From: Aggregicoccus sp. 17bor-14
GTDB lineage: Bacteria > Myxococcota > Myxococcia > Myxococcales > Myxococcaceae
Length of the DNA stretch: 64,000 nt
Direction of reading: 5' to 3'
Assembly: GCF_009659535.1 (NCBI RefSeq)
Contig: NZ_VJZZ01000013.1
Span: 1 to 64,000 of the forward strand
Shown: positions 1 to 64,000 of the stretch, in pieces
How the letters are laid out: each line of letters begins with the position of its first letter
Position numbering within the stretch: the stretch's first letter is position 1
Made by a program: the position numbers and the translations under genes
The notes under the pieces: model-generated
What the model saw: only the letters and a program-made list of their open reading frames with translations
Database searches by the model: none
Told to the model about the DNA's origin: nothing

Positions 1-182
1 CGCGGCGCCTCCTTTCTCGCTCGCAGAGTTAGGTCTAGACACCCCAACCCTACGGGAGACTGCGCGCCGCGCGGCTCTTACTTTCCTCCCCCCCTCGCGC
101 CGCCCAAAAGGGCGAAACACGAGCCAGAGGGAGAGGGGAAATTGGCGCGGTGTCAGTTCCCAGCCGTAGGGTGGAAGGCACC

Positions 183-641
183 ATGAACCTCACCGCTGCC
201 CTGCTGCTGCTCGCCCTCTCCGCGGCGCCCGCTGCGACTCCCGCCGCGAAGCCCGAAGCCCCCAAGAAGTTCGAGTTCGACAAGCACTACCTCGTGCTCC
301 TCGTGCGCCCGCCGGATGCGCCGCAGCTCGCGCCCGAAGCGCTCGAGAAGCTGCAGGCCGCGCACATCGCCCACCTGGTTCGCATGGGGCAGAGCGGCAA
401 GATGGTGCTCGCGGGCCCCTTCGACGAGCAGGACGACGTGCGCATGCGCGGCGCCTGCATCTACCGCACGGCGACGAAGGACGAGGCGCGCCAGCTCGCC
501 GAGCAGGACCCCATGGTCAAGGCCGGCCGCCTCAAGGTCGAGGTCCTCGCCTGGTTCACCGAGAAGGGCTACCTCGCCTTCCCCAAGGCCCCGCCCCTGC
601 CCGAGCAGCCCGCGCCGGCCCCCGCACCCGCGAAGAAGTAG
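183..641 (+). CDS. Exported YCII-like domain protein
   Basis: The protein has about 152 residues. The ATG at 183 gives an N-terminal signal peptide (hydrophobic LLLLALSAAP run followed by alanine/proline), whereas the upstream in-frame start at 150 would place charged residues before it, so 183 is preferred. The mature part has the compact alpha/beta ferredoxin-like pattern of YCII-related proteins: a strand starting YLVLLVRPP, a helix ending in AHIAHLVRMGQSGKMVLAGPF, and a second half with DPMVKAGRLKVEVLAW. The tail is a Pro/Ala/Lys-rich extension. YCII-like proteins are small, often cytoplasmic, and mostly of unknown function; here the signal peptide suggests export. Family assignment is by pattern only. 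Confidence 0.75.
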   Translation: MNLTAALLLLALSAAPAATPAAKPEAPKKFEFDKHYLVLLVRPPDAPQLAPEALEKLQAAHIAHLVRMGQSGKMVLAGPFDEQDDVRMRGACIYRTATKDEARQLAEQDPMVKAGRLKVEVLAWFTEKGYLAFPKAPPLPEQPAPAPAPAKK

Positions 642-716
642 CGGGGCAGGCAGGCAGGCCGCTGCAGCGCCGCCGCTCCCCGCGCGGCGCCCCGCTCTGC
701 TAGAGCAGCACGCGCC

Positions 717-1166
717 ATGGCCGACAAGCGCCGCTTCGACCTCTTCGCGCAGCTCCTCGTGGAGCGCTTCCCCCAGGCGCTGCGCGTCTTCGACGTGGCC
801 GGAGGACAGGGAAAGCTCAACGAGGCCCTCACCCGGCTGGGCCGCACCGTCACCACCTTCGACCTGCGCCACAAGCGCCTGCCGGTGCGCTACGCCGAGC
901 GCATCTTCACCCTCGAGGAGCCCTGCGAGGCGGACCTCGTGGTGGGCATGCACCCGGACGGCGCCACGCGCGTCATCATCGAGTACGCGGCGAAGCACCA
1001 GCTGCCCTTCGCCGTGGTGCCCTGCTGCTCGGACAACTCGATGCCCTACAACCCGTGGCGCCGCCACCTCGCCGAGCTCGCGCGCGAGCGGGGCTTCGCG
1101 CTCGTGGAGGAGGTAGACCTACCCATGGACGGGCGCTCCCGCGTGGTCCTGGGGGCCTTCCGGTAG
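717..1166 (+). CDS. Small SAM-methyltransferase-like protein
   Basis: The protein has 149 residues. Near residues 23-34 it carries VFDVAGGQGKLN, which matches the glycine-rich motif I of class I SAM-dependent methyltransferases, followed by an acidic strand end (TFDLRHKRLP) where the ribose-binding residue normally sits. A later VVPCCSDNS segment occupies the usual catalytic-loop position. It is shorter than typical class I methyltransferases (200-250 residues), so it may be a minimal domain. The substrate cannot be read from the sequence. It lies between the YCII-like gene and a membrane-protein gene on the same strand. Confidence 0.65.
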   Translation: MADKRRFDLFAQLLVERFPQALRVFDVAGGQGKLNEALTRLGRTVTTFDLRHKRLPVRYAERIFTLEEPCEADLVVGMHPDGATRVIIEYAAKHQLPFAVVPCCSDNSMPYNPWRRHLAELARERGFALVEEVDLPMDGRSRVVLGAFR

Positions 1167-1196
1167 CTGCTGCGAGGCCGCTAGGCTGCCTCGCCC

Positions 1197-2036
1197 ATGA
1201 CCTCCTCCGACGGCACCCTCCTCGGTCCCTCCCCCTGGCAGATCGACACGAAGCGCCGCCGCCGTGAGCGCATCGGCGCGTACCTGCTCTTCGCCTTCAT
1301 GGTCGCCTTCGGCGGCCTGATGGTCTGGTTCGCCTCGACCCAGACGCGCGACGTGTGGAACGACAGCCGCGTGTGGCGCCACGGCGAGGCGGGCCAGGTG
1401 CTCGACTACTCGGGCGACGTGCGCACCTCGGGGCCGCTCGGCATCCCCGTGTTCCACGACTTCAAGCTGGACGTGACGTACGAGGACGCCCAGGGCGAGC
1501 AGCGCACCGGCCACGTGGAGTTCCAGCGCCTCTTCGCGGGCGTGAACACCGACGTCACCCCGGAGGTGCGCGTGGACCCGCGCCGCCCCGAGCGCTTCGT
1601 GCTCGCGTGGCAGGTGGAGCTGCCGCGCTGGCTCGCCTCGCTCATCTTCCTCCTGCTGCCCATGGTCGTCCTGGGCGGCGCGAAGGCCATCTTCTCCAAC
1701 GAGCGCCGCCGCCACGCGATGGTGGGCCTGTGCGCGCGCGACGGCGAGGAGCAGTACGTGCCTCTCGAGAAGATCACGAAGCAGAAGAACGTCTTCCGCG
1801 TCACCGTGGTGCTTCCCGGCGCGGACGGCGCGCCCGCGCGCAAGCACACCGAGACGCTCAAGCAGCCCCCTGTCCTCGTGTCGCTCGATGGTGTGCAGCA
1901 CGTGCTCGCCGCGGTCTCTCCGCGCGCGCCCGGCCAGGTGCTGGTGCTCGAGGAGAACGGCGGTCCCTTCGTGCGCTCCTTCGAGACCGCGGTCGCTCCG
2001 GCCGAGGAGCCCGGCGCGCGCGCCACCGGTACCTGA
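1197..2036 (+). CDS. Two-pass membrane protein, DUF3592-like
   Basis: The protein has 279 residues, with one membrane segment near residues 26-47 and a second near 143-165. Between them lies a beta-rich stretch (DVRTSGPLGIPVFHDFKLDVTY and following) that resembles the DUF3592 layout of two transmembrane helices around an extracytoplasmic beta domain. The C-terminal 110 residues after the second helix look cytoplasmic and also beta-rich. The start ATG at 1197 sits 30 bases after the preceding stop, so the two may be cotranscribed. I do not recognise a specific function; the DUF assignment is tentative. Confidence 0.6.
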   Translation: MTSSDGTLLGPSPWQIDTKRRRRERIGAYLLFAFMVAFGGLMVWFASTQTRDVWNDSRVWRHGEAGQVLDYSGDVRTSGPLGIPVFHDFKLDVTYEDAQGEQRTGHVEFQRLFAGVNTDVTPEVRVDPRRPERFVLAWQVELPRWLASLIFLLLPMVVLGGAKAIFSNERRRHAMVGLCARDGEEQYVPLEKITKQKNVFRVTVVLPGADGAPARKHTETLKQPPVLVSLDGVQHVLAAVSPRAPGQVLVLEENGGPFVRSFETAVAPAEEPGARATGT

Positions 2037-2115
2037 GCGGCTCCGCCCGCCGCCGCGCGTGTCGGCGGCAGGGCATGCGGGGCGCCTCCCGAGCGGGGCG
2101 CTCCTGCCGCTGAGC

Positions 2116-2313
2116 TCAGCGCCGCAGCACGCGCTGGCGCACCAGGCCGCTCAGCGCGAGCCCGAGGCCCACGAGCGCCCCCGCGGACCCGAAGCCCAGC
2201 CCCGCCACCCAGCCGAGCGGCCTGCTCACGGTGCCGAGCGCGGCGCTCGAGAGGGCGCCGACGCAGAGGAGGAGGGCGAGCGGGAGGGCGGTGAGGGGGC
2301 TGAAGCGGACCAT
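2116..2313 (-). CDS. Small two-helix membrane protein
   Basis: The gene encodes a 65-residue protein made of two hydrophobic segments (LALLLCVGALSSAAL and FGSAGALVGLGLALSGL) with a basic C-terminus (VRQRVLRR). An in-frame ATG at 2337 would add eight residues; I prefer 2313. The gene is notable for its upstream region: a 39-bp element at 2345-2383 recurs almost intact in front of the hydrolase-ECF sigma operon at 10363-10401, at a similar distance from the start codon, which argues that this is a real, co-regulated gene. Function unknown. Confidence 0.55.
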   Translation of the reverse strand: MVRFSPLTALPLALLLCVGALSSAALGTVSRPLGWVAGLGFGSAGALVGLGLALSGLVRQRVLRR

Positions 2314-2344
2314 GGCGTCACTCCGGATGAGGGGCATCCAGCGG

Positions 2345-2383
2345 GGATGCCCCTCCAGGTCTCGCGGCCCGGAAAAAGGTGAC
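2345..2383 (-). promoter_or_regulatory. Duplicated upstream element, copy 1 (putative promoter)
   Basis: Read on the minus strand it begins GTCACCTTTTT and ends in CGCGAGACCTGGAG plus a short GC tail. It matches 33 of 39 positions with 10363-10401 by hand alignment. It lies 31 bases upstream of the small membrane-protein ATG at 2313 and just after the stop of the MAPEG gene. The conserved blocks are two short motifs about 13-16 bases apart, which fits an alternative-sigma promoter; the identification is inference. Confidence 0.5.
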
Positions 2384-2395
2384 GCAGAAAAGTGC

Positions 2396-2863
2396 TCAGG
2401 CCAGCAGGCGCGCCACCAACAGCCCACAGAGCACCAGCGTGGCGAGCAGCCCCACCCCCCAGGACAGCGAGCGCCAGGGCTGCACCGAGCGGAGGTACGC
2501 GAGCGAGTGCACGAAGCGCGCGGCGGTGAAGGCCACCACGCACACCCGCACGGCGTCCGGCGCCGCGCCCGCGAGCACCGCCGCGAAGGCGAGCAGCAGG
2601 AAGGGCGGGATGTTCTCCACGTCGTTGCGGTGCGCGCGCAGGCCGCGCTCCACGTCCGGGTGCTCGGCGCTCGCCGCCTGGCCACCGTACTTCTGCGCAT
2701 CCTCGGGGTTGGTGCGCAGCCCGCGGCGGCTGCGCACCACGCCCGTCCAGATGCCCACCGCGTGCATCTTGAGCACCAGCAGCAGCGTGCACAGCGCGAG
2801 CAGCCGGAAGCCCGGCAGCGAGAGGAAGAGGTCCGGCGTCAGGTGGCGCAGCAGTTCGTCCAT
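2396..2863 (-). CDS. MAPEG family membrane protein
   Basis: The protein has 155 residues from the ATG at 2863; an upstream in-frame start exists at 2908 but adds a charged, non-hydrophobic leader. Four membrane segments are visible. The segment ERGLRAHRNDVENIPPF matches the MAPEG signature (membrane-associated proteins in eicosanoid and glutathione metabolism), including the conserved Glu, His and Asn that line the glutathione-binding face. The family includes microsomal glutathione transferases and bacterial homologues of mostly unknown substrate. It is divergent to the DUF885 gene, with about 80-90 bases between the starts. Confidence 0.85.
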   Translation of the reverse strand: MDELLRHLTPDLFLSLPGFRLLALCTLLLVLKMHAVGIWTGVVRSRRGLRTNPEDAQKYGGQAASAEHPDVERGLRAHRNDVENIPPFLLLAFAAVLAGAAPDAVRVCVVAFTAARFVHSLAYLRSVQPWRSLSWGVGLLATLVLCGLLVARLLA

Positions 2864-2955
2864 GGCAGCGCACGTTCGCACGAGTGCGCGGTTGTCCGCG
2901 CGGGGCACCTGCGCGAGGCTCGCCTCCCATCTCCGGAGGTCTCATGGGAGGTCTC

Positions 2956-4734
2956 ATGCCCCGCCCCGCTGCTCTCGCCGCCGCGCTGCTCGCCCTCGCC
3001 GCCGGCTGCACTGCCTCCCACCCGAAGGCGGAGTCCGCCGCGCAGCCTCCGGCCGCCGCCGCACCGGCTCCGGCACCGTCCGCGTCAGAGGCCCTGAGCA
3101 CCTTCGTGGACCGCTACCTCGAGGAGTACTTCCGCCGCTTCCCGCTGCAGGCCACGAGCGCCGGAGTGCACACCTACGATGCGGAGCTGCGCGGCTTCAC
3201 CTCCGCCGAGCGCGCGGACTTTCTCGGGCTGCTCAAACGCACCCTCGCCGAGCTCCCGCAGCAGGTGAAGCGCAGCGAGCTCTCCGCGCTGGATGCGGCC
3301 GACTACGACATCCTCGAGAACACGCTGCGCGCGCGCATCCTGGACCTCGAGCAGGTGCGCAGCTGGGAGCGCAACCCCAGCACCTACTCCTCCTTCGCCT
3401 CGGGCGCGGTGTTCCAGCTCATCAACCGCGACTTCGCCCCGCTGCCCGAGCGCATGCGCTCCGCCGTGGCCCGCATGCGCCGCGTGCCCGAGGTGTTCGC
3501 CGCGGCCCGGACCACGCTGCAGAACCCGCCGCAGCTGTGGACCGAGATCGCCCTCTCCCAGGGCCAGGGCACCCGTAGCCTCTACGAGAAGACGCTGCCC
3601 CAGGCCTTCGCCTCGGTGCAGGACCCGGCGCTGCAGGAGCAGTTCAAGGCGGAGCAGCAGAAGTGCCTCGCCGCCATCGACGCCTACCTGCGCTTCCTCA
3701 AGGAGGACCTGCTGCCGCGCAGCCGCGGCGACTTCGCCATCGGCGAGGACGTGTACCGCCAGAAGCTGCAGTACGAGGAGGGCGTCACCGAGAGCATCGA
3801 CGCGCTGCTCACCTGGGGGCGCGAGGAGCTCGCGCGCACGCAGCAGCAGTTCCGCGAGACGGCCGCGCGCATCAACGGCAAGGCGATGCCGATGCTCGTC
3901 TACCGCAACCTCGGCAAGGACCACCCCGCGCCCGCGCAGCTGCTGCCCGAGACCACCGCGACGCTCGAGCAGATCCGCCAGTTCCTCCTCGACAGGCACA
4001 TCATCGGCGTGCCCAGCGAGGTGCGCGCGCAGGTGGCCGAGACGCCCGTGTTCAGCCGCGCGCTCTCCTTCGCGAGCATGAGCATCCCCGGCCCCTTCGA
4101 GAAGCGCGCCACCGAGGCCTACTACTACGTGACGCCCCCGGACCCCACGTGGACGGCCGAGCAGACCGAGCAGCACATGAGCTTCTACAACCGCTACGCG
4201 CTGCCCATCATCTCCATCCACGAGGTGTACCCCGGCCACTACGTGCAGTTCCTCTGGACGAACAAGGTGCAGTCCAAGGTGCGCAAGCTGATGGGCTCGG
4301 GCGCCTTCAGCGAGGGTTGGGGCCTGTACACCGAGCAGATGATGCTCGACGAGGGCTACGGCGGCACGGGCCCGGTCGCGGACAAGCTGCGCCTCAACCA
4401 GCTCGCGCTCTACCTGCAGCGGCTCGCGCGCTACATGGTGGGGCTGCAGCTGCACACGCGCGGCATGACCTACGAGCAGGCCGTCTCCTTCTTCGAGAAG
4501 GAGGCGTACATGGAGCGCGTGAACGCCGAGCGCGAGGCGAAGCGCGGCACCTCGGACCCGACCTACCTCGTCTACGCCCTGGGCAAGCACATGCTCATGG
4601 ACCTGCGCGAGGAGGCGAAGGCCAGGTGGGGCAAGGACTTCACCCTGCAGCGCTTCCACGACCAGGTGGTGAGCTACGGCTACCCGCCCGTGCCCATCGT
4701 GCGGCGGCTGATGTTCGAGCAGGAGGCGAAGTAG
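2956..4734 (+). CDS. DUF885 family metallopeptidase-like lipoprotein
   Basis: The protein has about 592 residues from the ATG at 2956. It starts with a lipoprotein signal (MPRPAALAAALLALAAGC, lipobox LAAGC) followed by an Ala/Pro linker, so it should be anchored to a membrane. The rest is a DUF885 domain, an alpha-helical fold of the thermolysin-like metallopeptidase type. HEVYPGH at residues 422-428 is the expected HExxxGH metal-binding motif, and GWGLYTEQMMLDEG about 30 residues later supplies the further glutamate region. The ribosome-binding site plus start codon is duplicated: GGAGGTCTCATG occurs twice in tandem at 2935-2946 and 2947-2958, so translation could begin at 2944 or 2956 in the same frame. 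Confidence 0.88.
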   Translation: MPRPAALAAALLALAAGCTASHPKAESAAQPPAAAAPAPAPSASEALSTFVDRYLEEYFRRFPLQATSAGVHTYDAELRGFTSAERADFLGLLKRTLAELPQQVKRSELSALDAADYDILENTLRARILDLEQVRSWERNPSTYSSFASGAVFQLINRDFAPLPERMRSAVARMRRVPEVFAAARTTLQNPPQLWTEIALSQGQGTRSLYEKTLPQAFASVQDPALQEQFKAEQQKCLAAIDAYLRFLKEDLLPRSRGDFAIGEDVYRQKLQYEEGVTESIDALLTWGREELARTQQQFRETAARINGKAMPMLVYRNLGKDHPAPAQLLPETTATLEQIRQFLLDRHIIGVPSEVRAQVAETPVFSRALSFASMSIPGPFEKRATEAYYYVTPPDPTWTAEQTEQHMSFYNRYALPIISIHEVYPGHYVQFLWTNKVQSKVRKLMGSGAFSEGWGLYTEQMMLDEGYGGTGPVADKLRLNQLALYLQRLARYMVGLQLHTRGMTYEQAVSFFEKEAYMERVNAEREAKRGTSDPTYLVYALGKHMLMDLREEAKARWGKDFTLQRFHDQVVSYGYPPVPIVRRLMFEQEAK

Positions 4735-4792
4735 CCTCCGCTCCCGATGGGGGGTGAGGGTGCGGGGCTCGCCTCCGCGTAGACTGCGGCGC

Positions 4793-5743
4793 ATGCCCCG
4801 CCCCCTCCTGCGTCCCGAGCCCCTCGCCGCGCCGCGCGCCGTGCTGCGCCTGCAGGGGCGCCGCACGCGCTACGGCACTCCCACGATCCCGGGGGTCGCG
4901 CTCCTCCTCTTCGTGATCTGCGAGGGCGTGGGAGGGTTCCTGCTCGCGACCGCACTGGGACGCCTGCGGGGTGGGCTCCCGCCCAACGCCCCGCGCGGCA
5001 TCCTGCTCGCGTTCGGCGCGCTCCTGGTGTTCTGCGGCGCGGCGTTCGGGCTGCAGGCGGCCCGGCGCTACGCCCTCGGGCAGCGGGCGCAGCGGCTGCG
5101 CGGTGAGTACCCGGACCAGCCCTGGCGCTGGGAGCGCACCTGGTCGTCCGAGCTGAAGGACGACGGCAGCGCGGAGCTCGCACAGGCCTGGCTCGTGCCG
5201 GCCGTGTTCGGCCTCTTCATGATCCCCTTCCACTGGATCGGCCTCACGCAGAAGGGCGCGGGCGTCATGCTCGCCGCCGCGCTCCTCTTCGACCTCTTCC
5301 TGCTCGCCCTCGTCGGCAAGGCGGTCTACCTGCTGCTGCGCTACCTGCGGCTCGGGACGAGCCGGCTCTCGCTCGAGCGCGTGCCCTGCATGCTGGGCGA
5401 GTCGCTCGAGGCCACGCTGCGGCCCGCGCGCCCCCTCTCCGGCGTGCAGAGCGTGGAGCTCACGCTGCGCTGCGTGGAGGAGCGCGCCGAGGTGCAGCGC
5501 TCGGGGAACAAGCGCCAGCACGCCGTGGTGCACTACGCGCTGCACACGCAGTCCCAAACGGTGGAGGCCGCGGCGCTCGCCGAGGGACGGCCCCTTTCCT
5601 TCGCGCTCCCGCTCCCGTCGGACGCCGCCGAGCTCGCCACCTGCCTCAGCGCGGAGGCGCCGCGCTACTGGGAGCTCGAGTGCCGCGCGGCCCGCCCCGG
5701 CGTGGACTACCGCGCCGTGTTCCTCGTGCCCGTGTACGGATAG
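4793..5743 (+). CDS. Four-helix membrane protein of unknown function
   Basis: The protein has 316 residues. Two hydrophobic helices lie near residues 32-55 and 68-88, two more near 140-160 and 165-190, and the last 120 residues form a beta-rich soluble domain (for example VELTLRCVEERAEVQ and WELECRAARPGVDY) that looks arrestin- or Ig-like. The start ATG at 4793 follows the DUF885 stop by about 60 bases. I do not recognise the family; a pattern of helices followed by a beta-sandwich tail occurs in several uncharacterised bacterial membrane proteins. Confidence 0.6.
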   Translation: MPRPLLRPEPLAAPRAVLRLQGRRTRYGTPTIPGVALLLFVICEGVGGFLLATALGRLRGGLPPNAPRGILLAFGALLVFCGAAFGLQAARRYALGQRAQRLRGEYPDQPWRWERTWSSELKDDGSAELAQAWLVPAVFGLFMIPFHWIGLTQKGAGVMLAAALLFDLFLLALVGKAVYLLLRYLRLGTSRLSLERVPCMLGESLEATLRPARPLSGVQSVELTLRCVEERAEVQRSGNKRQHAVVHYALHTQSQTVEAAALAEGRPLSFALPLPSDAAELATCLSAEAPRYWELECRAARPGVDYRAVFLVPVYG

Positions 5744-5810
5744 CGGGGTGATCAGGGCTCGCGGCTTCTGCTAGACCGTGCCCGGGGCCGGGAAGCCGAG
5801 GGGGCATCAC

Positions 5811-6215
5811 GTGAGGAAGCAGCGGGCGGTGCGCAGGGGGTTCGTGGGTCTGGGGCTGTCGGTGTGGCTGCTGGGACTCGCGGGGTGCAGCTCTCCCGAG
5901 GAGGCCTGCAACGACCTCGAGCTGGGAACGCCCGCAGGCGAGCTGCCTTTGAGCTCGGGACTGACAGGGCATGGCTCTGCCGTGCGGGGGCCCGCGAACG
6001 AGCTGAGCTGTTGCAGGGGCTGCGGCTACAAGCCGGACCAGTGCCAGCACTGCAACGTGGATTGCAGTCTTCCGGCGTACCAAGCCGAGCCCGTCCTGCT
6101 GGGTGGCGTGTACGCAGGGAGGTGCACCGACGAGCCCCGGGAGAGCGCAGCCCGCTGCACCGCGTGGATCCGTGGCGGGCGCGTGATCGCGACCCAGTTC
6201 TTCTGCCAGCGCTAG
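5811..6215 (+). CDS. Cysteine-rich lipoprotein, unknown function
   Basis: The GTG at 5811 is preceded by a GAGGGG ribosome site at a good distance and yields a lipoprotein signal ending in LLGLAGCSS. An earlier GTG at 5778 would lengthen the leader. The mature protein of about 110 residues contains roughly ten cysteines, including CCRGCGYKPDQCQHCNVDC, suggesting disulfides or metal binding outside the cytoplasm. Third-codon positions hold more A/T than the neighbours by eye. Its stop codon overlaps the stop of the convergent pabBC gene in a shared CTAG at 6212-6215. Confidence 0.6.
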   Translation: MRKQRAVRRGFVGLGLSVWLLGLAGCSSPEEACNDLELGTPAGELPLSSGLTGHGSAVRGPANELSCCRGCGYKPDQCQHCNVDCSLPAYQAEPVLLGGVYAGRCTDEPRESAARCTAWIRGGRVIATQFFCQR

Positions 6216-7942
6216 CGCAGCGAGACCTCCACCCAGCCGCGCACGCCATTGATGAACCACAGGCGCTGGGCGCGTCCGAGGTCCTCGCGGGTGAGGACCT
6301 GCTCTTCGATTTCGCCGCGGGAGAGGAGCTCCTCGCGCAGCGTGCCCGCGAGCAGGCCGCAGTCTCGCGGCGGCGTGAGCTTGCGGCCGTCTGGCAGCTC
6401 CAGCACGAGGTTGCCCGTGGTCAGCTCCGTCAGCTCGCCCTCCTCGTTCCAGAGCAGCACGTCGAAGGCCTCGGGGTGCTCGGCCTTGTGGCGTGTGTAG
6501 ACCTCGCGGTGCGTCGTCTTGTGGAAGAGGAAGCGGTCGTGGCGGCTCACCGGTGCGCGCGCGAGCGCGATGGGGAGCGGGCCCGGGGGGAGCTCGGTGA
6601 GCGGCGTGGCTTCGGTGCGAACCTCGCCCTGCTGCGAGACGAGGAGGCGCACGCGCTTCGGTAATCCCTCACCCTTTCCCTCTCCGAGGGGGAGAGGGAA
6701 CAGTGCGGACTCCACCTGCTCCCTCGTGAGCGGGATGCCGAAGTAGCGGGCGCTCGCGAGGACCCGCTCCACGTGGCGCTCGCGCAGCACGTACTCGCCG
6801 TTCCTCAGCGCGAGCGTCTCCAGCAGCTCGAACGCGGGCCAGCGCTCGCTCAGCACCCGCGCCTTCGCCAGCGCCTCCGCGTGCTCGTCCGCCGCGGTGC
6901 TGTCCCAGGTGATGCCGCCGCCCGTCCCGTACTCCGCCCACCCGCTCGCCGCGTCCTGCCACAGCGTGCGGATCGCCACGCTGAAGGTCGCGTCCCCTCC
7001 CGGCCGCACCAGCCCGATGGCGCCGCAGTACACCTCGCGCGGCCGCCCCTCGAGCCGCGAGATGAGCCGCATCGTGCTCACCTTCGGCGCGCCCGTGATG
7101 GACCCGCAGGGAAAGAGCGCCCCGAACACCTGCTCCAGCGTAGTGCCCGGCCGCGCGCGCGCCTCCACCGTGCTCGTGAGCTGCAATACCGTGGGGTAGC
7201 GCTCCACCTCGAAGAGCCGCGTCGCCTGCACGCTGCCCACCTGCGCCACGCGGCCCAGGTCGTTGCGCAGCAGGTCCACGATCATCACGTTCTCGGCCCG
7301 GTTCTTCTCCGAGGCCTGCAGCCACGCGGCCCGCGCGTCGTCCTCCTCCGCCCAGCGCCCGCGCGGCAGCGTGCCCTTCATCGGCCTCGTGACGAGCCGC
7401 TCCCCGCTGCGCTCGAAGAACAGCTCCGGGCTCGCGGACACCAGCCGGTGTGCCCCCAGGTCCAGGTACGCGCAGTAGCGCGCGCGCTGCGCCGCCCGCA
7501 GCGCCTCGTAGGCCGCGAGCGGGTCCCCCGTGAGCCGCGCGCGCAGCCGCAGCGTGTAGTTGAGCTGGTAGGTCTCGCCCGCGGCGATCGCCTCGCGGAT
7601 GGCGTCGATGCCCGCGCGGTACGCCTCGCGCGTGACGCTGGGCTCCCACGCGCCGAACTGCGAGGGCCCTGCGGGCGCCGGCGCCGGCACGGGCGCGCGG
7701 AAGAGCCCGAACCAGGCGAGCGGCAGCACGTGGCCCTCGCGCACCTGCAGCGCCGGGTCGAAGGCGGGCGCCGCCTCGTAGGACACGTAGCCTGCGGCCC
7801 AGAGCCCCGCGGCCGCCGCGCGCTCCACCTCGCGCAGCACCCCGCGCACGTCCTCGAGCCGCTCGGCCACCAGCACCCGCTCGGGGTGCGCGAAGGCGAG
7901 CCGCTCGGGCGGGAAGTCGAAGAGGAGCAGGGGCGGCGACAT
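6212..7942 (-). CDS. pabB: Fused aminodeoxychorismate synthase component I / aminodeoxychorismate lyase
   Basis: The 576-residue protein joins PabB (about residues 1-355) to PabC (about 360-576), the two steps that make 4-aminobenzoate for folate from chorismate (with a PabA glutaminase encoded elsewhere). PabB marks include GTLPRG, ENVMIVDLLRNDLGR, and CGSITGAPKVSTMRLI. The PabC part shows HKTTHREVYTRH, NEEGELTELTTGN and GLLAGTLREELL, typical of PLP fold-type IV enzymes. The ATG at 7942 is chosen over a GTG at 7957, which would overlap the upstream gene. A copy of the genome's short palindromic repeat lies in frame at 6666-6698 and encodes PLPLGEGKGEG near residues 415-426, in a loop of the lyase half. 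It is last in a four-gene minus-strand run. Confidence 0.92.
   Translation of the reverse strand: MSPPLLLFDFPPERLAFAHPERVLVAERLEDVRGVLREVERAAAAGLWAAGYVSYEAAPAFDPALQVREGHVLPLAWFGLFRAPVPAPAPAGPSQFGAWEPSVTREAYRAGIDAIREAIAAGETYQLNYTLRLRARLTGDPLAAYEALRAAQRARYCAYLDLGAHRLVSASPELFFERSGERLVTRPMKGTLPRGRWAEEDDARAAWLQASEKNRAENVMIVDLLRNDLGRVAQVGSVQATRLFEVERYPTVLQLTSTVEARARPGTTLEQVFGALFPCGSITGAPKVSTMRLISRLEGRPREVYCGAIGLVRPGGDATFSVAIRTLWQDAASGWAEYGTGGGITWDSTAADEHAEALAKARVLSERWPAFELLETLALRNGEYVLRERHVERVLASARYFGIPLTREQVESALFPLPLGEGKGEGLPKRVRLLVSQQGEVRTEATPLTELPPGPLPIALARAPVSRHDRFLFHKTTHREVYTRHKAEHPEAFDVLLWNEEGELTELTTGNLVLELPDGRKLTPPRDCGLLAGTLREELLSRGEIEEQVLTREDLGRAQRLWFINGVRGWVEVSLR
6666..6698. repeat. Short palindromic repeat, copy 1 (inside pabBC)
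   Basis: The core reads CCCTCACCCT, a pyrimidine run, then GGGGGAGAGGG and folds back on itself (CCCTCTCC against GGAGAGGG). The same repeat is found at 14365, 24136, 26040, 29727 and 32921. This copy lies inside the pabB-pabC fusion and is translated in frame. Short dispersed repeats encoding PLPLGEG-type peptides are known from many proteobacterial genomes. Confidence 0.85.
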
Positions 7943-7957
7943 GGCTCGCCGTCCCAC

Positions 7958-8332
7958 TTACTCCGGCTTGTGGCAGACCGCTTCCAGGTTGTGCCCGTCC
8001 GGGTCGATGACGAAGGCCCCGTAGTAGCCCGGGTGGTACATGGGCCGCGGGCCGGGCGCGCCGTTGTCCTTCGCCCCGGCCGCGAGCGCCGCGCGGTGGA
8101 ACGCGTCCACCTGCGCGCGCGTCTGCGCGGCGATCGCCAGGTGCACCGGCGTGGTCGTCTCGGCCTGGCCGATCCAGAAGTCCGGCTTCCGGTCCGCCCC
8201 GAAGCCCGCGCCCCGGTAGCCCGGCACGTCGATGTCGCGCAGCAGCGTGTAGCCGAGCGGCGCGAGCGCCGCCGCGTAGAAGGCCTTCGCCCGCTCGAAG
8301 TCGCGCGTCTTCAGTCCGATGTGGTCGATCAC
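7958..8332 (-). CDS. VOC (glyoxalase/dioxygenase superfamily) protein
   Basis: The protein has 124 residues, the usual length for a single VOC unit of two beta-alpha-beta-beta-beta modules. MIDHIGLKTRDFERAKAFY at the start and a C-terminal AFVIDPDGHNLEAVCH are the family hallmarks; His4 and the late Glu are in metal-ligand positions. The substrate is unknown; the family spans glyoxalases, extradiol dioxygenases and antibiotic-binding proteins. Gaps of 19 bases to the sigma gene upstream and 15 to pabBC downstream indicate one transcript. Confidence 0.88.
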   Translation of the reverse strand: MIDHIGLKTRDFERAKAFYAAALAPLGYTLLRDIDVPGYRGAGFGADRKPDFWIGQAETTTPVHLAIAAQTRAQVDAFHRAALAAGAKDNGAPGPRPMYHPGYYGAFVIDPDGHNLEAVCHKPE

Positions 8333-8351
8333 CGTGGCTCCCTCTGAATGG

Positions 8352-9479
8352 TCAGTAGGGGTAGTGCCACAGCGACCACGCCATCGCCATCGTCGCGAGG
8401 GCCATGCCGCCCCACAGCCCCCAGCGGCTGCACAGGCGCGCTCGCGCGTGGCGCGCGGGGGCGCCCTCCGGGTCCTCGCGCAGCTCGGCCTCCAGCCGCG
8501 GGGCGACGAGCCGCGGGAAGGCCACGCCGTAGGTCCAGCCCATCAGCCCGAGGAAGCCCGCGTACACCGCCGCGAGCGCCAGGCGCGGCCAGTGCAGGTG
8601 CACCGCCAGCATCGTGAGCAGCACGAAGGCCGTGCACAGCGCAGCTCCGAACGCGGAGAGGCGGCGCACCCCGCGGCGCTCTCCCTCGTCGCGCGCCGCA
8701 TTCAGCGCCTGCCTGCGCCCGAAGAACACGCCGGCGAGCCCGCCCGCGAGCCCCAGCAGCGCGCCGCCCAGCGCCGCGCCGCTCAGCTTCGCGCCGGCTG
8801 CCTTGAGCCCGAGGCCCGCCGCGACCCCGCCCCCGGGCCCCGCGATGGGCAGCGCCGCGAGCACCCCCGCGCTGAAGCGCGCGTCCGGCGCCGTGCGGCC
8901 CAGCAGCTCACCGAAGCGCTCGAGCAGCCCCGCGCGCAGCCGCGCCCGCGCCCGGCTGAGGCGCTGGCGCACCGCCTCCTCGCTCAGCTCCAGCAGCGCC
9001 GCCACCTGCGCCACGCTGCGCCCCTCGCGGTAGAACAGCGTCACCAGCTCGCGCGCCTCCTCCGGCAGCGTGTCGAGCACCTCGAGCAGCAGCCGCCGCT
9101 CCTCCGCCTGCAGCGCCGCCTCGCCCGGGTGCGGCTTCGGGTCCGCGAGCGAGGCCACCAGCGCCTCGCGCGTGGCCTCGTCCTCGAGCAACTGCGGCGC
9201 GCGCGTGCGGGTGCTCACGTAGGTGCGCGCCCGGTGCCGCGTGAGCTGCTTCAGCCAGGGCAGGAAGGAGTCCGGGCTGCGCAGCCGCGGCAGCCCCCGC
9301 CACGCCGCGAGGAACACGTCCTGCGCCAGGTCCTCGCTCGCCGCCACGTCGCGCACCAGCGTGAGGCACAGCGCGCACACGAGCCCCTGGTAGCGGCCCA
9401 CCAACCGGCCATACGCGCCGCGGTCTCCTCCCGCGGCGGCGAGCACGTCCGGGTCTGCTGCAAGCGCGAGCGTGGTCAT
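8352..9479 (-). CDS. ECF sigma factor with C-terminal membrane domain
   Basis: The protein has 375 residues. Region 2 spans about 20-90 (GRLVGRYQGLVCALCL, SEDLAQDVFLAAWRGL) and region 4 about 130-185 (LDTLPEEARELVTLFY, SVAQVAALLELSEEAVRQRL), the sigma-70 ECF pattern. Instead of ending near residue 190, it continues with four predicted membrane helices near 233-255, 275-295, 300-322 and 353-371. This could tether or sequester the sigma factor at the membrane in place of a separate anti-sigma protein; no anti-sigma gene is adjacent. The ATG at 9479 lies four bases after the hydrolase stop, so the two are cotranscribed from the element at 10363-10401. Autoregulation through that element is an inference. 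Confidence 0.85.
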   Translation of the reverse strand: MTTLALAADPDVLAAAGGDRGAYGRLVGRYQGLVCALCLTLVRDVAASEDLAQDVFLAAWRGLPRLRSPDSFLPWLKQLTRHRARTYVSTRTRAPQLLEDEATREALVASLADPKPHPGEAALQAEERRLLLEVLDTLPEEARELVTLFYREGRSVAQVAALLELSEEAVRQRLSRARARLRAGLLERFGELLGRTAPDARFSAGVLAALPIAGPGGGVAAGLGLKAAGAKLSGAALGGALLGLAGGLAGVFFGRRQALNAARDEGERRGVRRLSAFGAALCTAFVLLTMLAVHLHWPRLALAAVYAGFLGLMGWTYGVAFPRLVAPRLEAELREDPEGAPARHARARLCSRWGLWGGMALATMAMAWSLWHYPY

Positions 9480-9483
9480 GGGG

Positions 9484-10341
9484 CTAGTGCTCCGCCTTCT
9501 TCAGGAACGCGTCGAGCTGGGCGTAGAAGAAGTCCGGGCGATCGTACATCACGAAGTGCCGCGAGCCCTCGGCCAGCACCGTGCGGGCCTGCGGCGCCGC
9601 CTTCACCTGCGCGCTGTAGAGCGCGAGCGTCGCGTCCGCGGGGAGCATCGGGTTGGAGGAGCCCACCAGCAGCACCGGCACCTTCACCTTCGCGAGCCCC
9701 GGGCGCAGGTCCGTGGTGAGCATCGTGGCCATGGCCTCGGCCACCGTCTTCGGGTCGCTCTTCGCGCTCCAGTCCCCCAGCTGCTTCGCCGCCTGCGGGT
9801 CGGTCACCATCTGCGCGAGCGAGGCGCGCGTGCGCTCGGCGTAGGCCTCCGCGCTCATCCCCGAGATGGCCGCACGCATCTGCGCGGCCGGCGCCTGCAT
9901 GGCCTCCGCCGTGGCCGCCGGGTTCTGCAGCGCGGGCATGAAGGGCACGCCATCCAGCGCGAGCACGCCCCCGAGCAGGTCCGGCGCTTCTTCCGCCACC
10001 CAGAAGCCGAGGAAGCCGCCGAGGCTGTGGCCCACCAGCACCGGGCGCTTCAGCCCCTTCTCCCTCACGTACTGGATGAGCCCGTCGCGCACCGCCTGCA
10101 GCGAGGGGCTCGCGGACGCGGGCACGCCGCCGAAGCCCGCGAGGCTCACCACGTGCACCTCGTGCTGCGCGGAGAGCCGCTTCGCCGTCGCCTCCCACAC
10201 CTGGCCGGGACAGGAGAGCCCGGGGACCAGCAGCACCGGGCGGCCCTTGCCCTGCACCTGGACTTCGAAGGGACGCGGCGCAGCGGGAGGCGCGGCGGGC
10301 GTGGCGGCGAGCAGGCCGGCGAGCATCAGGGGCAGGAGCAT
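9484..10341 (-). CDS. Exported alpha/beta hydrolase
   Basis: The protein has 285 residues with a signal peptide (MLLPLMLAGLLAATPA). The alpha/beta hydrolase fold is shown by VLLVPGLSCPG (oxyanion region), GHSLGG at residues 104-109 with nucleophile Ser106, VLALDGVPF, VPVLLVGSSNPMLP with the acid region, and EGSRHFVMYDRP with the catalytic histidine. It probably acts in the periplasm on an unknown ester or amide. It is the first gene of the hydrolase-sigma-VOC-pabBC run and has the duplicated 39-bp element 21 bases upstream of its ATG. Confidence 0.85.
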   Translation of the reverse strand: MLLPLMLAGLLAATPAAPPAAPRPFEVQVQGKGRPVLLVPGLSCPGQVWEATAKRLSAQHEVHVVSLAGFGGVPASASPSLQAVRDGLIQYVREKGLKRPVLVGHSLGGFLGFWVAEEAPDLLGGVLALDGVPFMPALQNPAATAEAMQAPAAQMRAAISGMSAEAYAERTRASLAQMVTDPQAAKQLGDWSAKSDPKTVAEAMATMLTTDLRPGLAKVKVPVLLVGSSNPMLPADATLALYSAQVKAAPQARTVLAEGSRHFVMYDRPDFFYAQLDAFLKKAEH

Positions 10342-10362
10342 GGCGGAGGTCCTCTCAACTGC

Positions 10363-10401
10363 GGGTTCCTCTCCAGGTCTCGCGGGGCGCAAAAAGGTGA
10401 C
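10363..10401 (-). promoter_or_regulatory. Duplicated upstream element, copy 2 (putative promoter of the hydrolase-sigma operon)
   Basis: On the minus strand this reads GTCACCTTTTT, a short GC spacer, then CGCGAGACCTGGAG and a GGAACCC tail, ending 21 bases before the hydrolase ATG. It matches copy 1 (2345-2383) at 33 of 39 positions. Since a sigma gene is second in the operon it heads, an autoregulated ECF promoter is the most economical reading. Confidence 0.55.
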
Positions 10402-10458
10402 ATGGGGGCGTCGCTTTTTTTTCGCGCTGCCTTTCTGTCCTGTGGATTCGGAGGGCCC

Positions 10459-10483
10459 GCGACAGGGTGTCGCGGCCCTGCGC
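10459..10483. other. Hairpin in divergent intergenic region
   Basis: GGGCCCGCGACA and TGTCGCGGCCC form an inverted repeat with a three-base loop and one bulge. It lies between the hydrolase operon promoter element and the beta-barrel gene at 10606. There is no T-run, so a terminator is unlikely; an operator is possible. Confidence 0.3.
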
Positions 10484-10605
10484 CCGGGAAGACCCGGCTC
10501 CCTCGAAAAGAGTGCCTGGCGCCGCCATTGCACAAGGGCCCCGACATCACTGCGTGTGTTCGGGCCTCCGGATGGAGGAGTCGGCGCGCGCCCACGGGAG
10601 GGCAG

Positions 10606-11277
10606 ATGCACAAGAGAGTGATGCTGGCGGCAGTGCTGATGGCAGGTGGGGCAATGGCCGAGGAGCAGGCGCCTGCGGAGACCCCGCGGCGCAACGTGGT
10701 GGCGATCGACGTGGGCGGGCTGCTCCAGGAGTCCGTGTCCGTGTCCGCGGAGCGCGCCGTGCACGAACGGATCAGCCTGCGGCTGGGGCTTCGCACCGGG
10801 GTGAGCGCTCTGTGGGCGCACGTGCCGTTTGAGACCGCGAGCGACTCCAGCGGCAGCTGGAACATGAGCCACCGAAGCGTGATCCTCGCGTTCGAGCCGG
10901 GCGCACGCCTGTTCCTGACGGGCCGTGCCCTGGAGGGGCTCTGGATCGGCCCCCAGTTGGGCGTGGGCGTGCGCTGGTCTCACGAGGGCTCGAGCAGTGA
11001 CCTCAACCCTGACTACAGGACCGGGGCCGCCGGCACCTCCCTGGACCTCAGCGCGAGTGCACTGGGCGGGTACTCGGTCGTGCTCGGCCGCCGCCTCACC
11101 CTACAGGCCGCGGTGGGCGCGCGACTGGGCTACGCGCGCGCGCTCAGCGGCTGGAACGAGAGTGTCGGCATCGACCCGCAGGGGCACACCGTGCATCTGC
11201 GGACGGAGGTGCAGGGACACTTCACGCAGTGGGCCCTCCAGCCCGTCACGCAGCTCGCACTCGGCTACGCGTTCTAG
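10606..11277 (+). CDS. Outer-membrane beta-barrel-like protein
   Basis: The protein has 223 residues with a signal peptide (MHKRVMLAAVLMAGGAMA). The remainder alternates polar and hydrophobic residues in strand-length stretches (ISLRLGLRTGVSALWAHVPF, LTLQAAVGARLGYARAL, LQPVTQLALGYAF) and ends in phenylalanine, as expected for an outer-membrane barrel. The ATG at 10606 has a GGGAGGGC ribosome site just upstream. No specific transport function can be read. Its stop shares CTAG at 11274-11277 with the convergent acetyltransferase gene. Confidence 0.7.
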   Translation: MHKRVMLAAVLMAGGAMAEEQAPAETPRRNVVAIDVGGLLQESVSVSAERAVHERISLRLGLRTGVSALWAHVPFETASDSSGSWNMSHRSVILAFEPGARLFLTGRALEGLWIGPQLGVGVRWSHEGSSSDLNPDYRTGAAGTSLDLSASALGGYSVVLGRRLTLQAAVGARLGYARALSGWNESVGIDPQGHTVHLRTEVQGHFTQWALQPVTQLALGYAF

Positions 11278-11810
11278 TAGGCCTGCGCGACGAGCAGCTT
11301 CTTCAGCCGCAGCAGGTAGCTCTCGCGCGCGCCGAGCAGCCGCGGCCCCACGCGCGCCTCCTGCACGAAGCCCTCGCGCGTCCAGAAGCGCAGGGCCTTC
11401 GCATTCTGCTCCGCCACCGCAAGGCGCAGCAGGTGCCCGCCGCTGCGGCGCACGTGGAGCTCGAAGGCCTGGGCGAGCGCGCGGCCCCGGCCCCCACCGC
11501 GCAGCTCGGGCTCCAGCAGCAGCAGCCCCAGGTACCACTCGCCCGGGCCGGGAAAGTCGCTCAGCGCATCCATCGCTCCGCCCAGCGTGCCGTCCGCGCG
11601 GAACAGCCCCCACAGGTGCTTCTGCGCCTCGGTCACCTCGGAGGGCCGCCCGCGCACCAGCTGGTCCGCCTCGTCGGGCCGCGCCGGGAGGCCGTAGACG
11701 AGCTGGTGGTAGTCGTCACAGCGCTGCAGCAGCGCCTGCAGCAGGGGCAGCTGCTCGGGGAGGAGCGGACGGGCCTCGAGGTCTTCGATGGAGGGCAGGG
11801 GCACGGACAT
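11274..11810 (-). CDS. GNAT family N-acetyltransferase
   Basis: The protein has 178 residues. The acetyl-CoA-binding motif A is visible as LLLEPELRGGGRGRALAQAF (Q/RxxGxG/A type), preceded by WYLGLLLL and followed by LRLAVAEQNAKALRFWTREGF, the usual motif B. This is the standard single-domain GNAT layout; the acceptor is unknown. The stop codon overlaps that of the convergent beta-barrel gene. Confidence 0.88.
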   Translation of the reverse strand: MSVPLPSIEDLEARPLLPEQLPLLQALLQRCDDYHQLVYGLPARPDEADQLVRGRPSEVTEAQKHLWGLFRADGTLGGAMDALSDFPGPGEWYLGLLLLEPELRGGGRGRALAQAFELHVRRSGGHLLRLAVAEQNAKALRFWTREGFVQEARVGPRLLGARESYLLRLKKLLVAQAY

Positions 11811-11903
11811 GGCGGTGCAGGTGGGCAGGGAGGCTACCCCGGTTTGATCCTCTTGCCGGCGCGCTGCTAGGGTCCGCGCGCTTTTTTCGAGGGCACCCCA
11901 CGC

Positions 11904-12770
11904 ATGGCCGCACGCTGCATCGTCCTGGACTTCGACGGCACCTTCACGCACGTGGACGCGGAGGCGCAGAGCTACACGCCGCTGTACCGCGAGCACCTCG
12001 GGTGGCTCCTGGGCGCGCACGACGCGAGCGCCAGCGCCGCCTTCCTCCAGGAGTGGGAGGCGCTCGACACGCAGATGGACGCCGAGCCCGCGCGCTACGG
12101 CTGGACGGACGCCGCGGGCCGCATCGTGGCCCCCGCGTACGCGGACCCCTACGTGAAGTCGCGCGCCATCAGCGAGCGGCTGCTGGATGCGCGCGGCATG
12201 TTCCAGGCCCCGCGTGAGCGGCTCGCGGTGCTCGACTACCTCTTCCGGCTCGGCCGGCGCGCGGTGCTCCCGCACTTCCGCCCGGAGGCGGGCGCGGCCA
12301 TCGAGGCGCTCGCCGCCACCGGCGCGCGCCTCTTCGTGGTGACCAACTCCGGCACCGAGGACGTGCGCCAGAAGATCGCCGAGAACCTGCGCGGCGCCGC
12401 ACGCCACCTGGACGTGCGCGGGGACGCGAAGAAGTACGTGCTGTGCGAGCCGCAGGAGGCCTGGGCGGGCCCCGCCTCCGTGCCCGCCGAGGTGCGCGTG
12501 GCCGGGCTCGACCGCCCCGTGTTCCTGCACCGCCCGCGCTACCTCGAGGTGCTGCGCAGCATCTGGGCCGAGTGCGGCGTGGGCCCCGAGCAGACCCTGG
12601 TGTGCGGCGACATCTTCGAGCTCGACCTCGCCCTGCCCGCGGCGCTCGGCGCCACCGTGCGCCTCATCACCCGCCCCAACACCCCGCGCTTCGAGCAGGC
12701 GGCCGTGGCGGCGCTGCCCCGCGGCCAGGTGGTGGGCGCGCTCACCGAGCTCGTCGCGCTCGCGGCCTAG
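11904..12770 (+). CDS. HAD superfamily hydrolase
   Basis: The protein has 288 residues. Motif I is VLDFDGTFT near residues 7-15 (nucleophile Asp9, acid Asp11), motif II is LFVVTNSGTEDV, and motif IV is VCGDIFELD. A helical cap of about 100 residues lies between motifs I and II. The substrate is unknown; the architecture suits a phosphatase. The gene ends three bases before the convergent PhoD gene. Confidence 0.85.
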   Translation: MAARCIVLDFDGTFTHVDAEAQSYTPLYREHLGWLLGAHDASASAAFLQEWEALDTQMDAEPARYGWTDAAGRIVAPAYADPYVKSRAISERLLDARGMFQAPRERLAVLDYLFRLGRRAVLPHFRPEAGAAIEALAATGARLFVVTNSGTEDVRQKIAENLRGAARHLDVRGDAKKYVLCEPQEAWAGPASVPAEVRVAGLDRPVFLHRPRYLEVLRSIWAECGVGPEQTLVCGDIFELDLALPAALGATVRLITRPNTPRFEQAAVAALPRGQVVGALTELVALAA

Positions 12771-12773
12771 CCG

Positions 12774-14318
12774 TTACAGCGGGCCGCTCTCGAACACCGC
12801 GCGCGGAGCGCCTCCGCGCCCGGCCGCGAGCAGCCTCAGGCTCACCCGGGCCTGCGCCGGCTCGCGCAGGTCCACCTCCACCAGGCCGAAGTTGAGCCCG
12901 CCGTAGGGGTTGCGCCCGCGCGCGGCCGCGCCCGGCAGGGGATCCACCCGCACCCGCACGGGCCGCGCTCCGCCGTCCACGCGCAGCAGCCGGTGCACGT
13001 GCGGCGCACTGCGCGCCACCAGCGGGCCGAGCAGCTCGCGCGGCGCGTTGGTCAGCGCGCTGGAGGTGAGCTGGTAGCTGGGCGGCGCGTCCGGCCAGCG
13101 CAGCGCGAGCGCCGAGCCGACGTGCACGTCGCCGCTCAGGAGCACGAGCCGCTGGCGCGGGTGGGCGCGCTGGTGCGCATGCAGCAGGCGCAGCAGCGCG
13201 TCGCGCTCGCGCACGAAGTGCCGGTGGCTCCAGCGGTCCGCGCCCTCGTTGGGCTTGGTGCGCGCCACGCGGCCGATGAGCGTGGCGGCCCAGCGCGGCA
13301 GGAACACGGGAGGGACGCCTGCGACCACGAAGAGCGCGGGGGCGGAGGCGCGCGCGGCGAGCCAGCGCGCGAGCGCGGAGAGCTGCCTGGGCGCGAGCAC
13401 GCGGCCTCCGCCCTCCTCTCCCTCGCGCTCCACGCGGCGCCCCGTGCGCAGGTCCAGCACGAAGAGCCCCACCGGGCCCCAGTCGAAGGCGTAGTGCAGC
13501 GAGCCCGAGGCGCGCGCGCTCCCCACGCGCGAGCCCTGGTAGTCGCGGTACGCCGCGAGCGCCCCCTGCCGCACGCTGCGCCACCCGGGCCCCGCGTGTG
13601 CCGGGTCCGAGCCCCAGTTGTTCACCACGTCGTGGTCGTCCAGCATCGGGTAGCCGGGGAACTGCGCCTGCAGCGCCTGCAGCTCCGGCAGCGCCCAGAA
13701 CTCGCGGTAGCGCGCCTGGTAGAGCCTGCGCACCTCGGCCGCCGTGCACGCCTGCAGCCGCGCGCGGCCCGCCGGGGCGCGCGGGGCGAAGTAGGCGGGG
13801 GCATAGAGCGAGAGCCGCTCGGGCTGGTCCGCGTAGAGCTGGTCTCCCGTCCACAGCACGAAGCGCACGCCGGCGCGCGCGTAGGCCTCCTGCGCCGCAC
13901 GCAGCACCGCGCGCGCGTCCTCCCGCACGCGGCCGTGTGGGTCGAAGGGCTGGTGGCAGCTCACCAGCCCGAACGCGAGGCGCTCGGGAGGGTGCGCGTC
14001 CGGAGCCGTGTGGAAGCGGCCCTCTCCGAGCCGCTCGCCGGCGGACCCCAGCTCGAAGCTGTAGGGCGTGTCGGGCCGCAGCGCGGGCGCGCCGGGGACG
14101 TCCCCGGGGAGCGTGAAGGCGCAGGTGCCGTCGGCGCCGGGGCGTGGGGCGCAGGGCAGCGCGAGCCGCTGCGCGCGTCCGCCCTCGCGCCGCAGCAGCA
14201 GCGTGTAGGGGCCGGAGCTCGGTGCTCGAAACCACAGCCGCGCCGAGGTGGACGTCACGGCGCCCACCGCCACGGCGCGCTCCAGCGGGGAGATGGCGAA
14301 GGCCAGGGGCTGGGGCAT
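12774..14318 (-). CDS. PhoD-like alkaline phosphatase family protein
   Basis: The protein has 514 residues from the ATG at 14318. An N-terminal Fn3-like domain (SARLWFRAPSSGPYTLLLR) is followed by a PhoD metallophosphoesterase core: GLVSCHQPFD, VLWTGDQLYAD, LDDHDVVNNWG and LSGDVHVGSAL provide the metal ligands. No clear signal peptide or Tat motif is present at the chosen start, unlike typical PhoD, so it may be cytoplasmic or belong to the related family used in intracellular phosphodiester cleavage. The frame remains open upstream through a palindromic repeat (14365-14397); I treat that part as untranslated. Confidence 0.85.
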   Translation of the reverse strand: MPQPLAFAISPLERAVAVGAVTSTSARLWFRAPSSGPYTLLLRREGGRAQRLALPCAPRPGADGTCAFTLPGDVPGAPALRPDTPYSFELGSAGERLGEGRFHTAPDAHPPERLAFGLVSCHQPFDPHGRVREDARAVLRAAQEAYARAGVRFVLWTGDQLYADQPERLSLYAPAYFAPRAPAGRARLQACTAAEVRRLYQARYREFWALPELQALQAQFPGYPMLDDHDVVNNWGSDPAHAGPGWRSVRQGALAAYRDYQGSRVGSARASGSLHYAFDWGPVGLFVLDLRTGRRVEREGEEGGGRVLAPRQLSALARWLAARASAPALFVVAGVPPVFLPRWAATLIGRVARTKPNEGADRWSHRHFVRERDALLRLLHAHQRAHPRQRLVLLSGDVHVGSALALRWPDAPPSYQLTSSALTNAPRELLGPLVARSAPHVHRLLRVDGGARPVRVRVDPLPGAAARGRNPYGGLNFGLVEVDLREPAQARVSLRLLAAGRGGAPRAVFESGPL

Positions 14319-14364
14319 CGGCGTGGGCGCTCCTCGGCACGGGGACACGGCCGGGAGCCCGGCA

Positions 14365-14397
14365 CCCTCACCCCGACCCTCTCCCAGGGGGAGAGGG
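14365..14397. repeat. Short palindromic repeat, copy 2
   Basis: CCCTCACCCCGACC, CTCTCCC and GGGGGAGAGGG form the same palindrome as the other five copies. It sits upstream of the PhoD-like gene, between it and the Hpt gene. Confidence 0.85.
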
Positions 14398-14532
14398 AGG
14401 ACTCGGGGACTCTGTGTCCTCCGCACGGCGCGCGGGAGTCACCGCCTCCTCGCCCGCTTCCCGGCCGGTAGGGCGCCCTCGCACCCGCCTCGGGACTGGC
14501 GCCCCGCCCCCGAGCGGCCATGATGGCGGCCC

Positions 14533-14898
14533 ATGAGCGAGCCCGACCTCAGCGCCGAACCCATCCTCGACGCGGGCGTCATCGCCCGCCTCCACGCGCT
14601 CGAGGAGGGCGACGACCGCCTCGTCGCCGAGCTCGTCGCCGAGTTCCTCGCCCGCACCCCCGAGCGCTTCGCGCGCATGCGCACCCTGCTCGGCGCCGGC
14701 AACGTCCCGGAGCTCGAGCGCGAGGCCCACAGCTTCAACGGCAGCTGCGGCGCGCTGGGCATCACCCGCATGCGCCTGCGCGCCCTCGCCCTCGAGCATC
14801 ACCTGCACACGCAGGGGCTCGGGGGCGCCGAGGCGCTGATGGGCCAGCTGGAGGCCGCGTTCCAGGAGGCCCTGCCCCTGCTGAGCGCGGAGCTCTAG
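14533..14898 (+). CDS. Histidine phosphotransfer (Hpt) domain protein
   Basis: The protein has 121 residues and is a stand-alone Hpt helical bundle. The motif [16 protein letters not shown] at about 62-77 matches the family pattern HxxKGSSxxLG; His66 is the expected phosphorylated residue, with Asn in place of Lys. It would shuttle phosphoryl groups between a hybrid kinase and a response regulator. No cognate kinase is adjacent. The stop shares CTAG (14895-14898) with cysK. Confidence 0.87.
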
Positions 14899-15809
14899 AA
14901 CAGGTTCTCGATGGAGAGGTAGCGCTCGCCCGTGTCGTAGCTGAAGGTGAGCACGCGGCTGCCGTCGGCGATCTCCGGCAGCTTCTGGCTCACCGCCGCG
15001 AGGCTCGCGCCCGAGGAGATGCCCACGAACATCCCCTCCTCGCGCGCCGAGCGCCGCGTGAACTCGTAGGCCTGCTCCTCGGCCACCTGGATGGTCCCGT
15101 CCAGCGCCTGCGTGTGCAGGTTCTTCGGGATGAAGCCCGCGCCGATGCCCTGGATGGGGTGCGGCCCCGGCGCCCCGCCGCTGATGACCGGGCTCTTCAC
15201 CGGCTCCACCGCGAACACCTTCAGCTTCGGGAAGCGCGCCTTGAGCACCTCGGCGCACGCGGTGATGTGGCCGCCGGTGCCCACGCCGGTGATGAGGTAG
15301 TCGAGCCCCTCGGGGAAGTCCTTGAGGATCTCCTGCGCCGTGGTGCGCACGTGCACCTCGATGTTCGCCGGGTTCTCGAACTGCTGCGGCATCCACGCGC
15401 CCTTCGTGCTCGCCACCAGCTCCTGCGCCCGCGCGATGGCGCCCTTCATGCCCTGCGCGCGCGGGGTGAGCTCGAACTTCGCCCCGTACGCCGCCATCAG
15501 CCGCCGCCGCTCGATGCTCATCGAGTCCGGCATGACGAGGACGAGCGGGTAGCCCTTCACCGCCGCCACCATCGCGAGCCCGATGCCCGTGTTGCCGCTG
15601 GTGGGCTCGATGATGGTGCTGTCCTTCGTCAGCTTCCCCTCGCGCTCGGCCGCCTCGATCATGGACAGCGCGATGCGGTCCTTGATGCTGCCACCGGGGT
15701 TCATCCGCTCGCTCTTCACCCACACCTCCACGTCGCGGTGCGCGAAGAGCCGCCGCACGCGCACGTGCGGGGTGTTGCCGATGGTGTCCAGGACGCTCTG
15801 TGCCTTCAT
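14895..15809 (-). CDS. cysK: Cysteine synthase A (O-acetylserine sulfhydrylase)
   Basis: The 304-residue protein makes cysteine from O-acetylserine and sulfide in the cytoplasm using [13 protein letters not shown] places the Schiff-base lysine at residue 43; [11 protein letters not shown] is the substrate loop, [10 protein letters not shown] binds the PLP phosphate, and [12 protein letters not shown] holds the pyridine-nitrogen serine. Length is normal for CysK. It follows cysE by 16 bases on the same strand, so O-acetylserine production and use are coupled in one transcript. Confidence 0.95.
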
Positions 15810-15825
15810 GCGCGCTTCCGCCTTT

Positions 15826-16722
15826 CTAGATGTGGAACTCGATATCCATGGTCTGGCCGTCGGAGGCGCGCACCCGCACCTCGCTCTTGCGGCTCACCAG
15901 CGAGTAGGGCGGCACGCTCGCGGTGATCCACGCGTTGCCGCCGATGACGCTGTCGTGCCCGATGACCGTCGCCCCGCCGAGGATGGTGGCGTTCGCGTAC
16001 ACCACCACCCGGTCCTCCAGGGTGGGGTGGCGCTTCTGGTCCGCCAGCGCCTTGTCCACCGTGAGCGCGCCCAGCGTGACGCCCTGGTACAGCTTCACCC
16101 CGGCGCCGATGACGCAGGTCTCCCCGATGACCACGCCCGTGCCGTGGTCGATGACGAAGCGCGGGCCGATGCGCGCGCCCGGGTGGATGTCCACGCCGGT
16201 GCGCCGGTGCGCCATCTCGGTGAGCAGCCGCGGCACCAGCGGCAGCGCGAGCGCGTGCAGCGCGTGCGCGAGCCGGTAGATGGCCACCGCGTAGAAGCCC
16301 GGGTAGGTGAGGATGACCTCGTCCACGCTGCGCGCCGCGGGGTCGCCGCGGTAGAGCGCGTCCGCGTCCTCCTGCAGCAGCGGGTAGAGCGTCCCGAGCA
16401 CCTCCTCGAAGCGCTCGGGCAGCGACGGGTCGCGCACGCCCTCCCCGCCCGCCACGTGCGCGGCGAGCAGCCCCTGCAGCTGGCGCAGCAGCCCCTGCAG
16501 CTCCGCGAGCTCGCCCTCCACGCCCGCGGCGCTGCAGTCCGGGTGCTCCGCGTAGTGCGGGAAGAGCAGCCCGAGCGCGCGCGCCGCGAGCCGCTCGCTC
16601 AGGGTGCGCACCTCCGGCGGAAAGCAGGGCCGCTGCCGCGCCCTCACCAGCTGCTCCACCAGCCGCTGCCGGGAGCTCGGGGGGGTCGCGGAGACACCAG
16701 GGAAAGGGACGCGCAGGCTCAT
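15826..16722 (-). CDS. cysE: Serine O-acetyltransferase
   Basis: The 298-residue protein acetylates serine to O-acetylserine. The N-terminal helical domain (about 1-170) precedes a left-handed beta-helix of hexapeptide repeats: [37 protein letters not shown] and VTLGAL. Catalytic His and Asp of the DIHPGA region and the IDHGTG loop are present. It has the longer EpsC/plant-like N-terminus. It is the first gene of cysE-cysK. Upstream lies about 680 bp without genes that contains inverted-repeat element A. Confidence 0.95.
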
Positions 16723-16877
16723 CGCCGCACTCTGCTAACGCAGGCCCGCACTGCCCACATGGGGAAAGAGGCGGCGCCCGGTTGCTACCGCACAGGCGGG
16801 AGGAGGGCGCTCGCTCGGCCTCCTGCCGCGCTCCCCGGGGCGCTCGTGAACCGGGCGGGGATGCCAAGCGCGCGGCA

Positions 16878-17252
16878 GGCTCGATGGCAAGCCGGGACGG
16901 GACGGGCTCCTGTCGCTTCTGCCGAGCGCGCCCGGGCGTTGCCCTGCGCATCGCTCCGGGGAGGCGCGAGTGAGGAGAGGGGTGTCGGGCCGAGTGCTGT
17001 GCGGAGCTAAAGACAAACCTCGGGAGTTTTCGAAAGTCCCGAGGTTTGTCGTTAGCAGCGCACCGACCTGCGCCCGCTGAACCCGCACGCGCGTGCTTTT
17101 TCGGCGACCGGAGCGCAGACCTCGAGACGTCGCGCGGCTCCTGTCGGAACTGGGTCCACACCCGAGCCTCCCTGGAGCGCCGCGCAGGCGGACGCCCCCT
17201 CGCGCTGGGCGGAGGCGACGGACACCGGCCCATCCCTCGTCCTCCCGGAGCG
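16878..17252. mobile_element. Composite inverted-repeat element A (no cargo)
   Basis: The element is about 375 bp. Its left arm (about 16878-16962) and right arm (about 17168-17252) are imperfect inverted copies of each other, about 83 bp each. Inside lie a near-perfect palindrome of about 50 bp (17007-17056, arms GCTAAAGACAAACCTCGGGA-type), a conserved GCACCGACCTGCGCCCG block, and a perfect GCACGCGCGTGC palindrome at 17085-17096. It shares arms and internal blocks with 35271-36316 and 57211-57575. No transposase is inside. Most of the 679-bp gene-free gap between cysE and the STAS-like gene is this element. Confidence 0.75.
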
Positions 17253-17401
17253 ATGCGCAGACCTCGTCCCTGCGCGCCCCGAGCGGGTCAGCTCTGCCCC
17301 GGTTTCCGGGCCGCCTGGCAGCGCGCGGTGCGCCGCGTTATGACTGCACGCCAGACACAGCACCGTCCCCGTGCCCCACCCCGCCGGAAGGGAGAGCCGC
17401 C

Positions 17402-17878
17402 GTGAGCACCGCCAGCACCGCCTCCCGCGTCGTCGTCAACGAGGAGCTCTACCCGCTCGTCATCATCGAGCTGCACGGGCAGATCGACGACGAGCAGTTC
17501 CGCGAGTACCTGCGCAAGCTGGACGCGCTCGTGCCGCGCCCCGAGAAGCGCGTCATCTTCTACGACCTGCGCGCGGGCAAGAACCTCACCTACGAGCAGC
17601 GGCAGTGGCAGGCGGAGTGGCAGAAGAAGAACGCCGAGGCGGTGCGCCAGATGAACCTCGGCGTCGCCTTCGTCATCGACAACCCGCTGCTGCGGGTCAT
17701 CGTGCGCGCGGTGCTCTTCATCCAGCCCATCGGCTGCCCGTCGCAGATCTTCGGCTCGGTCGAGGAGGCCTACCGCTGGTCCTGCGACCTGCTGGAGAAG
17801 GACGGCAACCCCGCCGCCGCGGCCCGCGCGCGCGCCCGCCTCGGCGTGGGCTCGCCGCCCGCCGTGCCCGCGCGCTGA
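17402..17878 (+). CDS. STAS/SEC14-like domain protein
   Basis: The protein has 158 residues from a GTG at 17402 preceded by a GGAAGGGAGAG ribosome site. The order strand (PLVIIELHGQIDDEQF), helix, strand (KRVIFYDLRAG), helix, strand (NLGVAFVID) matches the SpoIIAA/STAS-SEC14 fold. FVIDNPLLRVIVRAV is a conserved-looking amphipathic helix. Function is unknown; such proteins often bind lipids or act as anti-anti-sigma-like switches. The tail is Ala/Arg-rich. Confidence 0.6.
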   Translation: MSTASTASRVVVNEELYPLVIIELHGQIDDEQFREYLRKLDALVPRPEKRVIFYDLRAGKNLTYEQRQWQAEWQKKNAEAVRQMNLGVAFVIDNPLLRVIVRAVLFIQPIGCPSQIFGSVEEAYRWSCDLLEKDGNPAAAARARARLGVGSPPAVPAR

Positions 17879-17882
17879 AGCG

Positions 17883-18422
17883 CTACCAGCGCACCTGGAT
17901 GACGCAGTGGTCGTAGCTGCGCTCGAGCACCGTGGCCTGCGGCTTCACGTTCGCGCGCGAGAGCCCGGCCTCGAGGATGCCCGAGCAGAAGTCCGGCAGC
18001 ACCCCGGCCTGCTGCAGCGTCACCTGCCACAGCCCGTCACCCACCTTGCGCGTCTCGGCCCGCAGCGTGGGCTGCGCCGCGCTCCACGTGCGCGCGAGCC
18101 GCTCCAGCGTCTTGTCCGGCCCCAGCAGCGGCACGCCCACCGCCACCAGCTTGCCCACGAGCGTGTCGAAGAAGCCCGCGATGAAGCGATCGCCGAGCAG
18201 CCGGTAGCCCTGCTCCTCCGGCAGGTGCGGCGCCACGTGCCGCAGCGCCACCCGCATCGCGGCGTACCAGACGGGCAGCGGGTAGGTGGCCTCGAGGCGC
18301 TTCACGTCCACGCCCACCTGGCGCAGCTCCTCCTCGAAGGCGCCCGTGGGCTTGAGGGCCCGGACGTAGAGGCCCTCCACGGCGCTGCCCTGGATGAAGG
18401 CTTTGGGATCCGACGTACTCAT
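17883..18422 (-). CDS. DUF2378 (TIGR02265) myxobacterial family protein, copy 1
   Basis: The protein has 179 residues. It shares with the next gene upstream the pattern [73 protein letters not shown] and a C-terminal [11 protein letters not shown]2378 proteins occur as large paralogous sets in myxobacteria and have no established biochemical role; a fold related to heme-NO-binding (HNOB)-like domains has been suggested for relatives, which I cannot confirm. It is last in a run with its paralogue, an SDR and an acyltransferase. Confidence 0.85.
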   Translation of the reverse strand: MSTSDPKAFIQGSAVEGLYVRALKPTGAFEEELRQVGVDVKRLEATYPLPVWYAAMRVALRHVAPHLPEEQGYRLLGDRFIAGFFDTLVGKLVAVGVPLLGPDKTLERLARTWSAAQPTLRAETRKVGDGLWQVTLQQAGVLPDFCSGILEAGLSRANVKPQATVLERSYDHCVIQVRW

Positions 18423-18515
18423 GCGGCGCCCTGTACCAGTGCGCCCGGCTCCTGGCGAGCCCTCCCCTCCACGCGCGCCCGCACCTCGTACGACCAGGCA
18501 GGGCCGGCGTGTGCG

Positions 18516-19067
18516 CTACCAGCGCACCTGGATCACGCAGTGCTCCGGGCTCTTCTCGCTCACCACCACCTGGGGCTTCACCCCGGTGCGCCCGAGGCCG
18601 CCCTGGAAGATGCCCGCGCAGAAGTCCGCGATGATGCCCGGCTCGCGCAGCGTGATGCGCCAGTGCTGCGCCGCCTCCTGCACCGTCTCCACCTTGAGGG
18701 TGGGCTGCGCCGCGGCCCAGGTGCGCGCGAGGCGCTGCAGGGTGCGATCCGGCCCCACCAGCGGCAGCCCCACCGCCACGAGCCTGCCCACCAGCGTGTC
18801 GAAGAAGCCGCCGATGAACTTCTGGCCCAGCAGCTGGTAGCCCGCCGCCTCGGAGAGGCCGGGCGCCACGTGCCGCCGCGCCACCGCGAGCGCCGCCTGC
18901 CACACCTGCGTGGAGTAGGTGGGCTCCAGGCGCTTTACGTCCACGCCCACCTTTCGCAGCTCGTCCGCGAAGGCGCCGGTGGGCTGAAGTGCGCGGACGA
19001 ACATGCCCTCGACCACGCTGCCCTGGGTGATGGAGGTGTCGGTGAGCGGCGGGGAGGAGGTGCTCAT
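18516..19067 (-). CDS. DUF2378 (TIGR02265) myxobacterial family protein, copy 2
   Basis: The protein has 183 residues and is a tandem paralogue of the gene at 17883-18422, colinear along its length ([65 protein letters not shown]). The 3' ends of both genes also match at DNA level, indicating a fairly recent or gene-converted duplication. Ninety-three bases separate them. Function unknown. Confidence 0.85.
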
Positions 19068-19092
19068 GCAACCCTCTCTTCTAGCACGCCCT

Positions 19093-20016
19093 TCAGCGCA
19101 CCGCCGAGACGTCGCGGAAGCGGTGCAGGGTCTGCACCTCGTCGTAGCGCGGGGTGAAGCCGGTGGCCTCGCGGAAGGCGCGCGCGTCGATGACGACCGG
19201 GAACTTCAGGTGCTCGAGCGCGCCGGCCGGCAGCCGCGGGAAGCCCGCGCGCCCCACCAGCAGGCGCAGGAGGGGCTCGGGCAGGGGCAAGGGCGTGCGC
19301 CCCGTCTCGTGCACCACGCGGCTGAGCGGCAGGGGCTGCGGCCCCGCCACGTTGAAGATGCCGCGCAGGCGCTTGGTGAGCGCGAGCGCGAGCGCCTCCA
19401 CCGCGTCCTCCTCGTGCAGCACCTGGAAGAGCGGGTCGTAGCCGAGCACCAGCGGCACCGTGCGCCCCGCGATGAACTGGCTCAGCGTGCCCGCGCCCGG
19501 CGTGCCCAGCGTGTAGCAGAGCCGCAGCACCGCCGTGTTCAGCTCCGGCATGCGCCACAGCGCGGTGGCCGCGTAGAGGTCCGCGGCCACCAGGTCCGCG
19601 AGCTCGGGGAAGGCGTCCAGCGCGCGCGGCGGCTCGTCCTCGGTGTGGTAGAGCGGCGCGTCGCTCGCGGCCCCGTAGTAGGTGTGCCGGCCCACGAAGA
19701 GGCACTGCTTCACGCCGTGGCGCTTGCAGTACTCGAACACCGCCTGCGTGCCGCCCAGGTTGATGCGGTTGCGCTCCTCGCTGCTCACCGCGAGGCTGGT
19801 CACCGTGGCCATGTGCACCACGGCGTGCGGGCGCAGCTTGCGGAACACGTCCTCCGCGGCGCGCTTGCGCAGGTCCGCGCGCACGACCTCGAGGTCCTTG
19901 GGCACCCCGCGCACCTCGCGCGCGTCCAGGCCCACCACCTCGTGCCCCTCGCCGAGCAGCCGCACCGCGAGCCGCTGCGCCACCGTGCCCGCGACCCCTG
20001 CCACCAGCACCCTCAT
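19093..20016 (-). CDS. Atypical NAD-dependent epimerase/dehydratase (extended SDR)
   Basis: The protein has 307 residues. [21 protein letters not shown] is a Rossmann nucleotide-binding start (GxxGxxA), followed by VVGLDAREV with the acidic ribose-binding position, and HMATVTS. At the expected YxxxK site the sequence is [12 protein letters not shown], where the catalytic lysine is absent. It may therefore be a binding or regulatory SDR rather than a standard dehydrogenase. Its ATG overlaps the acyltransferase stop by four bases, and DUF2378 copy 2 follows 25 bases after its own stop, so all four genes look cotranscribed. Confidence 0.8.
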
Positions 20017-20822
20017 GGCCCCCGTGCCTCCTTGCCCTGCTGCACCAGGCCTTGATGCATGAGCTCTTTGATGCGCCGCTTCACGCGCTCCACGTACGCG
20101 AGCACCACCTCGTCCTCCTCGCTCCCCGTGCCCTCGAAGAGCATCGGCTCGCCGTACACGATGTCCAGGCGCACCGGCAGGGGCAGCGGGACCACGTACG
20201 GCGTCACCGGGATGTAGGGCACCCCGAAGAGCCGCCCCAGCCGGTAGAGGTTCGCGATGGTGGGAATTGCCTCCCCGCCGCCCAGGAAGCCGAAGGGCAG
20301 GATGGGGCTCTTCGTCTTGAGCGCGAGGCGCATGAAGCCGGTGCCGAAGTCCACCAGGCTGTCGCGCTCGCTGAACAGCTTCGCCGTGCCGCGCGCGCCC
20401 TCGGGGAAGACGAGCAGGAGGCGCTCGTCTCGTAAGAGCCGCTCCGCGTTCTCCGGCAGGCCGGTGAACTGGCCCGTGCGCGCCGTCCACTGGCTGAAGA
20501 AGGGCAGGCGCACGAGGAAGCGCTCCGCCATCCCCTGCGCGAGCCGCGGCGGCTCCTTCTCCAGCATCAGCGAGACGAGCACCATCGCCCCGTCCACGGC
20601 GTAGCCGCCCGAGTGGTTGCCCACCAGCATCCCGCGCCCGCGCGCCGGCACGTGCTCGAGGCCGTGGCAGTGCACGTCGAAGTAGTGCTGGTAGAAGAAG
20701 CCCAGCAGCTGCAGCCCGCGCACCAGGGCGTCGCGCGAGATGCCGTAGGGGTCCTGCCCCAGCGCGTTGAAGGGCAGCTCCAGCTTGTCCACCAGCGCCT
20801 GTGCCGACTCGGTGCGCGCCAC
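20013..20822 (-). CDS. Lysophospholipid acyltransferase-like protein (PlsC/DGAT-type)
   Basis: The protein has 269 residues from a GTG at 20822 with a GGGAGG ribosome site five bases upstream. [14 protein letters not shown] contains the histidine and aspartate of acyltransferase motif I, here spaced HX6D rather than the classical HX4D, as in diacylglycerol-acyltransferase-like and hemolysin-type relatives. [13 protein letters not shown] is motif III (FPEG). It should transfer an acyl chain to a glycerolipid at the membrane; the acceptor is not evident. It is first of a four-gene minus-strand run and divergent from the ADOP permease. Confidence 0.82.
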
Positions 20823-20920
20823 GCGTCCCTCCCCCGGGCTCCTGCAAGAGGCTGCCCCTGTAGCACGGCGGCCGGGGCCCGGCGGCCCCTGCGCGCGCGC
20901 CCTGCCCGGCTGCCTGGCTG

Positions 20921-20957
20921 CGCCCGCTCGTGGGACGACACATCCCACAAGCGGGCG
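20921..20957. other. Long hairpin between divergent genes
   Basis: CGCCCGCTCGTGGGA (20921-20935) pairs with TCCCACAAGCGGGCG (20943-20957) across a seven-base loop, with a single mismatch. It lies between the acyltransferase start (20822) and the permease start (21048). A regulator site or an RNA structure in either 5' leader is possible. There is no T-run. Confidence 0.45.
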
Positions 20958-21047
20958 GCGTCCGTACCCACCGGGCAGGCGTGTGCGGGCAGGATGCGTG
21001 CGGCACGATTCTTCCAGTGGCGAAGGGGCAGAAAGCGGGGCTCGGCC

Positions 21048-23486
21048 ATGAACACCCTCCTGCAGGACCTGCGCTACGCCGCCCGCGGCCTGCGCCGCAC
21101 CCCCGGCTTCACCCTCGTCGCCGCGCTCGTGCTCGCGCTGGGGCTGGGCGCGAACGTGAGCCTCTTCTCCGTCGTCCATGCGGTGCTGCTGCAGCCCCTG
21201 CCCTTCCCCGAGCCCGAGCGGCTCGTGGAGCTGCAGCAGGCCAAGCCCGGCGAGCCCGGGGGCGTCTCCTATCCGAACCTGCTCGACTGGCGTGCGGGCA
21301 GCTCCGGGCTCTTCGAGGGGGTGGCGGCCTACGGCGGCGCGAGCTTCGCGCTGGAGGGGGCGGGCGAGGCGCAGCGGGTGGCGGGCGCGGTGGTGAGCGC
21401 GGACCTGTTCCGCGTGCTCGGCACCCCGCCCCTGCTCGGCCGCACGCTGCGCCCCGAGGAGGACCGGCTCGGCGGCAGCGCGGTGCGCCCCGTGGTGCTC
21501 AGCCACGCGCTGTGGAAGCGGCTGTACCGGGAGAGCCCCGCGGCGCTCGGGCGCGTGCTGCGCCTGGACGACGAGGCCTTCACCGTGGTGGGGGTGATGC
21601 CCGAGGGCTTCGCCTTCCCCCTGCGCGGTGAGCCCGCGGAGCTGTGGGTGAGCGTGGCGGTGGACGCGGAGCCCCGCCTCTACGGCGGCACCATCCCCAC
21701 CAGCCGCGGCTACATGCGCTACGAGGCGGCGCTCGCGCGGCTGCGGCCCGGGGTCACGGCGGCGCAGGCGCAAGGGGCGATGGACGGGCTCGCCGAGCGC
21801 CTCGCGAAGGAGCATCCGGACGCAGGCAGCTACACGCAGGTGCGCGTCACGCCCGCGCTCGAGCGGCTGGTGCGCCCCGTGCGCCCGGTGCTGCTGCTGC
21901 TCTTCGGCGCGGTGGGGCTGGTGCTGCTCATCGGGTGCGTGAACGTGGCGAACCTGCTGCTCGCGCGCGCCACCGTGCGCCGACGCGAGGTGGCGGTGCG
22001 GCTCGCGCTGGGGGCGGGGCGCGCGCGCGTGGCGCAGCTGCTGCTGTGCGAGAGCCTGCTGCTGTGCCTCATCGGCGGGGCGCTGGGCGTGCTGATGGCC
22101 GCGTGGGGCGTGGACGCGCTGCTCGCCTTCGCGCCTCCGGACGTGCCGCGCCTGGGCGAGGTGCGGCTGAGCGGGCCGGTGCTCGCGTTCGCGCTCGGGA
22201 TGTCGCTGGTGACGGCGCTGGTCGCGGGGCTGGTGCCCGCGCTGGGCAGCGCGCGCACCGGCCTGCACGAGGCGCTGCAGGACGCGGGGCGCAGCGCCAC
22301 CGAGGGCTCGCGCGGGCAGCGGCTGCGCGGGGCGCTGGTGGTGGCGCAGACGGCGCTCGCGCTGGTGCTGCTGGTGGGCGCGGGGCTGCTGGTCAACAGC
22401 ACGGTGCGCCTGATGCGCGTGGATCCGGGCTTCCGCCCGCACGGGCTGCTCAGCGTGACGCTGGACCTGCCGGCGTCGCGCTACCCGATGAAGTCGGAGC
22501 AGGTGAGCGCGTTCTGGGAGCAGTTGCAGGGGCGCGTGCGCGCGCTGCCGGGCGTGACGGGGGTGAGCGTCGCCGAGGCGCTGCCCCTGAGCGGCCAGGA
22601 CAACGGCACCAGCGTGGAGCTCGAAGGCGCGGCGAAGGGCGTACGGCAGGAGGCGCAGCTGCGCTTCGTGGGGCTGGACTACTTCCGCACCCTGGGCGTG
22701 GGGCAGGTGGCGGGGCGGGACTTCGGTGCGCAGGACGACCGGGAGGGGCCCGCGGTGGCCGTGGTGAACGAGGCCTTCGTGCGCAGGTTCCTCGCGGACC
22801 GCTCGCCGCTGGGACAGCGGGTGGTGCTGGGCTGGGGCGGGGATGGGCCGAAGCAGATCGTCGGCGTGGTGCGCGACGTGCACCACCAGGCGCTGGGCGC
22901 GCCGCCACGGCCCGAGGTGTACGTGCCCTTGCGGCAGTTCCCCCTGAGCTCGCTCACCCTGCTGGTGCGCACGGAGGGTGAGCCGCTCGCATTGGCGGGC
23001 GGCGTGCGGCGCGAGGTGCAGGCGCTGGATGCGGGGCTTCCGCTCGGAGCGGTGCGCACCGTGGACGCGGCGATCGAGCGCACGCTGGTGCCGCAGCGCT
23101 TCGTCACCGTGCTCCTGGGGACCTTCGCGGGCGTGGCGCTGCTGCTCACGCTGCTCGGGCTCGCGAGCGTGATGGCGTACACGGTGGCGCAGCGGACGCA
23201 CGAGATCGGCGTGCGCACGGCGCTCGGGGCGCAGGCCTCGGACGTGCTGCGGCTCGTGCTGCTGCAGGCGCTGCGCAGGACGGCGGCGGGCCTCGCGCTC
23301 GGCATCGTCGCGGCGCTGCTGCTCACCCACCTGCTCTCGGGGTGGCTGTACGGCGTGAGCCCCACGGACCCCGGGACCTTCCTCGGCGTGTCGCTGCTGC
23401 TCGCGGGGGCGGCCGCCGTGGCGAGCTACGTGCCCGCGCGAAAGGCCGCGAGCGTGTCGCCACTGCTCGCGCTGCGGGGGGAGTAG
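21048..23486 (+). CDS. ADOP-type ABC transporter permease
   Basis: The protein has 812 residues. The start [21 protein letters not shown] is the hallmark of acidobacterial-type duplicated orphan permeases: two MacB-like periplasmic domains and two FtsX-like three-to-four-helix modules in one chain. A first helix follows at about 18-42 ([21 protein letters not shown]); the central helical block includes [25 protein letters not shown] and [15 protein letters not shown]; the last helices end at [20 protein letters not shown]. No ATPase gene lies beside it, as is usual for this group. Its substrate is unknown. Confidence 0.9.
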
Positions 23487-23583
23487 CGCTCCCCACGGGT
23501 GGTGTGGGCCAGGCTTTCGGAATGCCCTCGCAGCGCGGCGCCGGAGCGCTCGCCGTGCAGAGCCGATGACTTAGAGTCGTGCG

Positions 23584-24045
23584 ATGCGCGACCGCCGCAC
23601 TCCTCGCTGGCTCCGGCCTCTCGTTGTCGTGGCACTGCTGGTCAGCGCTCCTGCGTTGCTCCTCTACTGGCGCATGTGGAATCCCTGGCTCGACGACGGG
23701 CCGTTTCGAGGGCGAGCGCGCTCGGACTGCGCGCAGTTGGGCCGCACGCCTGATCAGCTCTATCCGCTCGGCGGCGACAGGCAGCTCGAGAGCTACGACG
23801 CTTCCGCAACCGGAGAGTCAGCGACCGTGCTGCTCCGCACGTCTCGCGGTGAGGTGCAGTGGTGCGTCTACGCGGATGGTCATCAGCAAGGAGACACCGC
23901 TCGGGTGCGCTTCCTGGCTCACCGGGGCGGCGTCATTCGTGACATCACCGTACGCGGCTCCGTGCGCTGGGCGTTCGGTGACGAGGCCACGTGGTGGAAG
24001 CTGGGCAGGGATGGTGCGCTCCAAGCGTACTGGTACTCCTGGTAA
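23584..24045 (+). CDS. Single-pass membrane-anchored protein, unknown function
   Basis: The protein has 153 residues. One hydrophobic helix lies near residues 11-29 (PLVVVALLVSAPALLLYW), followed by an external domain rich in Trp and Arg (VRWAFGDEATWWKLG, QAYWYSW). An overlapping frame beginning at 23579 is open for longer but gives a Ser/Cys/Arg-rich, non-protein-like product. A/T is more frequent at third positions than in neighbours, by eye, suggesting later acquisition. An 8-bp inverted repeat GGTCCGCC/GGCGGACC lies just downstream (24050-24120). Function not recognised. Confidence 0.5.
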   Translation: MRDRRTPRWLRPLVVVALLVSAPALLLYWRMWNPWLDDGPFRGRARSDCAQLGRTPDQLYPLGGDRQLESYDASATGESATVLLRTSRGEVQWCVYADGHQQGDTARVRFLAHRGGVIRDITVRGSVRWAFGDEATWWKLGRDGALQAYWYSW

Positions 24046-24135
24046 CGCCGGTCCGCCACACGCCTCGCGGTGCACGTCGCGGGGCGCGTGCATCGCGACT
24101 TAACGCGGCTCAGGCGGACCGTGACGGACTTCTAT

Positions 24136-24169
24136 CCCTCACCCCGACCCTCTCCCCGAGGGAGAGGGG
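24136..24169. repeat. Short palindromic repeat, copy 3
   Basis: CCCTCACCCCGACCC, TCTCCCC and GAGGGAGAGGGG form the palindrome. It is in the intergenic region between 24045 and 24285. Confidence 0.85.
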
Positions 24170-24284
24170 ACGGATTCGCTCACTGCGTCCCAGTCTTTGA
24201 GAGAGCGCGGGCACAGTTCAGCGGTGGGCAACCCTGGCCCACGGGTCCATGCCCGTGTGAGGCGGAGGTGCTACCCCGCGCCAG

Positions 24285-26015
24285 GTGACGTCGTCCTCCC
24301 CCACCCCGCGCGCTCGGCAGCTCGGGCTGCTCCTCGATGCCGCGCTCCTGCTCGCGCTCGCGCTCGTGTGCCTGCGCGCGCTCGGGTCCCTCGAGGCCGC
24401 GCGCGACCTCACGCTCTGGGATGAGGCCGACTACCTGCGCCGCGGGCTCGCCCTCCCCCAGCGCGGCCTGCCCGCTCCCGAGTGGGGCCCGCTGCACTCG
24501 CTCCTCTACCTCGCGCTCGCGCAGCTCACCCCCGACCCCGTCGCACTGCACGACCTCGCCTACCGACTGCTCGTCACCCTGCCCACCCTGGGCCTCTTCC
24601 TCTGCGCCCGGCGCGCGCGCATCCCGCGCGCCCTTGCCCTGCTGGGCGCGCTGCTCTTCCTCGCGAGTGGCGCGCCCCACGTGGCGCCGCGCCCCAGCCT
24701 CCTCGCGCTCGCGGTGGTGCTCGGGGGGCTCTGGGTCGCGCTCGCGCCCGGCCGCAGCCTCGAGGGCGCGTGCGCCGCGCTCGGCCTCTCGCTGCTGCTC
24801 GCCTGCTACGCGCGCCCCGAGCTCTTCCTCTCCTTCGTGCTCCTCTCCCTGCTGCTCCTCGCCCGCCTGCTCGTGCGCGCGCGCCGGGGCGAGGCACGAG
24901 GGCCGCTCGTGCGCCTCGGCCTGAGCTACGGGGCGCTCGCGCTCGCGCTGCTCGCGGTGCTCGGCAACCCCGCCGCGGACCGCACCGGCCGGCGCCTCTA
25001 CGCCTTCTGCCAGCACTACGCCCTCGGCGAGGTGCAGCGCTCGCACCTCGACCTCGAGCCCTGGGGCCAGTGCGACGCCGTGATGCAGCGCAGCTTCGGC
25101 GAGGTGCACAGCGTGCGCGAGGCCGCGCGCGCGAACCCCCATGCCTTCTGGGTCCACCTGCGCGACAACCTGCAGGCCTACCCCGGCGCCTCGCTCGAGC
25201 TGATGCTGCGCGGCGCCTCCCACGCGAGCCTCCTCGTCCCCGCGCCCCCGAGCCCCGCGCGCCGTGCGCATGCGCTGCTGCTCGCGGGCATGGCGCTCGG
25301 GCTGCTCGCGCTCGGGGTGCAGGCGCTGCGGCGGCCCGGTGTCCTCGAGCGCATGAGCGGCGGGCACGGCGTCGTGCCGCTCGCGCTGGTCCTCGCCGCC
25401 GTGCTGCTGCCCAGCGCGCTCTCCTCGGTGCTGCTGCACCCGCGCGAGCACTACCTCGTCCTGCAAGGGGTGCTGCTGCCGCTGTGCGTGCTCGGGCTTG
25501 CGGCGGCCGCGGCGGGGATGGGCCGCGAGGAGCCGCGGGGGGCGGGCGCGCTCGCAGGTGCGCTCGCGGTCGCGCTGATCCCTGCGGCGCCGCTGCTGGG
25601 GCCGCTCGTGCCCTCCTCGCAGCCCGTGCAGCGGCAGGTGGTCGCCGCGCTGCGAGAGACGGCCGAGGGGCTCTCCCCGCAGGCGGGGCCGCTCGGCGTG
25701 CTGGAGGCGCAGGGCGGCTACGACGTGTACCTCGGCCGCGGCGCCGTGCGCGTGTCTCCCACCCAGCGCCTTCCGGGCGAGTCCTTCGAGGCCTTCCTCG
25801 AGCGGCGCCACGTGCGCCTCGCCGTGCTCGAGCCGCAGCTCGTCCACGCACCGCAGCTCGCCCAGGACCCGGACTTCCGGGCGTTCCTCGCCGAGCCCGA
25901 GGACTTCGGCTTCCACACCCGCGCGCTGCCCGGGACGGGGCGGGTGCTCGCCGTGCGCGAGGCGGCGGGCGGTGGCGGTGCAGCCGAGCGCGCGGCGCTC
26001 AAGCGGGCGCAGTAG
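24285..26015 (+). CDS. Polytopic membrane protein, GT-C glycosyltransferase-like
   Basis: The protein has 576 residues from a GTG at 24285. The N-terminal half has about eight to ten membrane helices, and the first long loop contains LWDEADYLRRG with Asp46-Glu47, the acidic pair placed like the catalytic loop of GT-C polyprenyl-phosphate-dependent glycosyltransferases (ArnT/PMT type). The C-terminal ~130 residues form a soluble domain (GVLEAQGGYDVYLGRG). A role in transferring sugars to lipids or proteins at the outer face of the inner membrane is inferred, without a defined substrate. Confidence 0.6.
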   Translation: MTSSSPTPRARQLGLLLDAALLLALALVCLRALGSLEAARDLTLWDEADYLRRGLALPQRGLPAPEWGPLHSLLYLALAQLTPDPVALHDLAYRLLVTLPTLGLFLCARRARIPRALALLGALLFLASGAPHVAPRPSLLALAVVLGGLWVALAPGRSLEGACAALGLSLLLACYARPELFLSFVLLSLLLLARLLVRARRGEARGPLVRLGLSYGALALALLAVLGNPAADRTGRRLYAFCQHYALGEVQRSHLDLEPWGQCDAVMQRSFGEVHSVREAARANPHAFWVHLRDNLQAYPGASLELMLRGASHASLLVPAPPSPARRAHALLLAGMALGLLALGVQALRRPGVLERMSGGHGVVPLALVLAAVLLPSALSSVLLHPREHYLVLQGVLLPLCVLGLAAAAAGMGREEPRGAGALAGALAVALIPAAPLLGPLVPSSQPVQRQVVAALRETAEGLSPQAGPLGVLEAQGGYDVYLGRGAVRVSPTQRLPGESFEAFLERRHVRLAVLEPQLVHAPQLAQDPDFRAFLAEPEDFGFHTRALPGTGRVLAVREAAGGGGAAERAALKRAQ

Positions 26016-26039
26016 CGGGACACCGTGGGGCGGGCCTGT

Positions 26040-26074
26040 CCCTCACCCTTTCCCTCTCCCAGGGGGAGAGGGGA
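26040..26074. repeat. Short palindromic repeat, copy 4
   Basis: The core CCCTCACCC, CCCTCTCCC and GGGGGAGAGGGG is followed by CCTTCACGCGGCTTCGC, an extension that also follows copy 5 at 29727. The two copies flank the peroxiredoxin-kinase pair. Confidence 0.85.
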
Positions 26075-26109
26075 CCTTCACGCGGCTTCGCTCGGCGCCC
26101 TCGGCTCGT

Positions 26110-26586
26110 TCAGCGCAGCGGGCAGGCGCCGATGGCCCCGCCCGGGTCCGCCGCATCCTTACCCGCCTCCACCTTCAGCACCCGGCGCCCCTCGCCGAGC
26201 ACGAAGGTGTAGCGGCGCGGCACGGGGATGAGCGGCATCTTCACCCCGAAGCGCCTCACCAGCTCGCCCTCGGGGTCCGGCACGAAGGTGAAGGGCGCCC
26301 CGAGCTCCTGCTTGAAGCGGCGCATCGTCTCCACGTCGTCCATGCTCACCGCCAGCACCTGGCCGTGCGCCCGGGTCAGCTCCTCGTGCCGGTCGCGGTA
26401 GCCCTTCAGCTCCCGCGTGCAGGTGGGCGTGAAGGCCTTGGGGAAGAAGGCCACCACCACCGGCCCCGCCTGCAGCAGCGCCGAGAGCGTGTGCGTGCGC
26501 CCCTCCGTGTCCGTGCAGGTGAAGTCGGGGACCACGTCGCCCTCGCGGGGCGTCGTGGCAGAGAAGAGGCCGGCGATGGGGAACAT
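26110..26586 (-). CDS. Peroxiredoxin (AhpC/TSA, Bcp/PrxQ-like)
   Basis: The protein has 158 residues and reduces hydroperoxides using a cysteine thiol. [14 protein letters not shown] carries the PxxxTxxC motif, with the peroxidatic Cys at residue 56. A second, possibly resolving, cysteine lies near the C-terminus (IGACPLR), and Cys24 is also present. [17 protein letters not shown] is the typical late strand region. It follows the hybrid kinase gene on the same strand by about 50 bases, so may be cotranscribed with it. Confidence 0.88.
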
Positions 26587-26636
26587 GGCCGCAATGTGCT
26601 CGCACCGTGCGCCGGGTGCAACGATCGCCGCGCGAC

Positions 26637-29561
26637 TCAGTCCAGCGGCAGCGAGACGGTGAAGCGCGCGCCGCGCTCCGGGGCGCTCTGCACCGCGATG
26701 CTGCCGCCCAGCGCGTGGACGATCTCCCGCGCGATGTAGAGCCCCAGCCCCAGGCCCCCGTAGTGCCGGTCGCTCACCGCGCGCTCGAACTTCTCGAAGA
26801 TGCGCGCCTGCGCGTCCGCCGCGATGCCGATGCCCTGGTCCTGCACGTACAGCACCGCGCCTCCGCGCTCCCCGCGCAGCGCCACCTGCACCGGCTTGCC
26901 CGCCCCGTACTTGAGCGCGTTGGCCAGCAGGTTCGTCACCACCTGCTCGAGGCGCAGCCGGTCCCACTGCCCCACCAGCGCGCCCTCCGGCAGCTCCAGC
27001 TGCAGCGCGCAGCCGGCGCGCTGCGCCTCGGGCTCGAAGGCGTGCGCCACCTCGCGCACCAGCTCGGCGAGGTCCGTGGGCTCCCGCCGCAGCTCGAGCC
27101 GCCCTGCGCTCACCCGCGACACGTCCAGCAGCCCGCTCACCAGCATGCCGAGCTTGCGCGCCTGCAGCGCCACCGAGTCGAGCACCGGCGCCACCACCTG
27201 CGCGGGCAGCATGCCCCCGGGCTCCGCCCGCAGGCGCCGCTGCAGCGCCTGCACCTTGAGCTGGATGGGGGTGAGCGGCGTCTTCAGCTCGTGGCTCGCC
27301 ACGCCGAGGAAGTCGTCGCGCAGCCGCACCGCCGCCTGGCTCGCGGCGTACAGGCGCGCGTTGTCCAGCGCGAGCCCTGCGCGCCGTCCCAGGTCCGCGG
27401 CGAGCTGCACGTCGGCTTCCGTGTAGCGCCGGCCGCTCTCCGCCTGCGCCATGGTGAGCGCGCCGAGCACCCGCCCGCGCGCCACCAGCGGCACGGCGAG
27501 GAAGGAGCGCAGCCCCAGCTCGCGCACCAGGCGCAGCCGCTCCGCGTCCCCCTTCGCGCCCCGCACGAGCATGGCGTCGGTGATGTCCGGCACCCACTCG
27601 GGCTCGCCCTTGCGCAGCACCCGCGCCACGCCCTGCTCGGCGCTGAGGTCCGTGGGGTAGCGGCGCGCGAGCTCGCAGGCGAGCTGCTCCTTCTGCGGCT
27701 CGGTGTGCGCCACCGCGAGCCGGCGCAGCGTGCCGTCCTCCTCCAGCACGTCCACGCCGCACCAGTCGGCGAGCGCGGGCACCGCGAGCCGCGCCACCTG
27801 CTGCAGGGTGGCCTCCGCGTCCAGCGTGCTGCCCAGGAGCGCGCTCGCCTCGGCGAGGAAGCGGCTCGCCTCCTGGCCGCGGCGCGCGTCGTGGATGTCC
27901 GTGGCGGTGCCGAACCACTTGAGCGGCGCCCCCGTGTCGGGCGTGCGCATGCAGAGGGCGCGGTTGAGGAACCAGCGGTAGGTGCCGTCCTTGCCGCGCA
28001 TGCGCACCTGCACCTCGTAGGGCTCGCAGGTGCGCACCGCGTGCTCCCAGCGCCGCTGCGCCTCCGGCAGGTCCCCGGGGTGCATCAGCTCGGTCCACGA
28101 GGTGCCCAGCGCCGCCTCCACCGTGCGGCCGATGTAGTCCGCGAGCACCTGGTTCACGTAGTCGATGTGCCCATCCGGGCGCGCCGTCCACACCACCTGG
28201 GGCATGGACTCGGCGAGCGTGCGGTACTCCTGCTCGCGCTGCTGCAGCGCTCGCTCAGCATCCTTGAGCGCGGTGATGTCCTGGAAGGTGACCACGCCCA
28301 CCGGCGGGCGGCCCTGCACCGCGGGCACCTGCGAGGACTCCACCAGGATGGCGCTGCGCCCGTGCGGCGTGTCCAGCGCCATCTGCAGCCCGCTCACGCT
28401 CTCGCCGCGCGCGGTGCGCGCCGAGGGCATCTGCTCGGGTGCGATGGGCGTGCCGTCGAAGTGGCGCGCCCTGACCGTGCGGTCGTACTCGGCGCGCGAC
28501 TCGGGCGTGGGGAAGCGCCCGCCCCACAGCCGGTCCGCCGCCTCGTTCGCGAAGCTGAAGCGGCCGCTGCCCCGCTCCACCAGCACCAGCGGCACCGGCA
28601 CCCGGTGCAGCACCGCCTCGAGCCACTGCTGCTCGCCCGCGAGCCGCTCGGCGAGCGCCTCCACCCGCTGCTGGGCCTGGTGCTGCTCGGTGACGTCCAG
28701 GAACACCGAGCCCACGGCCACCACGCTGCCGTCCTGCCCGCGCACCGGGAAGTAGTTCACCAGCAGGTGGCGCCGCTGCCCGGTGTGCGCGAGGTCCACG
28801 TGCGTGGGCAGCCCCACCAGGCTCTCGCCCGTGCGCAGCACCTGCTGCACGCGCTCGCGGATGCGCGAGACCGCCTCGGGCGGGGAGATCTCCTCGATGT
28901 GGCGGCCCACCACCTGCTCGGGGGTGCGCCCGATGGCGTGGGCAATCCACGCGTTGCAGCGCACGTAGCGCAGCTCCCGGTCCACCAGCGTCACGCCCAC
29001 CGGCGCCGCCGCGAGCAGCGCGTCCACCAGGGGCAGCGGCCCCACCGCGCGCTGCACCTCCTGCACCGCGGCCTGCACCCGCGCGCCCGCCTCGCGCTCG
29101 AGCAGCTCGCGCTCGCGCCGCCGCACCTCCGCCTCCTCGCGCTGCAGCTGCTGGCCGCGGCGGTAGAGGTCCACGAAGACGCCCACCTTCGTGCGCAGGA
29201 TGTCCGGGTCATAGGGCTTGACGATGTAGTCCACCGCCCCGTGCGCATAGCCCTGCAGGATGCTGCCCTCGTCGCGGCTCACCGCCGTGAGGAAGAGGAT
29301 GGGCGTGGAGGCCGAGCGCTTGCGCTGCCTGATGAGCGCCGCCGTCTCCAGGCCGCTGAGGCCCGGCATCTGCACGTCCAGCAGCACCGCCGCGAAGTCC
29401 TGCACCAGCATCGCCTTGAGCGCCGCGTCTCCCGAGGTCACCTTCACCAGCGGCTGGCCGAGCGGCGCGAGCACCGCCTCGAGCGCGAGGAGGTTGGGCG
29501 GGTGGTCGTCGACCAGCAGCAGCGGCGCGGGGGGCAGGGAGTTCGGCACGGGGGAGGGCAC
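26637..29561 (-). CDS. Hybrid sensor histidine kinase (REC-PAS-PAS-PAS-GAF-HisKA-HATPase)
   Basis: The protein has 974 residues and no membrane helix, so it is cytosolic. An N-terminal receiver ([13 protein letters not shown], phospho-acceptor Asp62, KPYDPD lysine) is followed by three PAS units, each ended by sequences such as [20 protein letters not shown] and [10 protein letters not shown], then a GAF domain (about 600-740), a HisKA helix with [14 protein letters not shown], and an HATPase domain with [10 protein letters not shown] and [15 protein letters not shown]. The input is unknown. The start is a GTG; an alternative GTG at 29549 is in frame. Domain order REC first is common in myxobacterial orphan kinases. 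Confidence 0.9.
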
Positions 29562-29726
29562 GAGGAGCGCGGGCAGCCGGACGGCGGTCCCTCCCTATGG
29601 CACAGCGGAAGTCACGGGAGGCGCAGGGGTGCGGCCCGTGTCGGGCGGGAGACGTCCTCTAGCGCCGCGGTGCGGGACGCGCCCGGAGGGCCCGGCCGGT
29701 TGCTCGGGGGCACGGCGGGGGGTCAT

Positions 29727-29761
29727 CCCTCACCCCGACCCTCTCCCAGGGGGAGAGGGGA
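29727..29761. repeat. Short palindromic repeat, copy 5
   Basis: CCCTCACCCCGACC, CTCTCCC and GGGGGAGAGGGG, followed by the same CCTTCACGCGGCTTCGC extension as copy 4. It occupies the intergenic region between the kinase start and the mvaS stop. Confidence 0.85.
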
Positions 29762-29797
29762 CCTTCACGCGGCTTCGCCCAGCGCCCGCCGCCTCCC

Positions 29798-31051
29798 TCA
29801 GCCGGCGGCGTAGCGGCGGCGGTGCTCCCTCACCTCGGTGAGGCGGAAGGTGCCGGGGGGCGGCGCCACGGGCTCGGGGGCGTGCGCGGGCAGGCCCATC
29901 AGCCGCTCGTACTCCGCCAGGTCGATGCGCTCGCGCGCGGCCACCAGCAGGTCCAGCTCGGCGCGCGCGATGGCCTGCGCGGCGCGCGGCCCCACCACCC
30001 CGCTGAAGAACTCGCCGCAGCTGCCGCTGCCGTAGGAGAAGAGCCCCACGCGCTGCCCCGCGAGCGCTGCGGCCTCGCGGTGCAGGAGCCCCGCGAGCGC
30101 GAGGTAGAGCGAGGCCGTGTACGCGTTGCCCACCTGCGCGTTGAGCCAGAGGCTCGGGGCCACCTGCTGCTCGTACGCGGCCGAGGAGCGGCTCACCTCC
30201 TCGCGCGCCTCGGGGCTGCCCGGCGCCGGGCCCACCGCGTCCTCGAGGTCGCACAGGCGCAGCTGCGCGTGCGCCTTGCGCGCCATCTTGCAGAAGGGGA
30301 CGTGGTAGAGCACCCGCGCGAGCTGCTCGCCCGGCAGGCTCGCCTCCCAGCGCACCCGGCCCGCCGCGAGCGCCCGCTCGCGCCAGCCGCGGTAGGCCCC
30401 CGAGAGCGCCTCCAGGTAGCAGCCGATGGAGTAGTGCCCGTCCACCTGCGGCTCGCGCTGCCCGTGCGGGCGCCAGAAGTCGAACACGTCCGCGCTCGAG
30501 ACGCCGTTGAGCCCGACGTCCAGCGCGAGCAGCTCGGGGCGCTCGGAGACGAGCAGCGCCACCGCCGCGCCGCCCTGGGTGGGCTCCCCGGCGCTGTGGA
30601 GCCCGTAGCGCGCCACGTCGCTCGCGATGACCAGCGCGCTGCGCCCCGCGGCCGCCCCGCTCGCGATCCACTCGGCCGCCGCCATCAGGGCCGCGGTGCC
30701 GCCGTAGCAGGCGTGCTGCGTGTCGTAGGTGCGCATGTGGCGCGGGAGCGAGAGCGCCCCCTGCACGTAGGAGGCGACCGCCTTGGAGTGGTCCACCCCC
30801 GTCTCGGTGCCCACCACCAGCATGCCCAGGCGCTGCGGGTCCACGCTGCCCTGCGCGAGCAGCCGCCGCGCCGCGGTGGCCGCGAGCGCGACTGCGTCCT
30901 CGCCCGGGTCCGGCACCGCCATCTGCAGTGCGCCCAGCCCTTGCGTGTACTTGCCCGGGTCCACCCCGCGCCCGCGCGCCAGGTCCTCCAGCGCGAGGTA
31001 GCGGCGGGGCACGGCGACGGCGAGCGCCTCGATTCCGACGGAAGGCTTCAT
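29798..31051 (-). CDS. mvaS: Hydroxymethylglutaryl-CoA synthase of the isovaleryl-CoA pathway
   Basis: The protein has 417 residues and condenses acetyl-CoA with acetoacetyl-CoA. YDTQHACYGGTAAL holds the acyl-accepting cysteine (residue 115), GTETGVDHSKA the early glutamate, and VLYHVPFCKMARKA the conserved histidine; LFSYGSGSCGEFFS is the terminal family motif. Together with the four genes upstream it forms the alternative isovaleryl-CoA route described in Myxococcus, which branches from HMG-CoA towards iso-branched fatty acid primers. It is the last gene of the operon, 41 bases after aibC. Confidence 0.92.
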   Translation of the reverse strand: MKPSVGIEALAVAVPRRYLALEDLARGRGVDPGKYTQGLGALQMAVPDPGEDAVALAATAARRLLAQGSVDPQRLGMLVVGTETGVDHSKAVASYVQGALSLPRHMRTYDTQHACYGGTAALMAAAEWIASGAAAGRSALVIASDVARYGLHSAGEPTQGGAAVALLVSERPELLALDVGLNGVSSADVFDFWRPHGQREPQVDGHYSIGCYLEALSGAYRGWRERALAAGRVRWEASLPGEQLARVLYHVPFCKMARKAHAQLRLCDLEDAVGPAPGSPEAREEVSRSSAAYEQQVAPSLWLNAQVGNAYTASLYLALAGLLHREAAALAGQRVGLFSYGSGSCGEFFSGVVGPRAAQAIARAELDLLVAARERIDLAEYERLMGLPAHAPEPVAPPPGTFRLTEVREHRRRYAAG

Positions 31052-31092
31052 GGCGTGTTCTCCTGGGGAATTCAGGTGCAATCCAGTTGCGT

Positions 31093-32136
31093 CTAGGTCT
31101 CGGGCGGGACCAGCACCAGCCGGCCCGCCACCTCGCGCTGCTCGAGGCGGAAGTGCGCCCGCGCGGCCTCCTCCAGCGGCAGGCTCTCCGCGACGAAGGG
31201 GCGCACCACGCCCGCCTGGGTGAGGCGCAGCGCCTCGTCCAGCTCCTCGCGCGTCGTCGCGTAGGCGCCCAGAATCTCCAGCTCCTTCACGATGAGCAGC
31301 CCCGGGTTCAGCTCCACCGCGCCGCTCTCGAGGTTGCCCACCACCACCACGCGGCCCCCCACCGCCATGGCCTTGAGCGTCTGCGCGAAGGTGGCGCTGC
31401 CCACGATCTCCACCGCCACCTGCACGCCCTCGCCGCCGGTGCGCCGTCGCACCTCGGAGGCGAAGTCCAGGCCGCGGCTCACGATGACCTCGTGCGCGCC
31501 CGCCTCGTGCAGCGCCCCCACCTTCGCCTCGCTCGAGGTGACCGCGAGCACGCGCGCCCCGTCTGCCCGCGCGAGCTGCACGGCGCTGAGCCCCACGCCG
31601 CCGCTCGCCCCCGTGATGAGCACGCTCTCGCCCGGCTGCACCCGCGCCCGCGTGCGCACCGTGTGCACCGCCGTGCCCGTGGTGCAGCACACCGTGGCCG
31701 CCACCGCCCAGGGCATGCCGGGAGGCACCCGCCCGAGGCCGCGCACCGGCGCGACGAGGTACTGCGCGTAGCCGCCGGAGAGCTCCTCGCCGAAGAAGCG
31801 CGGGTCCACCTTGCACAGGCTGTTGCGCCCCGCGAGGCAGGGCGCGCACTCGCCGCAGGAGAGCCGCTGCAGCGTCGCCGCGCGGTCTCCCACCGCCCAG
31901 CCGCTCACGCCCTCGCCCACCTCGACCACCTCGCCCGCCGCCTCGTGGCCGAGCACCGCGGGCACGCCCGTGCGCGGCAGCCGCCCGCGGCGGTTGATGA
32001 CGTCGTGGTAGCAGACGCCGCACGCGCGCACCCGCAGCAGCACCTCGCCGCGCCCGGGCGAGGGCCGCGCCACCGACTCCAGCTTCAGGTTCTCCGCAGC
32101 GCCGAACGCGCGCAGCACCACCGCCTTCATCTTCAT
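31093..32136 (-). CDS. aibC: Medium-chain reductase AibC (3,3-dimethylacryloyl-CoA reductase)
   Basis: The protein has 347 residues and belongs to the zinc-type medium-chain dehydrogenase family. GHEAAGEVVEVGEG and the four-cysteine lobe C-GECAPCLAGRNSLC are present, with ACGVCYHD at the catalytic zinc position and VLITGASGGVGLSAVQLA binding the nicotinamide cofactor. In the aib pathway AibC reduces dimethylacrylyl-CoA to isovaleryl-CoA. The start at 32136 has an AAGGAG ribosome site seven bases upstream; a second ATG six bases further in (32130) is possible. The assignment rests on operon context as well as sequence. Confidence 0.88.
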   Translation of the reverse strand: MKMKAVVLRAFGAAENLKLESVARPSPGRGEVLLRVRACGVCYHDVINRRGRLPRTGVPAVLGHEAAGEVVEVGEGVSGWAVGDRAATLQRLSCGECAPCLAGRNSLCKVDPRFFGEELSGGYAQYLVAPVRGLGRVPPGMPWAVAATVCCTTGTAVHTVRTRARVQPGESVLITGASGGVGLSAVQLARADGARVLAVTSSEAKVGALHEAGAHEVIVSRGLDFASEVRRRTGGEGVQVAVEIVGSATFAQTLKAMAVGGRVVVVGNLESGAVELNPGLLIVKELEILGAYATTREELDEALRLTQAGVVRPFVAESLPLEEAARAHFRLEQREVAGRLVLVPPET

Positions 32137-32178
32137 GCTGGGACTCCTTGGGCTCACGGGGGGGGAGAGAGGCGCGCT

Positions 32179-32973
32179 TCAGCCGCCGACGAGCGCGTCG
32201 CGCAGGCGCAGCGGGTCGAGCGCGCGGATGGCGGCGAGCGTCGCCGCGTCCGGCAGGGGCGTCTCGGGCAGCAGCTCCGGCACGCCGAAGGGGAAGCCCG
32301 TGCGCTGCACGATGCTCTCGAGCTGCACCTCCGGATGGCGCGTGAGCAGGCGCGCTCCGAGCGGGCCTCCGATGCTCCAGGTGCCGAGGTCCGTGACGAG
32401 CCGCGCCTCGCGCGCGGGGTCTCGGGTCGTGGCCACCTGCACGCGCGCCACCAGGTTGCGCTTCGACTGGCGCGGCACCACCAGCACCGGGCGGTTCACC
32501 CACTGGCGCAGCGTGGCGGCGCCCGCGACGCCCGGGAACTTCGTGCGCACCGCGGAGAGGCTCCCGCTCGCGCTCATGTTCGTCTGGCCCTCGGCGTCCA
32601 CCTCCGCGGCGCCGAAGAAGACCGTGTCCACCCGGCCGCGGCGCGCGTGGTCGAAGAGCTCCGGGATGCTCACCTCCGCCGAGCGGCCGTCGAGGTACGC
32701 GAGGTCCTCCGACGAGGGCAGCAGCCGCGGCAGCTCCGGGTCGAGTGAGCCCACGCACGCGAGGTAGGTGAGGCGCGGCGCGTGCGTCGCCCGGGCCACG
32801 GCGATGGCCAGGATGGCGAGGGGCGAGGCGACGCCGGTGGCGACGACCGCGCCGTCCTCGATCTCGCGCGCGAGCACGGAGACGAGGAGCTCGGCGGGGG
32901 ACACGGGCTCGAGCCCACTTCCCTCACCCTGACCCTCTCCCAGAGGGAGAGGGGACGTCGACGCGGTGTTCAT
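32179..32973 (-). CDS. aibB: AibB subunit of 3-methylglutaconyl-CoA decarboxylase, with repeat-encoded N-terminal insert
   Basis: The protein has 264 residues and is a CoA-transferase beta-subunit-like chain that pairs with AibA to decarboxylate methylglutaconyl-CoA. LTYLACVGSLDPEL includes Cys73; as I recall, Aib decarboxylases use a cysteine where glutaconate CoA-transferases have the catalytic glutamate. The N-terminus is odd: residues 8-18 (PLPLGEGQGEG) are translated from a palindromic repeat at 32921-32955, lengthening the chain by roughly 15-20 residues relative to where the conserved fold begins (SPAELLVSVLAREIEDG). The start ATG overlaps the aibA stop, which favours this start despite the insert. 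Confidence 0.88.
   Translation of the reverse strand: MNTASTSPLPLGEGQGEGSGLEPVSPAELLVSVLAREIEDGAVVATGVASPLAILAIAVARATHAPRLTYLACVGSLDPELPRLLPSSEDLAYLDGRSAEVSIPELFDHARRGRVDTVFFGAAEVDAEGQTNMSASGSLSAVRTKFPGVAGAATLRQWVNRPVLVVPRQSKRNLVARVQVATTRDPAREARLVTDLGTWSIGGPLGARLLTRHPEVQLESIVQRTGFPFGVPELLPETPLPDAATLAAIRALDPLRLRDALVGG
32921..32955. repeat. Short palindromic repeat, copy 6 (inside aibB)
   Basis: CCCTCACCCTGACC, CTCTCCC and AGAGGGAGAGGGG. It is located within the first 20 codons of aibB and is in frame. Confidence 0.85.
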
Positions 32974-33770
32974 GCGGCCCTCCGGTGCGCAGTGAGCTCG
33001 GCGAGCGCCTCGGCGACCTCGCCGGCCTCCGCCCGTGCGAGGTAGCGCGCGAGCGCGGCGTCGTCGTGCGGGTAGAGCCCCGCGCAGCCCGTGGGCAGTG
33101 CGCCCCCGGGCGCGAGCGCCACCTGCTCCACCTGGAAGGAGGGCAGCGTCACGCGCGGCAGCCGCTCCACCCGCTCCTCCACCGTCGCGAGCACCCGCTT
33201 CGCCGCGCCCGCCATGAGCAGGTCGGTGGTCGGGTCCTCGATGTAGAGGTTGCCGCGCGCATCCGCCGCGCGCGCGTGCACCAGCGCCACGTCCGGGCTG
33301 AACGCGAGCTCCACCGGCACACGCTCCCCGCTCACCGGGTGGTCCACGCTGAAGGGCGGGTCCTGCTCGGAGAGCTGCGACACGTCCGCGCCCGGCGCCG
33401 GCAGGAAGGGCAGCCCCATGGCGGCCGCGCGCAGCCGCTGCACCACGCGGTAGCCGTCGTGCTCGGCCCACTCCACGCTGCCGCGCTCCAGCGCCCGCTT
33501 CAGCGCCGGCATGCTGCGCACCCGCCCCTCGAGCGTCAGCGCCCCGAACGCGAGCTCCACCCGCGCGAGGCACCCGCCCGCCACCAGCAGCTCCGCGGGC
33601 AGCGGGTTGGGCAGGGACAGGAGCCGCAGCCCGCGCCGCCCCTGCGCCACCAGCTCGAGCACCGCACGGATGGGCGCGCGCCCCAGCATGAAGCCGCCCG
33701 TCGCGAGCGACGCACCGTCCGGCACGCTCGCCGCCAGCTCCGCCACGCTCACCCAGCGCGTGAGCCTCAC
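32970..33770 (-). CDS. aibA: AibA subunit of 3-methylglutaconyl-CoA decarboxylase
   Basis: The protein has 266 residues and is a CoA-transferase alpha-subunit-like chain. VPDGASLATGGFMLGRAPIRAVLEL is the N-terminal nucleotide-fold start with the SxGG-like loop, and LVHARAADARGNLYIEDPTTDLLMAGAAKRV is the conserved C-terminal core segment of family I CoA-transferases. It forms a complex with AibB. The ATG overlaps the aibR stop by four bases and the gene overlaps aibB by four bases, a tightly coupled order. Confidence 0.88.
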   Translation of the reverse strand: MRLTRWVSVAELAASVPDGASLATGGFMLGRAPIRAVLELVAQGRRGLRLLSLPNPLPAELLVAGGCLARVELAFGALTLEGRVRSMPALKRALERGSVEWAEHDGYRVVQRLRAAAMGLPFLPAPGADVSQLSEQDPPFSVDHPVSGERVPVELAFSPDVALVHARAADARGNLYIEDPTTDLLMAGAAKRVLATVEERVERLPRVTLPSFQVEQVALAPGGALPTGCAGLYPHDDAALARYLARAEAGEVAEALAELTAHRRAA

Positions 33771-34381
33771 GGTGCGCTCCCGGGCCGCTCGAGCCCCGTG
33801 AAGAGCAGGTCGATCATCCCGTCCGCCACCTGCTCATCGGTGAGCCGGCCGTCGGGCTGGAACCACTTGTAGATCCACAGCACCATGCCGAGGAACGCGA
33901 AGGCCGCCACGGTGGGCTGCACCGGCCGGATGCGCCCCTGCTTCACCGCCTCCGCGAAGGACTCCTCGAGGAAGCGCACGTAGCGCTTCTTGCGCCCGTC
34001 GATGTACTCGCGCGCCTCGCCGTGCAGCGTGGCGTGCTCGTGCAGGATGATGGTGACCTCCTTGCTCCAGCCGCGCGTCACCAGGTCGATGTTCAGGCGC
34101 ATGCAGCGACGCAGCCGCTCCACCGGGTCCGCCAGGTCCTGCACGCGCGAGAGCACCCGCTCCTCGAACACGTCCATCCCGTAGGTCATGATCGCTAGGA
34201 GCAGCTGCTCCTTGCTCTGCACGTGGTGGTAGAGCCCCGCCTTCGTCATCCGGCAGGCCGCGGCGATGTCCTGCATGGACGTCCCCTCGTACCCGCGCTC
34301 GCAGATGAGGCGCGCCGCGGTCTCGAGGATCCCCCGGTAGCGCTCGTCCTCGTTCTTCTGCCTTCCCGGCGGCGGCGTCAT
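33767..34381 (-). CDS. aibR: TetR-family regulator AibR
   Basis: The protein has 204 residues. The helix-turn-helix is at about 17-62 (GILETAARLICERGYEGTSMQDIA, MTKAGLYHHVQSKEQLLLAI). The rest is an all-helical ligand-binding and dimerisation domain. In Myxococcus AibR represses this operon and is released by isovaleryl-CoA. Being the first gene behind the palindrome at 34415-34430, it would regulate itself and the four downstream genes. Confidence 0.9.
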   Translation of the reverse strand: MTPPPGRQKNEDERYRGILETAARLICERGYEGTSMQDIAAACRMTKAGLYHHVQSKEQLLLAIMTYGMDVFEERVLSRVQDLADPVERLRRCMRLNIDLVTRGWSKEVTIILHEHATLHGEAREYIDGRKKRYVRFLEESFAEAVKQGRIRPVQPTVAAFAFLGMVLWIYKWFQPDGRLTDEQVADGMIDLLFTGLERPGSAP

Positions 34382-34414
34382 CTCGCTCCCCTCGTGCGGC
34401 GTCTTGCGTCGACC

Positions 34415-34430
34415 TACCGACCGGTCGGTA
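34415..34430. promoter_or_regulatory. Perfect TetR-type operator upstream of aibR
   Basis: TACCGACCGGTCGGTA is a 16-base perfect palindrome starting 33 bases upstream of the aibR ATG. Its ACCGACC/GGTCGGT half-sites are characteristic of operators bound by TetR-family regulators of acyl-CoA metabolism. It is the only such site seen in the window. Confidence 0.85.
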
Positions 34431-34515
34431 ACACGGGATGACGCGGGACGTCAACGCACTTTGTGGGAGCGGCGCCTCGGCCTGGGAGGCCCAAGGGGCT
34501 GGAATCACGGGGGCT

Positions 34516-35151
34516 TCAGGAGCCGCGGCTGCCTCCCGCCACGGTGAGCAGCGCGGCGAGCACCAGCACTCCGCCCACGGCCCGGGCGCCGGCGGCGCCT
34601 GCGGCGGGGTGGCGCTCGAGCCAGCTGCGCGAGCTCGCGGCCGCCAGCGCGAGCCCACCGTACACGCCTGCCTGGGTGAGGGCGATGATGACCCAGAGCA
34701 CCGCGGCCTGCAGCGCGAGGTGCCCTGCCTGCGGGCGCAGGAACTGGGGGAACACCGCGAGCATGAAGAGGTAGGCCTTGGGGTTGAGCAGGTTGGTGAG
34801 CGCGCCGCGGCGGAAGGTGGCGGCGCTCGACTGCGCCCGCGCGAGCGGCGAGGCCTTGAACGCCGCGCCCCCTCGCACGAGCGACACGCCGAGGTACGCC
34901 ACGTAGAGCGCGCCTGCCCACAGCAGCGCGTCGAAGGCGGCGGGCACCACCTTCAGCAGCACCGCGATGCCCGTGACCCCCACCACCACGTGGCACACGC
35001 CGCCCGCGACGATGCCCGCCACGGCGCTCAGTCCCGCGCGTCTGCCGCCCACCAGTGCGCTCGCGAGCACGTACGCCATGTCCAGGCCCGGCAGCACGAC
35101 CACGCCGAGCACGACCAGGAAGAAGAGCCACAGGTGCAGTGCGTTTTCCAT
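34516..35151 (-). CDS. LysE/RhtB family exporter
   Basis: The protein has 211 residues with about six membrane helices, the family norm. VVVLPGLDMAYVLASALVGGRRAGL is the N-terminal signature, and RRGALTNLLNPKAYLFMLAVFPQF is the conserved NPKA motif. These proteins export amino acids or derivatives by secondary transport. The ATG at 35151 gives the standard start; one at 35172 adds seven residues. Substrate unknown. Confidence 0.9.
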   Translation of the reverse strand: MENALHLWLFFLVVLGVVVLPGLDMAYVLASALVGGRRAGLSAVAGIVAGGVCHVVVGVTGIAVLLKVVPAAFDALLWAGALYVAYLGVSLVRGGAAFKASPLARAQSSAATFRRGALTNLLNPKAYLFMLAVFPQFLRPQAGHLALQAAVLWVIIALTQAGVYGGLALAAASSRSWLERHPAAGAAGARAVGGVLVLAALLTVAGGSRGS

Positions 35152-35270
35152 GCGCAGCACCGTGCGCCCCATACAGGGCACAACCTGCCCGCATTCGGAC
35201 GCGCCTCTGCGGCCAGGTGGGGAGCCCCGCGTCATCGTTGGGTCGATGCGCACCGGCCAGAACGTCGCCT

Positions 35271-36316
35271 GCTCCTGGGGAAGACGGACGGGACGGGCTC
35301 CCGTCGCATGCGCCCAGCACCCCGGGGCGCTGCCCTGCGCGGCGCTCCGGGGATGCGACAGAGAGGGGGTGTCGGGCCGAGTGCTGTGCGACGCTAAATA
35401 CAAACCTCGGGAGTTTTCAAAACCCCCGAGGTTTGTCGTTAGCTCCGCACCGACCTGCGACCGGGAGGGTGCCCCCCTTCCCCTCCGCCGGCCGTGGACG
35501 AAGTGTTCCGTCCAGCGCTCACGGGACCGACTGTCCCGTCGTCACGTCGAAGCGGTGGACGCGCTCTCGATGCCACGGCAGTCCATCGAGAGTCACGACG
35601 GTGTACCGCCCCTCTGCGTCGATGCCCTCGCAGCGCCCCCAGCACCAGTGGGAGACGGTGGGCAGGAGCAGCCAGAAGTGCTCGACCAGCTCGTCGAGCC
35701 GAACGGCGCGAATCAGCCTTCCGCGCTCGAAGAACCGGAGCATCGTTTCTGCACGGTCGTAGTCGCGCGGCAGCAGGTCCTGGCCATCGAAGCCGACGAC
35801 CAGGTGGTCCCCGTCGTCCGAGAGCGATGCCTCGCGGAACCAGCCCGGCATCTCCCAGGAGAAGCGCTCCGACCCATCGGATGCCACGCGCACCACGGTG
35901 GTGCGCCAGGCCTTCGGATCCGTCCGCGCGCAGAAGCGGCCGCTGCGTGAGCAGACCCGCCGTGCACTGGGTGGTGGCAGAGGCTCGTCGGCACGCGAGG
36001 ATCCGGTGGCAAGGAGGGCTCCGATGAGGGCGAGGCCCAGGAAGCGAGCGGCAGGAAGGCCCGGCGAGAGGTGCATGAGGTGCAGAACGCAGGAGGGCGC
36101 GCGGAGGTCTACGCCTCATCTCCCGGGACCTGCGGGCGGGCGGCACTTCCACGGACGAGAATGGCGGTTCTACTCGGCCGCTCCTGCCTCCGCCGAACCC
36201 GCACGCGCGTGCACTTCGACGAAGCCCTGAGCCTCCCCGGAACGCCGCGCAGGCCGGCGCCCCCTCGCGCTCGGCGCAAGCGAAAGGAGGCCGTCCCACC
36301 CGTCTTCCTCCGAGCC
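35271..36316. mobile_element. Composite inverted-repeat element B with cargo gene
   Basis: The element is about 1,046 bp. The left arm (about 35271-35355) and right arm (about 36232-36316) are imperfect inverted copies (about 83 bp). Next to the left arm are the conserved GTGTCGGGCCGAGTGCTGTG block, a palindrome of about 50 bp at 35393-35443 and GCACCGACCTGCG; next to the right arm is a perfect GCACGCGCGTGC palindrome (36201-36212). The middle holds a minus-strand gene (35519-36076). The cargo-free relatives A and C are about 370 bp long. It accounts for the long gaps on either side of the cargo gene. Confidence 0.75.
35519..36076 (-). CDS. Exported protein inside inverted-repeat element B
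   Basis: The protein has 185 residues with a signal peptide (LGLALIGALLATGSSRADE). The mature part repeats a short strand pattern with WHRERVHRFDVTTGQSV, LVVGFDGQDLLPRDYD and WCWGRCEGIDAEGRYTVV, which looks like partial beta-propeller blades. I do not recognise the family. Third positions carry more A/T than the neighbouring genes by eye. It lies between the two inverted arms of a repeat element that elsewhere in the window has no gene. Confidence 0.55.
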   Translation of the reverse strand: MHLSPGLPAARFLGLALIGALLATGSSRADEPLPPPSARRVCSRSGRFCARTDPKAWRTTVVRVASDGSERFSWEMPGWFREASLSDDGDHLVVGFDGQDLLPRDYDRAETMLRFFERGRLIRAVRLDELVEHFWLLLPTVSHWCWGRCEGIDAEGRYTVVTLDGLPWHRERVHRFDVTTGQSVP

Positions 36317-36396
36317 CCTCCCCTCCGAATGGCCTCGACGCCGCACCCGCAATGGACGGGCCCCACCCGCCCGCATCCGGACTACCCTCCGCGGGC

Positions 36397-37359
36397 ATGT
36401 CCCGCCCCACGACGCGCGTCCTCGCGGTGCTCGAGCTGCTGCAGACGCATGGGCGGCTGAGCGGCGCGGAGCTGGCGGCGCGCCTCGAGGTGGACCGCCG
36501 CACGGTGCGCCGCTACATCGCGGCGCTCGAGGAGCTGGGCATCCCGCTCACGGCGGAGCGCGGGCGCGATGGCCACTACGGCCTCGTGGCCGGCTTCAAG
36601 CTGCCGCCGATGATGTTCACCGACGACGAGGCGCTCGCGCTCTCCGTGGGGCTGCTCGCCGCGCGCGGGCTGGGGCTCGCGGAGGGCGCGCCCGCGGTGG
36701 CGAGCGCCCAGGCGAAGCTGGAGCGGGTGATGCCCGCGGGGCTGAAGCGGCGCGTGCGCGCGGTGGACGAGACGGTGGCGCTCGAGCTCGCGCGCCCCCG
36801 CGAGCCCGCGCGCGACAACGCGGCGCTGGTGTCGCTCGCAGCGGCCGCGCAGGCGCAGGAGCGCGTGCGGCTGCGCTACGCCGCGGCGGCCGCGAGCGGC
36901 GAGGAGACGGAGCGCGACTTCGACCCCTTCGGCCTCGCGTACCGCCAGGGGCGCTGGTACGTGGTGGGCACCTGCCACCTGCGCGGCGGGCTGCGCAGCT
37001 TCCGGCTGGACCGCGTGCGCGGCGTGGTGCCGCAGGGGCTGCACTTCGAGCGCCCGCGCGACTTCGACGCGCTCGCGCACCTCACGCGCTCGCTCGCCAC
37101 GCTGCCGCGCGCGCACGCGGTGCAGGTACTGCTGCGCACGGACCTGGAGCGCGCGCGGCGCGAGGTGGCGCCCTCCTTCGGCGTGCTCGAGCCCGCGCCG
37201 GGCGGGGTGCTGCTGCGCACCGAGGCGGAGGAGCTGCCGTGGGTGGCGCGCGAGCTCTCGCGCCTGTCCTTCCCCTTCGAGGTGCAGCAGCCCGCGGCCC
37301 TGCGCGACGTGCTCGCCGAGCACGCGCGCCGGCTGCTCGCGCTCGCGCGGGGCGCCTAG
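36397..37359 (+). CDS. WYL-domain (YafY-type) transcriptional regulator
   Basis: The protein has 320 residues from the ATG at 36397. An N-terminal HTH_11-type domain (LAVLELLQTHGRLSGAELAARL, VDRRTVRRYIAAL) is followed by a WYL domain with FDPFGLAYRQGRWYVVGTC and LRSFRLDRV, then a C-terminal WCX extension. WYL regulators bind small nucleic acids or ligands to control stress and defence genes. The target is unknown, and the next gene is convergent. Its stop shares CTAG (37356-37359) with that gene. Confidence 0.88.
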   Translation: MSRPTTRVLAVLELLQTHGRLSGAELAARLEVDRRTVRRYIAALEELGIPLTAERGRDGHYGLVAGFKLPPMMFTDDEALALSVGLLAARGLGLAEGAPAVASAQAKLERVMPAGLKRRVRAVDETVALELARPREPARDNAALVSLAAAAQAQERVRLRYAAAAASGEETERDFDPFGLAYRQGRWYVVGTCHLRGGLRSFRLDRVRGVVPQGLHFERPRDFDALAHLTRSLATLPRAHAVQVLLRTDLERARREVAPSFGVLEPAPGGVLLRTEAEELPWVARELSRLSFPFEVQQPAALRDVLAEHARRLLALARGA

Positions 37360-37709
37360 CCGCGCCCCGGGTTCTTGCCGCGCCGGCCCACCGAGTGGGT
37401 GCGCTTGCCCTCGCCCTTGCCGCCAGTGACGCCGCCGCGCGCGATGCCGGTGGAGTAGGCCTTGGCGCGCCGGTTCGCCGTCACCTCGGTCTTGTTGAGC
37501 GGGCCGGCCGGCGCCTTCTTCGCGGTGCGCTTGCGCTGCATGCCCATCACCGGCACGGAGCCGCCGTCCAGCAGGGGGTCGGTGTGCAGCTTCTTGCGGC
37601 CGCCCGCCTTCTTCAGGTCGCGCTTCTTCATCGCCGGCTTCTTCGCGCGCGCCGCCCCACCGCCCGCGCTCCCCGCACGCTTCGTCGCCTGCTTCGCTCG
37701 CACCGCCAT
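37356..37709 (-). CDS. Small highly basic protein, possibly nucleic-acid binding
   Basis: The protein has 117 residues, with nearly a third Lys or Arg (AKKPAMKKRDLKKAGGRKK, GMQRKRTAKKAP, RRGKNPGRG) and many glycines. No domain is recognised. Low complexity and charge suggest an unstructured DNA- or RNA-associated protein. Coding status is supported by a plausible start and by the exact CTAG stop overlap with the convergent regulator. Confidence 0.5.
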   Translation of the reverse strand: MAVRAKQATKRAGSAGGGAARAKKPAMKKRDLKKAGGRKKLHTDPLLDGGSVPVMGMQRKRTAKKAPAGPLNKTEVTANRRAKAYSTGIARGGVTGGKGEGKRTHSVGRRGKNPGRG

Positions 37710-37960
37710 CGTGTGTGGCCTCCCTCGCCTCCTCTTCAGCTACGCACGGGAGGGAGCAACGGCCATCGTCCCGGGCAGCACCCATGCAGCGGCCGGGCGC
37801 CCACTCCCCGCAGAGGGGGCGAGCACTCGGGCTCCTGCTGGCACGCCCGCTGGGGCACCGCGCGCGGGGCGTCAGCCGCAGTGTCCGCCGGTCGCGCTCC
37901 CCGCCCGGGCCCCCGTGCCTAACCTTCTGAGCACACCCCCTCACCACTTCGGAGCACTCG

Positions 37961-38518
37961 ATGACGCCTGCGTTGTCCTCGACGGGTCTTGTCCTTCACA
38001 ACCTCGGCCTCGCCACCGCCTTCGGCGGCTCGCTGTTCGGCAAGGTGGCCCTCAACCCGGCGGTCTCCGCCATCTCGTCGGAAGAGGAGCGGGGCAAGGT
38101 CACGAACCTCGCCTGGAACGGCTACAACATCATCAACGCCGTCTCCATCGGCACCGCGGCGCTCACCTGGCTCTTCGGGCGCTCGCAGCTGAGTGGGCGC
38201 GAGATCGACAGCTCCACGCACGGCTTGGTGCTCGCGAAGGACGCGCTGCTGGGCGCCAGCGTGGCGCTGGGCGCGGCGAACATCTTCACCGGCGCCTTCC
38301 TCGCGAAGCAGGCCCCCGAGGGCGCCGTGCCCTCAGCCTCCGGCAACACCCCCACCGCCAACACGCCCGAGCCGGCGGTGAAGGCGATGCGGGCGATCAA
38401 CCTCATGGGCATCGCGAACCTCGCCACCATGGCGGGCGTGATTGCGCTCACCGCGGTCCTCAACATGAAGGCGGGCACCTCCAACAAGTGGTCGGTGCTC
38501 GCACGCTTCCTGCCGTAA
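37961..38518 (+). CDS. Four-helix membrane protein of unknown function
   Basis: The protein has 185 residues and about four hydrophobic segments (LVLHNLGLATAFGGSLFG, IINAVSIGTAALTWLF, KDALLGASVALGAANIFTGAFLA, INLMGIANLATMAGVIALTAV). The pattern of glycines and small residues suggests tightly packed helices. A strong stem-loop terminator follows at 38589-38625. I do not recognise a family. Confidence 0.6.
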   Translation: MTPALSSTGLVLHNLGLATAFGGSLFGKVALNPAVSAISSEEERGKVTNLAWNGYNIINAVSIGTAALTWLFGRSQLSGREIDSSTHGLVLAKDALLGASVALGAANIFTGAFLAKQAPEGAVPSASGNTPTANTPEPAVKAMRAINLMGIANLATMAGVIALTAVLNMKAGTSNKWSVLARFLP

Positions 38519-38588
38519 GGGCCCAGGACGGGGCGCGCCGCCGCGTGCGCGCGCGCACCCGCCCGGTTCAACAAGGTCGGGAAAGGCA

Positions 38589-38634
38589 GATGGGCAGGGC
38601 GCAGGGGATAGCGCCGCTGCCCATCCGTCTTTCT
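38589..38634 (+). terminator. Rho-independent terminator after 37961-38518
   Basis: GATGGGCAG (38589-38597) pairs with CTGCCCATC (38617-38625), and an inner GGCGC/GCGCC extends the stem. It is followed by CGTCTTTCT, a short T-rich run. It lies 70 bases past the stop codon of the membrane-protein gene. Confidence 0.7.
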
Positions 38635-38701
38635 GCGCCCCGCGCGGGTAGGGGCCCCGCCCACCTTCGCGCCCGGGGCTCGGCTGTGTAGTGTGCCGGG
38701 A

Positions 38702-39619
38702 ATGTTCTCCTCTCGACGGATCTCGTTCCACCGCCTCACCCTCCCCACCCTGCTCGCGCTGCTCTTCGCCGCGGGCGCGGCGCACGCCCAGGCCTCCCGC
38801 ACGTGGGTGTCCGGGGTGGGCGACGACGTGAACCCCTGCAGCCGCACCGCGCCCTGCAAGACCTTCGCGGGGGCGATCAGCAAGACGGCTGCCGGCGGGG
38901 AGATCGACGCGCTGGACCCGGGCGGCTTCGGCGCCGTCACCGTGACCAAGTCGATCACGATCGACGGCGCGGGGATGGGCAGCATCCTCGCCAGCGGCAC
39001 CATCGGCGTGGTGATCAACGCGCCGGGCGCCACGGTCATCCTGCGCAACCTGAGCATCAATGGCGCGGGCAGCACCGTCGGCACCCACGGCATCCGGGTG
39101 ATCGCGGCCGCGGCGGTCTACGTGGAGAACTGCACCCTCTTCGGCTTCAGTGGCAACCTGGTGTGGGTGGCGGCGCCGGCGGCGACCCAGGTCTTCGTGC
39201 GCAACAGCACGCTCAACGGCGACTGGAGCTCGGGCACGGCGAGCGGTAACGCGGCGAGCGCGCTGCGCATGGAGGGCGGCGCGGCGGTGGTGGAGAAGAG
39301 CCAGCTCGCGCGCGCGACCGTGGGCGTCTCGGCGCAGAACGACGCGAAGGTGGCGCTGCACGACTCCACGCTGGTGGGCCACGTGACGGCCGGGGTGCTC
39401 GCGCAGGGCAGCAGCCAGGTGCTGCTGGAGCGCGGCATGGTGGCGCAGAGTGGCACCGGCGTGCAGGCGGACGCGCCCGCGCAGGTGCGCCTGAGCGACG
39501 TGATGGTGGGCCAGAACACGCAGGGCCTCACGGGCAACGTGGCCTCCTTCGGCAACAACCGCGTGGCGGCCGGCAACGGCACCGACGGCGCCCCCTCCAC
39601 CCAGCTGCCCCAGAACTAG
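38702..39619 (+). CDS. Secreted right-handed beta-helix protein, copy 1
   Basis: The protein has 305 residues with a signal peptide (LTLPTLLALLFAAGAAHA). It begins with RTWVSGVGDDVNPCSRTAPC, a disulfide-bearing start shared with the next gene, then runs through repeating strand turns (VTVTKSITIDGAG, VILRNLSINGAGS, VYVENCTLFGF, VFVRNSTLNGD) of a pectate-lyase-like parallel beta-helix. No catalytic residues are identified, so it may be structural or carbohydrate-binding. It precedes its paralogue by five bases, forming a pair. Confidence 0.78.
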   Translation: MFSSRRISFHRLTLPTLLALLFAAGAAHAQASRTWVSGVGDDVNPCSRTAPCKTFAGAISKTAAGGEIDALDPGGFGAVTVTKSITIDGAGMGSILASGTIGVVINAPGATVILRNLSINGAGSTVGTHGIRVIAAAAVYVENCTLFGFSGNLVWVAAPAATQVFVRNSTLNGDWSSGTASGNAASALRMEGGAAVVEKSQLARATVGVSAQNDAKVALHDSTLVGHVTAGVLAQGSSQVLLERGMVAQSGTGVQADAPAQVRLSDVMVGQNTQGLTGNVASFGNNRVAAGNGTDGAPSTQLPQN

Positions 39620-39623
39620 ACCC

Positions 39624-41756
39624 ATGGCGTCCCCGGCGTTCCCACTTCGTCTTGCCCTCGCGGCCGCGCTGCTGTGCGCCGCCTCGCCCGCGTTCGCCCA
39701 GGCCACCCGCACGTGGGTGTCCGGCGTCGGCGACGACGTGAACCCCTGCAGCCGCACCGCACCCTGCCGCACCTTCGCCGGCGCCCTGCCCAAGACGGCC
39801 TCCGGCGGGGAGATCGACGCGCTGGACGCGGGCGACTTCGGCCCCGTCACCGTCACCCGCAGCGTCACCCTGGACGGGCGCGGCGTGGGCCGCGTGCTCG
39901 CCGAGGACGCGCACGCCGTGGTGGTGAACGCGCCGGGCGCCACCGTGGTGCTGCGCAACCTCTCGCTGCAGGGCGCGCGCAGCGGTTTGGACGGCCTGCG
40001 CGTACTCGCCGCGAGGAGCGTGCGCGTGGAGGACAGCCGCGTCTCCGGCTTCACCGGGGACGGGCTGCGCTTCACGCCGGACGCGGGCGGGCAGCTGCTG
40101 CTGCGCAACGTGAGCAGCGCGGACAACGCGGGCGCGGGCCTGCGCGTGGGCAGCCTCTCGGGCAGCGCGGTGGCCTTCCTCGAGCGCGCGAGCCTGCAGC
40201 GCGGCAGCCAGGGCCTCGTGGTGGAGGCGGGCGGGCGCGCCACCGCGTACGACGTGACGGCCTCCGGCAACGCGGGCGCGGGCCTGGGGGTGCGCGCCTC
40301 GGGTGCGGGCGCGAGCGCGGAGCTCAACGTGGAGCGCGCGCAGCTGAGCCACAACGCCCTCGCCCTGGAGGCCGTGGGCCTGCGGGGTGCGAGCGCGCAG
40401 GTGCGGCTCTCGCGCGCCACCGCGCTCGGCAGCAGCCTTGCTCCGACGCGCCTCGCGGGTGAGGGCAGCCTCGGCAGCTACGGCAACAACCGCCTGGACG
40501 GCCTGGGCGCGGCCGCATGCACGCTCGAGCCCGCGGCGCTCGCCCCGGCCGCGCTGGAGACGGCGTACGGCCCCGTGGAGCTCGCGCTGCGCGGCGGGCT
40601 GGGCCGCGCGCAGCTCAGCCTCACCGGCGCGCTGCCGCGCGGCATGCAGGCCTCGGGCGGCGTGCTCGAGGGTACGCCCACCGAGGGCGGCGACTTCCCC
40701 CTCACCCTCACCGGCACGGACGACAACGGCTGCAGCGTGCAGCGGAGCCTGGTGCTCAGCGTGCCCTGCCCCGCCACCTCGGTGGACCCGGACAGCGTGC
40801 CGGGCGCCACCGCGGGCGAGCCCTACGAGGGCCCCCTCTTCAGCCACACGGGCGCCCAGGCCCCCAGCACACTGCAGCTGATGGGCACGCTGCCCATCGG
40901 GCTCGGGCTGGTGGACGGGCGGCTGAAGGGCCTGCCCACCCAGCCGGGCACCTTCCTCTTCCGCGTGGGCGCCACGGATGCGCACCGCTGCGCGGCGGAG
41001 CGCAGCTACACGCTCGAGGTGGTGCGCCCCGCGGACTACCAGGACACCACCGCGCAGCTCTCCGCCACGCCGAGCCCGGCCGCGTACGGGCAGAGCCTCA
41101 CCCTCACCGCGCGGCTCGCGGTGGCGAGCGGCGAGCCCACCGGCAGCGTGGCCTTCTTCGCGACGCAGGGCGCGGGCCCCGAGCGTGCGCTGGGTGTGGC
41201 GCCCGTGAGCGCGCGCGGGGCGAGCCTCGTGGCGCCCTCCCTCGAGCCGGGCGCCTACAGCCTGCGCGCGGTGTACTCGGGGGACGCGCACTTCAGCGGC
41301 GCGGAGGCCCCTGCGCTCGCGCTGAAGGTGTCGCCTGCGCAGACGCAGACCGCGCTCGCCTCGGCGGGCCCGGTGGACCTGGACACCCCGGCGCGCCTCA
41401 GCGCCACCGTGACCTCGAGCGGGGCCGCGGGCACCCCCACGGGCCTCGTCACCTTCCGCGAGGGCGAGCGCGTGCTGGGCAGCGCCGCACTGGATGCGGC
41501 GGGCGTGGCCACGCTGGAGGCGAGCCTGCTCGGCGCGGGCACCCACTCGCTCGTGGCCGCCTACGCGGGCGCGGAGCGCTACCTGCCCAGCACCTCCGCG
41601 CCGCTCGCGCAGGAGGTGCGCAGCGCGCGGGTGGAGGCGCAGGGCTGCGGCTGCAGCGAGGCGAGCGCTCCGGGACTCGCCTCGCCGCTGCTCCTGCTCG
41701 CGCTGCGGGCGCTGCGGCGCCGGCGCCGCACGGAGGGCGGCGAGCGCGCGCCGTAG
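39624..41756 (+). CDS. Secreted beta-helix and Ig-like repeat protein with MYXO-CTERM-like tail
   Basis: The protein has 710 residues with a signal peptide. The first 290 residues are a beta-helix paralogous to the preceding gene (same RTWVSGVGDDVNPCSRTAPC start). Two putative Ig-like units of the He_PIG type follow (SLTGALPRGMQASGGVLEGT, LMGTLPIGLGLVDGRLKGL), then two bacterial Ig-like units (for example GTPTGLVTFREGERVLG). The end, GCGCSEASAPGLASPLLLLA plus an Arg run, is a MYXO-CTERM-like sorting signal: cysteine motif, hydrophobic helix, basic tail, expected to be cleaved by myxosortase for surface display. It is therefore probably cell-surface anchored while copy 1 is released. Confidence 0.82.
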   Translation: MASPAFPLRLALAAALLCAASPAFAQATRTWVSGVGDDVNPCSRTAPCRTFAGALPKTASGGEIDALDAGDFGPVTVTRSVTLDGRGVGRVLAEDAHAVVVNAPGATVVLRNLSLQGARSGLDGLRVLAARSVRVEDSRVSGFTGDGLRFTPDAGGQLLLRNVSSADNAGAGLRVGSLSGSAVAFLERASLQRGSQGLVVEAGGRATAYDVTASGNAGAGLGVRASGAGASAELNVERAQLSHNALALEAVGLRGASAQVRLSRATALGSSLAPTRLAGEGSLGSYGNNRLDGLGAAACTLEPAALAPAALETAYGPVELALRGGLGRAQLSLTGALPRGMQASGGVLEGTPTEGGDFPLTLTGTDDNGCSVQRSLVLSVPCPATSVDPDSVPGATAGEPYEGPLFSHTGAQAPSTLQLMGTLPIGLGLVDGRLKGLPTQPGTFLFRVGATDAHRCAAERSYTLEVVRPADYQDTTAQLSATPSPAAYGQSLTLTARLAVASGEPTGSVAFFATQGAGPERALGVAPVSARGASLVAPSLEPGAYSLRAVYSGDAHFSGAEAPALALKVSPAQTQTALASAGPVDLDTPARLSATVTSSGAAGTPTGLVTFREGERVLGSAALDAAGVATLEASLLGAGTHSLVAAYAGAERYLPSTSAPLAQEVRSARVEAQGCGCSEASAPGLASPLLLLALRALRRRRRTEGGERAP

Positions 41757-41912
41757 CGGGCGGGGCGCCAGTCGAGCGCCCTCCCGCGCCACCGACTGGC
41801 CGCCTCTCGCGATGCTGCACCGCGCGTGAGACCAGGGTGCCATGGGCCCGGCGCGCGCCCCTTCCCATCTCTAGAGGAGGCGGGCGGGGGCGTGCGGCGA
41901 GGGCACGTGGCC

Positions 41913-42527
41913 ATGGGCGAGCTACGGCACAGCACAGGGGCAGCAGAGACGGGCTACGTCGGGCGCCTGGAGGCGGAGCTGAGGGCGGCCGACGACGAGC
42001 TGGCGGAGCTGGAGCGCTCGCTGCAGCTCGCCGGCGGGGCAGAGGACGTACCCGAGCTCGCCTGGGCGCGCGCCCGCTGGGAGGCGCTCGGGGGCTGGGT
42101 GCAGGCGCTGCACCGGCGTGACGGGCGCGCCGCGGGCCAGCCCTTCACCCCCGAGGACTCCCTGCACGCGCACGCGGAAGGGGCGCGCTCGGCGCTCCTG
42201 CGCGCGCGGCTGGAGGTGCACGAGCGGCTGCAGCTGCTGCGCCAGGACCTCGCCTTCCGCGCCGAGGCCCACCTGCGCGCGCTCGAGGACGGCTACGCGC
42301 GCGCCGAGGCGGAGGTGGCGCGCTCGCCCCACCCGAGCGCCGCGCTGGGGCTGTCGCTCGCGTGGCTGCGCTGCGAGCTGCACGCCACCTGGCGGCTGCT
42401 GGAGCGGATGCTGCGCAGCGAGGACCGGGAGTGGGCCCGGACCCGCCGCGACTTCGAGCGCGCACTCGAGGCCCTGTCTCACAGCGCACAGCGCCTGCTG
42501 CCCGCCGAGCGCGTGCGCTACGCCTGA
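41913..42527 (+). CDS. Helical protein of unknown function
   Basis: The protein has 204 residues from the ATG at 41913; upstream in-frame starts exist. It is rich in Glu, Arg, Leu and Ala with heptad-like spacing (LEAELRAADDELAELERSLQL, ARLEVHERLQLLRQDL), suggesting coiled coil. It resembles the following gene in the positions of LEAEIDRLE-type and LQRHTRLLQ-type segments, so the two may be distant paralogues. No signal peptide. Confidence 0.5.
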   Translation: MGELRHSTGAAETGYVGRLEAELRAADDELAELERSLQLAGGAEDVPELAWARARWEALGGWVQALHRRDGRAAGQPFTPEDSLHAHAEGARSALLRARLEVHERLQLLRQDLAFRAEAHLRALEDGYARAEAEVARSPHPSAALGLSLAWLRCELHATWRLLERMLRSEDREWARTRRDFERALEALSHSAQRLLPAERVRYA

Positions 42528-42665
42528 AGCGTCCAGCAGCTCACCCGCCGGCCGGGAGTCCGACCCGGGTCCCATGCACGAAGGGGCGTGAGGACCCATG
42601 CTCCTCCGCAGTGGGGACGCGCCGCGCAGCGCCAGGCCACCCGTGCGCGCCCAGGGAGCCACACC

Positions 42666-43013
42666 GTGGAGCAGACTCAGCTCACCCAGCTACACGCGCA
42701 GTACACCCAGCGCCAGGCGCAGGACCTGCGCTACCTCGAGGCGGAGATCGACCGGCTGGAGCTGGGCACCCCCGGCAGCGAGGCCAACAGCTGGCAGGCG
42801 ACGCGCGCGGAGCTGGACTCCCTGCGCGAGGACCTGCGCGCCGCGTGGGAGGGGCTCGAGCAGCTGGGCCGCCTCGCCGCCGACTCGCAGGCCTGGCACC
42901 GCGCCCGCGAGCTGTACCTGCAGCGCCACACCCGGCTGCTGCAGCGCACGCTCGCGCTGGGCGGCGCGGCGGCGGGCGCCGCGGCCGAAGAGGCGGCCGC
43001 GGCGGCGCACTAG
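42666..43013 (+). CDS. Small coiled-coil protein, unknown function
   Basis: The protein has 115 residues from a GTG at 42666 with a GGGAG site eight bases upstream. Nearly all of it is charged amphipathic helix (DLRYLEAEIDRLELGTPGSE, LDSLREDLRAAWEGLEQLG), with an Ala-rich tail. The convergent gyrB stop lies four bases past its own. Function unknown. Confidence 0.5.
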   Translation: MEQTQLTQLHAQYTQRQAQDLRYLEAEIDRLELGTPGSEANSWQATRAELDSLREDLRAAWEGLEQLGRLAADSQAWHRARELYLQRHTRLLQRTLALGGAAAGAAAEEAAAAAH

Positions 43014-43017
43014 CGCC

Positions 43018-45546
<2,529 letters not shown>

Positions 45547-45664
45547 TCACAACAGAACGGACAAGCTTAACGAGCCCGCGCAAAGCTGCAGAAACATTCG
45601 GGAAAGAGGCTCCAGACCGCCTGCCCGGCAGGCGGGCGCGGCGGGGGCCCTCCGGACCGCCATT

Positions 45665-46135
45665 TCAGGCGTCGTACGCCGGGGTCGGGACGCGCTCCTC
45701 GAGCGCCTGGGCGAGCGCCTCGAAGTGGGCCGCGTCCGCGAAGAGCTGGCGGCTCACCCGCACGCTTCCGGCCCCTTCCGCGCCCTCGCCCTGCAGCCAC
45801 AGCGCGAGCACGCCGCCCCTACGGCCGGTGCGCCGCACGCGCGCGATCTGCCCCCACGCGAGCGCCACCGGCTCGGCGGCGAAGGGGCGCGCCACGCTCA
45901 CCCCGCGCGTGGCCAGCACCACGCCCCAACCCGCGCGCGGCCGCAGCCGGAAGCGCGCGAGGAGGAAGAGCAGGAGCAGGCCTGCGCTCAAGCCCGCGCG
46001 CACGAGCGCCGGGCGGCCGCCGCCGGCGCGCGCCGCCGCGAGCGAGGCGGCGCACAGCACCGCGAGCGCACAGGCGCCGAGGAAGAGGAGGAGCCGGGTG
46101 CGGCGCGGGTCGTAGGCGAAGAAGCGGGCGTCCAT
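45665..46135 (-). CDS. Two-helix membrane protein with PH-like domain
   Basis: The protein has 156 residues. Two adjacent hydrophobic helices (about 15-35 and 45-62) are followed by a soluble beta-strand domain with GWGVVLATRGVSVARPF and VALAWGQIARVRRTGRRGGV, the pattern of bacterial PH-like (DUF304-type) membrane proteins. Function unknown. Confidence 0.55.
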   Translation of the reverse strand: MDARFFAYDPRRTRLLLFLGACALAVLCAASLAAARAGGGRPALVRAGLSAGLLLLFLLARFRLRPRAGWGVVLATRGVSVARPFAAEPVALAWGQIARVRRTGRRGGVLALWLQGEGAEGAGSVRVSRQLFADAAHFEALAQALEERVPTPAYDA

Positions 46136-46197
46136 GCGGTAGGGCTAGAGGTACTGCCGGCGCGCGCCCGGCGCCAGCGCAGCCTCAGGCCCGGTCT

Positions 46198-46572
46198 TCA
46201 GGCCCTGTCGACGAGCTGCCGCTCCACGAGGTCCAGCAGCCCCTCCACGCTCACCGGCTTGCGCAGGTAGCCGGAGGCGCCCAGCTCCTTCGCCGTGCGC
46301 TCCACGTCCACCGAGGCGCTGAAGATGACCACCTTGAGGCCGGCGTACGTGGCGTCCGCGTGCGCGGCGCGCAGGAAGCTGCGCCCGTCCATCACCGGCA
46401 TCATCATGTCCAGCAGCAGCAGGTCCGGCAGCCGCTCGCGCGTGCGCAGCAGCTCGAGCGCGTGGGCGCCGTCGCGCGCGCCCTGCACCTCGAAGCCCGC
46501 GTCGCTCAGCACCTCCTGCAGGGTCTCGCGCAGGTCCGCGTCGTCGTCCACGACCATCAGGGAGCGGGCCAT
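46198..46572 (-). CDS. Single-domain response regulator
   Basis: The protein has 124 residues, a stand-alone receiver. MVVDDDAD holds the acidic pocket, LLLLDMMMPVMDG the phospho-acceptor Asp55, and YLRKPVS the conserved lysine. Its ATG overlaps the upstream kinase stop (TGATG), so the two are translationally coupled; it is the last gene of the six-gene KaiC/two-component operon. With no output domain it probably works by protein interaction, in the manner of CheY. Confidence 0.9.
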   Translation of the reverse strand: MARSLMVVDDDADLRETLQEVLSDAGFEVQGARDGAHALELLRTRERLPDLLLLDMMMPVMDGRSFLRAAHADATYAGLKVVIFSASVDVERTAKELGASGYLRKPVSVEGLLDLVERQLVDRA

Positions 46573-48269
46573 CAGTGCAGACCTCCAGAGCCACTGCGCG
46601 AGCCGCCGGGGGAGGGCGAGAAGCCCTCGAGCGCGGCGAGCGGCAGCTCGAGCACGAAGCGCGCGCCGGCGCCGGGACGGGCCTCCGCGCGCAGCTCGCC
46701 GCCGTGGGCGCGCACCGAGCGGCGCGCGAGATAGAGCCCGAGGCCCAGGCCTCCGTAGTGCCGCTCGCTCACCGCGCGCTCGAAGCGCTCGAAGATGCGC
46801 TCGAGGTCCGCCGGCGCGAGCCCGATGCCCCGGTCCTCCACCACCAGCTGCGCGGCGGCGCCCACGCGCGCGGTCGAGAGCTGAACGGGGTGGCCCGGGC
46901 CGAACTTGAAGGCGTTGGCCACCAGCGCCGCCACGGCCTGGTCCAGCCGCAGCCGGTCCCAGGGCCCCACCAGCCCCGGCGCGAGCTCCAGCTGCAGCGG
47001 GCAGCCCGCCCCGCGCGCCTCGTCCGCGTAGCGCTCGGCCACCTCGCGCACCAGCTCCGCGAGGTCCACCTCCTCGCGGTGCAGCTGCAGCGCGCCGCTC
47101 TCCAGGCGGCTCACGTCCAGCAGGCTCTCCACCAGGGTGCTGAGGCGCCCCACCTGGCGCTGCGCGCGCTCGAGGCCTCCGCCGAGCGCGGGGCTCGCGC
47201 TGCGCACCTCCTCGGACCTCGCGAGCCTTCCGAGCTGCAGGCGCAGCGTGGTGAGCGGGGTGCGCAGCTCGTGCGCCGCCACCTGCAGGAACTCCTCGCG
47301 CAGGTGCACCGCGGCCTGCGCCTCGCGGTAGAGGCGCGCGTTCTGCAGCGCGAGGCTCGCGCGCCGGGCGAGCTCCTGCGCGAGCGCGAGGTCCTGCGGG
47401 CCCATCGGCGCGCGCGCGCCCATGCCCACCAGGCTGAGCACCCCGAGCACCCCCTGCGAGGAGGCGAGCGGCACGTGCACGCCGGTGCAGATGCCGAGCG
47501 CGTCCAGCGCCTCCTTCAGCGCGGGCGGGGCGATCTGCGCGAGCCGCTCCGCGCTCGCGCGGGTGACGAGCTCGGGCTCGCCCGTGCGCGCCACCTGCAG
47601 GGGCCCGACGCGCGCGGCGGGGTTGAGCTGCAGCCCCTCGCTCAGGCGCTGCACCTGCGCCTCGAGGCCCGGCAGCTGGTGCGCCACCACGCCCAGGCGC
47701 AGGCCGCCGTGGCCGTCCGGCAGGAAGACGGCGCACCAGTCCGCGACCTCCGGCACCGCGAGCCGCGCCACCTGCTCGAGCGTGCGCTCGTAGTCGAGCG
47801 AGCGCCCCAGCAGCTCGCTCGCGCTGGCGAGCAGCGCCCGGTCGCGCTCGCCCCGCGCGCGCTCGCGCCGGCTCTGCGCCGCCTGCAGCTCGCGCTCCAC
47901 CGCGGCCGGCAGCCGGGTGAGGTAGTGCTTGCCGAAGTAGTCGCTGGCGCCCGCGCGCATCATCTCCACGCCCTCGTGCTCCCCCACCGTGCCGCTCACC
48001 ACGATGAAGGGGATGTCCAGGCCGCGGCGCCGCAGCAGCTGCAGGGCGGCGGGGGCGCTGTAGTGCGGCATGGTGTAGTCCGCGAGCACCACGTCCCAGG
48101 GGCCCTGCGCGAGCGCCGCCTCCAGCGCCTGCTCCGTCTCCACCTGCGCGCTGCGCGCGATGGCGAAGCCGCCGTGGCGCAGCTCGCGCTCGAGCAGCAG
48201 CACGTCGTCCGCGCTGTCCTCCACGTGCAGCACCGCGAGGGGGCGCGGGGGGGTCGCCGACAGGGTCAT
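46572..48269 (-). CDS. Hybrid sensor histidine kinase (REC-GAF-HisKA-HATPase)
   Basis: The protein has 565 residues. A receiver (HVEDSADD, DVVLADYTMPHY with Asp64, Lys114) precedes a GAF domain (about 150-310), then HisKA with VAAHELRTPLTTLR (His333) and HATPase with LVANAFKFG and [15 protein letters not shown]. It has no membrane helix. It is the fifth gene in the operon. Confidence 0.9.
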   Translation of the reverse strand: MTLSATPPRPLAVLHVEDSADDVLLLERELRHGGFAIARSAQVETEQALEAALAQGPWDVVLADYTMPHYSAPAALQLLRRRGLDIPFIVVSGTVGEHEGVEMMRAGASDYFGKHYLTRLPAAVERELQAAQSRRERARGERDRALLASASELLGRSLDYERTLEQVARLAVPEVADWCAVFLPDGHGGLRLGVVAHQLPGLEAQVQRLSEGLQLNPAARVGPLQVARTGEPELVTRASAERLAQIAPPALKEALDALGICTGVHVPLASSQGVLGVLSLVGMGARAPMGPQDLALAQELARRASLALQNARLYREAQAAVHLREEFLQVAAHELRTPLTTLRLQLGRLARSEEVRSASPALGGGLERAQRQVGRLSTLVESLLDVSRLESGALQLHREEVDLAELVREVAERYADEARGAGCPLQLELAPGLVGPWDRLRLDQAVAALVANAFKFGPGHPVQLSTARVGAAAQLVVEDRGIGLAPADLERIFERFERAVSERHYGGLGLGLYLARRSVRAHGGELRAEARPGAGARFVLELPLAALEGFSPSPGGSRSGSGGLH

Positions 48270-48793
48270 CGCGAGCCTCCGGAGCCGGGGCTCGGGAAGC
48301 TGGGGCGCGGGGGCGGCGGGTGGTTGAGCTGCAGCCAGTACACGCCCAGCTGGCGCGCCGCCTCCACGAACGCAAGGAAGGAGACGGGCTTGCGCACGTA
48401 GCTGTTGGCGCCCGAGTCGTAGCTGCGCACCACGTCCTGGTCCTCGGCGGAGGAGGTGAGGATGACCACGGGCAGGGTACGGGTCCGAGGATCCTGGCGG
48501 ATGCGGCGCAGCACCTCGTGGCCGTCCAGGAGCGGCAGGTTCAGGTCCAGCAGCACCACGAGCGGGCGGTGGGCGGCGCCCTCCTTCTGGTGGCGCCCCT
48601 CGCCGAAGAGGTACTCGAGCGCCTCCACCCCGTCCTCCACCACCACCACGGGGTGGGTGATGCCGGCGCGCTGGAAGGCGCGCAGGGTGAGCGCCACGTC
48701 GTCCGGGTTGTCCTCCACGAGCAGCACCGTGCCCGGCGGCGCGAGCGAGCCCGCGCCTCCCGCGCCCTCCATCCCCGCCGCGCCTGCCATCAT
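48266..48793 (-). CDS. Response regulator (Rcp1-like receiver)
   Basis: The protein has 175 residues. A short N-terminal extension precedes the receiver with LLVEDNPDD, VLLDLNLPLLDG (Asp83) and YVRKPVSFLAF. The NPDD and LNLPLLDGHEVL patterns are those of Rcp1-type regulators that serve phytochrome-like kinases, which fits its position just after the CHASE3 kinase. It ends in a Pro-rich tail and overlaps both neighbours by four bases. Confidence 0.9.
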   Translation of the reverse strand: MMAGAAGMEGAGGAGSLAPPGTVLLVEDNPDDVALTLRAFQRAGITHPVVVVEDGVEALEYLFGEGRHQKEGAAHRPLVVLLDLNLPLLDGHEVLRRIRQDPRTRTLPVVILTSSAEDQDVVRSYDSGANSYVRKPVSFLAFVEAARQLGVYWLQLNHPPPPRPSFPSPGSGGSR

Positions 48794-50211
48794 GTGCTCG
48801 CCTCCCCCAGCGTGAAGATGAAGCGGGCGCCCTCGCCGGGCCTTCCTTCCGCCCGGATGCTCCCGCCGTGACGGTGCACGATCCGCTGCACCGTGGCCAG
48901 CCCGATGCCCGTGCCCGGGAACTCACTCGTCTTGTGCAGACGTTGGAAGGGGCTGAAGAGCTTGCCCGCGTACGCCATGTCGAAGCCCGCCCCGTCGTCC
49001 TCCACCCGGTAGGTGGGCGGGCCGCCGGGCGCGCTTCCGGTCACGCCCTCGGGCTCGCGCCGGAGCGCGATGTGGGCCTGCGCCTTGCGCGCGGTGAACT
49101 TCCAGGCGTTCTGCAGCAGGTTCTCCAGCAGCACGCGGGCGAGCTGCGGGTCCGCGTGCGCGGGCAGGGGCTGCTGCACGTCCAGCTGCACCTGGCGCCC
49201 GGGCTCGCGGCGCTGCAGCTCCGCGAGGATCTCCTGCGCGAGCGCCCCCAGGTCCACCGGCGCGCGCTGCAGCTCGGCGCGCCCCACGCGGCTGAGGCGC
49301 AGCAGGTCGTCGATGAGCTGCCCCATGCGCCCGGCCGCCGCGCGCACGCGGCGCAGGGAGTCCTGGCCCTCGGGGCTGATGCGCGCGGCCTCGTCCTCGA
49401 GCAGCGCCTGGCTGAAGCCGTCGATGGCGCGCAAGGGGGTGCGCAGGTCGTGGCTGACCGAGTAGCTGAAGGTCTCCAGCTCCCGGTTCATGTGCTGCAG
49501 CTCCCGGGTGCGCTGCTCCACGCGGCTCTCCAGCTCGGCGTTGAGCTGCCGCAGCGCGCGCACGTTGGACTCGTAGCGGCCGGAGAGCATCAACAGCTGG
49601 CGGCGGCTCACGTAGGCGAGCCCCAGGCCGATGAGCAGCACCGCGGCGCCGGTGCCCACCAGCACCCGGCGCGCGCTCGCCTGGGCGGCGTCCGCGCGCT
49701 GGGCGCGGCGCTCGCGCGCGAAGGAGACCAGCTCGTCCAGCGTCGCGCGCAGCCGGTCCATGCGCGCCTTGCTCTCGCCGCCGGCCACCAGGGCGCGGTA
49801 GTCGCCCCCCTCGTCCTTGAGCGCCCGCTCCTGCGCGGCGATGCTCTCCCAGTCTCTCCAGCGCTCGCGCAGCTGGCCGTAGCGCTGCTGCTGCTGCGGC
49901 AGGTCCAGCTGACCCTCGAGCGCCGCCATCGCACCGGGCAGCTCCCGTTCCGAGCGCTCGTAGGGCTCGAGGAAGCGCGGCTCGCCGGTGAGCAGGTAGC
50001 CGCGCAGGCCCGTCTCGCGGTCCACCAGCAGCTGCCGCACCCGCTCGGCGCGCAGGATGATGGCGTCCGAGTGCTCGGTGGCGCGGTAGGCCGCGAGCAG
50101 CTGGGTGAGCTGCAGGAAGAGCACCGCGGCGAGCGCCAGCAGCAGCAGGATGGGCACCGCGACGGAGCGCGTGAGCAGGCGGCGGAAGTGCGCGGTCTGC
50201 CGCTCGGGCAC
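48790..50211 (-). CDS. CHASE3-domain sensor histidine kinase
   Basis: The protein has 473 residues from a GTG at 50211. Two membrane helices (about 18-40 and 184-202) enclose an extracellular CHASE3-type helical sensor (QLLVDRETGLRGYLLTGE, FLEPYER). The kinase core has FSYSVSHDLRTPLRAIDGFS (His254), NAWKFTARK, and GTGIGLATVQRIV. The HisKA subtype resembles bacteriophytochrome-like kinases. It is the third gene of the KaiC/two-component operon. Confidence 0.9.
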   Translation of the reverse strand: MPERQTAHFRRLLTRSVAVPILLLLALAAVLFLQLTQLLAAYRATEHSDAIILRAERVRQLLVDRETGLRGYLLTGEPRFLEPYERSERELPGAMAALEGQLDLPQQQQRYGQLRERWRDWESIAAQERALKDEGGDYRALVAGGESKARMDRLRATLDELVSFARERRAQRADAAQASARRVLVGTGAAVLLIGLGLAYVSRRQLLMLSGRYESNVRALRQLNAELESRVEQRTRELQHMNRELETFSYSVSHDLRTPLRAIDGFSQALLEDEAARISPEGQDSLRRVRAAAGRMGQLIDDLLRLSRVGRAELQRAPVDLGALAQEILAELQRREPGRQVQLDVQQPLPAHADPQLARVLLENLLQNAWKFTARKAQAHIALRREPEGVTGSAPGGPPTYRVEDDGAGFDMAYAGKLFSPFQRLHKTSEFPGTGIGLATVQRIVHRHGGSIRAEGRPGEGARFIFTLGEAST

Positions 50212-50223
50212 GGTCCCGGCCTC

Positions 50224-50601
50224 CTAGCCCTTCTCCGGGCCCGCGAGCCGGTCCAGGGTGGCCAGCAGCGTGCCCAGGTCGAAGGGCTTCTCGAGGAAGG
50301 CGTCGCAGGCGAGCGCGCCGCCCTCCTGCCGCTCGAGCACCTCGCGCGGCACCGCGCTCATCATCAGCACGGGCAGGCGGCTCCACTCGGGGCTCGCGCG
50401 CAGGTGCGCGAGCAGCTCCCTGCCCCCCATCACCGGCATCATCACGTCCAGCAGGGCCACGTCCGGCTTCGCCTCGGCCAGGCGCGCGAGCGCCTCGCGG
50501 CCGTGGGCGGCCGTGAGCACCCGGTAGCCCTCGTCCTCGAGGATGCCCTGCAGGGCATCCACGATGGCGTGCTCGTCGTCGACGAGCAGGACGGTTCTCA
50601 C
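50224..50601 (-). CDS. Single-domain response regulator
   Basis: The protein has 125 residues from a GTG at 50601 with GGGGGAG upstream. LLVDDEHA, VALLDVMMPVMGG (Asp52) and FLEKPFDLG define a receiver. Its start overlaps the stop of the KaiC-like gene (GTGA), and the CHASE3 kinase follows 12 bases later. Confidence 0.9.
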   Translation of the reverse strand: MRTVLLVDDEHAIVDALQGILEDEGYRVLTAAHGREALARLAEAKPDVALLDVMMPVMGGRELLAHLRASPEWSRLPVLMMSAVPREVLERQEGGALACDAFLEKPFDLGTLLATLDRLAGPEKG

Positions 50602-52145
50602 TTGCTCCCCCCGCGCCCCGGCGCGCGCTTCTTGGCGCCCTTCGGCGAAGCCTTCGACGGGGGCTTGGCCCGCAGGGCGCGCTCCGTGCGCGGCTTGCTC
50701 TGGCCGGTGAGCAGCGAGTCCACGTCCCGGAAGGGGCCGCCCACGCGGAAGCCCTGCGCGCTGATGTGCAGCTCGCGCACGCTCGTCTCGTGGTTGCTCT
50801 CGCGCGTCTTGAGGATGGTGATGGCGCGGCGCAGCTCGCCGTCCATCTCCACCTGGCGCAGGAAGAGGTGGTTCTCCACCAGCGCGCTCATCGCCTTCAC
50901 CGGCGCCTCCACCTCCGGGCCGAAGAGCAGCCGCGTCTCCTCGGTGAACACCGCCGTGACCCCTTGCGCGCGCAGCTCGTTGGTGAGCACGGCGAAGAAG
51001 CGGTTGATGCGCTCGGGGTGGACGGTGGCCTCCTTGAAGCCGATCAGCCCGTCCAGCAGCAGCCGCTTCACCCCGCGCGCCTTCACCGTGATCAGCAGCC
51101 GCTCGCCCAGCGCGTCCAGCAACAGCTCGCTGGGCGGCTGCCACAGGGCCTGCAGCAGCCCGCTCTTCAGCGCGGGGCGCAGGTGCAGCCCGATGCCGTC
51201 CGCCTTGGCCATGAGGCGCGGCGGGCTCTCGTAGAAGCCGAAGTAGAGGCAGCTCTCGTTGCGCTGCACGCCCTCGTGCAGGAACTGCAGGCCCAGCAGC
51301 GTCTTGCCGCTGCCCGAGGGGCCCATCAGCAGCGTGACGCTGCCGCGCTGCAGGCCGCCGCCCAGCATGCGGTCCAGCTCGGGCACGCCCAGCGGCAGCT
51401 GCCCCTCCTGCTCCTGGGGGATGACCGCGTTCTCGCCCAGCTGCGCCTCGAGCCGCGGGTACACCGTGATGCCGTGCCCGGTGATGACGAAGGTGTGCTC
51501 GCCGCGCAGGTGCGCGCTGCCGCGGAACTTGCGCACGTTGAGGTGGCGCACGCTGCGCACCCCCACCAGCTCGTCCTTCAGCTCGATGAGCCCGTCCACC
51601 ATGGTGTGCTCGGGGTGCACGTCGTCCGGGCCCTGGCCGTTGGTGAGCAAGAGCGTGGTGCAGTTCATCACCCCCACCAGGGTGTTGAGCTCGTGGATGA
51701 ACTCCTTGAAGGCGAGCTCGTTGGCGGCGTTGTGCGTCGCGCTCACCAGGCCGTCGATGACCAGCAGGCTCGCGCGGTGCTCACGGATGAGCTTGCGCAA
51801 GCTCTCGAGCAGCCCCGCGAGCCCCTCCTTCACCAGCGTGCGGTAGGCGCTCACGTACTGGAACGCGGTGGCCAGCGGCTCGGCGGTGAAGAAGTCCATC
51901 TCGCGCAGGTGCGCGAGCATGCGGCTGTGCGTCTCGGCGAGGAGGGTGACGTAGACCACCCGCCCGCCCCCCTTCACGTGGTGGTAGCAGAACTGGTTGC
52001 CGAGGATGGTCTTCCCCGCCCCGGGCATGCCCACGACGATGTAGGTGCCCCCCTGCAGCAGGCCGCCGTGCAGCACCGTGTCCAGGCCCTCGATGCCGGT
52101 GGACACGCGGGGCAGGTGGACCGAGGGGGATTCGACTGCGCTCAT
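50598..52145 (-). CDS. KaiC-like tandem RecA-fold ATPase
   Basis: The protein has 515 residues with two RecA-like KaiC domains. GMPGAGKT (residues 39-46) and GPSGSGKT near 265 are the two Walker A motifs, and the Walker B strands are LLVIDGLVSA and LLLDGLIGF. The paired glutamates of the cyanobacterial clock protein appear as single ones here (VTLLAETH, GFYESPP), so cyanobacteria-type clock activity cannot be assumed. A basic Ser/Lys/Ala/Pro tail follows. It heads an operon with three receivers and two kinases, suggesting it is a partner of that phosphorelay. No kaiA or kaiB is nearby. Confidence 0.92.
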   Translation of the reverse strand: MSAVESPSVHLPRVSTGIEGLDTVLHGGLLQGGTYIVVGMPGAGKTILGNQFCYHHVKGGGRVVYVTLLAETHSRMLAHLREMDFFTAEPLATAFQYVSAYRTLVKEGLAGLLESLRKLIREHRASLLVIDGLVSATHNAANELAFKEFIHELNTLVGVMNCTTLLLTNGQGPDDVHPEHTMVDGLIELKDELVGVRSVRHLNVRKFRGSAHLRGEHTFVITGHGITVYPRLEAQLGENAVIPQEQEGQLPLGVPELDRMLGGGLQRGSVTLLMGPSGSGKTLLGLQFLHEGVQRNESCLYFGFYESPPRLMAKADGIGLHLRPALKSGLLQALWQPPSELLLDALGERLLITVKARGVKRLLLDGLIGFKEATVHPERINRFFAVLTNELRAQGVTAVFTEETRLLFGPEVEAPVKAMSALVENHLFLRQVEMDGELRRAITILKTRESNHETSVRELHISAQGFRVGGPFRDVDSLLTGQSKPRTERALRAKPPSKASPKGAKKRAPGRGGSK

Positions 52146-52350
52146 GGCGGGGGTGCTCCGAGCGCCCGGGCCGCACGCGCGGTGGGCCGGGCCCATAGGG
52201 GTGCCAGCGCGAGAGGGCCCGCGGCCAAGGCCGCGCCCGTGCGCCGGAGCGCTTGGTTGTAGCACCCGTGCCGCGATTGGGAAGGCGAACATCTCGCCCC
52301 TTCAACCGCCGGGCGCCCTATTCCTCAGCCCACGGTACGAGCCGAGCCAC

Positions 52351-52402
52351 CGCGGGCGGCCGGGGAGCATGGGAGCCCCATTCCTGGGGGAGGCCGCCCG
52401 CG
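52351..52402. other. Inverted repeat in the recF-KaiC gap
   Basis: CGCGGGCGGCC (52351-52361) is repeated inverted as GGCCGCCCGCG (52392-52402) around a 30-base loop that itself contains GGGAGCCCCA/TGGGGG. The gap 52146-52462 between the KaiC-like start and the recF stop holds no gene that I can support. A terminator of recF or a regulatory site is possible; there is no T-run. Confidence 0.4.
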
Positions 52403-52462
52403 AGGGCCCGAGTCCATAAGCGCACCCGCGCGGGCGTGCACGGTCCCGCGCCGCGCCCGTCC

Positions 52463-53731
52463 TCAGTGCGCCCGGGCAAGCGCGGGCGGGGCATCGGGTG
52501 CGGGCTCGGCGGGTTCCGACGCGCCGGGCTCCGGCACCTCGGCGGCCTGCAGCGCCGCGGCCTCGGCCGCAGGCCCGGCGTTCGTCGCCGGCGCCCCCCA
52601 CCCCTCGGGCCCCGCGCCGCGCTGCACCTGCCCCGCGGCGACCTCGAGCCACAGGGTGTCGGGGCCGGCGGCCGCGCCCACGAGGCTGCCCTCGGTGGTG
52701 GTGAGGAAGGTCTGCGCGCCGCTCGCGTGCAGGTAGCCCATGAGGTACGCGTTGCGCTCGGGGTCCAGCTCGCTCGAGACGTCGTCGAGCAGCAGCAGGG
52801 GGAGCACGCCGAGCGCCGCCTCCAGGTTCTCGATCTCGGCAATCTTCCACGCGAGCACGAGCGCGCGCTGCTGCCCCTGGCTCGCGTAGGCGCGCGCGCT
52901 GCGCCCGCCCAGCGTCACCTCCACGTCGTCCGCGTGGGGCCCCACGCTGGTGAAGCCGCGGGCGAGGTCGCGCTGCAGCCGGTGCGCGAGCACCTCCTGC
53001 AGCCGCGCCGCGAGCGCCCCCTCGTCCAGGCTGTGCACGTCTCCCAGGTGGCTGGGGTGGTAGCCGTACGTCGCGCGGGCCTCGGTACGCCCGATGGCCT
53101 CGAAGGTGGCGCGCGCGCGCGGCGCGAGCTCGGCCATCAGCGCGCGGCGGCGCACGAGGATGCGGGCGCCGGCGCGCGCGAGCGTGGCGTCGTAGGCCTC
53201 GAGGTACGCGGGGTCGGGCACCTGCCCCGCCCCCTCGCGCAGCAGCCGGTTGCGGCTCTTGAGGGCGCGCGCGTAGCTGCGGCTCTCCTGCAGGAAGGCC
53301 GGGAAGCGGTTGAAGACGGCGCGGTCCAGGAAGGTGCGCCGCTCGTCCGGGCCGCCCTTGATGACCCCGAGGTCGTCCGGGGTGAAGGCCACGACCGACA
53401 CGCCGCCGAAGTACTCCTCGAGGCTCTGCGCCTTCTTGCCGTCCACGAAGGCCTGGCGCTGGCCGCCCTCGACCTCTACCGCAATCTCGCGCTCCGCTCC
53501 CCTGAGCAGGAAGCGGCCGGACACGCGCGCCTTGCCCGTCCCCCAGCGCACCAGCTCCGAGAGGCGGGTGGCACGCAGCGGCTTGAGGGTGGCCAGGACG
53601 TAGAGCGCCTCGAGCAGGTTCGTCTTGCCCTGCCCGTTCTGCCCCACCGCGATGCTGGCGCGCGCGCTGGGCGCGAGGCGCACCTCGGCGAGGTTGCGGA
53701 AGTCCTGGACCTGGAGCGAGAGGAGGCGCAC
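52463..53731 (-). CDS. recF: DNA replication/repair protein RecF
   Basis: The protein has 422 residues. RecF loads RecA at gaps with RecO and RecR and is an SMC-like ATPase. MRLLSLQVQDFRNL is the typical start, GQNGQGKTNLLEAL (30-43) the Walker A, and a late LLLLDDVSSELD the Walker B. The last ~70 residues form an Ala/Pro/Glu-rich extension beyond the usual end. In many bacteria recF is adjacent to dnaN and gyrB; here the six-gene signalling operon separates it from gyrB and dnaN is not in the window. Confidence 0.95.
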   Translation of the reverse strand: MRLLSLQVQDFRNLAEVRLAPSARASIAVGQNGQGKTNLLEALYVLATLKPLRATRLSELVRWGTGKARVSGRFLLRGAEREIAVEVEGGQRQAFVDGKKAQSLEEYFGGVSVVAFTPDDLGVIKGGPDERRTFLDRAVFNRFPAFLQESRSYARALKSRNRLLREGAGQVPDPAYLEAYDATLARAGARILVRRRALMAELAPRARATFEAIGRTEARATYGYHPSHLGDVHSLDEGALAARLQEVLAHRLQRDLARGFTSVGPHADDVEVTLGGRSARAYASQGQQRALVLAWKIAEIENLEAALGVLPLLLLDDVSSELDPERNAYLMGYLHASGAQTFLTTTEGSLVGAAAGPDTLWLEVAAGQVQRGAGPEGWGAPATNAGPAAEAAALQAAEVPEPGASEPAEPAPDAPPALARAH

Positions 53732-53750
53732 GGGGGCGCTTGCTATAACC

Positions 53751-56177
53751 TCATCCCGCGCTTTGCGCGCGGCCGACCTCGTAGGCGAAGCCCTGCGCGG
53801 TGAAGAGGTAGAGCATGTCGCGGCCCTCGCGCCGCAGCACCTCGAGCCGCGCCCCCGCGAGCTGGGCCCCCGTCACCCCCGCCGGCAGGGGGACGGCCGT
53901 CCAGGCGAGCAGCTTCCCGGCCGCCGTGGGGGTGACGGCCTGGTACAGCCCCGCCTCCCCCAGCGCGAGCGTCCAGCCGCCCACGCTCGCGTAGTCGCGC
54001 ACCTGCTCCGCGCGCCCGTCCTCGCGCACCAGCCGCCCGGTGAGCGGCAGGCCTCCGGGGAGCCGCAGCACGGTGCCGTCGCGCAGGCCCACGCGCCCGT
54101 AGGCTGCCGGGGGCTCGCCCACGCTCCACAGCTCCACCGGCTCGTCCACGCTCGCGCTCAGCCCCTCCAGCGCCCAGCGCCCGCCGGCGCGCACCCGCGA
54201 GAAGGCGAAGAGGTTGCGGCTCGTCACCACCCAGCCCGCCACGTCCAGCTCGCTGCTGCCCGCGAGCGTGACGGCCCGGTTGCGCGCGAGCGAGCGGATG
54301 GGGAAGCCCGGCTCCGGCGTGAGCCGCGGCGCGAGCGTGCTCGCCGCGGCCTGCGCGCTCAGGGGCGCGGCCGGGTCCAGCTCCCAGTAGTAGAGCTGGT
54401 CCGCCGCCGAGAGCACCATGCTCGCGCGGCTGCCCTCGCGCGTGCCCACCGCGTGGAAGGGGCCCTGCGCGGGGCTGCCGTCCGGGGCGAGCAGGCGCGG
54501 CCCGAAGCCGCCGCCCGCCCCCGTCTTCACCAGGTCCCCGGAGCTGAGCACGAACCAGTCCTCGAAGCCCTCCACGCGCGCCGCGAGCTGGAAGCGCTCG
54601 TCCAGCGCCGCGGGGTCGGCGACGCCGTTCGCCGCGTTGAGCTCCGCGAGCGTGAGCACGGTGAGGCCGTTGCCCCCCGGGCGCCCGAGGTCCACCGCCA
54701 CCGTGCTCTCGGTGATGGCGGCCAGGTTCGTCTTGCCCGCGCTCGCCGCGTCCGTCACCAGCGTGGCGGCGAGCGGCGCGCGGTCCAGGTAGAGCGGGCG
54801 CGCGGTGGAGAGGCGCGGGCCGAACCACACCTGCCCGCTGCGCCCGCCGAGCGAGAGCGAGGCACCCTGGGTGGCGTCCACGGCGTTCGGGTCCGCGCTC
54901 AGCTGCGCGAGGTCGAAGGGCGCCTCCACCGGCTCGCGCAGGCACGCGTCCAGCGGGCTCGTCACGCTCGCCCCCGTCACGCGCCACAGCGAGCGCGCGC
55001 CGCCGGAGGCCTCGCACAGCACCTCCACGCCGAGCGCGCCGCCCGTCACGGGGGTCGCCGCGAGCAGGCGCCCCTCGCGGCAGGGGGCGCAGTCACTCCA
55101 GGCGCGCACCAACTCGTTCTGCGTGGGGTCCGTGGAGCGCGAGAGCACCCAGGTCGCGAGCGAGTCCACGCGCGCCGGCACCGGCAGCGCGTAGTTGAGG
55201 GCCCACAGCGCGCCGTCCTCGCTGCGCCGCAGCTGGCTGTGGCGCAGGTCCACGAGCGGCAGCAGCGCCGCGTCGTCGATGAGCGGGTCGTTGCGGTTGA
55301 GCACCCGCCAGTCGCCGGCGAGCGGCGTGTCCAGGCGCGCGAGCAGCCCCGGGCCGTAGGCGGCCACCGGCACCAGCGCGCTCTTCGCCGAGAGCAGCCG
55401 CTCCACCTGCGCGCGCGGCGCGGCGCGCACGTCCGTGTACGCGTAGCTCCACACCGTGTCGTCCACGCGCGGCGCACAGGTCTCCTTCCCGCCCGTGCAC
55501 GGGTGCGCCCCGCCGTTCGCGTCCACCGTGAAGGCCTGCGGCAGCGCCTGGTAGGTCCCGTCCGTGCGCAGCTCCCCTGCCCCGCCGTCCGTGCGCAGCG
55601 CCGCGAGGAAGCTGCTGCCCACGCCGCCGTCCGCGAGCACGCTGAGCTCCGCGCGCAGCGCGCCCACGTCCCCGAGCGGCTTGCCGGTGCCCGGGGTGAG
55701 CACCGCCTGCGTGCCGCCGTCCGCCAGGTTCACCAGCGCCACGTTGCCCGTGCTGGTGAGCAGCCCCAGCTGCGCGCCCGCGAGCGCCGCGCCCGAGAGC
55801 TCCGGCAGCGGCGCATTGGGCGAGAGCGGCGCCACGCCCACCGGCGTCACCAGCAGCGGGCCCGCCGCGTCGTCCTCGTCCGCGAGCCACAGCCGCAGCC
55901 GCGCGTCCCCCGCGAGCAGCCGCAGCGGCGAGTCGAGCGCGCCCGGGCTCACCCGCGCCTGCGCCGCGTAGCTGGGCACGGCGCCCGGCACGAAGGTCTC
56001 CGGGTCCTCCGGCTGGCAGCGGTCCTCGAGCCCGCACACCCAGCCGGACGGACAGCCCTGGTCGCGCACCGCCTCGCCCAGGGCGAAGTCACAGGGGAAG
56101 GCGTTGCCCTCGTCGAGCTTCAGCCCGCCCGAGCACGCGCACAGCAGGAGCAGGCCGCACAGTCCCAGCGCCCTCAC
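53751..56177 (-). CDS. Large lipoprotein, unknown function
   Basis: The protein has 808 residues from a GTG at 56177 overlapping the upstream stop. It starts with a lipoprotein signal (LGLCGLLLLCACSGG) followed by a Cys-rich patch (CDFALGEAVRDQGCPSGW, CGLEDRCQ), and the rest consists of strand-rich repeats such as GNVALVNLADGGTQAVL and LGEAGLYQAV typical of beta-propellers. It is probably an outer-membrane-associated protein and is encoded with a CsgG-like protein. Confidence 0.65.
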   Translation of the reverse strand: MRALGLCGLLLLCACSGGLKLDEGNAFPCDFALGEAVRDQGCPSGWVCGLEDRCQPEDPETFVPGAVPSYAAQARVSPGALDSPLRLLAGDARLRLWLADEDDAAGPLLVTPVGVAPLSPNAPLPELSGAALAGAQLGLLTSTGNVALVNLADGGTQAVLTPGTGKPLGDVGALRAELSVLADGGVGSSFLAALRTDGGAGELRTDGTYQALPQAFTVDANGGAHPCTGGKETCAPRVDDTVWSYAYTDVRAAPRAQVERLLSAKSALVPVAAYGPGLLARLDTPLAGDWRVLNRNDPLIDDAALLPLVDLRHSQLRRSEDGALWALNYALPVPARVDSLATWVLSRSTDPTQNELVRAWSDCAPCREGRLLAATPVTGGALGVEVLCEASGGARSLWRVTGASVTSPLDACLREPVEAPFDLAQLSADPNAVDATQGASLSLGGRSGQVWFGPRLSTARPLYLDRAPLAATLVTDAASAGKTNLAAITESTVAVDLGRPGGNGLTVLTLAELNAANGVADPAALDERFQLAARVEGFEDWFVLSSGDLVKTGAGGGFGPRLLAPDGSPAQGPFHAVGTREGSRASMVLSAADQLYYWELDPAAPLSAQAAASTLAPRLTPEPGFPIRSLARNRAVTLAGSSELDVAGWVVTSRNLFAFSRVRAGGRWALEGLSASVDEPVELWSVGEPPAAYGRVGLRDGTVLRLPGGLPLTGRLVREDGRAEQVRDYASVGGWTLALGEAGLYQAVTPTAAGKLLAWTAVPLPAGVTGAQLAGARLEVLRREGRDMLYLFTAQGFAYEVGRAQSAG

Positions 56178-57070
56178 GGCAGCACCCCCGCCAGGGCGAA
56201 GCCGCGTCCCGTGGGCACCAGCGCGATGCGCGGTCCGCCTTCGGGCGGCGGCATGAGCAGGAAGCCCGCCGCGAGCAGCCCCGCGCCCGCGCCCATCGCC
56301 ACCAGCGCGAGCGTCTTGTCGCGCCCGAGCCGGCTGTTCTCCTGCCGGTAGTAGTCCAGCTCGCGCAGGTTGCGGCCCTGGCAGGTCCCGTTCACCGGGC
56401 CCTCCGGGCACAGCTCGTCGTTGAGCACCTTCTGGCGGCTGAGCGCGATGAGCCCGTACACGCCGCCGCCCAAGAGCGCCGCGCTCCCCGCCCCCAGCAG
56501 GCTGTAGGGCAGCACCCGGCTCGCCGGCGGCGGCAGGGGCGCGCCGCTCGCCTCGGCCACCGTGTAGGGCACCAGCTGGCGCAGCGTGGAGAGCTCGCGC
56601 GCGAGCCGCGTGCTGCGCCCCACCGGGCGCCCCTTCACCGTGTCGAGGACCTGGAGGCTGAGCTCGTAGGTGGGGCCCAGCTTGCTCAAGGAGCCGCTCA
56701 GCACGTAGCGCGCGCCCAGCGCCCCGCCCACGTCCTGCGCGCAGGCCTCCGCGCGCGCGTCACAGGTGCCCAGCAGCTGCCGCTGGCGCTCGGCCGTGAG
56801 CAGCGTCTCCACGTCGCGGCGGCTGAGCACCTCGAAGAGGTTGCGCTCGGTGAGGCTCTGCACGACGGCGTCCGTCAGCGCGGCGGCCTCCTGCGCGGAG
56901 ACGCCCTGTGCACTGAGGTCGGTGACGAGCAGGCGCGGCTTTGCCTCCGCGCTCGCGCGCGGCTGGGTGCCTGCGGGTGGCGGCGGCAGCGGCAGCGGCG
57001 GCTGCTGCGCTCCTGCACTCGAGGCCCACAGCAGGCAACACAGCAGTCCTGTCCCGGCACGCATCGACAC
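56174..57070 (-). CDS. Exported CsgG/TolB-N-like protein with two membrane helices
   Basis: The protein has 298 residues with a signal peptide. PRLLVTDLSAQGVSAQEAAALTDAV and YVLSGSLSKLGPTYELSL follow the pattern of CsgG or TolB N-terminal domains (a strand, helix, then glycine-rich strand pair). Two late hydrophobic segments (LLGAGSAALLGGGVYGLIAL and LVAMGAGAGLLAAGFLLM) suggest membrane insertion. The start is GTG at 57070 with a GGGGAGAG site; an ATG two codons on (57064) is possible. It is translationally coupled to the following lipoprotein. Confidence 0.6.
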   Translation of the reverse strand: MSMRAGTGLLCCLLWASSAGAQQPPLPLPPPPAGTQPRASAEAKPRLLVTDLSAQGVSAQEAAALTDAVVQSLTERNLFEVLSRRDVETLLTAERQRQLLGTCDARAEACAQDVGGALGARYVLSGSLSKLGPTYELSLQVLDTVKGRPVGRSTRLARELSTLRQLVPYTVAEASGAPLPPPASRVLPYSLLGAGSAALLGGGVYGLIALSRQKVLNDELCPEGPVNGTCQGRNLRELDYYRQENSRLGRDKTLALVAMGAGAGLLAAGFLLMPPPEGGPRIALVPTGRGFALAGVLP

Positions 57071-57210
57071 TCGGCTCTCCCCCCAACAGTCTGAGTTGCG
57101 CCGAGCCTAGTTCAGAAGCGCGCACTTGCCGCGTTCCTGGCGCAGCGGTCTCCTCTCGCCTTTCACGGAGGCAGAGGGACGGGTCCGTCGCACTGTGAAC
57201 CGCGCGCATC

Positions 57211-57575
57211 GGCTCTATGGGAAGCCGGGACGGGACGGGCTCCCGTCGCATGCGCCGAGCGCGGGCGGGCGCTGCCCTGCGAGGCGCTCCGGGGAAGCTC
57301 GGGAGATTTCAAAACCCCCGAGGTTTGTAGACAGCACCGCACCGACCTGCGCCCGGGAGGGGTACCCCCGGGGCGCGAAGTCGCGCGCACCTGTTCTGAG
57401 ATGTCGGGGGTATTGCGGTAGTCCTTACAGGCCCCGCGGCCTCGCCTCCTGGGGGGCCGCACCAGGATGGAAGCGGGCCCGCTCCCGAGCCTCCCTGGAG
57501 CGCTGCGCAGGCCGACGCCCGCGCGCGCTGGACATCCACGAGGCGAGCCCGTCCCGCCCGTCCTCATCCCGAGCC
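57211..57575. mobile_element. Composite inverted-repeat element C (no cargo)
   Basis: The element is about 365 bp. The left arm (about 57211-57294) and right arm (about 57491-57575) are imperfect inverted copies. Compared with A and B it has lost about 60 bp after the left arm, removing one side of the internal palindrome, but AAAACCCCCGAGGTTTGT and GCACCGACCTGCGCCCG remain. It lies in the gene-free region 57071-57599. Confidence 0.7.
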
Positions 57576-57599
57576 GCAGGAGCAGCGGGCGTCGCGGAC

Positions 57600-57959
57600 C
57601 TAGCGCGCCGGTGCCGGGACGTCCGCGTCCGTGAGGTCCTTGCATGCGCCGTCGCACTCCGGGAAGAGGCGCAGGTAGCGCGCCTGCTCGGTGCACTCCG
57701 CGCGCACCGCCGGCGTCCCTCCGTCCTTGCAGAGCACCTTGTAGCGCCCGAGCGCTTCCTGGAACACGGCGGTGCGCTGCGCGGGGGTGAGCGTGCCCAC
57801 CGCGCGCTGCTCGCCGCGCGTCTGCCACAGGAGGAAGAAGCCGCCGAAGAGCACGAGCAGCAGCAGCGCGACGCCCATGCGTCCCAGGCGGGGGCCCATG
57901 CTGCGCTCCGAGAGGACCGGCTGAATGACCCGGCGGGGCGAGACGTGAGGGGAGTTCAT
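57600..57959 (-). CDS. Small single-pass membrane protein with four cysteines, copy 1
   Basis: The protein has 119 residues. One helix (MGVALLLLVLFGGFFLLW) is followed by an outside domain with TPAQRTAVFQEALGRYKVLC, ECTEQARYLRLFPECDGAC. Four cysteines (LC, EC, PEC, AC) match those of the protein encoded at 62405-62737, indicating a paralogue. It follows the sensor kinase gene by about 110 bases on the same strand. Function unknown; two disulfides are likely. Confidence 0.6.
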   Translation of the reverse strand: MNSPHVSPRRVIQPVLSERSMGPRLGRMGVALLLLVLFGGFFLLWQTRGEQRAVGTLTPAQRTAVFQEALGRYKVLCKDGGTPAVRAECTEQARYLRLFPECDGACKDLTDADVPAPAR

Positions 57960-58068
57960 CACGGCGGCACCTCCTGCGCACACAGGAGGAATCTAAGAAC
58001 CCCTCCCTGCGCCGGCCACGTCCTGCGAGGGGAGGGGCGTGCGGGAGCGGGGGCGCGAGGCTGCCTGC

Positions 58069-59934
58069 TCAGGCCCTGCCCCTCTCGTCCCTGCCCTCCC
58101 GTGGGGAAGGGGGGACCGCAGGGACGTCGAACCAGAAGCACGCCCCCTGCCCCGGCTCGGTCTCGAGCCCCACCTCCCCCTCGTGCGCCTCCACGATCTC
58201 GCGCACGATGGACAGGCCCAGCCCTGCCCCGCCCCCCGGCGCACCCGGCACCCGGTAGAACTTCTCGAAGACCCGGCGCTGGTGCTCGGGCGCCACGCCC
58301 GGCCCCTCGTCCCGCACCTCGAAGCGCACCCGCCCCGCCTCCTGCCGCACGCCCACCTCCACGCGCCCTCCGGGAGCACTGTGGCGCACGGCGTTGGAGA
58401 CCAGGTTGCTGAGCACCAGCCCCAGTCGCTCGGGGTCCACCTCCAGCAACCCCACCCCGGCCGCGACGGAGGTGCGGAGCACGAGCCCCTTCTGCTCCGC
58501 AGACATGCGGTGCGGTCCCACGCCCAGCTCCAGCAGTTCGTCCGTGCCCACCTGCCGCCGCTGCATGGCGAGCCGGCCCTCCTGGATGCGCTGCAGGTCC
58601 AGGAGGTCGTCCACCAGGGTCTGCAGGCGCTCGCAGTCCTCGCGCGCCGCGAAGAGCAGCTCCTCCTGCTTCCCGCTCACCGGCCCCGCAGCCCCTTCCG
58701 CGCACAGGTGGATGGCCATGCGCAGGCTCGTGAGCGGCGTGCGGAACTCGTGCGCCACCGTGGCCACCAGGTCGTTCTTCAGCGCGTCGAAGCGCTTGAG
58801 GCGCGTCACGTCCTGCAGGATGACGGTGGCCCCGATGATGCCCGCGCGCTCCGCATGCACGGGCGAGCCGCGCGGCAGGAAGTAGCTGGGGCCCTCGCCG
58901 CCCTCCACCCGCACCGCCTCCTCGTAGCCGCGCGGGAGGAAGGGCCCCCGGCCCTCCAGCACGTGCCGGCGCACCCGCTCCAGCACCTCGCGCAGCTCGG
59001 GCGCCGCGCGCGCGAGCGGGTCTGGCGCTCCCTCCACGCCGGGCCCCAGCAGCCGCTCCGCCGCGCCGTTCAGGTTGAGCAGCCGCTGGTCCACGCCGAA
59101 CACCAGCACCGGATCCGGCAGGCTGTCGATCGCCGCCTGCGACGCCGCCTGCGCCTGCAGCAGCTCCCCCAGCGAGCTCTCGCGATAGCGCCTCAGCGAG
59201 TCCGCCATGGCGTTGAACTCCGCCGCGAGCTGCGCGAGCTCCCCTCCCCCGGTGGGCTGCGCGCGCGCATCCAGGTCCCCCTGCCCCAGCCGGCGCACCG
59301 CCTCGCCCAGCAGCGTCACCGGCTGCAGCGCGCGGCGCGTGAGCGCCACCCCCGTTCCCAGCCCCAGCGCGAGCGCCGCGAGCACGCCCCCCAGCGCGAG
59401 CGCGTTCGCGCGCTCGCTCTGCTGCCGCTGCCGCTCGCTCTTGCGCACCATCGCATCCTGGTTCAGCGCCAGCACCTGCGCCGCCGCGCTCTCGAGCGCG
59501 CGCAGCGCGGGCTCCGTCGCGCGCAGGTACTGCACTCGCACCGCCCGTGGGTCCTCCGCTGCGACGGCCGCCTCCAGCTCCTGCTGGCACCGGCCCCAGC
59601 GCGCGCGCAGCTGCGCCGTCGCCTCCCGCTCGCCGGGCTCCGTGAGGTTTCCCTCCTGCACCCGCAGCTCCTGCTCGAAGCGCTGCCGGAAGCGGGAGAC
59701 CTGCCCGAGCCCCCGCTCGCGCTCGCCCGCCGCGAGCAGCAGCACCCCGCTGTCGATGCGCTCGAGCGCCTCCTGCATGCGCTGCAGCGCGAGCAGGCTG
59801 CGGTAGTTGTCCGCGAGGATCTGCATCCCGCTCTCGCCCACGCTGCGAAGCGTGAGCACGGCGAGCAGCCCCACCAGCGCGAGCGCCAGCGCGAGCGGAG
59901 CCTGCGCGAGCAGCAGCCGGGTGCGCAGGCTCAT
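58069..59934 (-). CDS. Membrane sensor histidine kinase (HAMP-PAS-HisKA-HATPase)
   Basis: The protein has 621 residues. Two helices (about 8-30 and 176-198) enclose an external helical sensor of about 145 residues, followed by HAMP (205-255), PAS (265-380), HisKA with VATVAHEFRTPLTSLRMAIH (His395) and HATPase with NLVSNAVRHS and GAGLGLSIVREIV. The permease gene is upstream on the same strand with a 147-base gap, so the kinase may sense its substrate or the membrane state. The partner is probably the NtrC-type regulator encoded divergently at 62745. Confidence 0.9.
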   Translation of the reverse strand: MSLRTRLLLAQAPLALALALVGLLAVLTLRSVGESGMQILADNYRSLLALQRMQEALERIDSGVLLLAAGERERGLGQVSRFRQRFEQELRVQEGNLTEPGEREATAQLRARWGRCQQELEAAVAAEDPRAVRVQYLRATEPALRALESAAAQVLALNQDAMVRKSERQRQQSERANALALGGVLAALALGLGTGVALTRRALQPVTLLGEAVRRLGQGDLDARAQPTGGGELAQLAAEFNAMADSLRRYRESSLGELLQAQAASQAAIDSLPDPVLVFGVDQRLLNLNGAAERLLGPGVEGAPDPLARAAPELREVLERVRRHVLEGRGPFLPRGYEEAVRVEGGEGPSYFLPRGSPVHAERAGIIGATVILQDVTRLKRFDALKNDLVATVAHEFRTPLTSLRMAIHLCAEGAAGPVSGKQEELLFAAREDCERLQTLVDDLLDLQRIQEGRLAMQRRQVGTDELLELGVGPHRMSAEQKGLVLRTSVAAGVGLLEVDPERLGLVLSNLVSNAVRHSAPGGRVEVGVRQEAGRVRFEVRDEGPGVAPEHQRRVFEKFYRVPGAPGGGAGLGLSIVREIVEAHEGEVGLETEPGQGACFWFDVPAVPPSPREGRDERGRA

Positions 59935-60081
59935 CGGCGACCTCCCGGTGCGCGGCCGCTTCCCGCCCGCTGCTCGCCCTGCTCCGACCGTCCGCGCCGA
60001 GCCATCCCGACTCCTCCCGTCACCTGCCCCCTACTACGCCGCGCGACGCCGCGCCCTCCACCCCTGGCGCAGGGCGTCCCT

Positions 60082-62142
60082 CTACGCTGCAGTCCCGAGC
60101 ACCCGCACGGGCAGCACCATGGCGTCCAGGCCCGCGAACTGCAGACGGCGCTGCAGCGCGTACCCCGTCTCGTTGTGCAGCAGGCCCTGGAACCACTTCT
60201 CGCGCTGGAAGACGAGCTTGCCCGCGAAGAAGACCGAGCGGGGGTAGACCCTGGCCACCTCGCGGCACAGCCGCTCCGCCTCGGCCACCGTCTCCGTGCC
60301 CACGCCCATGCGCGCGTCCGCGGCGAAGCCCAGCCGCCGCGCGAGCGCGACGTAGCGCGCGAGCGCGGCCTGCGTGCGCTGGCGCACCTCCTCCACCTCC
60401 TCCACGTCCTTGAAGCTGGCCGAGTCCACCACCCCCACCGAGACGAAGACGTAGTTGCGGAAGTGCCGTGGAAAGAGCCGCTCCACCGCGAGCAACTGGT
60501 GCACCCCCAGCCCCGCGTACTCCCCCACCAGGAGCACCGCCGTGGGCGCGAGCGGCTCCAGCGCGCGAGCCTCCCCGGAGGCCTCCCGCGGGAGCGCGGG
60601 GAGGATCTCGTCCAGGCGCCGCAGGTTGCGGCGCACCCCGCGATAGTGCGCGCGGATGAGGAAGCACAGCGCCACGAGGAGCCCGGTGAGCGCCAGCGTC
60701 ACCCAGCCGCCCTGCCCGAACTTCTCGTACACGGTGACGCCGAGGATGCCGAGGCACAGCATCAGGCCCACCACGTGCACGGCGATGTGCCGCTTCCAGT
60801 CCGCGTGCCGCCGCCGCCCGCGCAGCCAGAAGCGGCACATGGCCGCCTGCGAGAGGCTGAAGGTGACGAACACGTTGATGGAGTAGAGGACCACCAGGTG
60901 CCCCACGTCGCCGCGCGTGTACAGCAGCGCCGCGAGCGAGGCCCCGCCCATGAGCAGCACCCCGTTCTGGGTGACGAGCCGGTCGGACAGCTGGGAGAAG
61001 CGGTGGGGCAGCCACGAGTCGCTCGCCATGTTGGCCATCACGCGCGGCCCATCGATGAAGCCGGCCTGCGCGGCGACGAAGAGCAGCAGCGCCTCGGAGA
61101 CGAGGATGAGCAGCACGAAGGCGTGCCCCACCGCGCCCCCGCCGGCGTGCAGGGGCAGGCCCGCCGCGAAGCGCTCGGCCAGCACCGCGTTCATCGTCTT
61201 GCCCTCCACCGGTGAGACGCGCAGCAGCAGGTAGGCCAGCGTGATGCCCGCGGCCGTGAGCGCGAGGCTCACCGCCATGAGCAGCATGGTGCGCTTGCCG
61301 GTGTGCACCTTCGGCTCGCGCATGATGGCGAGGCCGTTGGAGACCGCCTCGATGCCCGTGTACGTGCCGCCGCCCAGCGAGTAGGCGCGCAGGAACAGCG
61401 CGAGCATGCCCACCCCGCCCAGCGTCCCCAGCCCCTCGGCGTAGCCGCTGCGCACCTCGGCGGCGAGCGCGGGCAGCTCGGAGAGGCGCCCCAGCACCGC
61501 GCCCGCGATGAGCACCGCGTGGCCCACCAGGAAGGCGAGGAAGATGGGGGTGAGCACGGTGACGCTCTCCTTCACCCCGCGCAGGTTCATCAGCACCAGC
61601 AGGGCGATGACCGCGAACACCGCCGGCAGCTTCCACGCGCCCAGGTGCGGCCCCAGGCTGAAGAGCGCGTCCGCACCCGCCGCCACGGAGATGGTGATGG
61701 TGAGCACGTAGTCGACGATGAGCGCGCTGCCGCTCACCACGCCTGCCCCCGCGCCGAGCAGCCGGGTGGCCACCACGTAGCCCCCGCCGCCGAAGGGGAA
61801 CTGCTCGATGATGCGGCTGTAGCCGTAGGAGATGACGAAGACGGTGAAGGCCGTGGCCAGCGCGAGCCCCACCGCGAGGTACGTGTGGGCGCCCAGGGCC
61901 TTGAAGGCCTCCTCCGGCCCGTAGGCCGAGGAGGAGAGGCCGTCTGCGCCCAGCCCCACCCAGGCGAGGAAGGCGACGAGCGAGACGTGGTGGAACACGC
62001 CCGGGTCCTGCACGCTGCGCGCCCCCCCGAGCAGCCGCCTGCGCCAGCCACGCGGCCGCGGGAGCGCGGGCGCTGCGCCGGGGGCAGGAGGCAGGGGAGG
62101 CGGCGGCGCACTGCGCGCAGGCTCGCCCGGGTGTGTCGGCAT
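60082..62142 (-). CDS. KimA-like potassium transporter (APC superfamily)
   Basis: The protein has 686 residues with about twelve membrane helices and a C-terminal cytosolic domain from about residue 500. The first helix region GLGADGLSSSAYGPEEAF has Asp67 and Tyr74 with the same seven-residue spacing as the potassium-binding Asp and Tyr of Bacillus KimA, and VDYVLTITIS (Asp144, Thr148, Ser152) reproduces the spacing of the remaining ligands (Asp, Thr and Ser) that I recall from the KimA structure. This supports K+/H+ symport rather than amino-acid transport. The Pro-rich N-terminus of about 45 residues is extra. The start is the ATG at 62142. Confidence 0.85.
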   Translation of the reverse strand: MPTHPGEPARSAPPPPLPPAPGAAPALPRPRGWRRRLLGGARSVQDPGVFHHVSLVAFLAWVGLGADGLSSSAYGPEEAFKALGAHTYLAVGLALATAFTVFVISYGYSRIIEQFPFGGGGYVVATRLLGAGAGVVSGSALIVDYVLTITISVAAGADALFSLGPHLGAWKLPAVFAVIALLVLMNLRGVKESVTVLTPIFLAFLVGHAVLIAGAVLGRLSELPALAAEVRSGYAEGLGTLGGVGMLALFLRAYSLGGGTYTGIEAVSNGLAIMREPKVHTGKRTMLLMAVSLALTAAGITLAYLLLRVSPVEGKTMNAVLAERFAAGLPLHAGGGAVGHAFVLLILVSEALLLFVAAQAGFIDGPRVMANMASDSWLPHRFSQLSDRLVTQNGVLLMGGASLAALLYTRGDVGHLVVLYSINVFVTFSLSQAAMCRFWLRGRRRHADWKRHIAVHVVGLMLCLGILGVTVYEKFGQGGWVTLALTGLLVALCFLIRAHYRGVRRNLRRLDEILPALPREASGEARALEPLAPTAVLLVGEYAGLGVHQLLAVERLFPRHFRNYVFVSVGVVDSASFKDVEEVEEVRQRTQAALARYVALARRLGFAADARMGVGTETVAEAERLCREVARVYPRSVFFAGKLVFQREKWFQGLLHNETGYALQRRLQFAGLDAMVLPVRVLGTAA

Positions 62143-62373
62143 GCGGAGCTCCTCGGAGCGGGGGACGCGCAGACCCGCGAGGGCTGCGCCCGTCCCTGCC
62201 CAGGAGCACGCGACGTGCCGCCGCGACCCGCCGGGCCGGACCCAGCAAGGTCGCTCCCTTGGCGCGCGCCGCCGCGCCCCCGTCGTGCAACTTGCAACCC
62301 TGCCCCCGCAGCGCCGTGCAAGGCGCACGCTGCAGCGGGGCGCCCCCGGCGCGCTCCCGGAGCCGGGGGCGGG

Positions 62374-62389
62374 TGGCATGCCGCAAGCA
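62374..62389 (+). promoter_or_regulatory. Weak sigma-54-like promoter candidate
   Basis: TGGCATGCCGCAAGCA keeps the invariant GG and GC pairs with the required spacing of the sigma-54 -24/-12 consensus, but the bases before GC are AA rather than TT. It ends about 15 bases before the ATG at 62405. The downstream operon encodes a sigma-54 activator. Confidence 0.3.
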
Positions 62390-62404
62390 GTGGATGAGGA
62401 GGCC

Positions 62405-62737
62405 ATGACTCCCCTGACCGATGCCGCCCTCCCCTGCCGCCGGATGCTCGGCTCTGGTGGAAAGCTGCTGCTGCTCGTCACGCTGCTCCTGCTCCTCGCC
62501 GCGCTGGGCGTCCGCTCCCTCGCAGAGCGCCAGCTGCTCGAGGCCATGCCCGCGCCCCGGCGCGCGACCCTCCTGCAGGCCGAGCTGCTCACCTTCCGCC
62601 TGCGCTGCGGCGAGGACGTGGCGCACCGCTCGGAAGCGGACTGTCGCGAGCGCGCGCGCAACGTGCTCAGCTTCCCCGAGTGCGGTGCGGCCTGCAGGCA
62701 GGCCGTCGAGGCCTACGCCCCCGCCGCCACGCGCTGA
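62405..62737 (+). CDS. Small single-pass membrane protein with four cysteines, copy 2
   Basis: The protein has 110 residues with one helix (LLLLVTLLLLLAALGV) followed by APRRATLLQAELLTFRLRC, DCRERARNVLSFPECGAAC. The four cysteines and the FPEC motif align with the protein at 57600-57959. It lies seven bases before the NtrC-type regulator gene on the plus strand, so the two are probably cotranscribed. Function unknown. Confidence 0.6.
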   Translation: MTPLTDAALPCRRMLGSGGKLLLLVTLLLLLAALGVRSLAERQLLEAMPAPRRATLLQAELLTFRLRCGEDVAHRSEADCRERARNVLSFPECGAACRQAVEAYAPAATR

Positions 62738-62744
62738 GCGCCCC

Positions 62745-64000
62745 ATGGACCTGCCCGCCCCCCGCTCCGACGTCCTCCCGCCGCCTCGCCCCCTGCGCGT
62801 GCTGGTGGTGGACGACGAGCGCAACATCCGCAGCACCCTGCGCCTGTGCCTCGAGAGCCTCGGCTGCGAGGTGCGCGAGGCGGCGGGCCCCGAGGCGGCG
62901 CTGGCCGCGCTCGCGCAGGCGCCCGTGGACCTGTGCTTCCTCGACCTGCGGCTGGGCACCGCGAGCGGCATGGAGCTGCTGCCCCGGCTGCTCGCCGAGG
63001 ACGCCTCGCTGGACGTGGTGCTCATCACCGCCTACGCGAGCTTCGACACGGCGGTGGAGGCCGTGCGCCGCGGCGCGCGCGACTTCATCGCCAAGCCCTT
63101 CACCCCCGCGCAGGTGCGCCACGTGGTGGCGCGCACCAGCGAGCGACGCGACCTGGCGCGCGAGCGCGAGTCCCTCCAGGCGCAGCTGGCCGAGGTGAGC
63201 CCCGAGGCCCTGCTGGACACGCGGGCCCCGGCCATGCGCGCCGCGCTCGCGCTCGTCTCGCGCGCGGCGACCTCCGATGCCGCGGTGCTGCTGCGCGGCG
63301 AGAGCGGCACCGGCAAGGGCGTGGTGGCGCGCGCGCTGCACGCGCTCTCCGCGCGCCGCAGCCGCCCCTTCGTCACGGTGAACTGCCCCACGCTCTCCGA
63401 GCAGCTGCTCGCCAGCGAGCTGTTCGGCCACGCGCGCGGCGCCTTCACCGGCGCGGTGAGGGACCAGCCGGGCCGCGTGGAGCAGGCGGAGGGCGGCACC
63501 CTCTTCCTCGACGAGGTCACGGAGATGAGCCCCGCGCTGCAGGCGCAGCTCTTGCGCTTCCTGCAGGACAAGCAGTTCGAGCGGCTGGGCGAGGGGCGCA
63601 CCCGCCATGCCGACGTGCGCGTGGTGGCGGCCACGAACCGCGACCTGGACCCGGCCGTGGCCACCGGGCGCTTCCGCGAGGACCTGCTCTACCGGCTGAA
63701 CGTGGTGGAGGTGACGCTGCCGCCCCTGCGCGAGCGCGCCGAGGACATCCTCCCGCTCGCGCGCCGCTTCCTCGCCTTCTTCGCGCGCGCTGCCCAGCGC
63801 CGCCCGCCCGAGCTCTCGGCCGCCACCGAGGCGCTGCTGCGCGCCTACCCGTGGCCCGGCAACGTGCGCGAGCTACGCAACGCGCTGGAGCGCGCGCTCA
63901 TCGTCTGGCCCGCGGACGTGCTCGAGCCCCAGGCCTTCCCCGAGCGCATCTCGGCGGCCGGGGGCCACGGCGTAGTGCTCGGCGGGCCGCACACGCTGGA
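62745..64000 (+). CDS. NtrC-family sigma-54-dependent response regulator (partial)
   Basis: 418 codons are visible, cut by the window end. Receiver: VVDDERN, LCFLDLRLG (Asp67), FIAKPFTP. AAA+ domain: GESGTGKG Walker A (185-192), GAFTGA sigma-54 contact loop (232-237), LFLDEVTEMSP Walker B and the R-finger region DLLYRLNVVEVTLPPLRER. The DNA-binding Fis-type helix-turn-helix lies beyond the window. It would activate sigma-54 promoters when phosphorylated, most likely by the kinase at 58069-59934. Confidence 0.93.
   Translation, partial: MDLPAPRSDVLPPPRPLRVLVVDDERNIRSTLRLCLESLGCEVREAAGPEAALAALAQAPVDLCFLDLRLGTASGMELLPRLLAEDASLDVVLITAYASFDTAVEAVRRGARDFIAKPFTPAQVRHVVARTSERRDLARERESLQAQLAEVSPEALLDTRAPAMRAALALVSRAATSDAAVLLRGESGTGKGVVARALHALSARRSRPFVTVNCPTLSEQLLASELFGHARGAFTGAVRDQPGRVEQAEGGTLFLDEVTEMSPALQAQLLRFLQDKQFERLGEGRTRHADVRVVAATNRDLDPAVATGRFREDLLYRLNVVEVTLPPLRERAEDILPLARRFLAFFARAAQRRPPELSAATEALLRAYPWPGNVRELRNALERALIVWPADVLEPQAFPERISAAGGHGVVLGGPHTL

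What the first reader, a model, noticed from the sequence alone, without database searches (positions are those of the whole stretch)
16878..17252. Composite element with ~83-bp terminal inverted repeats, three copies in 40 kb
Hand alignment shows that left arms at about 16878, 35271 and 57211 share a common block (core GACGGGACGGGCTCC, TGCCCTGCG, GCTCCGGGGA), and that right arms at about 17168, 36232 and 57491 are the same block inverted (core GCGCAGG, GTCC). All three keep the same internal order: arm, palindrome (GCTAAA-ACAAACCTCGGGA and its mirror), GCACCGACCTGCG. This is structured like a non-autonomous mobile element, and no transposase is inside. I do not recognise it as a described family.
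Basis: seen in the sequence. Interest (0 to 1): 0.75.

Follow-up and report, generated by a model that had tools for sequence, protein, structure and literature searches.

The report
Hairpin-packed repeat family, one genome only
The window holds three copies of a repeat that is scattered about 35 times between genes of this one bacterium: long mirrored ends enclosing an ordered set of hairpins, most likely a worn-out mobile element that needed a helper enzyme and whose hairpin is now a landing site for another jumping gene.

Summary
A sequence model of the arm finds 61 arms (E<1e-4) in the window's own 6.9-Mb genome and none that stand up in 97 relatives. They form about 35 elements, 23 of them assembled as inverted pairs (250-1018 bp). 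The interior is modular with a fixed order: left arm, hairpin H, motif c, motif D, palindromes E and G, inverted D, hairpin F, right arm; copies are subsets of this. Flanks of different copies are unrelated, so the element itself was the unit of dispersal. Left and right arms are distinct lineages, and an element's own arms match each other no better than arms of other copies, so arm pairing is not under detectable selection. No target duplication, empty site, transposase or autonomous copy was found. Copies are old (median identity 79%), intergenic, often between convergent genes, and absent from 38% of the genome. A separate insertion sequence, probably IS4 family, sits in 4 of 4 cases inside an element, in palindrome E, with a 9-bp duplication. 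Best reading: a lineage-specific, non-autonomous composite repeat comparable in design to pneumococcal BOX elements; transposition is inferred, not shown. A variant of a known kind.

The parts
16866..16965 (+). Copy 1, left arm (modelled core 16886-16965, outer part from about 16866)
   Evidence: Arm model E 9.7e-18; outer part from the alignment of 57 arms
16999..17063 (+). Copy 1, hairpin H (inner stem 17006-17056)
   Evidence: Sequence; alignment of 18 copies and pair counts
17060..17072 (+). Copy 1, motif c GCACCGACCTGCG
17077..17110 (+). Copy 1, hairpin F (CCCGCACGCGCGTGC at 17082)
17166..17270 (-). Copy 1, right arm (modelled core 17166-17242)
   Evidence: Arm model E 6.4e-11
35275..35357 (+). 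Copy 2, left arm
   Evidence: Arm model E 1.2e-17
35393..35443 (+). Copy 2, hairpin H
35447..35459 (+). Copy 2, motif c
35495..35514 (+). Copy 2, palindrome E (TGGACGAAGTGTTCCGTCCA), the type of site that the IS uses elsewhere
35519..36076 (-). Open frame of 185 aa inside copy 2, passenger or trapped gene
   Evidence: ORF list, codon-position score, no family and no clear homologue
36198..36212 (+). Copy 2, hairpin F core
36231..36312 (-). Copy 2, right arm
   Evidence: Arm model E 5e-16
57193..57217 (+). Copy 3, outer left extension shared with nine other copies
   Evidence: Alignment of outer flanks
57218..57298 (+). Copy 3, left arm
   Evidence: Arm model E 6.2e-19
57301..57336 (+). Copy 3, hairpin H, left half missing
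57339..57351 (+). Copy 3, motif c
57391..57432 (+). Copy 3, motif D with its small hairpin
57489..57570 (-). Copy 3, right arm
   Evidence: Arm model E 2.8e-16

Best explanation
A lineage-specific, non-autonomous, composite interspersed repeat. The full form is about 690 bp: left arm - H - c - D - E/G palindromes - inverted D - second c - F - right arm. It spread as one unit, most likely by transposition in trans by an unidentified transposase that recognised the two roughly 100-bp ends. Copies then lost or gained hairpin modules; the compact ~340-bp form of window copy 1 equals either a deletion between the two c repeats or the form before the central block entered. The family looks old and persists between genes. 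Its E palindrome has become a site-specific landing pad for a probable IS4-family insertion sequence. Shown: multicopy, ordered modules, unit of dispersal, distinct left and right arms, IS in E. Inferred: transposition, helper transposase, ancestral form.
For: 61 arms in one genome, none convincing in 97 relatives. Fixed module order in 23 complete copies. Flanks unrelated: one weak hit among 46 flanks against 247 of 253 element pairs. Left and right arms are separate lineages (scores 37.1 and 37.2 within, 32.9 between). No transposase inside assembled copies; intergenic, 16 of 29 between convergent genes. IS ends in E with matching 9-bp words.
Against: No target duplication at the outer ends; no empty site; no autonomous copy and no transposase with similar ends identified; arms are far longer than usual transposon ends; confinement to part of the genome; palindromes E and G also occur alone.
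Confidence: 0.62

Rival explanations
1. Clusters of several independent small palindromic repeat families (REP/BIME-like) that pile up at the same intergenic spots by nested insertion, with no single ancestral unit.
For: E and G palindromes also occur alone (C6:242079, C28:8476, C24:83678, C14:395); at least four elements end in another shared sequence instead of the right arm; the central block is flanked by an imperfect 18-bp direct repeat, as a nested insertion could leave.
Against: H, c, D and F keep one order and orientation relative to the arms in every copy that has them, and D lies almost only in arm-bearing elements.
Confidence: 0.18
2. A structured DNA or RNA element kept by selection, for example a bidirectional terminator or 3'-end structure between convergent genes, not a mobile element.
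For: Strong folding (z -7.4; median -7.3, interiors -3.3); 16 of 29 between convergent genes; H stem keeps pairing with 15 two-sided changes, 7.9 in shuffles.
Against: An element's own arms are not better matched than arms of other copies (P 0.86; duplex energy P 0.92); no U-tract after H; no Rfam match; absent from all relatives and from a third of the genome; the pair counts do not correct for relatedness.
Confidence: 0.12
3. Sites that mark or organise one chromosomal domain, bound by an unknown protein.
For: No arm at E<1e-3 on C1, C4, C8-C10 and C12, 38% of the genome (P about 1.5e-8, chosen after seeing the data; dispersion over contigs P 0.002). The 16-mer of D is exact at 20 of 24 places.
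Against: Contig order is unknown; no binding protein known; far longer and more variable than known site systems; regions of low constraint would give the same pattern.
Confidence: 0.04

Closest known systems
BOX elements of Streptococcus pneumoniae and S. suis (PMC3049150)
   Same: Composite: two distinct end modules around a variable set of inner hairpin modules; intergenic; strong folding; presumed non-autonomous.
   Different: No sequence relation found; arms about 100 bp, several different inner hairpins in fixed order instead of a tandem array of one; GC-rich host.
MITEs, as reviewed in PMC10969869
   Same: Inverted ends, short, multicopy, intergenic, no transposase gene.
   Different: GC-rich, not AT-rich; no target duplication; no partner transposon with the same ends found.
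REP/BIME palindromes (PMC2817692, PMC3733652)
   Same: Extragenic palindromes, often between convergent genes, IS targets.
   Different: About 35 copies of a long ordered unit, not high-copy units of 20-40 bp; link to a tyrosine transposase not tested.
ISRm22, an IS4-family element in Sinorhizobium meliloti REPs (PMC1525189), for the nested IS
   Same: All known copies sit in a repeated palindrome at or near its axis.
   Different: 9-bp instead of 6-bp duplication; target is palindrome E inside a larger element; the IS interior is not in the assembly.

Membership tests
MITE | Terminal inverted repeats | tested here: met
   Inverted arms in 23 assembled pairs
MITE | Short, multicopy, no transposase gene | tested here: met
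   250-1018 bp, about 35 copies; no transposase in assembled complete copies
MITE | Target-site duplication | tested here: inconclusive
   None found at any boundary, but exact ends are unknown and copies are old
MITE | AT-rich | tested here: not met
   Elements are strongly GC-rich like their host contigs (0.735-0.743)
MITE | Partner transposon with matching ends in the same genome | tested here: inconclusive
   No arm pair encloses a transposase other than the IS in E, whose ends differ; other transposases of the genome were not surveyed
BOX element | Sequence homology to boxA/boxB/boxC | not tested
   The BOX models of PMC3049150 were not at hand; only the design was compared
REP/BIME | Associated REP tyrosine transposase (Y1) in the genome | not tested
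Structured RNA family (Rfam) | Match to a curated covariance model | tested here: not met
   No match in the window or in six element loci
IS4 family (for the nested IS) | IS4-type DDE transposase | tested here: inconclusive
   Only 34 aa of the tail are assembled (IS4_3 profile E 0.059); its relative in G002, 55% identical there, is IS4 (E 1.9e-83)
IS4 family (for the nested IS) | Inverted ends and direct target duplication | tested here: met
   Similar ends CTCAAGAT..CACAT; 9-bp words GGAACRYTT whose A-side and B-side sets match one to one

The most novel reading that the evidence does not exclude
A new class of mobile unit with ~100-bp asymmetric arms plus a second, inner pair of inverted D motifs, whose ordered hairpins are the substrate of an unknown mobilisation enzyme (perhaps acting on single strands), and which is confined to one chromosomal domain.
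Probability: 0.08. Interest if true: 0.75.

Novelty: new variant of a known kind. Interest (0 to 1): 0.42.

Why it matters
It adds a well-defined, ordered composite repeat family in a very GC-rich genome, outside the AT-rich rule for such elements, and ties a probable IS4-family insertion sequence to one module of it in 4 of 4 cases. It also explains eight contig ends of this draft genome. A second genome of the genus would turn the mobility question into a simple empty-site comparison.

Tried and rejected
Target duplications by exact search over 115 x 115 boundary positions and by permutation: none. Empty sites through gene order in 24 family genomes (five loci): neighbours not syntenic. Weak arm hits in relatives: those read lie in other sequence, mostly coding, with no second arm. 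Arm-arm co-evolution: absent. One clade for the compact form: 99/98 support at first, gone after trimming sequence beyond the junction, so withdrawn. The IS as the autonomous parent: rejected, because it has its own ends and its own duplication inside E. The 185-aa frame: no family, no clear homologue.

Full report
What is there. The window lies in contig C13 of a 6.92-Mb draft genome with 38 contigs. The three places reported carry inverted arms. A sequence model built from 24 arms finds 61 arms at E<1e-4 in the genome, including all six in the window. In the fetched loci 23 elements are complete inverted pairs of 250-1018 bp; others are split by contig ends or have a different right end, giving about 35 elements. 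None of 97 relatives has a convincing match (the two strongest hits, read, show no second arm).

Anatomy. Oriented by hairpin H, the copies show subsets of one order: left arm, H, c (GCACCGACCTGCG), D (CTGTTCTGAGATGTCGGGGG plus a small hairpin), palindromes E (TGGACGGAACAYTTCGTCCA) and G (CTGGAATGAAGCTTCATTCCAG), inverted D, F (CCGAACCCGCACGCGCGTGC), right arm. Three copies (C13:73191, C5:352191, C2:240503) have both D motifs as a second, inner inverted pair. There the central block is flanked by an 18-bp imperfect direct repeat (CGCACCGACCTGCGCCCG / CGCACGGACCTGCCCCCG), which is single in the compact ~340-bp form of window copy 1 and five other copies (read). Ten copies carry a longer left end with another hairpin. 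At least four elements end instead in a shared sequence GGGAGGCGTGGCGTGCCGGCAGCGCGTGGCGCCGTGC.

Unit of dispersal. Flanks 130-900 bp outside the arms are unrelated between copies (one weak hit among 46 flanks), while 247 of 253 element pairs match, with median identity 79%. Left arms and right arms form separate lineages (mean scores 37.1 and 37.2 within, 32.9 between). This fits a unit that spread with both ends. No duplication of target DNA was found, and gene neighbours are not conserved in other genera, so no empty site could be read. Transposition therefore remains an inference.

Structure. The elements fold strongly (z -7.4 for the window copy; median -7.3), largely because of the inverted arms; the interiors alone have median z -3.3. 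H keeps its stem with 15 two-sided changes (7.9 in shuffles, 0 of 500 as high), a modest sign of constraint that does not correct for relatedness. The arms show no such sign: own arms are not better matched than foreign arms (P 0.86; duplex energy P 0.92). A long closing RNA stem under selection is thus not supported.

Nested IS. Eight contig ends lie inside elements and carry one of two sequences, four each, that are the two ends of one insertion sequence. Each end is preceded by half of palindrome E. The 9-bp words on the two sides match as sets: GGAACATTT (C25 and C7), GGAACGTTT (C19 start and C18) and twice GGAACACTT (C19 end and C14 with C24 and C2). All four copies seen are thus in E. 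The assembled tail of its protein is weakly IS4-like, and its closest relative in the family is a clear IS4 transposase. This mirrors ISRm22 in S. meliloti REPs (PMC1525189).

Setting. 16 of 29 elements lie between convergent genes, 5 between divergent ones, none inside a gene (simple ORF caller). No arm better than E 0.0016 lies on C1, C4, C8-C10 and C12.

Verdict. A real, lineage-specific, modular, hairpin-rich interspersed repeat, comparable in design to BOX elements (PMC3049150) and probably a decayed non-autonomous mobile element. It is GC-rich where MITEs are described as AT-rich and shows no target duplication, so it is described as working like one rather than filed as one.

Noticed in passing
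Contig ends C25:1, C19:1 and its end, C14 end, C24:1, C18:1, C7:1, C2:1 (loci L057, L164, L058, L048, L088, L046, L163, L053): A probable IS4-family insertion sequence, four copies, always in palindrome E of an element; its interior is missing from the assembly. The 9-bp words suggest which contigs adjoin (C25-C7, C19-C18).
   Followed up: partly
Whole genome; C1:1-400000 (L113-L132) against C13: Elements are absent from C1, C4, C8-C10 and C12 (38% of the genome) but six lie in the 182 kb of C13; the bearing contigs read are also slightly richer in GC (0.735-0.743 against 0.723).
   Followed up: partly
C6:242079-242098, C14:27-44 and 395, C28:8476, C24:83678-83749: Lone perfect or near-perfect copies of palindromes E and G without arms, so these palindromes may be separate small repeats.
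   Followed up: partly
window 35519-36076: An open frame of 185 aa with a signal-peptide-like start lies between the arms of copy 2; no family and no clear homologue in 24 family genomes.
   Followed up: partly
C13:146840, C14:124540, C17:24930, C16:130310: An alternative right end (GGGAGGCGTGGCGTGCCGGCAGCGCGTGGCGCCGTGC) is shared by four elements that lack the usual right arm.
   Followed up: partly
Outside the left arm of ten copies, e.g. C2:240503 and C13:73868: A further hairpin, CCCTCTCCC..GGGAGGGTCGGGGTGAGGG, precedes the left arm; it resembles a repeat common in GC-rich bacteria (from memory, not tested).
   Followed up: no

Follow-up and report, generated by a model that had tools for sequence, protein, structure and literature searches.

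Copy B, a repeat of 1,046 bp at 35271-36316 with inverted arms of ~96 nt at both ends, is probably a member of a dispersed family of intergenic, non-autonomous mosaic repeats, one into which foreign DNA entered on a single occasion. It lies in the window, the whole stretch of 64,000 nucleotides analysed here, and its arms and its m1 and m5 blocks are those of an ordinary repeat, while DNA of foreign appearance lies in the interior. The repeat family, seen in one genome only, is apparently undescribed in the literature searched, and its copies seem to have grown both through uptake of foreign DNA and as targets of insertion sequences (ISs). The coordinates of the features and the modules of the family are collected in Table 1.

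Table 1. Features of copy B, copies without cargo and the palindromic modules of the family (positions in the window).
Feature	Position	Strand	Basis
Copy A, without cargo	16878..17251	+	Comparison of copies; arm model
Copy C, without cargo	57211..57575	+	Comparison of copies; arm model
Copy B, left inverted arm	35271..35366	+	Arm model match 35273-35363, E 1.9e-17; alignment of 53 arms
Copy B, module m1 and flanks, imperfect hairpin ACAAACCTCGGGAG...CCCGAGGTTTGT	35367..35463	+	91% identical to copy A 16979-17076; pair counts
Copy B, module m3, 20-nt palindrome TGGACGAAGTGTTCCGTCCA, IS landing site, unoccupied	35495..35514		Own-genome pattern scan; IS junctions in other copies
Copy B, orphan 185-aa ORF with signal-peptide-like N-terminus	35519..36076	-	ORF reading; codon periodicity; codon score; no relatives
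Copy B, 622-bp interior found in this copy only	35534..36155		All-against-all comparison of copies
Copy B, right internal block with module m5 (GAACCCGCACGCGCGTGCACTTCG)	36156..36224	+	87% identical to another copy, C6:8509-8577
Copy B, right inverted arm	36221..36316	-	Arm model match 36225-36313, E 1.7e-17
Module m1, hairpin around ACAAACCTCGGGAG...CCCGAGGTTTGT			
Module m2, CCTGTTCTGAGATGTCGGGGGTTTT			
Module m3, TGGACGGAACACTTCGTCCA			
Module m4, CTGGAATGAAGCTTCATTCCAG			
Module m5, CCGAACCCGCACGCGCGTGCACTTCGG			

The repeat family in the host genome

A sequence model built from the alignment of 53 arms matched about 65 credible arms in the 6.9-Mb myxobacterial genome (best E 9e-21), far beyond chance. 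The genome holds at least 27 copies of the repeat, 23 with two arms and four interrupted by an IS. The arms of the 23 two-armed copies face inward and, by the arm model across the whole genome, these copies span 274-1,041 bp, copy B being the largest; no other arrangement was seen among neighbouring arms within 5 kb. Eight further arms near contig ends make up the four copies split by the IS, and the arms beyond these and the 23 pairs are unpaired. The conserved core of the arm reads GCCnAGCnCG...GGGC...CTGCG...CGCTCCGGGG in the 53-arm alignment.

The interiors are mosaics of common short palindromes, whose combinations differ from copy to copy. In most copies the common modules cover the interior wholly, and a few copies contain unique non-coding stretches of ~90-180 bp; a gene-sized unique interior, 622 bp long, was found in copy B only (1 of the 23 two-armed copies). 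Every m2 site falls at a repeat copy, as does almost every m3 site, one m3 (C6:242079) lying without a nearby arm. All 21 copies tested are intergenic, with coding-like sequence amounting to 0.2% inside vs 82% in the flanks, a test that includes copy B, whose ORF falls below the host-codon threshold used. The module m4 may also occur outside these repeats; an m4-like palindrome (CTGGAAGGAAGCTTCATTCCAG) is located at the 3' end of L171 (contig C28).

The sequence-only reading had suggested searching other genomes for the same arms around different genes. Among 95 other genomes of the taxonomic family, none of the same genus, no paired arms were found, and the only arm-like matches were single ones in two relatives (L172 4966-5034 and L077 1501-1571), with no partner arm detected. 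A blastn search with the left half gave only two short matches in the relatives searched, and a scan of genome_contigs for a pattern shared by 29 of the 53 arms came back empty. Two relatives each contain a single complete m2-like palindrome (L177 near 1500-1555 and L178 near 1470-1525), and m2 may therefore derive from a wider hairpin family.

Identity is as low between the paired arms within a copy as between arms of different copies (0.633 vs 0.644), so the copies are probably old relics, whose target-site duplications may have decayed. No such duplication was detectable: the longest word shared by the two flanks averages 4.29 vs a null of 4.57 from unrelated copies. No transposase tied to the arms was found, the IS in the four interrupted copies being unreadable, and no parent autonomous transposon with matching ends appeared among the arm matches, ten small contigs (C29-C38) that may contain the IS reading as N.

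The insertion sequence in module m3

Eight contig ends (5' of L096, L071, L072, L113, L065, and L048; 3' of L064 and L068) break shortly inside one IS, always within module m3. The ends of the IS, which read CTCAAGATCCAACACATC... and ...CATGTGATCAATCTTGAG, are located exactly inside m3. The duplicated bases at the junctions are GAACACTT (two left ends, two right ends), GAACGTTT (one of each), and GAACATTT (one of each); the left and right duplications match, so that there are four insertions, each with a duplication of 8-10 bp, a length that is ambiguous by sequence. With four IS copies in the m3 palindrome accompanied by such duplications, the repeats are therefore IS landing sites. The readable part of the IS is a 38-aa C-terminus that matches NCBIfam transpos_IS4_3 with E 0.083, aligned at the end of the model, which weakly suggests an IS4-like element. 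Such landing has a precedent in ISRm22 of the IS4 family, which targets the axis of REP palindromes in Sinorhizobium meliloti (PMC1525189). Here, too, an apparently IS4-type element inserts in a repeated palindrome, but the target is m3 within a larger mosaic and the duplication is 8-10 bp instead of the 6 bp of ISRm22.

Copy B, its open reading frame and the empty site

The sequence-only reading described copy B as about 1,046 bp against about 370 bp for copies A and C, with arms and internal blocks preserved on each side of a minus-strand gene that accounts for essentially all of the difference. Our comparison agrees on each of these points: copies A and C measure ~374 bp and ~365 bp, the usual arms, m1, and m5 are present in copy B, and its extra length is, in the all-against-all comparison of copies, a single 622-bp stretch containing most of the 185-aa ORF. 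Compared as inverted repeats, the two arms of copy B share 81% identity over 78 nt. An arrangement like that of copies L045 and L050, with an m3 site on each side of the cargo, was rejected, as the second m3, right of the ORF, was not significant, and a 9-nt match between short repeats flanking the cargo, considered as a footprint, was within chance.

The N-terminus of the ORF, MHLSPGLPAARFLGLALIGALLATGSSRA followed by DE, fits the signal peptide that had been proposed for it, as judged by eye, and the greater use of A/T at third positions was confirmed, with a GC3 of 0.83 vs 0.93-0.99 in genes nearby. The codon comparison of cargo with host, also suggested at that stage, gave an un-hostlike score of -0.08 vs +0.46/+0.51 in the neighbours. 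The codon periodicity is 0.286 vs a null of 0.057 +/- 0.031, and strong three-base periodicity in the frame of the ORF spans 35540-35880. The length of the frame is unremarkable at this GC content, as 23.5% of shuffles reach 184 codons; no ribosome-binding site was seen by eye upstream of the ATG, and a structure model of the protein has a mean pLDDT of 52. The ORF may be a working gene, of a probably secreted protein, the periodicity speaking for coding and the unremarkable frame length and the codons against it.

No relatives of the cargo were found in 194 other genomes of the phylum, in plasmids or viral contigs, or in genome_contigs, which reaches close relatives only, and the protein has no match by sequence in Pfam, NCBIfam, or PDB. 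Weak matches in G016 and G097 were attributed to chance and not to homology. From its codon usage and its absence from relatives, we infer a foreign origin of the cargo.

Copy B is flanked on the left by the gene of a LysE-type exporter and on the right by that of a regulator read as HTH/WYL-type, whose orthologs in three relatives (G027, G032, and G016) are 64-67% and 74-76% identical, respectively. In these relatives the two genes are divergent and form one adjoining pair, separated by 122 bp in G027, 100 bp in G032, and 99 bp in G016 vs 1,248 bp here, with both the gene and the arms absent between them. Judged from this spacing, the repeat together with its gene is a derived insertion, and vertical inheritance at the locus, which would have contradicted the sequence-only reading, was not seen. 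Outside copy B, 119 bp and 83 bp of spacer remain, lengths consistent with the ancestral spacer. For the cargo-less copies C and L046, no empty sites were shown, their neighbours not being conserved together.

Alternative explanations and classification

The proposal that the gene is cargo between two half-elements is upheld insofar as a normal repeat encloses foreign-looking DNA that is absent in three relatives; independent half-elements are disfavoured. Two halves landing separately on either side of a resident gene would explain why the cargo sits exactly between the left and right halves, but these complement each other to make a single normal copy, with its parts in the usual order, both gene and arms are absent from the locus in the three relatives, and elsewhere neighbouring arms occur in no arrangement other than a single inward-facing pair, so that such an origin is scarcely credible. 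The further proposal, that these elements capture and move genes, fared poorly: one of the 23 two-armed copies has a gene-sized interior, no target-site duplication was detected, the arms are ~64% identical, no paired arms were found in the other genomes searched, no arm transposase was found, and the cargo has no relatives in the collections searched. We regard as quite improbable a transposase-less myxobacterial repeat family whose arms pick up and relocate genes, with copy B as a caught example and the palindromic interior as a dedicated landing pad of an IS4-like element. Were the gene-moving reading true, it would represent a new transposase-less gene vehicle in myxobacteria. It is unlikely, too, that copy B is a mobile insertion cassette (MIC) or resembles TIME-based composites, a trans-acting transposase having mobilised all 1,046 bp and the gene having travelled as passenger; complete arms around repeat and gene, the absence of the entire unit at the empty site, and the un-hostlike codons would fit, whereas the case is a single instance at one locus, with strongly diverged arms, no detected duplication of the target, and no copy carrying a different gene.

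That the ORF is not a working gene, the insert being DNA of foreign origin or in decay whose open frame is a relic or arose by chance, would accord with the proportion of shuffles reaching its length, the lack of relatives, a codon score far under that of host genes, and the missing ribosome-binding site, but the strong periodicity in its frame and the signal-peptide-like N-terminus make this rather unlikely. A functional structured RNA or DNA element with an incidental ORF is highly improbable: in the m1 hairpin, 87% of cells are paired with some two-sided changes, but a long-hairpin function of the arms was rejected, as covariation appeared neither inside single arms nor between paired ones, Rfam gave no match, and the interiors vary freely. 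An arm core lacking covariation looks more like a protein-binding or end sequence than an RNA fold.

We therefore return to the mosaic repeat that gained foreign DNA once. Its two inverted arms, conserved in sequence, flank short palindromic modules that vary from copy to copy. In the mechanism we propose, the family would have spread long ago via a trans-acting protein for which the arms were the substrate, and recombination and insertion would have reshuffled the interiors. Copy B would then have taken in one 0.6-kb foreign piece carrying an orphan, probably secreted, protein gene, which settled in the tolerant non-coding interior, so that the repeat would be a safe landing site and not a regular gene vehicle. 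The repeat could have come first and the gene later; both could also have arrived jointly.

The family is best described as BIME/MITE-like, strictly neither, because tests for an REP-type arm hairpin and for a target-site duplication were both negative. Similar to BIMEs (bacterial interspersed mosaic elements) and REPs, which are species-restricted, lie between genes, combine palindromic modules and inverted units into mosaics, and serve as IS targets (PMC1525189), the repeat is an intergenic mosaic of several palindromic motifs; however, its arms of ~96 nt exceed the 20-40 nt of those elements, its modules differ, and its arms show no covarying REP-type hairpin, the palindromes being the internal modules. 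MITEs are short, non-autonomous, intergenic elements with terminal inverted repeats, their arms measuring 4-30 bp (review PMC10969869). The present repeat shares these features, with 23 inward-facing arm pairs, but its arms are far longer and it is not AT-rich, and neither a target-site duplication nor a parent transposon was detected. TIME-based mosaic transposons carry a gene between inverted ends while their own transposase is absent (PMC4133298). Copy B likewise has a passenger gene between inverted ends without a transposase, but it differs from MICs and TIME mosaics in showing no mobility, second cargo, or second locus, its one locus having no detectable duplication.

A second repeat family (TCCCTCACCCCGACCCTCTCCCAGGGGGAGAGGG) is present in the window at 6665-6731, 24135-24201, 26039-26105, 29726-29792, and 32920-32986; it also occurs upstream of several copies of the mosaic repeat, and a related stretch adjoins their left arm. 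The window further contains two tandem pairs of similar gene segments, 17880-18179 with 18513-18812 (74% DNA identity) and 38755-38947 with 39665-39857 (84% DNA identity).
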